Below are positions 1 to 29,686 of a DNA stretch of 29,686 nucleotides, piece after piece. Made by a program: the position numbers and the translations under genes. This DNA comes from a virus: positions 1 to 29,686 of IMG/VR virus record IMGVR_UViG_3300032285_002621; one strand, given 5' to 3'. Within the stretch, counting starts at the first letter, position 1. Every line of letters starts with the position of its first letter. The notes below the pieces were generated by a model, which made no database searches, had not been told where the DNA came from, and saw only the letters and a list, made by a program, of their open reading frames with translations.

Positions 1-828
1 ACCGAATCCAGTTTGGATTGCTGTAGCACCAGCAACTGCTTTCAATACTACGTCAGTAGCACGGTTAGCAGGCAAGTACAATGTGTTCATCTCTACTGAA
101 CCACGCATTGCGTGACCAATAGCACCAGGAACGAAAACAGCGGCTGTTGAGTCGTTGCTTGATACTGGAACTAAACTTGATTCAAACACTTGGATACCAG
201 CAACTGTACCGATATAGAATCCACCAAGGATGCTGTTACCGATGTCGCTTGGGTTAGCAACATAACCACCTGAGTAGTATGCTGGAGTTGCCAATTGCTT
301 CTTCAAGTTGTAAGCCGCACCTGGGTGTACAACTGCGTAGAAAGGACCAGTCAACTTGCGTGAACGCAATGTAGCGGCCGCTTGTAACAAGTCAGCAACT
401 ACTAATTCGTGACCTGTACCACCTAAGTCAGTAGTGAAGTTAGCGAATGTTGAGAACACTTGGCTGTCCATTGACTCAGCAATAGCACGGCCTGATTGGT
501 CACCAATTTGTGCGAATACATTGCTGTAGGCGCTGTCACGCAATTGGTCAGTGATTTGATGGTAAACAACGTGTTCAGCAAGAGTAATAGTTGCTGAAGT
601 TGTGTTTGTTGTCTTTGCTGTAGCGGCTGATTCATCAGTGATTAGGTCAGCAGTTACTGAACTCCAAACTGGAACTTGTAGGTTCAAGCCTGTGTTTAGT
701 GGTGCGTCAAAGATTGTAACTAATTGACGAGCAACTGATTGCTCATAAGCGGCGAACTGAGCGGCTGTTACCAGGTTCGCGTACAGTTCATTGTTAATAT
801 TGGTATTGTTATTTGATGGATATGACAT
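1..828 (-). CDS. Major capsid protein (HK97-fold type), C-terminus cut by the window edge
   Basis: This gene encodes the shell subunit of the phage head. The visible 276 codons start at an ATG preceded by AAGGAAA at good spacing and run in frame to base 1 with no stop, so the C-terminus lies outside. The N-terminal region is Asn/Thr-rich (MSYPSNNNTN), followed by text typical of aquatic-phage capsid proteins: a helix ending ARQLVTIFDAPL, a beta-rich stretch of T/S repeats (ATAKTTNTTSATITLAEH), a spine-helix-like segment near residues 105-125, and a P-domain-like stretch (GPFYAVVHPGAAYNLKK). It lies directly downstream of the scaffold gene with a 19-nt gap, the usual order. The fold is inferred from family resemblance and position; no single diagnostic residue proves it. 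Confidence 0.85.
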   Translation of the reverse strand, partial: MSYPSNNNTNINNELYANLVTAAQFAAYEQSVARQLVTIFDAPLNTGLNLQVPVWSSVTADLITDESAATAKTTNTTSATITLAEHVVYHQITDQLRDSAYSNVFAQIGDQSGRAIAESMDSQVFSTFANFTTDLGGTGHELVVADLLQAAATLRSRKLTGPFYAVVHPGAAYNLKKQLATPAYYSGGYVANPSDIGNSILGGFYIGTVAGIQVFESSLVPVSSNDSTAAVFVPGAIGHAMRGSVEMNTLYLPANRATDVVLKAVAGATAIQTGFG

Positions 829-847
829 CTTATTTTCCTTTTAAGAA

Positions 848-1528
848 TTATCTACTTTGTTGACTTTTCCAGTTAGCATAAACTTTACGATCACTCGCTT
901 TGCTCATGTCTAACTTGGTAATATCAATTTGTTGAGATACTCCTTGAGAACCCATTGCGCTCTTTGTCTGTGTTGTACTTGGACCTGCGGCCACGAAGTG
1001 AGGATTCGCATCCAGGAAGGACTTGACAAGATCCTCCACTCCCATTGGATCTCCGCTATCTTTGTAGCGAGTAGTTCCATTGTTATCTACAACTTCAACT
1101 TCACCGTCTTGAGTTAGTCTAATGTTTTGTCTTAGGAGAGCCTTGACTTGTTCTGGTGCCACGGCACGATACTTTGCGGCTGTCTCTAATAGGGGACTAT
1201 CAACACGGTATTGAGCAATAATTTGATCTCTACGAGCAATCTCTGCGTCTTTTTTCGAAGCCATCTCTTTAAGAATTGTATCAAAATCACCTTTGCTTTT
1301 TTGTTCTTCAAACTTCTTGTTTTCTATCTGACTTTTAATGGTCTTCAATTCTTCCAAGTCGCCTAAGCCTTCAAATTGCTTGAGTACTTTGCGTTCAACT
1401 GCCGCACGGGTTTTGGCCATAGCGTCATCGAATTCTTTCTGAGAATAAAACTTCTCTTGTGCCTGTCCTTCGTCTTCAAGACCAGTGTCAGTTACTGTAG
1501 TTGTTGCCAATGTTTGTTTTAGGTCCAT
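848..1528 (-). CDS. Head scaffolding protein
   Basis: This 226-residue protein probably chaperones capsid assembly and is lost from the mature head. It is highly charged. An acidic N-terminus is followed by a Lys/Glu-rich, coiled-coil-prone region at about residues 28-110, then a helix with the pattern SPLLETAAKYRAVAPEQVKALL, and a disordered Gly/Ser/Gln tail ending in a basic cluster (SDRKVYANWKSQQSR). This layout (coiled coil, then the AAxKYxAVAPxQV helix, then a basic C-terminus that binds coat protein) is that of phage scaffold proteins encoded just before the coat gene. A GGAGG lies 11 nt before the ATG, slightly far, with a closer AGG. A TATAAATA motif sits 35 nt upstream, so this gene and the capsid gene may have their own late transcript. 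Confidence 0.8.
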   Translation of the reverse strand: MDLKQTLATTTVTDTGLEDEGQAQEKFYSQKEFDDAMAKTRAAVERKVLKQFEGLGDLEELKTIKSQIENKKFEEQKSKGDFDTILKEMASKKDAEIARRDQIIAQYRVDSPLLETAAKYRAVAPEQVKALLRQNIRLTQDGEVEVVDNNGTTRYKDSGDPMGVEDLVKSFLDANPHFVAAGPSTTQTKSAMGSQGVSQQIDITKLDMSKASDRKVYANWKSQQSR

Positions 1529-1562
1529 TGTTGCCTATGCCTCCAATTGAGTAGTGTAATGC

Positions 1563-1570
1563 TATTTATA
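1563..1570 (-). promoter_or_regulatory. Candidate late promoter, TATAAATA on the minus strand
   Basis: The minus strand reads CTTATAAATAGCATTAC about 35 nt before the scaffold start codon. TATAAATA is the core of T4-type late promoters. It overlaps the foot of a hairpin (1566-1596). A promoter for scaffold plus capsid here would help explain high capsid expression. No gp55-like sigma factor is visible in the window, so this is a motif match only. Confidence 0.4.
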
Positions 1571-1596
1571 AGTAATTGGCGTTTTCGCCCTTATAA
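1566..1596 (-). other. Intercistronic hairpin between the 56-residue gene and scaffold
   Basis: TTATAAG (1566-1572) pairs with CTTATAA (1590-1596), and inside it GGCG (1578-1581) pairs with CGCC (1586-1589) around a four-base loop, with a 5-nt bulge on one side. No U-run follows on the minus strand, so it is not a classic terminator. It could be an mRNA processing or stabilising element ahead of the scaffold/capsid genes. Confidence 0.5.
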
Positions 1597-1600
1597 AAGG

Positions 1601-1771
1601 TTATTTGTGTCCGTGTTTGGCACCTGTATGAACTCGATTGCCTGTATAGCCATTAGCATACATGGCACGCATTTGTTTTAGTGCTCCGGCTTTAGTAGGA
1701 TAAACATGGCCGTGTTGGCCGAATTTATAGCCTTGTTTGCCTGAGGGTAGTGTTGCTCTCATGATTGGCAT
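1601..1771 (-). CDS. Small basic head-cluster protein, unknown function (56 aa)
   Basis: This is a 56-codon gene with an excellent Shine-Dalgarno (AGAGGT) before the ATG at 1771. The product is basic and rich in Gly, Lys, His and Tyr, with the pattern YKFGQHGHVYPTKAGALKQ then MRAMYANGYTG. Short proteins with a 'YPxTKAGxxxA...YANGY' look are common between portal/protease and capsid genes in aquatic phages, but I know of no assigned role. The Shine-Dalgarno, its position between the Dps-like and scaffold genes and the lack of a better ORF on either strand support it as real. Confidence 0.7.
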   Translation of the reverse strand: MPIMRATLPSGKQGYKFGQHGHVYPTKAGALKQMRAMYANGYTGNRVHTGAKHGHK

Positions 1772-1813
1772 ATTAATACCTCTTTGGTGGTTTAACTGGT
1801 TTTTTCTTTTTCA

Positions 1814-2308
1814 TTACATTTTAACCGGCTTTGTTTCCGGCTCTCCTATTTTGTCTTCAAAGGCTTGCTCTTCTGGGCTTTCCATTGAAGCACCTATCAT
1901 CCAACAGAGTTTTTCTACTGATTGTAAGTAGTCTGCCAGGATGTTTTGTAGGCCATAACAGCGTTCTTTTTGACACATATCAAAGGCATCATAAGCGGCC
2001 AATTTGATAGTTTCTAAGTCTGCGTATAGGATGGCGAGCATATCTGTTTCATCAGGCACCATGCTTTCATCTTTTACTTGGCTAAGTTCTTGTATGCGTG
2101 GTAGGCTAAATGGCACTACTTCATGAAGTGTACGAATGCCTTCAGCAATGGTATCAATTTGTTCCTGTAGTTCTGTGTAGACTTTTTCAAATAATTGATG
2201 CCACATGAAGAATTCACAGTCTACAACATTGACATGGAATCCGTGTGCCTTAGTGTAGGTGGTAAAATTATTGGCCCACACTATTTTCATCTGTTCTGCT
2301 AATTTCAT
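1814..2308 (-). CDS. dps: Dps-like ferritin (DNA-binding protein from starved cells family)
   Basis: Dps proteins are four-helix-bundle ferritins that form 12-subunit shells, oxidise Fe(II) with hydrogen peroxide and can protect DNA. The 164 residues match that length. The inter-subunit ferroxidase set is complete with canonical spacing: His25, then His37 (+12), Glu41 (+4, where many Dps have Asp), Asp52 (+11) and Glu56 (+4). The signature region reads KAHGFHVNVVDCEFF, then LHEVVPFSL and near the end SVEKLCWMIGASM, as in bacterial Dps. The Trp that normally follows the first His is Val26. The C-terminal tail is acidic, without the Lys-rich DNA-binding tail of E. coli Dps. The gene overlaps the portal stop codon by 4 nt (ATGA) and lies inside the head operon, so it is expressed with virion proteins. 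Whether it is packaged or acts in the cell is unknown. Confidence 0.85.
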   Translation of the reverse strand: MKLAEQMKIVWANNFTTYTKAHGFHVNVVDCEFFMWHQLFEKVYTELQEQIDTIAEGIRTLHEVVPFSLPRIQELSQVKDESMVPDETDMLAILYADLETIKLAAYDAFDMCQKERCYGLQNILADYLQSVEKLCWMIGASMESPEEQAFEDKIGEPETKPVKM

Positions 2309-3753
2309 CCTTGGACTCCTTGTTGTGTGATGCCCATTGCTTGTTGTTGTACTTCATTAGGTGTACCAGTGGCAACTGGCATAGGGTCTTGATAGGTCAT
2401 TGGGTCTATTAGGTATTGGTCAAACTGTTCTTGACCTAATACAGTTTCCATTAATTCATGCTGTAACATACGAGCATATTCTGGATTGGTTACGGCTTTG
2501 ATACTGTTGATTAAGACATCAGTATCATTCTTCTTATCTTGGATATGGAAACTATCTGGATATTCAATTTCTCCATCCCAGACAACGCCTTGATAGTCTG
2601 CCCAAAATGCCCAGATATTATCTTCAGCAAGTTCGAGATTATCTGCTTTGTCACTTAGGCGAGCATTAAGCATTTGGAATTCTGTTTCCATAGCAACACC
2701 GCTAAGTGTGCGTGATTGGATAGCACGAGCAGAGCCTAAGTTAGCCATACGGTCGATGGCTTCAACACGCTTGGTAATTGATTCGTAAATTGAAGTAATG
2801 TTGTTGCCTGTAGGCTGTAACAAATAAGGTTTCAAGCCGGGATCCAATGTATCTGGCAATTGAACAATACTACCAGCACCAGCAACCGCTTCTGTGTCTG
2901 CTGTTTTAACAAGGCTTGGATGTCCATTGATACGGATAGTTTGTTCTATTTCACTGTATTCATTATAGATAGCCCTTTGTATATCAGCAATGTCATCTAT
3001 TTCACTGACACCAACACCACGGCGTACACTACGCTGACTGTAGGCAATGGTAATAGGAATATAGCCAAGACCATTAGTTTCTTCCGTTTGACTTTCAATC
3101 ATTTGATCTTCTTTGTTGACAACAGAAGTGATAATCTTGTCTGCGTACCATTCTTTAACTGTGAATATATGGCTACGGTCACTGTCTTCCATGTACTTGA
3201 AATATTTCAGTGTGTAATTCCCCGCAGGGCCGCGATGCCATTCCCAGTCCAGTGCTGACAATGGGGTTACCATACTGATATATGGACGAACTCCTACGGT
3301 CATTTCGTCTGCTTTGGTTGTGGCGCCTACATTAGGCTTGGTAACAACTACCCAGACGTGCCCAAATACACCACTATATGTTGAGACATCCTTCATAAAA
3401 CTGTCAAAGGACTGTCCTTCTAAGTTGGCGTCATCGAGAAAGTCTTGTAATACAGGATCTCCCTCCAACGAGGCAAAATCACGATTGGGTGGATCGCGGA
3501 ACAGGAACGCATTATAAACACTGAGTACACCTTTAGCATGGTTATCTAATGGTGTGGTCCACATACGAGTAATGTAGTCCATCTCACTTTCATTGGCATA
3601 GCGTGTTAGATACTGTCCTTGGCGATATATTTCGCCTCCAAGGTATGAATTTAATAGGAAACGCCAGCGACCGTTTAAGTTTTGATATTGTTCATGAGTT
3701 CCTAACAAGGCCTCATACTGTTTGCTGGCACCTACTCCGGTATTTGTTGGCAT
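2305..3753 (-). CDS. Portal protein
   Basis: This is the dodecameric head-vertex channel through which DNA is packaged and to which the tail connects. At 482 residues its length is normal for siphovirus and podovirus portals. The N-terminus contains a YLTRYANESEMDYITRM helix; a mixed alpha/beta clip and stem region follows, with IPITIAYSQR and then SEIDDIADIQRAIYNEYSEI, typical of portals related to the DUF4055 group. A long helical stretch (about 325-400, RVEAIDRMANLGSA and SGVAMETEFQMLN) corresponds to wing and crown helices. The tail is Gln/Pro-rich and disordered. It starts 9 nt after the terminase stop, with GGAAAG as ribosome site, in the order terminase-portal-scaffold-capsid. Portal identity is firm from position and pattern; the exact subfamily is not. 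Confidence 0.85.
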   Translation of the reverse strand: MPTNTGVGASKQYEALLGTHEQYQNLNGRWRFLLNSYLGGEIYRQGQYLTRYANESEMDYITRMWTTPLDNHAKGVLSVYNAFLFRDPPNRDFASLEGDPVLQDFLDDANLEGQSFDSFMKDVSTYSGVFGHVWVVVTKPNVGATTKADEMTVGVRPYISMVTPLSALDWEWHRGPAGNYTLKYFKYMEDSDRSHIFTVKEWYADKIITSVVNKEDQMIESQTEETNGLGYIPITIAYSQRSVRRGVGVSEIDDIADIQRAIYNEYSEIEQTIRINGHPSLVKTADTEAVAGAGSIVQLPDTLDPGLKPYLLQPTGNNITSIYESITKRVEAIDRMANLGSARAIQSRTLSGVAMETEFQMLNARLSDKADNLELAEDNIWAFWADYQGVVWDGEIEYPDSFHIQDKKNDTDVLINSIKAVTNPEYARMLQHELMETVLGQEQFDQYLIDPMTYQDPMPVATGTPNEVQQQAMGITQQGVQG

Positions 3754-3762
3754 ATTCTTTCC

Positions 3763-5061
3763 TTAATATAATTTTCTACTGCTACTATGGTTGGCTTTGT
3801 TGCTAAGACTATGCCCCCATATTTTAGGTTGTTCTATGTGGCTTGTGTCACGGTTAATTGGGAATAGATAATCTACCATATAACCCAACGCATCGTTCAT
3901 ATGATCCCATCCACCGTCCTTATCAGGTTGGCTTGTGCCGTCCTTGTAAGTTTGCCTTTCAAGACCCTCGATCGTATATTTACACTTAGGATCAAAAAAT
4001 AGGTGTCGAATGCCAGTAGAATCACACAGGCGAGCATTCACAGCATTTATTCTATCTTTGACTGGGGTGTGTCTATAGGGCGCCTTAACAACAAAGCCGG
4101 CGTTTTGTAGGATGGTAATGTCGGTTTGTCCTCCAGCACTACTCTTGTTTTGCCGCCCAGCAGGATCGGGATAGGCGAAGATCTTAGCCTGTGGGTATCT
4201 GCTCTTAAGTTCGTCGCAGAGTTCATTTGTGTTGGATCCGAAGATCCTGAGTTCGTCAATGGCATACAAGTTGTCCCCACCTCTAACAGCAATACAGGCA
4301 CTCATGGGGTTCACGTTAAAGTCAATGCCCACATGAATGATCTGTTGTTTGATATCCTTAAACGGTCCTGTTGGATCTGACAAATTGATTGATCTAACAT
4401 TCTGTTTACGGTCAAAACTGTAATAGATACGGCCCTGATAAGTTTCAAATGTAGCGAGAAACTCCTGACGGAATGTGCGTTCATCGAGATCTCTTTTAGC
4501 GGCTTCTATCTCTTCTGGCTTGACTTGTCCGCCATCAATTGTTGTGTACTGAAAACTGCTCCATACCCCGGGCTGTTCCACAGGGTTCATATAGAGATCG
4601 TGTGCCCAGTTGCCAATGCCTTTTGGGGTTCCGATGAACATGGCTCTTCCCATCTTATCTGACAAGGTTGGTCGTAATACTTCAAACCAGGCTTCGGGAT
4701 CGATGTCGGCAAATTCGTCGAGCACGATGAAGTCAAGACCGACGCCGCGGAGACTGTCAGCATTATCAGCACCTTTAAGTGATATTGTGGATCCATTCTT
4801 TAACTGTATTGTGAGTTCACTTTCATTAATCTTTTCTGCCCAGCGTAGATCCTGTAGTTTATGCTTGAGTTTCTTCCATACGATCTGCTTGGCTTGTCTA
4901 TATGAGGCTGTGACATACCAAACATCTTTGTTGGGATCCTTGGCATGGTAACATAACTCTCTTATACTTAAGTGTGTCTTACCAAAACGACGACCCGCTA
5001 TAACAACACGAAAGCGGGCAGGATCATCTACTATGCTTTGCTGTGCTGGACTAAGAGGCAT
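3763..5061 (-). CDS. terL: Terminase large subunit (ATPase-nuclease packaging motor)
   Basis: This is the motor that pumps DNA into the prohead and cuts the concatemer. The 432 residues contain a Walker A (AGRRFGKT, residues 22-29), a Walker B (FIVLDEF, 111-117, with catalytic Glu116), and a coupling motif (IGTPKG, 143-148). The RNase-H-like nuclease follows, with VGIDFNVNP (Asp247), Glu270 (AIDELRIF), YPDPAG (Asp299) and a final acidic pair in DHMNDALGY (Asp386, Asp390). All key residues for both activities are present. The start at 5061 has an 11-nt overlap with the upstream coiled-coil membrane gene. Length and motif order are standard. Confidence 0.95.
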   Translation of the reverse strand: MPLSPAQQSIVDDPARFRVVIAGRRFGKTHLSIRELCYHAKDPNKDVWYVTASYRQAKQIVWKKLKHKLQDLRWAEKINESELTIQLKNGSTISLKGADNADSLRGVGLDFIVLDEFADIDPEAWFEVLRPTLSDKMGRAMFIGTPKGIGNWAHDLYMNPVEQPGVWSSFQYTTIDGGQVKPEEIEAAKRDLDERTFRQEFLATFETYQGRIYYSFDRKQNVRSINLSDPTGPFKDIKQQIIHVGIDFNVNPMSACIAVRGGDNLYAIDELRIFGSNTNELCDELKSRYPQAKIFAYPDPAGRQNKSSAGGQTDITILQNAGFVVKAPYRHTPVKDRINAVNARLCDSTGIRHLFFDPKCKYTIEGLERQTYKDGTSQPDKDGGWDHMNDALGYMVDYLFPINRDTSHIEQPKIWGHSLSNKANHSSSRKLY

Positions 5062-5320
5062 GGATCAACTTGACTATGGTTTCAAGATGGCCAAATACCA
5101 AACTCAATACAGTTAAGATACCGCCACCAACCCATACCCATTTATTCTTCCACAGCATGAGATCATCCAACATGGCCATAACCTTGGCATGATCCTTGGC
5201 ATTTTCTTCACGGTAGTCATCCAACTGTTTGATCAACTTGTTATGATTTTCAGTAACTGTTTCTTTAAGATTATCTACCTTAGTTTCTAAGACAGCAATA
5301 CGTTCTTGTTGTGTGGCCAT
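5051..5320 (-). CDS. Coiled-coil protein with one C-terminal membrane segment (XhlA/holin-like)
   Basis: This 89-residue protein has a heptad-patterned, charged N-terminal half (ERIAVLETKVDNLKETV and on to about residue 55) and one hydrophobic helix (WVWVGGGILTVLSLVFG, residues 61-77), with a short tail. This layout resembles the XhlA hemolysin/holin-associated family and other one-helix phage lysis proteins. No endolysin lies next to it, so a lysis role is only inferred. Its place between terminase small-like and large subunits, with TAATG overlap upstream and overlap into terL downstream, is unusual for a holin but does occur. Confidence 0.6.
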   Translation of the reverse strand: MATQQERIAVLETKVDNLKETVTENHNKLIKQLDDYREENAKDHAKVMAMLDDLMLWKNKWVWVGGGILTVLSLVFGHLETIVKLIHAS

Positions 5321-5685
5321 TATTCATCGCTCCATGGTAAAGGTGCCTTATCTTCACCTGTTTGACCATTGTCGCTCATGCCTAAGATATTCTTAGCAAG
5401 GAAGATTTGTACAGCGGCATTCATATGTTGGCAAGCATTATTCAGCATGGCTCTGCGTAGAGTAATCTTCAGATTCTCACGCCCTTTTGTGAGATTATCC
5501 GCAAAGTTATATCTCAAGGTGTCTTCTTTAATGCCAAAGAAGTTGGCGATTTCATTATCTCTACAGCCCAAAGCCGCGAGTTTTTCCACTTCGTCTGGTG
5601 GAATTACTCGCTTGTCACGGCCCACTACTTTGCCTAAAATAGTGCCTTCTACAAGTTCTTTGGGTTTTGGTCCTGTTTTAGCCAT
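5320..5685 (-). CDS. terS: Terminase small subunit-like DNA-binding protein
   Basis: This 121-residue protein probably recognises phage DNA for packaging. The N-terminus is basic (AKTGPKPKELVEG). Residues 30-62 form a helix-turn-helix: PPDEVEKLAALG, then CRDNEIANFFGIKEDTLRY, the same pattern as many small terminase subunits. A helical segment follows (KITLRRAMLNNACQHMNAA, then AVQIFLAKNILGMSD), where the residues matching LxKxxLGM are the usual end of the domain. The tail is short and acidic. It lies two genes upstream of terL in the same reading direction and starts on a TAATG overlap with the gene before it. A transcription regulator is the alternative, but context favours packaging. Confidence 0.75.
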   Translation of the reverse strand: MAKTGPKPKELVEGTILGKVVGRDKRVIPPDEVEKLAALGCRDNEIANFFGIKEDTLRYNFADNLTKGRENLKITLRRAMLNNACQHMNAAVQIFLAKNILGMSDNGQTGEDKAPLPWSDE

Positions 5686-6017
5686 TATGCTGAACGGTTC
5701 TCCACTTTGATGCGGAAGAAGCGTGTGTCAGTTAGACTGTTTGTTGTGGTAATAGCACAGGTAATGGTATAGGTTTTATTAACTCCACCACCCGATACTT
5801 CCACATAAGTTCTTACACCATCTTGAGTACCTTCTGATACTTTTATCAATGGCTGTGGATCATTAGCACGAACCTGTAGAGTATAAGTGGCTGTGGCAAT
5901 TGTGTCGCCTTCAGGTAGCCACTGACTCCAGTCCATTGTGTAGACCAATTGTGCTGTAGGGTCTTTGCTGATCCAACTGCCTGTATTGTCCTGCTTGTAT
6001 CCTGTTATGGTTGTCAT
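5685..6017 (-). CDS. Small beta-rich structural protein, possibly a fibre-tail adaptor
   Basis: This 110-residue protein begins with the pattern KDPTAQLVYTMDWSQWLPEGDTIATATYT, continues with VEVSGGGVNKTYTITCAITT and ends RFFRIKVENRSA. The 'DWSxWL..GDTI' start and the 'Y.ITC.ITT' strands are common in a family of short phage virion proteins with an Ig-like beta sandwich, often coded beside terminase and fibre genes. It overlaps the large LamG-repeat gene by 4 nt (ATGA), so the two are translationally coupled and may work together. The adaptor role is inferred from family context, not from a motif. Confidence 0.55.
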   Translation of the reverse strand: MTTITGYKQDNTGSWISKDPTAQLVYTMDWSQWLPEGDTIATATYTLQVRANDPQPLIKVSEGTQDGVRTYVEVSGGGVNKTYTITCAITTTNSLTDTRFFRIKVENRSA

Positions 6018-9000
6018 AATGTATCCTTAATAATATTTACACGAGTTTCTTGTTTTATGCTGATAATACGGCTTTCTGGCAGAACTATTAGGCCTCGTGA
6101 CTCTGGTTGTATGCTTATTGTTGTGTATGGATCTATGTCTATTAGTCTACCCGAAATCAATTCACTGCTAAATGCTTGCCATGAACAGTAACCAAACACC
6201 ACTACACCAGCAGTACCATACATTGTGCTGGTCACGTTCAAGTGTGCTTGACCAAGACGAACAATTTGATTAGTTGCTGTTAATCTTGAAGTGCTTACTA
6301 AACGAGCAGTAGTGCCTGGTTTGCGACTGTTTTCTGTATGTGCTGTTTCAGTTGACTGTGCTTGTAGATCGGCTCGACCTGGACGGATTCGTATAGGTGT
6401 TAGGCTTAGGCTACTTGTTGATGATAAATGTGCGTCTGCGTATCTCAAGTGGCCATTGTTTGCCGTAGTAGTTGAAGTCACTTGTAAATGTGCGTCTGCG
6501 TATCTAATACGAAGATTATTGGCAGTTAGAGTCGTTGTGGCTGTTAATGGCAAATATGGATTATTTCTAATCGTCGTTTGGGCAGTAAGGGTTGTACGAC
6601 TTTCAAGATAAGTTTCGCCATGACGTATTCTTGCGATAGCAACTACTTCGCTGGCTAATGCTTGTAACTGACTTTGTAACTGTTTAATTCTTAAACTAAT
6701 ACCAGTCAACTGTGTTGACGCTTGTAATGTCGCTTGATATTTGGTAAAGTTGTAAGGTGTTAGGATTACAGTTGAACGAGCAACTAAATTGGCTGTAGCA
6801 CCTGGATATTTCTTCGCAGTGGCTGATACGGTTGATTGGCTGGTCAAACGACTGACACCAAATAGACCTTTTGTTGAAGTTGCTTGCCAAGAAGTTGTTG
6901 ATTGTAATTGTGCGCCAGTACGAACCTGTTTGGTCAAATTGGCTGTTAATTGTGTTTGGCTTGAGATTGCGCCTTGAGCAACAATTACCTTGGTAGCCTG
7001 GACAGTAAAGGTAGTTTGGCTGGTTAAACTGGCTTGGGCGTTGGTCTTAGTTCCTGTGCGGTCAACAGCAGTCAATTGATCATATAGACCTAAAATGTAG
7101 TTTTGATTGTTAACCACATATGGATTGGTGCTTACCACAGTTGACGTATAATCAAAGCCTGATCTTGTTAACAGCAAGTTGGATCCGCTTAGGGCAACAA
7201 AATAATTGCCTGTGCTTGATCTTGTAACTGTAGGCAATTGTGCCACACCAGTCCAGTTGCCTCTAATAGGTTGATAATTGCCGTTGACATAGCCATAGGT
7301 ATCTGGATTAGTTATGCCATACTGATAATCTGTATAATCCAATACCACACGGTTAGCAGTAGTATCAACAATTAAAACTCTCAATGCTCCTGCCGTTTTG
7401 GTAACACTGATATTAAATGTTTCAGCAGTGGTATATGAATAAACATTTGATCCTGCGGCTGTTACTGGGTATCCTGGATAATTTCTAATAAAACTCCAAG
7501 CATATAGCCAAGTACCAGGAGTTACACCTACATCAATACCTGATCTTGCTCGCCAAGTGTTTAATCTCAAATAGTGAGCAGGAGTAGTTATACCGCCAGT
7601 GTTGCTACCATAAAAATTACCAATGGCAGTCAACTGAGTTGGTGTGCTTGGAGGTGTTGCGTTTGGTATTGTGTACTGTGTTAGATATGTCCAAACGGTG
7701 CCGCTTGAACTGCTGGTATAATTTGAACTGACAGTTGGATTAAAATTCCAATTGCCTAAATCATATGTGGCACCAGAAAATATAGCCTGTGCCGATCCAG
7801 TACGAGTGACTCTTAAATTAAATGTTTGGCCTGCTTGACTAATCTGTTGCCAGTAGTCGTTTATACCAAGATAGTAGGTTGTTCCACTACCATTGTACAT
7901 ACCATAGGCTTGTATTTGATATCCACCCCAGTCGAATAAAATTGTTTTACCCTGTGTTGCTGGGAATGTGATATTGTCAACATAGATGTTTTGCCATTGA
8001 CTATACTTGGGATACATTGAGACTGGATTGGTCCATGTACCGTTTGGTCTTGGATAATATTGAACTACCTGTACTGTAAGAGTAGTTCTACTGTTTAGAG
8101 TCGCTGTGCCGTATACAGGTTTGATTCCATTGGCTATCAAAGAAGAAGAAGAATTTAAGTGTGCTTCTCCATATTTGACGCGAGGAATATTTGTTGTGGT
8201 AGCAGTTAGAGTAAATGTGCTGACTAAATGTGCTGAATCAACAAATTGTTCAGTGGCTCTTGCTGTAAATGTTGATGTACTGACCAATTGAATAGCATCT
8301 GCTACCTGTGTCATACCTACAGTATCAACAATGTTGCCATTAAATTGATACAGCAATACAGTGGTGGTTAATTTACCATCATTTATACTGCCATCTGCGT
8401 TGTAATTTTGTACTGCTGAAACATCACGAGCAAAAAACAAATCATCAATGTAAGCACCATTATCTTGATTAACAACATATGGCTGTTCACTACCTACAAA
8501 AATGCCTTTATAATCTTCTGATAGATAACCTGCGTCAACTAATGCTTTAACAGGGTAACCAATACGACCATTATAATTTGCTGTAGCATAGGTTGAATTT
8601 GCTCGATAACCATAAGCATTGGCACGAGTTTTATTGCCACCTGAAGTAAACTGAAAATGTATAACTCCGTTAGTTCTAAAAACTTCGTATTGATCCCAAC
8701 CACCAGAAGGATCTGTAAAATCGCCATTATAGCCGTTAAAATAAGTTGTTAAGGTTACTAATTGATTAGTGTTTATATCTCTAAAAGAAAAATAAGGTTG
8801 ACCGCTATTGGCCTGGCCAACACGATTAACTGCCATACCTATTTCCCAACCAGAGCCCGGATAATAACTACTGGCTTCGCCATACTTAATAATAGGATAA
8901 GTCTTACCTGTTGTGCGTACATTTAATGTGCCATATTTGATCCATACACTAATATAAAAATCTTGGCCGGCCGCTATTTCAAAATTGCCGGCACCAATGG

Positions 9001-9097
9001 GATCAATGCGTAGGGCTTTTTGTCTATTAGTATCATATGGTGCGTAAAAACTACCGCTACCAAACTTACTGGTGGTTACTAAACCATAATTAGGCAT
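6014..9097 (-). CDS. Large repeat-rich adhesin/fibre with N-terminal LamG-like lectin domain
   Basis: This 1027-residue protein is probably a virion fibre or surface decoration. Residues 1 to about 230 look like a concanavalin/LamG jelly roll (FYISVWIKYG; VIHFQFTSGGNKT; GAYIDDLFFARDV). Residues about 255-345 and 690-985 hold many degenerate repeats of about 20 residues (xYGxAxLxSxSTLTA), and the DNA repeats with a 60-bp period. The middle (about 350-690) carries two other beta-rich, Tyr/Trp/Gly-rich modules. The last 40 residues form short IxxESR/IxxETR repeats, a common ending of proteins from uncultured aquatic phages. No transmembrane segment or cleavage site is seen. The start overlaps the upstream gene by 8 nt. 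The receptor-binding role is inferred. Confidence 0.65.
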   Translation of the reverse strand: MPNYGLVTTSKFGSGSFYAPYDTNRQKALRIDPIGAGNFEIAAGQDFYISVWIKYGTLNVRTTGKTYPIIKYGEASSYYPGSGWEIGMAVNRVGQANSGQPYFSFRDINTNQLVTLTTYFNGYNGDFTDPSGGWDQYEVFRTNGVIHFQFTSGGNKTRANAYGYRANSTYATANYNGRIGYPVKALVDAGYLSEDYKGIFVGSEQPYVVNQDNGAYIDDLFFARDVSAVQNYNADGSINDGKLTTTVLLYQFNGNIVDTVGMTQVADAIQLVSTSTFTARATEQFVDSAHLVSTFTLTATTTNIPRVKYGEAHLNSSSSLIANGIKPVYGTATLNSRTTLTVQVVQYYPRPNGTWTNPVSMYPKYSQWQNIYVDNITFPATQGKTILFDWGGYQIQAYGMYNGSGTTYYLGINDYWQQISQAGQTFNLRVTRTGSAQAIFSGATYDLGNWNFNPTVSSNYTSSSSGTVWTYLTQYTIPNATPPSTPTQLTAIGNFYGSNTGGITTPAHYLRLNTWRARSGIDVGVTPGTWLYAWSFIRNYPGYPVTAAGSNVYSYTTAETFNISVTKTAGALRVLIVDTTANRVVLDYTDYQYGITNPDTYGYVNGNYQPIRGNWTGVAQLPTVTRSSTGNYFVALSGSNLLLTRSGFDYTSTVVSTNPYVVNNQNYILGLYDQLTAVDRTGTKTNAQASLTSQTTFTVQATKVIVAQGAISSQTQLTANLTKQVRTGAQLQSTTSWQATSTKGLFGVSRLTSQSTVSATAKKYPGATANLVARSTVILTPYNFTKYQATLQASTQLTGISLRIKQLQSQLQALASEVVAIARIRHGETYLESRTTLTAQTTIRNNPYLPLTATTTLTANNLRIRYADAHLQVTSTTTANNGHLRYADAHLSSTSSLSLTPIRIRPGRADLQAQSTETAHTENSRKPGTTARLVSTSRLTATNQIVRLGQAHLNVTSTMYGTAGVVVFGYCSWQAFSSELISGRLIDIDPYTTISIQPESRGLIVLPESRIISIKQETRVNIIKDTL
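6426..6505 (-). repeat. Two exact 20-bp repeats, 60 bp apart, in the adhesin gene
   Basis: The 20-bp sequence at 6426-6445 recurs exactly at 6486-6505. Each copy encodes the RYADAHL core of the protein's 20-residue repeat, and the 60-bp spacing is exactly one protein repeat. This identity at DNA level in an otherwise diverged array suggests recent duplication or recombination within the array. Confidence 0.85.
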
Positions 9098-9353
9098 TTA
9101 AGTCTCCCACAATAACAGCCCTTGTTCTTAATATTGGTGCTGGGGCCAATATGATACTTCCTATAGCATACACATCAGCAGTAGGTCCATACAAAAATGT
9201 TTCTGCTGATAATGTAGCACCATCTTCAATTAAGATGAATTTAGTGCCTTCAGCCTGTAAGGTGCTATCAACAGTTAAGTTGGCTTCAGCATATCGTTCC
9301 CAACCAAAATAGGTATCATCGATATAGCCTGATACGAAATAGGAAGTATCCAC
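9090..9353 (-). CDS. Short fibre-repeat protein (87 aa), unknown function
   Basis: It starts at a GTG codon with AAGGAT upstream. The N-terminus (SYFVSGYIDDTYFGW) is a short aromatic segment seen in small phage virion proteins. A stretch matching the downstream adhesin's repeat (EANLTVDSTLQAEG, then GATLSAETFLYG) follows, and the end is hydrophobic (IGSIILAPAPILRTR). Because it carries the same repeat as the 1027-residue protein and overlaps it by 8 nt in another frame, it could be an accessory subunit or a split-off piece of a once longer adhesin. I do not recognise a family with certainty. Confidence 0.55.
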   Translation of the reverse strand: MDTSYFVSGYIDDTYFGWERYAEANLTVDSTLQAEGTKFILIEDGATLSAETFLYGPTADVYAIGSIILAPAPILRTRAVIVGDLNA

Positions 9354-9363
9354 CTGTTAATCC

Positions 9364-10437
9364 TTAGGCAATTTTAATAAATGTAAATGCTAATACACTA
9401 CCAGTCATTTGTCCGACATCAAATAAACTAATTTCATCACTACCACCATAGCGAGTTTCAGCAATATATTTGGCAATAGTTATTTGTGTAGAAGATGCTA
9501 AAGTAAATTGTGATGTTGCTGGAAAACTTACTGTTTGATTTGATCCATCATAATTCAAATTAATTTGGCCAAATCTTATACGACTATTTCTATTATCATC
9601 ATTTATAAAACTTGAAGTACTATTATTGTATAAACCAACATGACCATTACCTTGCGGAATAGATACCATTGGCATATTAAAAATATAAGTTCCTGCTGGA
9701 AGGGTAAGCCAATAACCACTTAGACTTACACCACTAATTCCACCATTAGAATATAATTTGAAATCATCACTGGAAAATCCAGGAGTATTTGATCCATACA
9801 TTCTTAATCTGTATTGATTACTATCTCCATTAGGTCCAACAATAATAATATTATTGCCACCGCCTGCTGATGCCCAACTTGTTGTTGAACCATTGGTAGT
9901 TAAGAATTTACCACTGTTACCTGTTTGACTTGGAATAGGACTTGTGCGTGTTACCCAAGTTGTTGTACCATCACCATTGGATTGTAATAATTGATTATTT
10001 GTTCCAGCACCTGAGGGAAAACTAAATGTAGAAGGAATACTAATACTTGCCCAACTGGCATTACCAGATCCATCTGTAGACAAAAATTGTCCTGTGTAAC
10101 CAGCATCAGTTGGAAAATTAGTAGAACTAATAGTTACATGGCCACTACCTGGTGTTAATTGAATATTACCACTTCCATCAGGAACAATAGCAATATTACC
10201 ATTGCTTGAACTTGTTATATTATGTCCGTTGACATCTAAAGTTTGTGTAAGTTGTGCTGGACTTCCGCTTAATCCACCGCCATTGGTAGCGTAACTTAAA
10301 CTGTTCCAAGCAGTTGAACCATCTCCGAATTTTAATTTTTTTGTATCTGTTTCTAATCCTGGTTCACCTGTGGCAAGAATAGGATTGTTTGCGGTCCAGT
10401 TTGTCGCTGTGTCACGACGTAATTTAATTGTTGTCAT
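9364..10437 (-). CDS. Tail fibre with Mtd_N-like N-terminal domain
   Basis: This 357-residue protein has an N-terminus, KLRRDTATNWTANNPILATG then EPGLETDTKKLKFGDG and TAWNSLSY, matching the N-terminal domain first seen in the Bordetella phage tropism determinant (Mtd_N) and found in many phage fibres, where it forms the trimeric base. A Gly/Ser/Asn-rich repeat region follows (about 55-195), with GQFLSTDGSGNASWAS-type repeats recurring three times (GQFLST, NQLLQS, GKFLTT), typical of fibre shaft repeats. The C-terminal 150 residues are a beta-rich domain that could bind receptor. It lies in the fibre block, 10 nt before the next gene. No reverse transcriptase or variable repeat is seen, so it is not a visible diversity-generating target. 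Confidence 0.75.
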   Translation of the reverse strand: MTTIKLRRDTATNWTANNPILATGEPGLETDTKKLKFGDGSTAWNSLSYATNGGGLSGSPAQLTQTLDVNGHNITSSSNGNIAIVPDGSGNIQLTPGSGHVTISSTNFPTDAGYTGQFLSTDGSGNASWASISIPSTFSFPSGAGTNNQLLQSNGDGTTTWVTRTSPIPSQTGNSGKFLTTNGSTTSWASAGGGNNIIIVGPNGDSNQYRLRMYGSNTPGFSSDDFKLYSNGGISGVSLSGYWLTLPAGTYIFNMPMVSIPQGNGHVGLYNNSTSSFINDDNRNSRIRFGQINLNYDGSNQTVSFPATSQFTLASSTQITIAKYIAETRYGGSDEISLFDVGQMTGSVLAFTFIKIA

Positions 10438-10446
10438 TTTTTATCC

Positions 10447-11529
10447 TTAACTTAATTTTGTGATTTTTACAGTACCGTCACGGCGAGATATTCCATAAGA
10501 ATTATCGCTTTGATTTCTAAGACTTAGATTTTTTGTTCCAGTCAATGTAAATCGACAAGTAATAGTTCCATACCAGGCTGGAATCCCAGCATTACTATAT
10601 CCATAATTTGTAGGTTCTATACTATCTTTTATGTAGGTATCATCGGTATCATTCCATATCATCCAAGCACCATAGTTGTTATTAAAAGCATGGGCCGCCG
10701 CTATTTCCATAAGCCATGTACCAGCAGGAATAGTAAATGAATTTTGATAGGCTGTTATGCCAGTTCCGCCATCATTAATTACTTGCCAATAATTAAGTGT
10801 TTTAGATCCTGATGAATTATTAAAGAAAATTGATTGGAAAGGAACATTGGAAGCATTAACAGATAAAAGAATTGCTGTTGGAGTTCCGCCACCTGCTGAA
10901 CCACTGGCAATAGAAGTTACACGACCATAATTATCAACAGTTACATTGGCCGTAGTATAAGTTCCAGCAGTGAGACCACTTATGGTTGCCAAATCAATAA
11001 TTGGAGCACGAGGTACAGTTGAATCCACCACAATCCTATTACTGGTACCTGTGACCAATTTTACAATATCTCCATTGATCCATTTGCCCAAAGGCACACT
11101 ATAGACCAAACCTTGAAACATAGTTGGGCTTTGAATATCTGTATCGGTTAAACCAGTTAAGGTGCTGGCTCCTGCTTCACCAGCATCTCCTTTATCACCT
11201 TTGGGTCCTGCTGGACCTCTATAATCTTCGCCACTTGGATCACTTCCAGTGGCAGTACCGCCATCCTCGATGCCGGTTGTTGTGACAGCACTATTGCCGC
11301 CATCTAAATTCGTTGTTAGTCCTATGACTAATTGATTGCCAACAACTTCAGTAATAATCTTTGATCCACCAGCAATGGTGAATGTATCATTAAGGCTACC
11401 TGATATAGTACCTGAATCACCTGCTATGCTAATAGAGGCATTGTCTAAGTTACTAAAATTATTGTCTAACTCTGTACGAGTTAATGGTGCGCCTTTGCTG
11501 GCGCGGGTTACTATCACTGGCTTGGTCAT
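10447..11529 (-). CDS. Tail fibre: shared anchor, short collagen-like stretch, C1q/TNF-like jelly-roll tail
   Basis: This 360-residue protein has the N-terminal anchor shared by three genes here (TKPVIVTRASKGAPLTRTEL, then DNNFSNLDNA). A short collagen-like run, about five Gly-X-Y triplets (GPAGPKGDKGDAGEAG), occurs near residue 105. A Gly/Thr-rich region then leads to a C-terminal domain of about 140 residues with FTIPAGTWLMEIAAAHAF and ITCRFTLTGTKNLSLR, a pattern like C1q/TNF-type jelly rolls of phage fibres. It is likely a trimeric fibre or head/tail decoration. The gene starts on an ATG with AAAGGA upstream, just below a GC-rich hairpin that separates it from the collagen gene. Confidence 0.7.
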   Translation of the reverse strand: MTKPVIVTRASKGAPLTRTELDNNFSNLDNASISIAGDSGTISGSLNDTFTIAGGSKIITEVVGNQLVIGLTTNLDGGNSAVTTTGIEDGGTATGSDPSGEDYRGPAGPKGDKGDAGEAGASTLTGLTDTDIQSPTMFQGLVYSVPLGKWINGDIVKLVTGTSNRIVVDSTVPRAPIIDLATISGLTAGTYTTANVTVDNYGRVTSIASGSAGGGTPTAILLSVNASNVPFQSIFFNNSSGSKTLNYWQVINDGGTGITAYQNSFTIPAGTWLMEIAAAHAFNNNYGAWMIWNDTDDTYIKDSIEPTNYGYSNAGIPAWYGTITCRFTLTGTKNLSLRNQSDNSYGISRRDGTVKITKLS

Positions 11530-11556
11530 CGTTTGTCCTTTTAATTAAACGGGATA

Positions 11557-11577
11557 GGGAGGAGGGTTACTCCTCCC
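11557..11577 (-). other. GC-rich intercistronic hairpin after the collagen-like gene
   Basis: GGGAGGAG (11557-11564) pairs perfectly with CTCCTCCC (11570-11577) over a 5-nt loop. It lies in the 69-nt gap between the collagen-like gene and the next fibre gene. In the minus-strand mRNA no U-tract follows, so termination is unlikely to be strong. Partial attenuation or protection of the upstream mRNA's 3' end is more likely. Confidence 0.6.
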
Positions 11578-11598
11578 CCTTGTTTGCCTACTTACTTT

Positions 11599-13614
<2,016 letters not shown>

Positions 13615-13656
13615 TTTTATCGCTCCTGGGTTGGTTTTATGACTGGGTTAAGTGGC

Positions 13657-13677
13657 ATCAGGGCACGAGGCCCTGAT
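13657..13677 (+). terminator. GC-rich hairpin followed by T6 on the plus strand, ahead of the collagen gene
   Basis: ATCAGGGC (13657-13664) pairs perfectly with GCCCTGAT (13670-13677) over a 5-nt loop, and TTGG plus six T follow on the plus strand. As an intrinsic terminator it would stop plus-strand (antisense) transcription, because genes on both sides are on the minus strand. In the minus-strand mRNA it is an intercistronic hairpin without a U-tract between the 141-residue gene and the collagen gene. Confidence 0.55.
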
Positions 13678-13688
13678 TGGTTTTTTGT

Positions 13689-14114
13689 TTACGCTAATGC
13701 GATTGTTAAGTTGCCACTTGTAACTTGGAATGTGTCACCAGTGTCAATTTGCTTACTTGTAGTAACTGCTCCAAAGAACAGGACATTACCACCAGTAGCG
13801 GCGTCCATAACAGCGATATGGGTTACTGTTCCCCAACTTGCTGTCGCGGCTGAAAATGTTACAGTTGCGTTAGTTGCTGAACTTGTTGTTCCGCCACTTG
13901 TGTTAGCACTTGCGAATGTAACTGTTTGACGTCCATAAGCAGTACCTGATGTAGAAATCTCATCTGTTAATGTACCTGCTTGTAGGTTTGTCAAAGCGTT
14001 ACCGCTTGTGTTTGTGAATAAGGCCAAGTAGCGTGTACTTGGTGCTGTATAGGTTGATGCTGTTAGGACATGGTCCAAGATTTTGCGTTCTGAATAATTA
14101 CTTGCGGCGCTCAT
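13689..14114 (-). CDS. Conserved phage virion protein (141 aa), tail-fibre-associated
   Basis: This 141-residue protein belongs to a widespread family of phage virion proteins often annotated as tail fibre or minor structural. The hallmark pattern is present: SNYSERKILDHVLTASTYT, YLALFTN, TAYGRQTVTF, NATVTFSAATASWGTVTHIA, MDAATGGNVLFFGAVTTSK and a final GDTFQVTSGNLTIAL. It is an all-beta domain without signal or membrane segment. It lies in the fibre block on the same strand as its neighbours, with AAGGAGAT as ribosome site. The precise virion position of the family is not settled to my knowledge. Confidence 0.75.
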   Translation of the reverse strand: MSAASNYSERKILDHVLTASTYTAPSTRYLALFTNTSGNALTNLQAGTLTDEISTSGTAYGRQTVTFASANTSGGTTSSATNATVTFSAATASWGTVTHIAVMDAATGGNVLFFGAVTTSKQIDTGDTFQVTSGNLTIALA

Positions 14115-14160
14115 AGTATCTCCTTAAGGGTTTGTTGAGTCTTTTGTGAATTCGCGATTC

Positions 14161-14173
14161 ATACTACTATTTA
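14161..14173 (-). promoter_or_regulatory. A/T-rich candidate late promoter motif (TAAATAGTAGTAT, minus strand)
   Basis: On the minus strand TAAATAGTAGTAT lies about 47-60 nt before the start codon of the 141-residue gene, within an 88-nt gap. It differs from the TAAATATAGTAT motif found at 15863-15874 and 17792-17803 by one inserted base. Its place in a rare gap of this tightly packed block supports a promoter role; the function is inferred. Confidence 0.4.
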
Positions 14174-14202
14174 CTCTAAAGTTAAAAAAACCTTAGAAAA
14201 CC

Positions 14203-14910
14203 TTAAGAAAACTTCAGTCTTGCGGTTGTGATGAATAATTGAAAGCCATCGTTAGGTGATAAAAAGGTATCAATCAATGAGGTACCGGGGTCTTGCGAAT
14301 CCCAAGCAATAAAATTACCTACATTACTATGTACAGGATTACTTAAATTATAAGTTGGTGTATTAGAATAAGATATATGTGCGGCAAAACTAAATTCAAC
14401 ATATTTGCCTGTAGCAGTTTGTAGATGAGCAGGAATACCCTGTGCTGTAACTCCGCTACGCACACTATTACTGATCTGTATATCTTCAGCAGTAATAGTA
14501 GTGTATGAATAACCTACTGATAAAATCATCAAACCCATATAACTTGAACCACCAGCAGTACTGCCTGTATCCACGTTTATACCATTGATTCCGCCTGACT
14601 CAGATCCGGTTAATTTTTTATAGGCTATTTGTGTTCTTTGACCCGTGCCACTTGTTGGAGTTACTCCACTATTGATTAAACTGGTATAGCCTGTAGGTAG
14701 TGTTGCGGGCGCTGGTATGCCACCATAGGATGAAGAAAACATACACAATATTCCCACACTATTGGCCTGTATACCTGATGGATAAGTGACTGTTGGATAA
14801 CTATGAAAACTTGGATAATTATCAGCCCATACACCAGTTAGACTACTGGTATAAGGTGTGCCTGTTCCGCCTACACTATTGAATAGGCTTAAATGTCCCA
14901 TGCCAATCAT
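14203..14910 (-). CDS. Beta-rich virion or fibre protein, unknown function (235 aa)
   Basis: This 235-residue protein is rich in Ser, Thr, Gly and Tyr. It carries a pattern of unassigned phage surface proteins: IQANSVGILCMFSSSYGG, then PTGYTSLINSG, AYKKLTGSESG and SYMGLMILSVGY. That layout (exposed sandwich, 'P.GYT.L..' loop, 'YK.LTGsEsG' strand, hydrophobic 'MILSVGY' strand) recurs in proteins encoded among fibre genes. No signal peptide or membrane helix is clear. Its ATG overlaps the stop of the upstream fibre gene (TAATG). A second in-frame Met at codon 4 is possible. A receptor-binding or fibre-tip role is inferred from neighbours. Confidence 0.6.
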   Translation of the reverse strand: MIGMGHLSLFNSVGGTGTPYTSSLTGVWADNYPSFHSYPTVTYPSGIQANSVGILCMFSSSYGGIPAPATLPTGYTSLINSGVTPTSGTGQRTQIAYKKLTGSESGGINGINVDTGSTAGGSSYMGLMILSVGYSYTTITAEDIQISNSVRSGVTAQGIPAHLQTATGKYVEFSFAAHISYSNTPTYNLSNPVHSNVGNFIAWDSQDPGTSLIDTFLSPNDGFQLFITTARLKFS

Positions 14911-15848
14911 TAGACAAATCCTTTAACTAAACTGGCAAGATAGTAACCATTAATATAGGTAATGTATAAAACATCAATGGCTCCGGGACTTGTGCTTAAT
15001 GCTTTGCTACCGCCCGCAAACTTCATTCCGCTGGTTAATGTACGTGATCCTGTTGAATCTTGAATCAACAATAAGGTAACACTTTGACCGTAGGCTACAT
15101 TACCAGTATTGAATCCGTTAATTGTAATGTTGCCAGTCAAGGTCATAATTTGTATACTGGCTTCAGTAGCATCTGGTGTAAATGTACTGACAAATGATTT
15201 AGTAGTGGATTGTTCTCTATATGATGTAGGCCAAACTTGTCCTGTAACTGTAAGTGCTGGATAGATATTAACAAGAGCGGAACCATTGCCGGCTAAGGTA
15301 ATACCGCTTTTATACCCACCATTCAGTGTGGTTTGTATGGCAAGGTCAGTGTAATTGCTGGATTGTATAAAAGCAATATTGGCACCACCACTATTGGGAG
15401 TTTCGCTACCTGCTATCAAAGCAATACTACTACCATAGGTGCTGTTGACCTTGAGACCAAAATTACCATTGCCTGTAGATCCAAGTGTGTAATAGTTGCT
15501 AACAACTGGCACGCCGCCACCGCCACTTGAACTGATAACTCCACTGCCGTTTATTGTAATTGTTGTACCATCTACCTTAACACCACCCAATTGAGTAGTC
15601 GTGGCAGTTGGCAATGTATAAGAATAGGTATTGGTAACAGTAATAGCGCCTGTCGAGGCATTAACACCCAGGCTCATATTAGTGCCTGCTGTAAAGGTTA
15701 TTCTGTCATTTAGATTGAAGTCATGGCTATTCGTGCCGTCAGTAACTCCAAAGGTAGCATTTTGTAAATTACTAAAATTAGTATCTAATTGCTGATATGT
15801 TAAGGCTGTGCCCTGTGTAACTCGATTTGTAATTACGGGTTTTGTCAT
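14910..15848 (-). CDS. Tail fibre with shared N-terminal anchor
   Basis: This 312-residue protein opens with the same anchor as two genes downstream (TKPVITNRVTQGTALTYQQL, then DTNFSNLQNATFGV). A beta-repeat shaft follows, with PTATTTQLGGVKVDGTTI and GSGVISSSGGGG as in classical phage fibre repeats. The C-terminal 100 residues end VTLLLIQDSTGSRTLTSG, then MKFAGGSKALSTSPGAIDVL and YLASLVKGF, a frequent terminal trimerisation or tip domain of phage fibres. It is the first gene of the fibre block, with ribosome site AGAGGA, and is preceded by a candidate late promoter and a terminator-like hairpin. Confidence 0.75.
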   Translation of the reverse strand: MTKPVITNRVTQGTALTYQQLDTNFSNLQNATFGVTDGTNSHDFNLNDRITFTAGTNMSLGVNASTGAITVTNTYSYTLPTATTTQLGGVKVDGTTITINGSGVISSSGGGGVPVVSNYYTLGSTGNGNFGLKVNSTYGSSIALIAGSETPNSGGANIAFIQSSNYTDLAIQTTLNGGYKSGITLAGNGSALVNIYPALTVTGQVWPTSYREQSTTKSFVSTFTPDATEASIQIMTLTGNITINGFNTGNVAYGQSVTLLLIQDSTGSRTLTSGMKFAGGSKALSTSPGAIDVLYITYINGYYLASLVKGFV

Positions 15849-15862
15849 ATTATCTTCCTCTG

Positions 15863-15874
15863 ATACTATATTTA
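15863..15874 (-). promoter_or_regulatory. Candidate late promoter motif (TAAATATAGTAT, minus strand)
   Basis: The minus strand reads TCTAAATAAATATAGTATC about 15-26 nt before the fibre start codon. The exact 12-mer TAAATATAGTAT also stands on the plus strand before the gene at 17815. It has no sigma-70 -35 partner at 16-18 nt. It lies just downstream of the hairpin at 15902-15921, where a new transcription unit would be expected to begin. Confidence 0.45.
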
Positions 15875-15895
15875 TTTAGAAGACATATTTTGACT

Positions 15896-16417
15896 ATTAA
15901 AAGAGCGAATTGCTTCGCTCTACATCTGCGATAAGTCTTTCGCTTAGTCGCTCAAACTTATCTTGATGTTGTTTGTCTTTAATATTATGTAGGGCAACTT
16001 ACAGTCAGACGGAACCGTTTTGCTCGGTTCCATCTTTTGTCATTATGTGAGGGTTTCACAGCCAAGACATTAGGAAGCAGGTATTTGTTTATCCACTTGT
16101 TGCTAAAGGGCTCTGATCTTTCCCTACCCGCATCGACTCGCATAAGCGCCTTAAGACTCGTTCCTCAGTTTCTTAAGTTTTTATAGCCAAGTGTTTCGTA
16201 TGCTAACATTCATACTATGACAATACTTAACTCTCTTCCGATTTTTCAGGATAGTGGATGTCTCTCCACGGGAGTGTCTCATCATGTTGCGTGTCTGGTT
16301 ATTCCCCAGTTTTTCCACAGCGGTATTACAAACCGGCCCGCCAACCTTAGGTGTTAGATAATAGTGCCTTGGGAAATTGCCATTTGAAGTTTGCCTGCCA
16401 TGTTTGCCTCTGTAATA
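15896..16417 (-). ncRNA. Candidate long structured non-coding RNA, about 520 nt
   Basis: No credible gene lies at 15849-16596. The minus strand of this stretch is full of stems: GTGGA/TCCAC (16254-16258 with 16265-16269), CTTAAG/CTTAAG (16150-16155 with 16172-16177), TGTGA/TCACA (16046-16050 with 16056-16060), a 10-bp stem (16008-16017 with 16025-16034), a 7-bp stem (15930-15936 with 15956-15962) enclosed by CTACAT/ATGTAG (15920-15925 with 15987-15992), and a final 8-bp hairpin. The 10-bp stem contains a U-G pair on the minus strand that would be a C-A mismatch on the plus strand, favouring minus. An extended -10 box lies just upstream at 16424-16432 and a hairpin plus TTTT ends it. Size, phage context and fold suggest a large ornate RNA of the GOLLD/ROOL kind, but I cannot match a family from memory. 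Confidence 0.5.
15897..15921 (-). terminator. Terminator-like hairpin at the 3' end of the candidate ncRNA
   Basis: AGAGCGAA (15902-15909) pairs perfectly with TTCGCTCT (15914-15921) over a TTGC loop. On the minus strand the stem runs into TTTTAAT, a short U-tract. On the plus strand no U-run follows. The hairpin separates the structured region from the fibre block promoter motif at 15863-15874. Confidence 0.5.
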
Positions 16418-16423
16418 GTATTT

Positions 16424-16464
16424 AGTATAACACAAAAAAATGCCCTGGAAAAGAGACTTGTCAA
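16424..16464 (-). promoter_or_regulatory. Leftward promoter region: extended -10 TGTTATACT and a TTGACA box
   Basis: On the minus strand TG-T-TATACT (-10 hexamer at 16424-16429) forms an extended -10 element that would start RNA near 16417. A perfect TTGACA lies at 16459-16464, but 29 nt from this -10, too far to be its -35; at 17 nt from TTGACA stands only ATTTTT. So either the extended -10 works without a -35, or the TTGACA is part of an operator. Direction away from the plus-strand genes and toward the structured RNA is clear. Confidence 0.5.
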
Positions 16465-16528
16465 CCGAAAATTGTCGTTTTTTTACAACATATTTTGGTT
16501 TCTTTTTTGGGCGTTTTCTGTTGACAAG
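16457..16528. repeat. Inverted 9-bp repeats carrying the two divergent TTGACA boxes
   Basis: CTTGTCAAC (16457-16465) and GTTGACAAG (16520-16528) are perfect inverted copies, 54 nt apart. Each contains a TTGACA reading outward. The shared three flanking bases go beyond the promoter hexamer, which suggests a protein binding site, for example a repressor that could loop the two promoters together. Confidence 0.6.
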
Positions 16529-16549
16529 ATTAGCCCAAAATGCTATAAT
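16521..16549 (+). promoter_or_regulatory. Perfect sigma-70 promoter for the plus-strand cassette
   Basis: TTGACA (16521-16526), a 17-nt spacer, then TATAAT (16544-16549): both hexamers and the spacing match the consensus exactly. RNA should start near 16556, about 41 nt before the first gene at 16597. Such a perfect promoter points to early expression by host RNA polymerase. Confidence 0.9.
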
Positions 16550-16596
16550 CATGACATGGATAAGCAATAGTGCGTATCCAAAATTGGAGAAACAAA

Positions 16597-16878
16597 ATGG
16601 CAACAACACAAGAAGCATTATATTACCCACATTTGGTTAAGACTTTGGAAGAAAGACAGAATCCAAACTTGACCGCTGTCCAAAAACGCAAACTAACCAA
16701 AAGACTCAAAAATCAAGTCCGTGGTATGTATGGCTATGAAGCATTAGAACATTTAGATGATGTTTTGAAAATGGTTAAGGCTAATAAATTAACCTTGACA
16801 GCCGAATTATTAACCAAATTGTTGGCTTTTATAATTCACCAAAAAGCCTTATTGGCTCTTGACACAGAGTCAGTTTGA
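16597..16878 (+). CDS. Small basic helical protein, unknown function (93 aa)
   Basis: First gene of the plus-strand operon. The start is fixed by GGAGA six bases upstream of the ATG. Longer in-frame starts upstream lack a ribosome site. The product is helical and basic in its first half (VQKRKLTKRLKNQVRGMYG) and ends in a hydrophobic helix (AELLTKLLAFIIHQKALLAL, residues about 68-87) that is not clearly a membrane segment. I recognise no domain. It sits directly behind a perfect promoter, as early phage takeover genes do. The second perfect promoter of the operon overlaps its last seven codons. Confidence 0.65.
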   Translation: MATTQEALYYPHLVKTLEERQNPNLTAVQKRKLTKRLKNQVRGMYGYEALEHLDDVLKMVKANKLTLTAELLTKLLAFIIHQKALLALDTESV

Positions 16879-16887
16879 CAGTATAAT
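16859..16887 (+). promoter_or_regulatory. Second perfect sigma-70 promoter, overlapping the end of the first gene
   Basis: TTGACA (16859-16864), exactly 17 nt, then TATAAT (16882-16887). The stop codon of the first gene lies within the spacer. RNA should start near 16894, about 49 nt before the next gene. Two perfect consensus promoters 338 bp apart imply that genes from 16943 on need more or differently timed transcript than the first gene. Confidence 0.88.
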
Positions 16888-16892
16888 AATTA

Positions 16893-16921
16893 CATACAGA
16901 CAGCATATCGCATACTGTATG
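16893..16921 (+). promoter_or_regulatory. Operator-like inverted repeat at the second promoter's start site
   Basis: CATACAG (16893-16899) and CTGTATG (16915-16921) are perfect inverted 7-mers separated by 15 nt, starting at the predicted first transcribed base. It could be a repressor site or the foot of a 5' UTR hairpin. The order ACAG...CTGT is the reverse of a LexA box, so LexA control is not supported. Confidence 0.45.
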
Positions 16922-16942
16922 ACACACAGAGAAAGAGTTAAA

Positions 16943-17206
16943 ATGGCTAATTTAACACAAGATCAAAAACGCGAACTCGTTGAGTTTTTCGCAGACCACG
17001 CACAGGCAAGAGCAGATCACGAAGACACAGCGGCTTCGATTGCGAGTGCGGAAATGGTAACACTTATCCCCACTATCAACTCCGTTGAAGAATTGTACAA
17101 GGCAATTCGTCGTAACTTTGACGACTATGCTGAGACATTTTGCTTTATGGAAGAGTATAGTGCTACTACACATGAATTGGTTGCTGAAATGGAAGAGGTG
17201 ATGTAA
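16943..17206 (+). CDS. Small acidic protein, unknown function (87 aa)
   Basis: The start at 16943 is chosen because AGAGAAAGAG precedes it; an in-frame ATG at 16919 lies inside the operator-like repeat without a ribosome site. The product has about 19 Asp/Glu against about 6 Lys/Arg, is largely helical, and ends SATTHELVAEMEEVM. Small acidic proteins from early phage operons often bind host enzymes or mimic DNA, but nothing here identifies such a role. Its stop overlaps the next start (TAATG), so the two are translationally coupled. Confidence 0.65.
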   Translation: MANLTQDQKRELVEFFADHAQARADHEDTAASIASAEMVTLIPTINSVEELYKAIRRNFDDYAETFCFMEEYSATTHELVAEMEEVM

Positions 17207-17415
17207 TGGATAAGATTGATCATATCAAATATCGTGCCGCTGAGATTGCTAAACTTACTTGCCAATTGAGCATTTGTTTTGATGAAGAACTCAAAGAAGA
17301 GATTATTCATAATATTAAATGCCACCAAGCAGTAATAGAAGAAATTAAAAATCCTTATACTGTAGAACGCATCAAAGAAAAGTTTGGTGTAGACTTAACT
17401 CAATTTGAAGCATAA
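17206..17415 (+). CDS. Small helical protein, unknown function (69 aa)
   Basis: It starts on the TAATG overlap with the preceding gene. The product is helical (IKYRAAEIAKLTCQLSICF, then DEELKEEIIHNIKCHQAVIE) with two or three Cys that are not in a metal-site pattern, and ends TVERIKEKFGVDLTQFEA. No family is recognised. The coupled start, matching codon use and compact spacing support it as a real gene of the operon. Confidence 0.65.
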   Translation: MDKIDHIKYRAAEIAKLTCQLSICFDEELKEEIIHNIKCHQAVIEEIKNPYTVERIKEKFGVDLTQFEA

Positions 17416-17416
17416 T

Positions 17417-17560
17417 ATGAATCAAGAACTAATGGATCAGGCTTGGTTTATGGCTTGTGAGGCAGAAGGCTACGCAGATGGCGAGGTGCCTCTTTGGGCT
17501 GTACAAATGGTCAGTGACACACAAATGGAAATCTATAATCAATTGGAGACCGAAGAGTGA
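17417..17560 (+). CDS. Very small protein, unknown function (47 aa)
   Basis: It begins one base after the preceding stop codon (TAA T ATG) and ends in a GTGA overlap with the lipoprotein gene. The product is acidic and rich in Met, Trp and Gln: it starts NQELMDQAWFMACEAEGYAD and ends QMEIYNQLETEE. The coupling on both sides supports real translation. No function can be assigned. Confidence 0.6.
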   Translation: MNQELMDQAWFMACEAEGYADGEVPLWAVQMVSDTQMEIYNQLETEE

Positions 17561-17772
17561 AAACAGCACTACTCCTAACTTTGCTTTTAAGCGGGTGCGG
17601 AATTATTCCCACTCAAGAAATTAAAGGCACAGATGGTCGCACCTATACTTGGATTGCGCCATTTCCCTCAACATCAAACGGCGAACAAGGCATTGGTGGG
17701 CGTAGTGCTTCTGTGACTACCTATACTGGTACTGTAAATGGCAGAGGCTATAGTGTTCAGTCATTTCGATAG
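17557..17772 (+). CDS. Small lipoprotein, possibly an Rz1-like or surface lipoprotein (71 aa)
   Basis: It starts at GTG (GTGA overlap with the preceding stop) after GGAGAC. The N-terminus has a Lys, a Leu-rich core and a lipobox LLSGC with Cys14 as the lipidated residue, so signal peptidase II processing and membrane attachment are expected in a Gram-negative host. The mature 58 residues are Gly/Thr/Ser-rich (GTDGRTYTWIAPFPSTSNG, and then SASVTTYTGTVNGRGYSVQS), without the Pro-rich character of classical Rz1. No Rz or lysozyme partner is adjacent. A superinfection-exclusion lipoprotein is an equal alternative. Confidence 0.7.
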   Translation: MKTALLLTLLLSGCGIIPTQEIKGTDGRTYTWIAPFPSTSNGEQGIGGRSASVTTYTGTVNGRGYSVQSFR

Positions 17773-17791
17773 GGTTTTTTTTGCTTTGTGC

Positions 17792-17803
17792 TAAATATAG
17801 TAT
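17792..17803 (+). promoter_or_regulatory. Candidate late promoter motif (TAAATATAGTAT, plus strand)
   Basis: This 12-mer is identical to the one before the fibre gene at 15848, here in the 42-nt gap before the gene at 17815 and followed by GGAG. It overlaps the ribosome-binding region closely, so a transcript starting here would have a very short leader. That is a caution against, or a special feature of, a promoter role. Confidence 0.4.
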
Positions 17804-17814
17804 AGGAGAACACA

Positions 17815-18195
17815 ATGCCATTAGAAAAAGGAAAAAGCAGACCACGCGATCCCACAAAAAAATATAACAAAGGTGACCCACGACCTCATGTTTGGTTGTG
17901 TGGTGAGGATCCATATAAACATTCGATGTACATACCTTGGCTCAAAGCCAAAGCACAGGCAAATTATCGAGATGAAGGATGGGATTTATCTTTTGATAAT
18001 TTTTACGAACTATGGCGAGAAAATTGGCATCAACGCGGTAGAGAAGCCGATGATGTTGTCATGACACGAGAAGATGTACAAGGACCGTGGGATAAAAAAA
18101 ACACAATTCTAATGACACGAAAAGAACACTTACAGCGTCAGGGAATGTTTCAACGAGGTAAAAAGAGAGGACCAAGAAATGGCAAAAGAAATTAA
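17815..18195 (+). CDS. HNH-endonuclease-like fold without an obvious catalytic His (126 aa)
   Basis: The start is set by TAGGAG before the ATG. The product is basic. A middle region, WDLSFDNFYELWRENWHQRG, is followed by VVMTREDVQGPWDKKNTILM and TRKEHLQRQG. The order 'R-x-D-x-x-GPW-x-x-x-N-x-x-x-x-TR-x-E' is the C-terminal half of HNH-type and related small nuclease or DNA-binding domains common in phages. The usual catalytic His-His pair before it is not visible, so activity is doubtful. The C-terminus is a Lys/Arg tail that could bind nucleic acid. It overlaps the next gene by 17 nt. Confidence 0.55.
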   Translation: MPLEKGKSRPRDPTKKYNKGDPRPHVWLCGEDPYKHSMYIPWLKAKAQANYRDEGWDLSFDNFYELWRENWHQRGREADDVVMTREDVQGPWDKKNTILMTRKEHLQRQGMFQRGKKRGPRNGKRN

Positions 18196-18586
18196 GTACA
18201 CCGCAAGAGGTTTAACCAATAGTAATAACGAGTATGTTACTATTGACGCAGAAGACATGGGCTATCTTATGAATCAGATAATCCGCACTATGGCTACCTA
18301 TAGTGAATTAACAGCCATGTCAAATGGTGCTGGTATTGTTTGTAACAGAGACAAAGAACTATTTGGCAAGCGTGGCAAGACTGACATTGCCCCGGGCAGA
18401 GAAAACACACGCCTAAGTGTATTAGGTGGTTTGGTAAACAATTATTTTAACAAAGACGAGAAGTTTAAGAACGACATTAGTTTAGGACAACTGCCTTATA
18501 TCATGACTGTCTTAAACGAGTGTGCGGATCAGTTTGGATATGAACCAATTACATTCCGCAATCAATTATTTGACTGGGGAAAGTAA
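18179..18586 (+). CDS. Unknown protein (135 aa) of the plus-strand cassette
   Basis: It starts inside the end of the preceding gene, with GAGAGGA as ribosome site. The product begins AKEIKYTARGLTNSNNEYVT, has helical segments (AEDMGYLMNQIIRTMATY; RENTRLSVLGGLVNNYF) and ends PITFRNQLFDWGK. It looks like a compact, soluble globular protein without signal or membrane helix. I recognise no domain. It is coupled to the next gene by a TAATG overlap. Confidence 0.65.
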   Translation: MAKEIKYTARGLTNSNNEYVTIDAEDMGYLMNQIIRTMATYSELTAMSNGAGIVCNRDKELFGKRGKTDIAPGRENTRLSVLGGLVNNYFNKDEKFKNDISLGQLPYIMTVLNECADQFGYEPITFRNQLFDWGK

Positions 18587-18837
18587 TGCCTAAGAATAGT
18601 ATGTTTGGAGATTTTGATCCATACGAAGTAATCATTGCTATGGATGTAAAACTGGGTCAACTTGTTGAAGCACATAATAATTTGGCTAAACAATGTGAAC
18701 AAAATAAAAAAGACTTCGATGTACTACTTCACAGCCATCAAGTAAATCAGCAAAGCATTGTTCAACTTAGCCATAACAACAATGAATTGTTCAAAGCATT
18801 ACAGACCTGTTTAGAACACATTCAGAATCATCCATAA
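18586..18837 (+). CDS. Small coiled-coil protein, unknown function (83 aa)
   Basis: Last gene of the operon, starting on a TAATG overlap. After about 20 residues (NSMFGDFDPYEVIIAMDVK) the rest is one long Gln/Asn/His-rich helix with hydrophobic heptads (LGQLVEAHNNLAKQC; QSIVQLSHNNNELFKAL), so it probably oligomerises. No family is recognised. The stop codon is followed at once by the A-run and the hairpin that terminates the opposite strand. Confidence 0.6.
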   Translation: MPKNSMFGDFDPYEVIIAMDVKLGQLVEAHNNLAKQCEQNKKDFDVLLHSHQVNQQSIVQLSHNNNELFKALQTCLEHIQNHP

Positions 18838-18863
18838 AAAAACACCCTACGTGGTAGGGTGTT
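18836..18863 (-). terminator. Strong intrinsic terminator for leftward (tail module) transcription
   Basis: AACACCCTAC (18841-18850) pairs perfectly with GTAGGGTGTT (18854-18863) over a 3-nt loop. On the minus strand the 10-bp stem runs into a T-tract (18840-18836, extended by the last two stem bases). On the plus strand only AAAATC follows, so termination of the small-gene operon here would be weaker. It ends the tail module transcript just before it would run antisense into the operon. Confidence 0.85.
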
Positions 18864-18880
18864 AAAATCGGAGAATTTTA

Positions 18881-18913
18881 ATGCCAACGCCTTTTCACGG
18901 ACGAAGGTGTTAG
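18881..18913 (+). CDS. Possible 10-residue leader-type mini-gene
   Basis: ATG at 18881 opens 10 codons (MPTPFHGRRC) before TAG, with GGAG 7 nt upstream, ideal spacing. The GGAG sits in the loop of a perfect hairpin (TTAAAAT 18862-18868 with ATTTTAA 18875-18881). The coding bases overlap another stem (AACGCCTT with AAGGTGTT) and the 5' arm of the large fold at 18907. No gene follows on this strand, so this may be chance. It is listed for its placement. Confidence 0.25.
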   Translation: MPTPFHGRRC

Positions 18914-19023
18914 GGAGATTACAGAGAAATTGGGCAATGGCTGTAGCCCGCTTAAGAAACAGATTAATATGGCGTACTAATCTAAGAACAGTATTCAACG
19001 GTAGAATACAATCTCCCTAACAC
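18907..19023. ncRNA. Four-way-junction RNA element closed by a perfect 14-bp stem
   Basis: GTGTTAGGGAGATT (18907-18920) pairs without mismatch with 19010-19023. Inside are three hairpins: GGGC/GCCC (18932-18935 with 18946-18949), AGATTA/TAATCT (18961-18966 with 18978-18983, 11-nt loop) and GTATTC/GAATAC (18991-18996 with 19004-19009, 7-nt loop). The last hairpin abuts the closing stem with no spacer, as the T arm does in tRNA, so the whole is a cloverleaf-like fold of 117 nt. It lies between a plus-strand operon end and the stop of a minus-strand gene. All pairs are Watson-Crick, so the strand is undecided; the terminator at 18836-18863 favours minus. Confidence 0.65.
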
Positions 19024-19025
19024 AT

Positions 19026-19454
19026 TTATTTATCTTGTTCGCGATTTAAGTGCTTGAAAAAGACATTTTGTATTTGTACCGAGCCAGTTACTAATTCACC
19101 ATCCGGACCTACAGCCTTTTGACATTTCCTACATATTGTTCGCCAATGCGGTTTTGGTGATTCATAATATTTGTATTGGATAATTTGGTTGGTAGCAATT
19201 TCACCGCAACCAATTTCACATAACTTAACAACAGGTTTAAGTTCTTTCAAGACAAAAGGAAGTGAGGTATTGTACTCAACTTCCTCTTCTTCAATTATTT
19301 CTTCTTCACCGAAATCATTTTCTATAATTTTGGTTACTTTTTTTGGTGGCTTCTTTTTCTTTGATCCAGACAAACAGCCGTTTGGACCCACATCATTGCC
19401 ATCGATTACAACGGCTACCTGTTCTACAAATTGTCTAAGTTTTTTCGCATCCAT
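19026..19454 (-). CDS. Zinc-ribbon-like protein, unknown function (142 aa)
   Basis: Last gene of the tail transcript. Residues 79-83 (CEIGC) and 108-111 (CRKC) give a Cys-x3-Cys plus Cys-x2-Cys set that would bind zinc. A basic patch (SKKKKPPKKVTK) is followed by an acidic run (EEEIIEEEEVEY) at about 31-60, likely disordered. The ribosome site is weak. An upstream out-of-frame ATG overlaps the start. I recognise no family. Its position suggests a late, tail-linked or packaging-linked role, but it could equally be a regulator expressed with the late genes. The four-way RNA fold ends 3 nt after its stop. Confidence 0.6.
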   Translation of the reverse strand: MDAKKLRQFVEQVAVVIDGNDVGPNGCLSGSKKKKPPKKVTKIIENDFGEEEIIEEEEVEYNTSLPFVLKELKPVVKLCEIGCGEIATNQIIQYKYYESPKPHWRTICRKCQKAVGPDGELVTGSVQIQNVFFKHLNREQDK

Positions 19455-19485
19455 TCCATATTTACAGAATGGGCAAATATTTTGG

Positions 19486-19908
19486 TTAAGATATGAGTGT
19501 AAAACTGGCTAATGGCAAGTAATACCAATTTGTGCCATCGCTGATTGCCAAAGCAGGATTACCACTATCAGCATTTGAACAAAGAGCCAAATCACCAGCA
19601 TTGCCAACTATCTGTGTCAATGTGGTTTTGGGAATACTTTGTAATCGTAAGAAGTTTTGAATCTTAACAATATTACTATCTGGACTTAGAGTTAATTGTC
19701 CGCTTGTTGTTGTTAAGGTACTTGGTAATAGGCTGGCTTGTATTGTGCCATCACTTTGTAATACAACAACGCCATTGGGATTGTTTTTGTCTGTGATAAT
19801 TGTGTTCAATGATTGAACCGCAGTTAACAAATCGCCACGAGCAAGACTTGGATCGTCAGCGCCATTGTCTAAGTTTGTTGTTGGAATTAATGTTGTTGGA
19901 AATGTCAT
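19486..19908 (-). CDS. Tail/fibre-associated virion protein (140 aa)
   Basis: The opening FPTTLIPTTNLDNGADDPSL, followed by ARGDLLTAVQSLNTII, is a recurring N-terminus of short phage virion proteins at the tail tip, coded between tip and fibre genes. It continues as a helix, a linker (GTIQASLLPSTLTTTSGQLT) and a C-terminal strand set, ending GNPALAISDGTNWYYLPLAS, a typical closing motif of fibre proteins. It starts after AAGGAT. A short fibre or tip-capping role is inferred from this pattern and from lying downstream of the J-like gene. Confidence 0.65.
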   Translation of the reverse strand: MTFPTTLIPTTNLDNGADDPSLARGDLLTAVQSLNTIITDKNNPNGVVVLQSDGTIQASLLPSTLTTTSGQLTLSPDSNIVKIQNFLRLQSIPKTTLTQIVGNAGDLALCSNADSGNPALAISDGTNWYYLPLASFTLIS

Positions 19909-19918
19909 TTGGTTATCC

Positions 19919-20650
19919 TTATGTAGAGATTAAATTGTTGCCACTCATATATTGAGTAGGTAATGCTTTTACTATTATATCAACAATGGCATCTCTGGGT
20001 TTGTTATCAAGACCCACCATTGCGAATGTAGGTCCACTTATTGTTTTACTAATTATTTTTGGTATCACATAGGTAGATGTAGCAGTACTACTAACATATA
20101 GATCCAAAGCATAACTGGTTACTTCATGCGGCGTAATAACAATATCGATAATTTGACTTACGTCTTGTGTTAAGGGTAATGTACGACTGCTGGACGATCC
20201 TGATAGTGTGCTTGAATCTAAATTGTTGTATCTCAATTCAATTACACCTGTGGTCACTGGAGTAATTAAACAATTACCTAATGTAAGACCAATATTGTTA
20301 TAGGCGCAAGTAACAACAACAAGAATATATCTACCAGTAAAACTTGCCACACTGGTAGCAGTATGACTTATAGTTGTTTGTGTTTCTTCGCCTTGAAATA
20401 GACCATTGTTACTGACAAAGATATCATAGGATACTAAACCGGTGCTATCTGTTGTTATATTCAAGGTAAAGTTTTTAACTTGACGCAAATCGATAACTGG
20501 TTGATACCATACGATTGTGCTTAATGGTTTATCCCAACTGGTCCAACTGTCCCAAGTCAAACCGCTGTGGGCCGACCAAGTATCGCTACTTAAAGGTCTA
20601 ATATAACCTGTGCTGTTATCGTAATATCCGCTTTGTGCTGGTATTGTCAT
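19919..20650 (-). CDS. Tail-tip-associated beta-rich protein, unknown function (243 aa)
   Basis: This 243-residue protein begins with an aromatic stretch (GYYDNSTGYIRPLSSDTW, SAHSGLTWDSWTSWDKP) and continues as beta strands (IDLRQVKNFTLNITTDSTG; YILVVVTCAYN), the look of a discoidin-like or jelly-roll surface domain. Its second half holds another sandwich (SYALDLYVSSTATSTYVIPK). It follows the J-like gene after 9 nt, so it is likely a virion part of the tip. No family is firmly recognised. Confidence 0.6.
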   Translation of the reverse strand: MTIPAQSGYYDNSTGYIRPLSSDTWSAHSGLTWDSWTSWDKPLSTIVWYQPVIDLRQVKNFTLNITTDSTGLVSYDIFVSNNGLFQGEETQTTISHTATSVASFTGRYILVVVTCAYNNIGLTLGNCLITPVTTGVIELRYNNLDSSTLSGSSSSRTLPLTQDVSQIIDIVITPHEVTSYALDLYVSSTATSTYVIPKIISKTISGPTFAMVGLDNKPRDAIVDIIVKALPTQYMSGNNLIST

Positions 20651-20659
20651 TGCTTATCC

Positions 20660-23600
20660 TTATACTATAAATGGACTTACACTTGGGTAACTCCATCCAG
20701 TAGTGCTGTAAGTACCAGGTTTAATTAAACTTGCCACAGGAATTACACTACGGGCTTCACTTAATTTACGCAATAAACTTAGACCGTTGGTTGGAACTGG
20801 ATTACTATTCAAACTTTCATAATCGGCAATATTAACAACTGTAACATTACTGGTCACGCTGATAGTATAGGTTGTATTAATAGTTGGATATACAACTCCA
20901 TAATTTAAGTTACATAGATAACCCTGTGTGCTTACAGTATTACCTTGTCCTGAATTGTAAGTAACTACAATTAATATTTGTGTTCGGCCTGTACTTAATT
21001 GAAATAATGTTGGCGCGGTAGCAGTCATATTACCATAAAGATAATTGAATAAACCTACACTTGGATTGTTCACGTTGGCTGTTTTTGTAGGATCATAATA
21101 AGCATTAAATTCTTGATTATAGATAGCATCACGAAGATTAACTGTTACTGTTGATCCAATAGGTGTATTACCATCGTTGACATTAATTTGTTCCCAACGA
21201 CCTATACCATATAAGTTTTTAGGATCCCATTGTCCACCACCTGAATAACCATTATAGGATCTACGATAAATTGCTACACTAACGGTATTAGCAGGTTTAA
21301 TATATTTGATTTCGTAATAACTTTGACTAAAATCACTGCCATAGATATATTTCATGCTGGATAGTGTTACAACTGGATTGGCTACGGTAACTGGTGCTGT
21401 TAGACTTGCCAATGCTGTATTTGTATCTACTAACTGAGGTGCTGATTTTGTTAACCAGTTACCTAAGTTAGGCAAATAGTTTACACCTGGGTATGGATTT
21501 AATCCTGTGGCTTCTGTTTGTCTATTGTGTATAGGGCCTGCCCAATACCAACTCTTTGTACAGTTGGTCAAGGCACCGTTATACCATACAACTGGGGTAA
21601 CCAAGTAAGCATAATTAACATCCCAAGTACAATCTTGATAAGCAACACCTTCTGATCCATATGGATTAAAGATAGGCTGGTTGTTGTCATTGGTTGTATA
21701 TCCACTACTACCGCCCGGAGTTAAGTCTCTACGATAGATTCTTACACCAGCATAATAAGGCAACATACTTGCTACAGGATTTGTAAAATAAAATACTGCC
21801 TGTCCGCTGGTTACGCCAGTACCTTTATCTCCTAATTTTGTAAAGGTCAATGTTAATGTTCTTGGATCAGTAACACTTCCTGGAGGAGCATTTGATTCTA
21901 ATACAAGGTCTTGCCATATAGTTTGTGGTTGAAATATTCTATTGCCAAACGGATTAAAACTGTATGTTCCTAAATTACTATCATCCTCAATGTTTACACT
22001 TAAAAATGGGGTACAATATTTGCTCATTGTTCCATCTGTATAGACAATTCTAAAATAAAAATCATAATTGTCAGCAAGTTGTGGAGCATTAGGATATTGT
22101 GGAACTCCTAAATCCATTGGGAAAGAAGTTTGTGTACTATCGAATCCAATATTTACGGCTTCTGCTGAAATAGGATATTCTGTATATTTCCAATATACAT
22201 TGCTACTAAACTTATAATAGATACGGACTTTACTTACAGAACCATTGATGCCATTTGCGTTACTTGTTTTAATAATAAAACTTAATTTACGTGGACGACT
22301 TGGAACACCGCTTGTTAACACAGTAAAAGCACCAATTACTTCAAAATATGTGTCATTACGAATTGCTCGTGCTGTAGCAGTACCTAATTTGGCTCGAGCA
22401 GTAGTAGTTGATTCTGTTGCGGCCACAGTCCATAAATGTATCCAATTTGAATCTGCTGGATAATCAGCATCTCCTACTCTATTATGTAAGTAACCATATA
22501 AGTATTGGCTATTATTTGCTTCAACAACACTGGTACCATAATATACCAAAGGTACTATTACAAATTCCCAAGTTTCATCCCAAGTTATATTATTAACTAC
22601 AAAACTCCATAGGCCGGCCACATTACTGTATGTTACAGGAGTAATATCTATACTATCACCTGTACCAGCAACGCCTGCTTTATGTTTATAAACTCTTACA
22701 CCTACCCAATTGACTCTATCAGTTGCTATAGGTGGATTTATAAAAATTCTGGCACTATAGGGACTTTCATTTTTAATAGAAAATGCTGATACTGTAATAT
22801 TTCTTGTTTCAGTAATATCATTAGGACCTGCCATTACTGGAATATAAGTTGAAGCATCTTCTTTAGGATAGATTGTTGGATTACCTTGTCCGCTGGTCAT
22901 ATCACGCAAAAACAAATTATATTGATATTGTAATCCACTCCATTCAATTGGTTGTCCCATGGCACGCCATTGCCATTTGCTTACTTTGCCATCAGTATAA
23001 CTAAAACGGAAAATAAAATCATAAGCATCTACACTATTTGGTAAACCTTGTCCTGGAATTTGAGGATATAATCTTGCTCCTACAGGAATAGTAAATGTAA
23101 TATTGGCTCCAGGTGTTACGCTGATAGGAATACTTGTCCCATACCATTTAGCATTAGCACTTGGTTTATAATAAACAAGGACACCGCCTAAATATTGATT
23201 AGCACCTATGCTGGTATCTTGTACAAGGGTAATTGATACACTACGAGGACTTAATGGTATTTGATTAGGACTTGTGCCAGTTGTTATGGTAGAACCGTTT
23301 ACGCTCTTAAAATAATCAATGGCTAAGTTTGTACCTGGCGTCTTTGGAGGATTAGCCACAGTACCATCGCCAGGATTGAAATCAAATGTAATTGCTTTGG
23401 TACTGTAATCGCCTGTAATATATTGAACAGTGGCTACAATGGTGTAGGCAGTATTAACGGCTAAGTTGGTAATTTGAGCACTATTGGTCGTGCCGCTTAG
23501 GTTAACCACAACGGTCTGTGAAGAAGTAGTACTGGCAGTGGTAGTCTTAACTAATAGACTAACTTTGGTAGCCAATGTATTACCTGGATTGGTCCAAGAT

Positions 23601-25426
23601 ATAATTGCTGTGGCTAAACTTCCGCTGAATAAAAACTTAGCATCATAAATTGTAATAACATCAATCAGTGGACCGCTTGGACCGCTTGGTGCTGGAGGTT
23701 GTATTGGGTTAGTAGGATCTGTAGGATCTGTAGGTGCTTTCTTTGGAGGTTGTAATCCAATAGGAATGCCTGTAGGTTCAGGAGGATAAATGCGTGTTAC
23801 ACCTTTTGGCACATACACGGCTAATTTATAATCTCTATCATTAACATTTACATGAGGATAAATGTTATCTTGATTACGAACACAACCAATAGCAATTGAA
23901 TAATCGTTATTAACTTTAGTACTAACAATACGCCATTTGACCGCACCCGCATTGGGATCTGTGCCAAACTTTAATATGTTAGCCTGTACATAGATACAGT
24001 CACCTACCTGTAGATCCATTGCTTCGCTGGTAGCAGTAAAACTAATTGTATCTTGCCAACGACTTTTTTGTAAAGCAAGACGAGCCATATCTTGTGCCAT
24101 GGCAAAGTTTGTAATCCAAGGAAAACTTAGATCGCCCTTTTGTACTCTATTACAATCTTCAGCAAGATATAAAGCATATTCAGCACTATCTTGAGCCGGT
24201 ACTGTTACGCTTTGCTGACTCCATTGTTGATCTGGATCGCAATAAGTAGCAACAATTTGATTGTATTTGCTGGTTCGGTCAATACCTGTATAGGTTATTG
24301 AACCAATAATATTGTCTTTGGTAAATGTACGAACAATAGGCGCACTACCACTTAATATGTTTGTGTCATTGCCAGCATCGTCGATCTTAAGCATAAAGGT
24401 ACCATCGCGACTGTATGGCAAATAACTGCGGCATTGTTGTAACAGCAATTTTACATTGTTAAACAATGTTTGGCTGGTATCAACTACTGCGTGTAATGTT
24501 TGAATAGGACCTGTAACACCGCTTGATGTATAGGTTACAACTTGATTATATTTTAATGCGGCTTTCTTAAAACTATCCCAATCGATATCGTTGTTGTTTA
24601 CGCCTTTACCATAGTAAGGATTGCGTAGATAATCTAAAATAATATTAGCAGGATTACAACTATAAGAAGTAACATTCATATAGTAAGGAGTAATGTTACT
24701 TGGATTGCTGACGTCTAATGTTTCAAGGTTTAGAATCTTACGACCTAATACTGTACATTGTAATTGAGGAATTTGTCCGCCAAATGGATTGGCATCTATG
24801 GTTGCTTGGTCTGTTCCATTGACCCATTCATAACGAGCAAAAATAACAGCAAGGCCATTGTAAGCCATGTCTGTGGTCCAACTTGGAGCGCCTGCGAATA
24901 TACCTGCTTTGACAGCAGTACCTACATTGGAAGCATTGCCTCGACTCATCTCCAGCATGGTGCGATTTTTTAATTTGCCAGACGCATCATCTGTAATTGT
25001 GACTTTTAATTGATTGTTAATATTTGGAATGTTGCTGGCTCCAACGGGAATGTCTTCAATCCAAATGTCGCGAACACCTTCAATCTCACCTTCACCCAAC
25101 ACATAGGCCACATACAAATACTTGTTATTGTCACTACCTGTTTCAGCAAATGTAACAATACCACCTACTTTTCTAAAACCATAGATAACAGGAATCTGTT
25201 GATCCGATCCTTGGCGTTGAAGTGTAACCCCTTGAATAGTTTGATTTTGTTGTGATATATCCGGCATATTTGGCATACCAAATAAACCAAGAAATGGACT
25301 CATTACGAAGTTAAGAACACCGCTGACTACGCTACCAACGGCACTAACAACTCCCTTGACAATACTACCAACGGCTTTTACTACGCCACTTACGGCATTG
25401 CCGATTGCCTTAAAGACGCCACCCAT
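20660..25426 (-). CDS. J-like tail tip/host-specificity protein
   Basis: This 1588-residue protein is the central tip fibre that contacts the host. Residues 1-52 are a Gly/Val/Ala-rich amphipathic stretch (VSGVVKAVGSIVKGVVSAVG) often found at the start of such proteins. Residues about 60-560 match the gpJ-like hub region (GSDQQIPVIYGFRKVGGIV; EGEIEGVRDIWIEDI; YLRNPYYGKGV; ITYTGIDRTSKYNQI; DLQVGDCIYVQ). A Pro-rich linker (about 562-586, PTDPTDPTNPIQPP) leads to a 1000-residue array of fibronectin-III-like domains. Two adjacent units of about 320 residues within this array are similar (DAYDFIFRFSYTDGKVSKW against DNYDFYFRIVYTDGTMSKY), a tandem duplication. The start overlaps the acetyltransferase stop (TAATG). 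Confidence 0.85.
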   Translation of the reverse strand: MGGVFKAIGNAVSGVVKAVGSIVKGVVSAVGSVVSGVLNFVMSPFLGLFGMPNMPDISQQNQTIQGVTLQRQGSDQQIPVIYGFRKVGGIVTFAETGSDNNKYLYVAYVLGEGEIEGVRDIWIEDIPVGASNIPNINNQLKVTITDDASGKLKNRTMLEMSRGNASNVGTAVKAGIFAGAPSWTTDMAYNGLAVIFARYEWVNGTDQATIDANPFGGQIPQLQCTVLGRKILNLETLDVSNPSNITPYYMNVTSYSCNPANIILDYLRNPYYGKGVNNNDIDWDSFKKAALKYNQVVTYTSSGVTGPIQTLHAVVDTSQTLFNNVKLLLQQCRSYLPYSRDGTFMLKIDDAGNDTNILSGSAPIVRTFTKDNIIGSITYTGIDRTSKYNQIVATYCDPDQQWSQQSVTVPAQDSAEYALYLAEDCNRVQKGDLSFPWITNFAMAQDMARLALQKSRWQDTISFTATSEAMDLQVGDCIYVQANILKFGTDPNAGAVKWRIVSTKVNNDYSIAIGCVRNQDNIYPHVNVNDRDYKLAVYVPKGVTRIYPPEPTGIPIGLQPPKKAPTDPTDPTNPIQPPAPSGPSGPLIDVITIYDAKFLFSGSLATAIISWTNPGNTLATKVSLLVKTTTASTTSSQTVVVNLSGTTNSAQITNLAVNTAYTIVATVQYITGDYSTKAITFDFNPGDGTVANPPKTPGTNLAIDYFKSVNGSTITTGTSPNQIPLSPRSVSITLVQDTSIGANQYLGGVLVYYKPSANAKWYGTSIPISVTPGANITFTIPVGARLYPQIPGQGLPNSVDAYDFIFRFSYTDGKVSKWQWRAMGQPIEWSGLQYQYNLFLRDMTSGQGNPTIYPKEDASTYIPVMAGPNDITETRNITVSAFSIKNESPYSARIFINPPIATDRVNWVGVRVYKHKAGVAGTGDSIDITPVTYSNVAGLWSFVVNNITWDETWEFVIVPLVYYGTSVVEANNSQYLYGYLHNRVGDADYPADSNWIHLWTVAATESTTTARAKLGTATARAIRNDTYFEVIGAFTVLTSGVPSRPRKLSFIIKTSNANGINGSVSKVRIYYKFSSNVYWKYTEYPISAEAVNIGFDSTQTSFPMDLGVPQYPNAPQLADNYDFYFRIVYTDGTMSKYCTPFLSVNIEDDSNLGTYSFNPFGNRIFQPQTIWQDLVLESNAPPGSVTDPRTLTLTFTKLGDKGTGVTSGQAVFYFTNPVASMLPYYAGVRIYRRDLTPGGSSGYTTNDNNQPIFNPYGSEGVAYQDCTWDVNYAYLVTPVVWYNGALTNCTKSWYWAGPIHNRQTEATGLNPYPGVNYLPNLGNWLTKSAPQLVDTNTALASLTAPVTVANPVVTLSSMKYIYGSDFSQSYYEIKYIKPANTVSVAIYRRSYNGYSGGGQWDPKNLYGIGRWEQINVNDGNTPIGSTVTVNLRDAIYNQEFNAYYDPTKTANVNNPSVGLFNYLYGNMTATAPTLFQLSTGRTQILIVVTYNSGQGNTVSTQGYLCNLNYGVVYPTINTTYTISVTSNVTVVNIADYESLNSNPVPTNGLSLLRKLSEARSVIPVASLIKPGTYSTTGWSYPSVSPFIV

Positions 25427-25887
25427 TATTCAAGTTCCTTAATAGTTGTCAGGAAGGGACGAAATCCAAAATGTTCATATAATTTTGTACTTCTTTCAGT
25501 ATTGATACCAATGTCTCCGCCTGTGATTTGATAAGCATTGATGTTTCTTGCCCAATCTTCAAATTCTTTCATTAGCATTGAGAAGTTTTCCATGTTTCTA
25601 TGACTTGGCAACAAGAATGTAAATGCTATGTTGGCAACAACCAGTTGATCATTCCAAGGAACAAGACTCATATAACCAGCGATGAAGCCAACAGGGCGTT
25701 GTCCTTCATACGCATTGAACCAAATATATTCATGGTTAGCAATGTAGGTACGAATGGTAGCAATCATACTATTTTCGTCATACTCGTCCGCTATGCGGGG
25801 AATATTTTCTATGGCTTCATCGCGGTAATAATTGAATAAGATCATTATTGAATCGAATTCGTGTGGTTGAGGTTGTCTTACAATCAT
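25426..25887 (-). CDS. GNAT-family N-acetyltransferase within the tail-tip operon
   Basis: These 153 residues have the GNAT layout: N-terminal helix (EFDSIMILFNYYRDEAIENI), strand pair (YIWFNAYEGQRPVGFIAGYM), a core strand with acetyl-CoA loop (IAFTFLLPSHRNMENFSMLM, residues 87-106) and the C-terminal GINTERSTKLYEHFGFRP (128-144). The normal R/Q-x-x-G-x-G/A loop is degenerate (RNMENF from Arg97), so cofactor binding needs proof. It overlaps genes on both sides (ATGA and TAATG). Phage tail modules often carry a GNAT gene at this place, where lambda has K. The substrate is unknown. Confidence 0.8.
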   Translation of the reverse strand: MIVRQPQPHEFDSIMILFNYYRDEAIENIPRIADEYDENSMIATIRTYIANHEYIWFNAYEGQRPVGFIAGYMSLVPWNDQLVVANIAFTFLLPSHRNMENFSMLMKEFEDWARNINAYQITGGDIGINTERSTKLYEHFGFRPFLTTIKELE

Positions 25888-26495
25888 GCTTTACCCCAGT
25901 TGAATTTAATAGTGCCTACTGTGGCAGTTTTGTTAAATGCTTTGTCACTGGTGTTACCGCCTTGGAAACGCCAGTTACTGTTGTTATCAGTCATGCGACC
26001 TGATGTACGATCAAAATCTGCCCATAAGGTTGAACAACTTATTTCTAATGTACAGGTCACAGCATTTTCTTGAATAGTAACATTGTAGATATAACCATCA
26101 AAGACTGTTATTGTGCCTAACACATGGAGATCGGTTTCATCTAAGAACGCACGAAATATCTGTACAGGACTGCCTTCAAAGTCTTTGCCAAGAAAATTAT
26201 TGACCATGCCCGTTGATAAAGCACTAAGAACAATACTAAACTTGCCTAACTTAACATCAAATTCTTCACTAACTGTGCTGAATCCCATGAAGTCGCCTTG
26301 TGCTGTATAAGTTCTTGTAACATTATCTACTTCAGGTATCTTAACATCAATGCCGCCACTGGCAAATCTCAACGCGGCAGTACTGGTAATTGACTGATTC
26401 CCAGTACCATCGCGGAGTCCAATATAAACTAATTCTTGGCTGAAGAAAGAATCTGAATAGAAACGCTCTTTAAGAGTATTAGAAATAACATACAT
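25884..26495 (-). CDS. Distal tail/tip hub protein (lambda L-like or DUF2163-like region)
   Basis: The start is placed at ATG 26495, which forms a TAATG overlap with the preceding stop; a TTG six bases upstream is less likely. The 203 residues include RTYTAQGDFMGFSTVSEEFD, VKLGKFSIVLSALSTGM, then SPVQIFRAFLDE and ITVFDGYIYNVTIQEN, matching the hub-domain pattern of tip proteins that link the tail end to the central fibre (a 'tY.a.gdf.g.s...E' start and a 'G.pv.i..a.lde' turn). The C-terminus (LWADFDRTSGRMTDNN) resembles the end of the same family. It lies between a distal-tail-like gene and the J-like gene, the place of lambda L/DUF2163. Confidence 0.7.
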   Translation of the reverse strand: MYVISNTLKERFYSDSFFSQELVYIGLRDGTGNQSITSTAALRFASGGIDVKIPEVDNVTRTYTAQGDFMGFSTVSEEFDVKLGKFSIVLSALSTGMVNNFLGKDFEGSPVQIFRAFLDETDLHVLGTITVFDGYIYNVTIQENAVTCTLEISCSTLWADFDRTSGRMTDNNSNWRFQGGNTSDKAFNKTATVGTIKFNWGKA

Positions 26496-27094
26496 TACCA
26501 AACTTCCCTAAAATCAAGGCTCATGTTTGTAATACCACCAATGCCCGCATCATATTGTTGTACTTCGCCATCTAAGATGACTGTAAAAGGCACGGCAGTA
26601 ATTACTAAAGCAGTTCCGCTTGGTACATCTGCTACTAAACTGCCACTAAAATATAATGGTTGTCCTGATACCCAACTGACCGCACACATATATACCTTGC
26701 TATGGTTGGCAAACTTAAAAAAGTCTCCCGCTCTTAACAAATATTTGCCAGAAGTAACACCTGTTACTGCGACACTATCTGCTCCAGCAATGGCCGCGGC
26801 TGATGTTGTCACTGTTGTGGCTGTTTGGTTTTGTGTTCCTAATTTACTATAACTAAGTTCAGGTAATACTATTTGAAAACTACTATAACTTCCATACTGT
26901 TGACTGACAAATCCTATGATAGGACCTGCGTCATACTTGCTAAGATTGTTGTATTTGCCTGTGAAGGTATAAAAACTATGACCTTGTGCCACGCGGCGTG
27001 TCTTACCACTGATTGTTGTTGTTTTGAGTACAGGAGTATTAATCTTAAAATTAATAGCATTAAACCCTGATGTCATCGGATATGTTCCGGCCAT
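26495..27094 (-). CDS. Distal tail protein-like (199 aa)
   Basis: The first gene after the tape measure, starting on a TAATG overlap. The N-terminal half holds the signature of a family of distal tail proteins of aquatic and Pseudomonas-like siphophages: NFKINTPVLKTTTISGKTRR, then GHSFYTFTGKYNNLSKYDAG and IIGFVSQQYGSYSSFQIVLP (strand, basic turn, 'wef..y..l...d...i..F...q.G.y..F.i.lP'). The middle carries a small inserted beta domain (about 90-175, with LLRAGDFFKFANHSKVYMCA), and the end returns to the first domain (GITNMSLDFREVW). It likely forms the ring below the tail tube. Confidence 0.7.
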   Translation of the reverse strand: MAGTYPMTSGFNAINFKINTPVLKTTTISGKTRRVAQGHSFYTFTGKYNNLSKYDAGPIIGFVSQQYGSYSSFQIVLPELSYSKLGTQNQTATTVTTSAAAIAGADSVAVTGVTSGKYLLRAGDFFKFANHSKVYMCAVSWVSGQPLYFSGSLVADVPSGTALVITAVPFTVILDGEVQQYDAGIGGITNMSLDFREVW

Positions 27095-29385
27095 TACATT
27101 CTACTCCTTTGTCCATTTTCATTCATAGCATCACGAACCATTTGTGTGACCATGCTACGACGTTGTACTAATAATTCGTCAAAGCCCACAGCATCGTTGG
27201 CTTGTATGTTGAAATTGATAGTGACATCTTTTGCTCCGCCACGTAATTCGCTGTTAGGTGTTATTGTTCCACTGCCTGCTGGTGTAAACAATTCTGGCCC
27301 TTTCTCACCAACAATATACGGAGTGTTAGACATAACACTACCACCAAGTGCCTTACCTGAATAACTTTGACTTTGAATTGCGGCTACCTGTGCCATACCT
27401 GCCGCGATAGCGCCAGCAACATAGATGAAACTTAATGGAGGTCCTGGAGGAAACGCAATGGCTTCAGCCGCCGCTTGATATGTTGATATAATTGCCTGTG
27501 CTGTTGCCAATGCCTTGTGTGCTTCAAATGCCTTGCGGTTCTGTGCTGACATTGAACTCATCACATTATCTAACGCACCTAACACACCTTGGAAACCTGT
27601 GACACCACCTTGCTGTATCATGGCCACGTTTTTCATTTGGTCTTTAACAGCATCAATAATGGCTTGGTTGGTAACACCATTAATACGCATACGAGCATCG
27701 GCCACACTTTGTTCTTGTGCTAAGATAGCATCTGTTTTGGCTTTGTTAATTAAAACTTCTTGATCAGCATAACTTTGTGTACTGATCTTGCCACGCTCTT
27801 TTAATGCGTCTAAATATATTTGTTGTTTCTTAGCATTATCAAGAATACCTTCTGCGGTATTACCAAACATATTGGCCGCACCTGTAGCAATTTCACTCTT
27901 GGCAGGCGGAGCGCCAATGCGATCATATGTTGCTTGTATTGACTTGGCTTGATTAAGTTCTAATTGTGCTTGTAATTCATTTTTACGCATTGCGTAAGTT
28001 TCTTTGCTGACACTTAGACGGAATGTTTCCATCTGTGTAGCAATTTGTTGTTGGTCAATATCAACAATACCTAATGTAATGTATTGTGATTTCAAATCGC
28101 CTATTTGCTTATCTACTTGGAATTTCTCAGTGGCTAAAATCTTAGCAGTTACAGCACTGGCAATTTTTTGTTTTTCTAAAGAATTTAGATGTCCACCAAC
28201 AGCCACCATTTTTTCTTCTTCAATGGCTGTTTGTTTTTTAATTTCATATTGTAATACACCAACTTGATAACGCTCTGCTTCTGCCTTAGCCAGTTCTTTC
28301 ATCTTATCAAGTTCAAGGCCTATTTTAGTTGCGGCCATTAATTGATCTGTTGTACGGCGATTCTTATCAACATTTTCGCCCGCTTTCATTAGGTCATTAA
28401 TTTTCTTTTGTTCGTCGGCAGTCTTCTTGGCATTATCTCCAAGCAAGCCCATCTTTTCTGCCATATAACCTAATGCGGCACCTGCGCCTGCGGCACCTAA
28501 TAATACAGCACCACCAGTCAAGATTGTCATGGCTGTTGCGGCAGGTATTAATGGTATTAACAATGCGGCCACAGCGGCAGTCAAGCCAACCATGACACCA
28601 ATTAATACACCTGTGTGATCTGCCATAAACTTAACCACAGCGGCAAATGCTTGGCTGATACCTAAGAAGTCATCGATCTTGCCTACTGCCATTGCGATAC
28701 TATTTTGTAGTACCGTCATTGATTCTGAGAATGGTACTTTCATTCTATCAAAATCTTTCTGTACACTATCAGCCATAGTGCGTGTGGCTTCAATAAGTTT
28801 ATCTGTAGTTAATTTGCCTGTATGTGCGGCTACCATAAACTCAGCATTGGTCATACCTAATGCTTTTTGTAGTTCAAGTACATAACCTGGAGCCGCTGTC
28901 ATCAATGGCTTTAAGTCATCCCATTTAAGGACACCCTTGGTTAAGGCTTGACCAAATTGTAAAATAGCACTTTGCTGTTCCATTGCGGTAGCACCGCTTA
29001 ATTTAACAGCCTGAATAAAGGTCTTGCTTGTTTCTGCTACAGTGGCTTGGCTATAACCTACTTGTGTTAGAGAAAGACTTAGGCGACCATAGATATCAGC
29101 AACATCAGTTAATGGTGTGCGAGTATCTTGAGCAATACGACGAACGGCTTCGCTGGCATAACCGAAGTTTTCCATACTCTTGGCCGCGCCTTCTGTTGAC
29201 TTGGTAGTAGCCTGAAGTCTATTGTCCAAACGAATCATCTCATCAGCAAACTTAACAAATTCACTGACAGCAAAACTACTGGCAATGACCGTAGCCATCT
29301 TTTGTAATTGTCCTGTGAGATTACCGAGGGCACGTTCCGCTTGGCTTGTGTCCGCCGTTATTTTTATTTGTGCTTCTTGTGCCAT
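27094..29385 (-). CDS. Tail tape measure protein
   Basis: This 763-residue protein sets tail length and is ejected with DNA. The N-terminus (AQIKITADTSQAERALGNLT) and residues 50-240 match the conserved phage tape-measure domain (TPLTDVADIYGRLSLSLTQV; KLSGATAMEQQSAILQFGQA; GVLKWDDLKPLMTAAPGYV). Residues 258-308 are strongly hydrophobic (LIGVMVGLTAAVAALLIPLI and following) and may insert in the host membrane. A long charged helical middle (about 310-620) has coiled-coil character. The C-terminus holds the usual GGSVMSNTPYIVGEKGPELF then TPAGSGTI. By the rule of about 1.5 angstrom per residue the tail would be of order 100 nm. It starts one base after the stop of the GT frame. Confidence 0.93.
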   Translation of the reverse strand: MAQEAQIKITADTSQAERALGNLTGQLQKMATVIASSFAVSEFVKFADEMIRLDNRLQATTKSTEGAAKSMENFGYASEAVRRIAQDTRTPLTDVADIYGRLSLSLTQVGYSQATVAETSKTFIQAVKLSGATAMEQQSAILQFGQALTKGVLKWDDLKPLMTAAPGYVLELQKALGMTNAEFMVAAHTGKLTTDKLIEATRTMADSVQKDFDRMKVPFSESMTVLQNSIAMAVGKIDDFLGISQAFAAVVKFMADHTGVLIGVMVGLTAAVAALLIPLIPAATAMTILTGGAVLLGAAGAGAALGYMAEKMGLLGDNAKKTADEQKKINDLMKAGENVDKNRRTTDQLMAATKIGLELDKMKELAKAEAERYQVGVLQYEIKKQTAIEEEKMVAVGGHLNSLEKQKIASAVTAKILATEKFQVDKQIGDLKSQYITLGIVDIDQQQIATQMETFRLSVSKETYAMRKNELQAQLELNQAKSIQATYDRIGAPPAKSEIATGAANMFGNTAEGILDNAKKQQIYLDALKERGKISTQSYADQEVLINKAKTDAILAQEQSVADARMRINGVTNQAIIDAVKDQMKNVAMIQQGGVTGFQGVLGALDNVMSSMSAQNRKAFEAHKALATAQAIISTYQAAAEAIAFPPGPPLSFIYVAGAIAAGMAQVAAIQSQSYSGKALGGSVMSNTPYIVGEKGPELFTPAGSGTITPNSELRGGAKDVTINFNIQANDAVGFDELLVQRRSMVTQMVRDAMNENGQRSRM

Positions 29386-29386
29386 C

Positions 29387-29686
29387 TTATTTGCTCATCT
29401 TTTTAATTTCGTCTGCTTCTATTTTGTAAAATGCGGCCCATCCGGCAAATTCTACAACTGACATTTCTAATATTTCACTAACTGTGCGACCCAGATCTTT
29501 GGCTAATCTATAGGCAAAGAGTAAGTCTGGATCGCCCCTTAGTTTTTTTCTACTTCAGCCGCTTCTAAGTCAACATTTACATTATTCATTTCACCAACAA
29601 TACGAATTAGAATCTTTGGATCTACTTCATTCATTAATGTTGCTTTGTCTGCTGTTACAAACATCTTAGTACCATCTTCATTACGA
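29387..29686 (-). CDS. Tail assembly chaperone GT fusion, made by -1 frameshift (start outside window)
   Basis: The second frame (29387 to about 29542) encodes LRGDPDLLFAYRLAKDLG then RTVSEILEMSVVEFAGWAAF and YKIEADEIKKMSK, the classic T-part of siphophage tail chaperones, and has no start codon of its own with a ribosome site. Joining it to the G frame by -1 slippage at AAAAAAC gives one GT protein. In lambda the GT form holds the tape measure while tube protein assembles. The stop lies one base before the tape measure ATG. The start of the gene is beyond the right edge. Confidence 0.8.
29539..29686 (-). CDS. Tail assembly chaperone G, unshifted form (start outside window)
   Basis: The zero-frame product ends ...MNNVNVDLEAAEVEKN followed by TAA directly after the slippery heptamer. 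The visible part (RNEDGTKMFVTADKATLMNE, VDPKILIRIVGEMN) has the look of the C-terminal half of phage G-type proteins. Only 48 codons are in the window. In related phages most ribosomes stop here, and the small rest makes GT. Confidence 0.75.
   Translation of the reverse strand, partial: RNEDGTKMFVTADKATLMNEVDPKILIRIVGEMNNVNVDLEAAEVEKN
29542..29548 (-). promoter_or_regulatory. Slippery heptamer A AAA AAC for programmed -1 frameshifting
   Basis: On the minus strand the zero frame reads GAA AAA AAC TAA. A AAA AAC fits the X XXY YYZ rule, and the zero-frame stop follows immediately. After a one-base slip the frame opens into the T-part with no stop for 51 codons. Lambda uses another heptamer (GGGAAAG) at the same place. 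Confidence 0.8.

Follow-up and report, generated by a model that had tools for sequence, protein, structure and literature searches.

The gap between two transcription units in the window, that is, the whole 29.7-kb IMG/VR virus record analysed here, encodes on its minus strand a folded RNA under selection, RNA-B, which is best read as a new family among the large phage RNAs. The window, from a phage of lake water, carries genes for terminase, portal and tape-measure proteins, indicative of a tailed phage, and its closest named terminases (51–53%) belong to Pelagibacter phages and to Phage DSL-LC06, which comes from a Chinese lake. The stretch from 16417 to 15896 is flanked by a rightward unit of early type, which has a perfect TTGACA-17-TATAAT promoter at 16521–16549 and its first gene at 16597, and by a leftward unit of tail genes (15848); the original prediction of an ORF-poor minus-strand stretch between these units was right as to gap, strand and coordinates. 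From 16401 to 15900, the longest ATG-initiated ORF of the minus strand has 52 codons, and a GTG frame that is open from 16630 to 16181 on the same strand is judged to be accidental. A coding gene in the gap was rejected, as it holds small frames only and the relatives carry stops and indels. Moreover, the RNA body itself bears the marks of noncoding sequence, namely, stops at several codons, changes that spare the stems, and a deletion of ~56 nt in L062 and L074.

RNA-B extends from a promoter to a terminator-like hairpin (Table 1), and it occupies a slot that lies after the tail genes. In all 13 loci that have the slot start, this begins with TAAATA (as CTAAATA or TATAAATA), just after a T-run. 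We take the box to be like a T4 late promoter in form, the spacing between box and start being as in T4 late promoters, and similar boxes are found upstream of the window units at 1528, 14114 and 15848 (minus strand) and 17815 (plus strand). The extended −10 box previously placed upstream of the RNA shows no conservation among the relatives, and the TAAATA box is the better promoter reading. The short ORF that follows may be vestigial or a leader; in its place, relatives carry other or longer ORFs of up to 86 aa. At the 3' end, a hairpin with the motif GAGCG..AGCGAA in 7 of the 10 members precedes the terminator-like hairpin (15921–15902), the stem of which varies in a compensatory manner (AGAGCGAA/TTCGCTCT, AGAGTGAA/TTCACTCT and AGAAGAAC/GTTCTTCT). 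Thus, the conserved box and the covarying hairpin bear out the proposal of a promoter and a terminator belonging to the RNA itself; of the final hairpin and U-run that had been described, the former stands, whereas the latter is short (UUU). As a separate observation, the phage that carries these T4-late-like TAAATA boxes has tail genes resembling those of siphoviruses.

Table 1. Positions of RNA-B, its parts and related elements (window numbering unless a locus is named)
Feature	Position	Strand	Remarks
RNA-B	15898..16413	minus	predicted transcript ~515 nt; conserved from promoter to terminator hairpin; homologues, covariation
Late-type promoter box CTAAATA	16419..16425	minus	predicted start ~16413
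Conserved TAAATA box	16424-16419	minus	
15-codon ORF MAGKLQMAISQGTII (stop included)	16354..16401	minus	after GAGG
Conserved RNA-B body	15972..16384	minus	96% identity to L075 (alignable columns), 75-98% to other homologues
Helix 1	16319..16342	minus	16342-16338 with 16323-16319; two-sided changes at 3 pairs
Core closing helices	15989..16318	minus	16318-16315/15992-15989 and 16290-16286/15998-15994; largely invariant, n=10
Helix 3	16295..16309	minus	CUGG/CCAG; variants CUAG/CUAG, CCGG/CCGG
Helix 5	16217..16285	minus	16285-16276 with 16226-16217; 5 covarying pairs
Helix 6	16198..16215	minus	hairpin GUAUG-AAUGUUAG-CAUAC
Helix 7	16150..16177	minus	7-bp hairpin, 5 covarying pairs
Helices 9 and 10	16077..16131	minus	outer 16131-16127/16081-16077, inner 16125-16122/16110-16107
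Helix 13	16007..16035	minus	10-bp stem that includes the U-G pair
3' tail hairpin with GAGCGACTAAGCGAA	15930..15962	minus	motif also seen in Polynucleobacter-1 RNAs
Terminator-like hairpin, short U-run	15902..15921	minus	compensatory changes among relatives
Third RNA-like occupant of the slot	L064 4645-5170; L085 (OR003941.1) ~720-1290		few sequences
Polynucleobacter-1 loci	L087-L205 and L047		
RNA-A	L047 3985-4100; L031 1306-1420		

The original prediction was to be judged by homologues in virus contigs and by covariation among them. Relatives were gathered via neighbouring genes and short DNA patterns, and the same RNA body is present in 12 other IMG/VR contigs; after merging (3300037189_007512, at 100%, belongs to the window's own virus, and two contigs closely repeat L075), these give 10 distinct sequences, including the window, and they differ by paired, compensating changes rather than by random or coding divergence. 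A pattern scan of bacterial genomes did not find RNA-B, and a similarity search of named phages by DNA returned only chance matches of 22 nt. Of 24 hits in one search, most were attributed to chance, but those in L047 and in L043, a contig that also appears as L066, are real; the pattern matches in L082 and L083 were likewise taken as chance, there being no similarity to RNA-B beyond the pattern.

The folding energy of the minus strand is −141.6 kcal/mol (z = −3.7), a value that none of 100 shuffled sequences attains; the plus strand folds less well (z = −1.8), also as an alignment. An alignment of ten sequences (the window, L061, L062, L065, L073, L074, L075, L077, L078 and L079) yields a consensus structure with 13 helices and 69 pairs, in which 98.3% of the cells pair, and 22 pairs and 55 cells show two-sided changes; none of 500 shuffles does as well, and sliding the partners by one to three columns lowers the pairing to 33–43% and leaves at most two pairs with two-sided changes. 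In a phylogeny-aware test limited to the named structure, seven structural pairs reach E < 0.05 with these ten sequences, and structural pairs are strongly enriched over other pairs; the null was generated with an in-house script rather than R-scape, using a G-test with background correction and substitutions replaced along the tree. Within the fold, the apical part of helix 5 is shorter in L062, L073 and L074, and the 10-bp stem singled out earlier for its U-G pair is confirmed (16035–16026/16016–16007), with U-G in eight sequences and C-G in two. The CTACAT/ATGTAG helix (15925–15920 with 15992–15987) is indeed present in the window, L065 and L073, but in these alone, and the exact 3' domain proposed around it is unsupported. 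Moreover, it competes for bases with helix 16318–16315/15992–15989, which is invariant in all ten sequences; the CTACAT/ATGTAG pairing is, therefore, at best an alternative state. Overall, a covariation-supported fold within a conserved noncoding unit agrees with the claim of a large structured phage noncoding RNA on the minus strand.

RNA-B matches no Rfam family. Specifically, the covariance models for GOLLD, ROOL and OLE gave no match in the window up to E 10, neither ARAGORN nor Rfam found a tmRNA and Rfam found no RNase P RNA in the window, and the window lacks tRNA genes, although the record may be a fragment. Sub-threshold hits to SSRC8, ceN54 and mir-2818 in the window, and to skipping-rope in L077, were judged to be chance. 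The Rfam comparison put forward in the original prediction thus gives no match to any of the five named RNAs; membership of GOLLD, ROOL or OLE is not upheld, and its alternative, a new class, is consistent with the lack of a match to any catalogued family. GOLLD and ROOL are, like RNA-B, large, multi-branched, phage-encoded and without known function (PMC12286853). However, many GOLLD RNAs exceed 800 nt, whereas RNA-B is shorter; and GOLLD and ROOL are frequently, if not universally, found near tRNA genes, whereas RNA-B has no tRNA neighbours in the 29.7-kb window. A homo-oligomeric RNA cage is a further mark of GOLLD and ROOL, which RNA-B may or may not share.

The slot is not reserved for RNA-B. 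In most relatives (L061, L062, L065, L073, L074, L075, L078 and L080), the gene 3' of it encodes a glycosyltransferase and lies on the opposite strand, and the RNA is, therefore, not a leader, riboswitch or cis-regulator of that downstream gene. In L047, the slot holds a Polynucleobacter-1 RNA (RF01718; 73 bits), the only Rfam match in a run on every relative, and its 3' tail is identical to that of RNA-B in L062 at 51 of 51 nt. L064 and DSL-LC06 share a third RNA-like occupant, with a CGGGGTTAAAAC..GACCCGTCC hairpin and CCAAGGACATAAA common to L064 and L085, whereas L071 has a gene of 247 aa in the slot. Polynucleobacter-1 would be the only named member among these apparently interchangeable large phage RNAs at one locus. 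It is conceivable, although we propose it only tentatively, that RNA-B, the full-length Polynucleobacter-1 RNA and the RNA of L064 and DSL-LC06 belong to a single functional class of large RNAs made late by phages, swapped in the manner of allelic cassettes at a fixed locus, widespread in freshwater phages and possibly forming RNA-only particles.

Polynucleobacter-1 RNA is known as Rfam family RF01718 (Weinberg 2010, PMC2864571). Its core pattern is present in at least 120 virus contigs, and the conserved sequence that follows is kept at 114 loci, including L047, among the matches listed; six matches in bacterial genomes, with titles naming Pseudomonas, Vibrio and Flavobacteriales, are assumed to be chance. 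The RNA extends past the 141-nt Rfam model, with 26 further pairs showing two-sided changes in an alignment of 53 representatives: the full-length RNA is ~450–500 nt, and RF01718 is only its 5' third. Among the matches listed, the tail motif is found in 47 of 100 copies, compared with 1.5% of control stretches, and an upstream ORF can be read for 103 copies, 90 of which lie after a gene for a SegE-like GIY-YIG homing endonuclease; one such protein matches PF19835 (SegE_GIY-YIG) at 4e-32.

RNA-B might be a divergent member of the Polynucleobacter-1 family, related by common descent of the whole RNA. We regard this as a doubtful but reasonable possibility, and one that is compatible with the explanation favoured below. 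The two RNAs have in common the promoter slot (in L047), the 3' tail hairpin with its GAGCG..AGCGAA motif, a similar total length and the order ACYC..AUAAUG-hairpin-GAC..CU..AUAAU; Rfam defines RF01718 without the tail hairpin or the slot. On the other hand, the bodies give no significant alignment, the GGCUAWAAA motif and the UUAGC hairpin are differently ordered, and RF01718 usually follows a SegE-like gene, whereas RNA-B does not. RF01718 has no match in the window, L062 or L077 (gathering threshold 37 bits), and our own 3'-domain covariance models, R1 and R2, give no significant cross-hit in either direction (E-values rough); the best window hit of the Polynucleobacter-1 model lies in exactly the expected register, with 3.2 bits and a rough E of 0.48. 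Given the lack of a significant cross-hit, we treat the bodies as distinct families that share a tail and a slot.

The RNA-B body is 95.9% identical between the window and L075, whereas the corresponding proteins are far more diverged (TerL 65%, portal 50% and TerS 52%), which argues that RNA-B moves horizontally; the body of L062 is 77% identical to that of the window, and neighbouring proteins are mostly 60–90% identical. On the evidence of these sequences, the history of RNA-B is separate from that of the genome. Taking these observations together, we consider it probable that RNA-B is a late, stand-alone, trans-acting structured phage RNA, a scaffold or decoy belonging to an interchangeable set that is spread by recombination. 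A small tailed phage (~30 kb) would transcribe it late, from the TAAATA-type promoter, and transcription would stop at its own hairpin terminator. The product would be a folded RNA rather than a peptide, in which long-range helices close a multi-branched core and an exchangeable 3' tail hairpin and the terminator follow. It would presumably act in trans by binding a protein or ribonucleoprotein of the host or the phage, as a scaffold or decoy, which is also the suspected role of GOLLD, and pass between phages as a unit by recombination. A scaffold or decoy function seems most likely by analogy with GOLLD, the level of which goes up in the course of phage lysis and which is reported to bind ribosomes in pull-downs (PMC12286853). 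Like RNA-B, GOLLD combines a conserved part with one that is less so.

Alternatively, RNA-B could belong to the mRNA of the small upstream ORF, as a structured 3'-UTR or leader controlling stability or translation in cis. The GAGG ribosome site and ATG that follow the promoter are consistent with this, as is the place of Polynucleobacter-1 elsewhere, right after a SegE-like gene; in L073, L075 and L077, an ORF of 53–86 aa (apparently related in L075 and L077) directly precedes the body, which may have a 3'-UTR role there. We nevertheless think this unlikely, as in most members the ORF is unrelated or reduced to 9–36 codons, whereas the RNA body is conserved regardless; a cis-element would not be expected to keep one body beside many different ORFs.

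Structured RNAs also lie beside endonuclease genes in HEARO and other endonuclease-associated RNAs, and an endonuclease neighbour is a feature of Polynucleobacter-1 relatives. RNA-B might be a mobile element, an endonuclease-related intron or homing cassette in which the RNA aids its own spread as a ribozyme or recombination target. The body does move between divergent phages, the gene after RNA-B in L074 is endonuclease VII-like, and, by analogy with its SegE-associated Polynucleobacter-1 counterpart, RNA-B could be linked to homing. However, neither group I or II introns nor HEARO have an Rfam match, no split gene or 3' exon was seen at the loci examined, and RNA-B comes with a promoter and a terminator of its own and occupies one kind of slot, with no endonuclease adjoining it in the window; hence, we hold this reading to be improbable. 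A zinc-finger gene interrupted by the RNA (..KHSNTQGWWASSKYHC.. in L079 versus KHSNHQ..KYHCLTCNK in L064) was suggestive only, its 3' exon not being found. Finally, that the stretch is a decayed gene or chance-structured spacer, as the accidental frame at 16630–16181 and the small-ORF remnants might hint, is scarcely credible given covariation beyond the shuffled and slid controls and 75–98% conservation in noncoding sequence.

Phages have so far yielded few large structured RNAs, and RNA-B, a stand-alone late RNA on the reading that we prefer, adds a covariation-supported family. By slot and tail, it is tied to an orphan Rfam motif that occurs in many virus contigs and has about three times the length of its model. 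Related phages with different RNAs at the same promoter amount to a natural swap experiment, and the function can, therefore, be sought in the features that these RNAs have in common.

The neighbourhood has further features. The plus-strand region 16521–18870, between RNA-B and a second element, RNA-A, holds a perfect sigma-70 promoter and a cassette of rightward genes; the cassette is missing at that place in L065, L064, L066 and L047, where RNA-A adjoins the slot. RNA-A (19024–18909, minus strand) is a structured element of ~115 nt directly after the gene at 19026–19454; it has no Rfam match at the gathering threshold, and is found in nine phages, among which its end stem covaries and TACAGCCATT is conserved. 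Additionally, the tail gene at 11599–13614 (minus strand) encodes long collagen-like GDKGDKGD repeats, and the N-terminal start of its product resembles those of genes 10447–11529 and 14910–15848.
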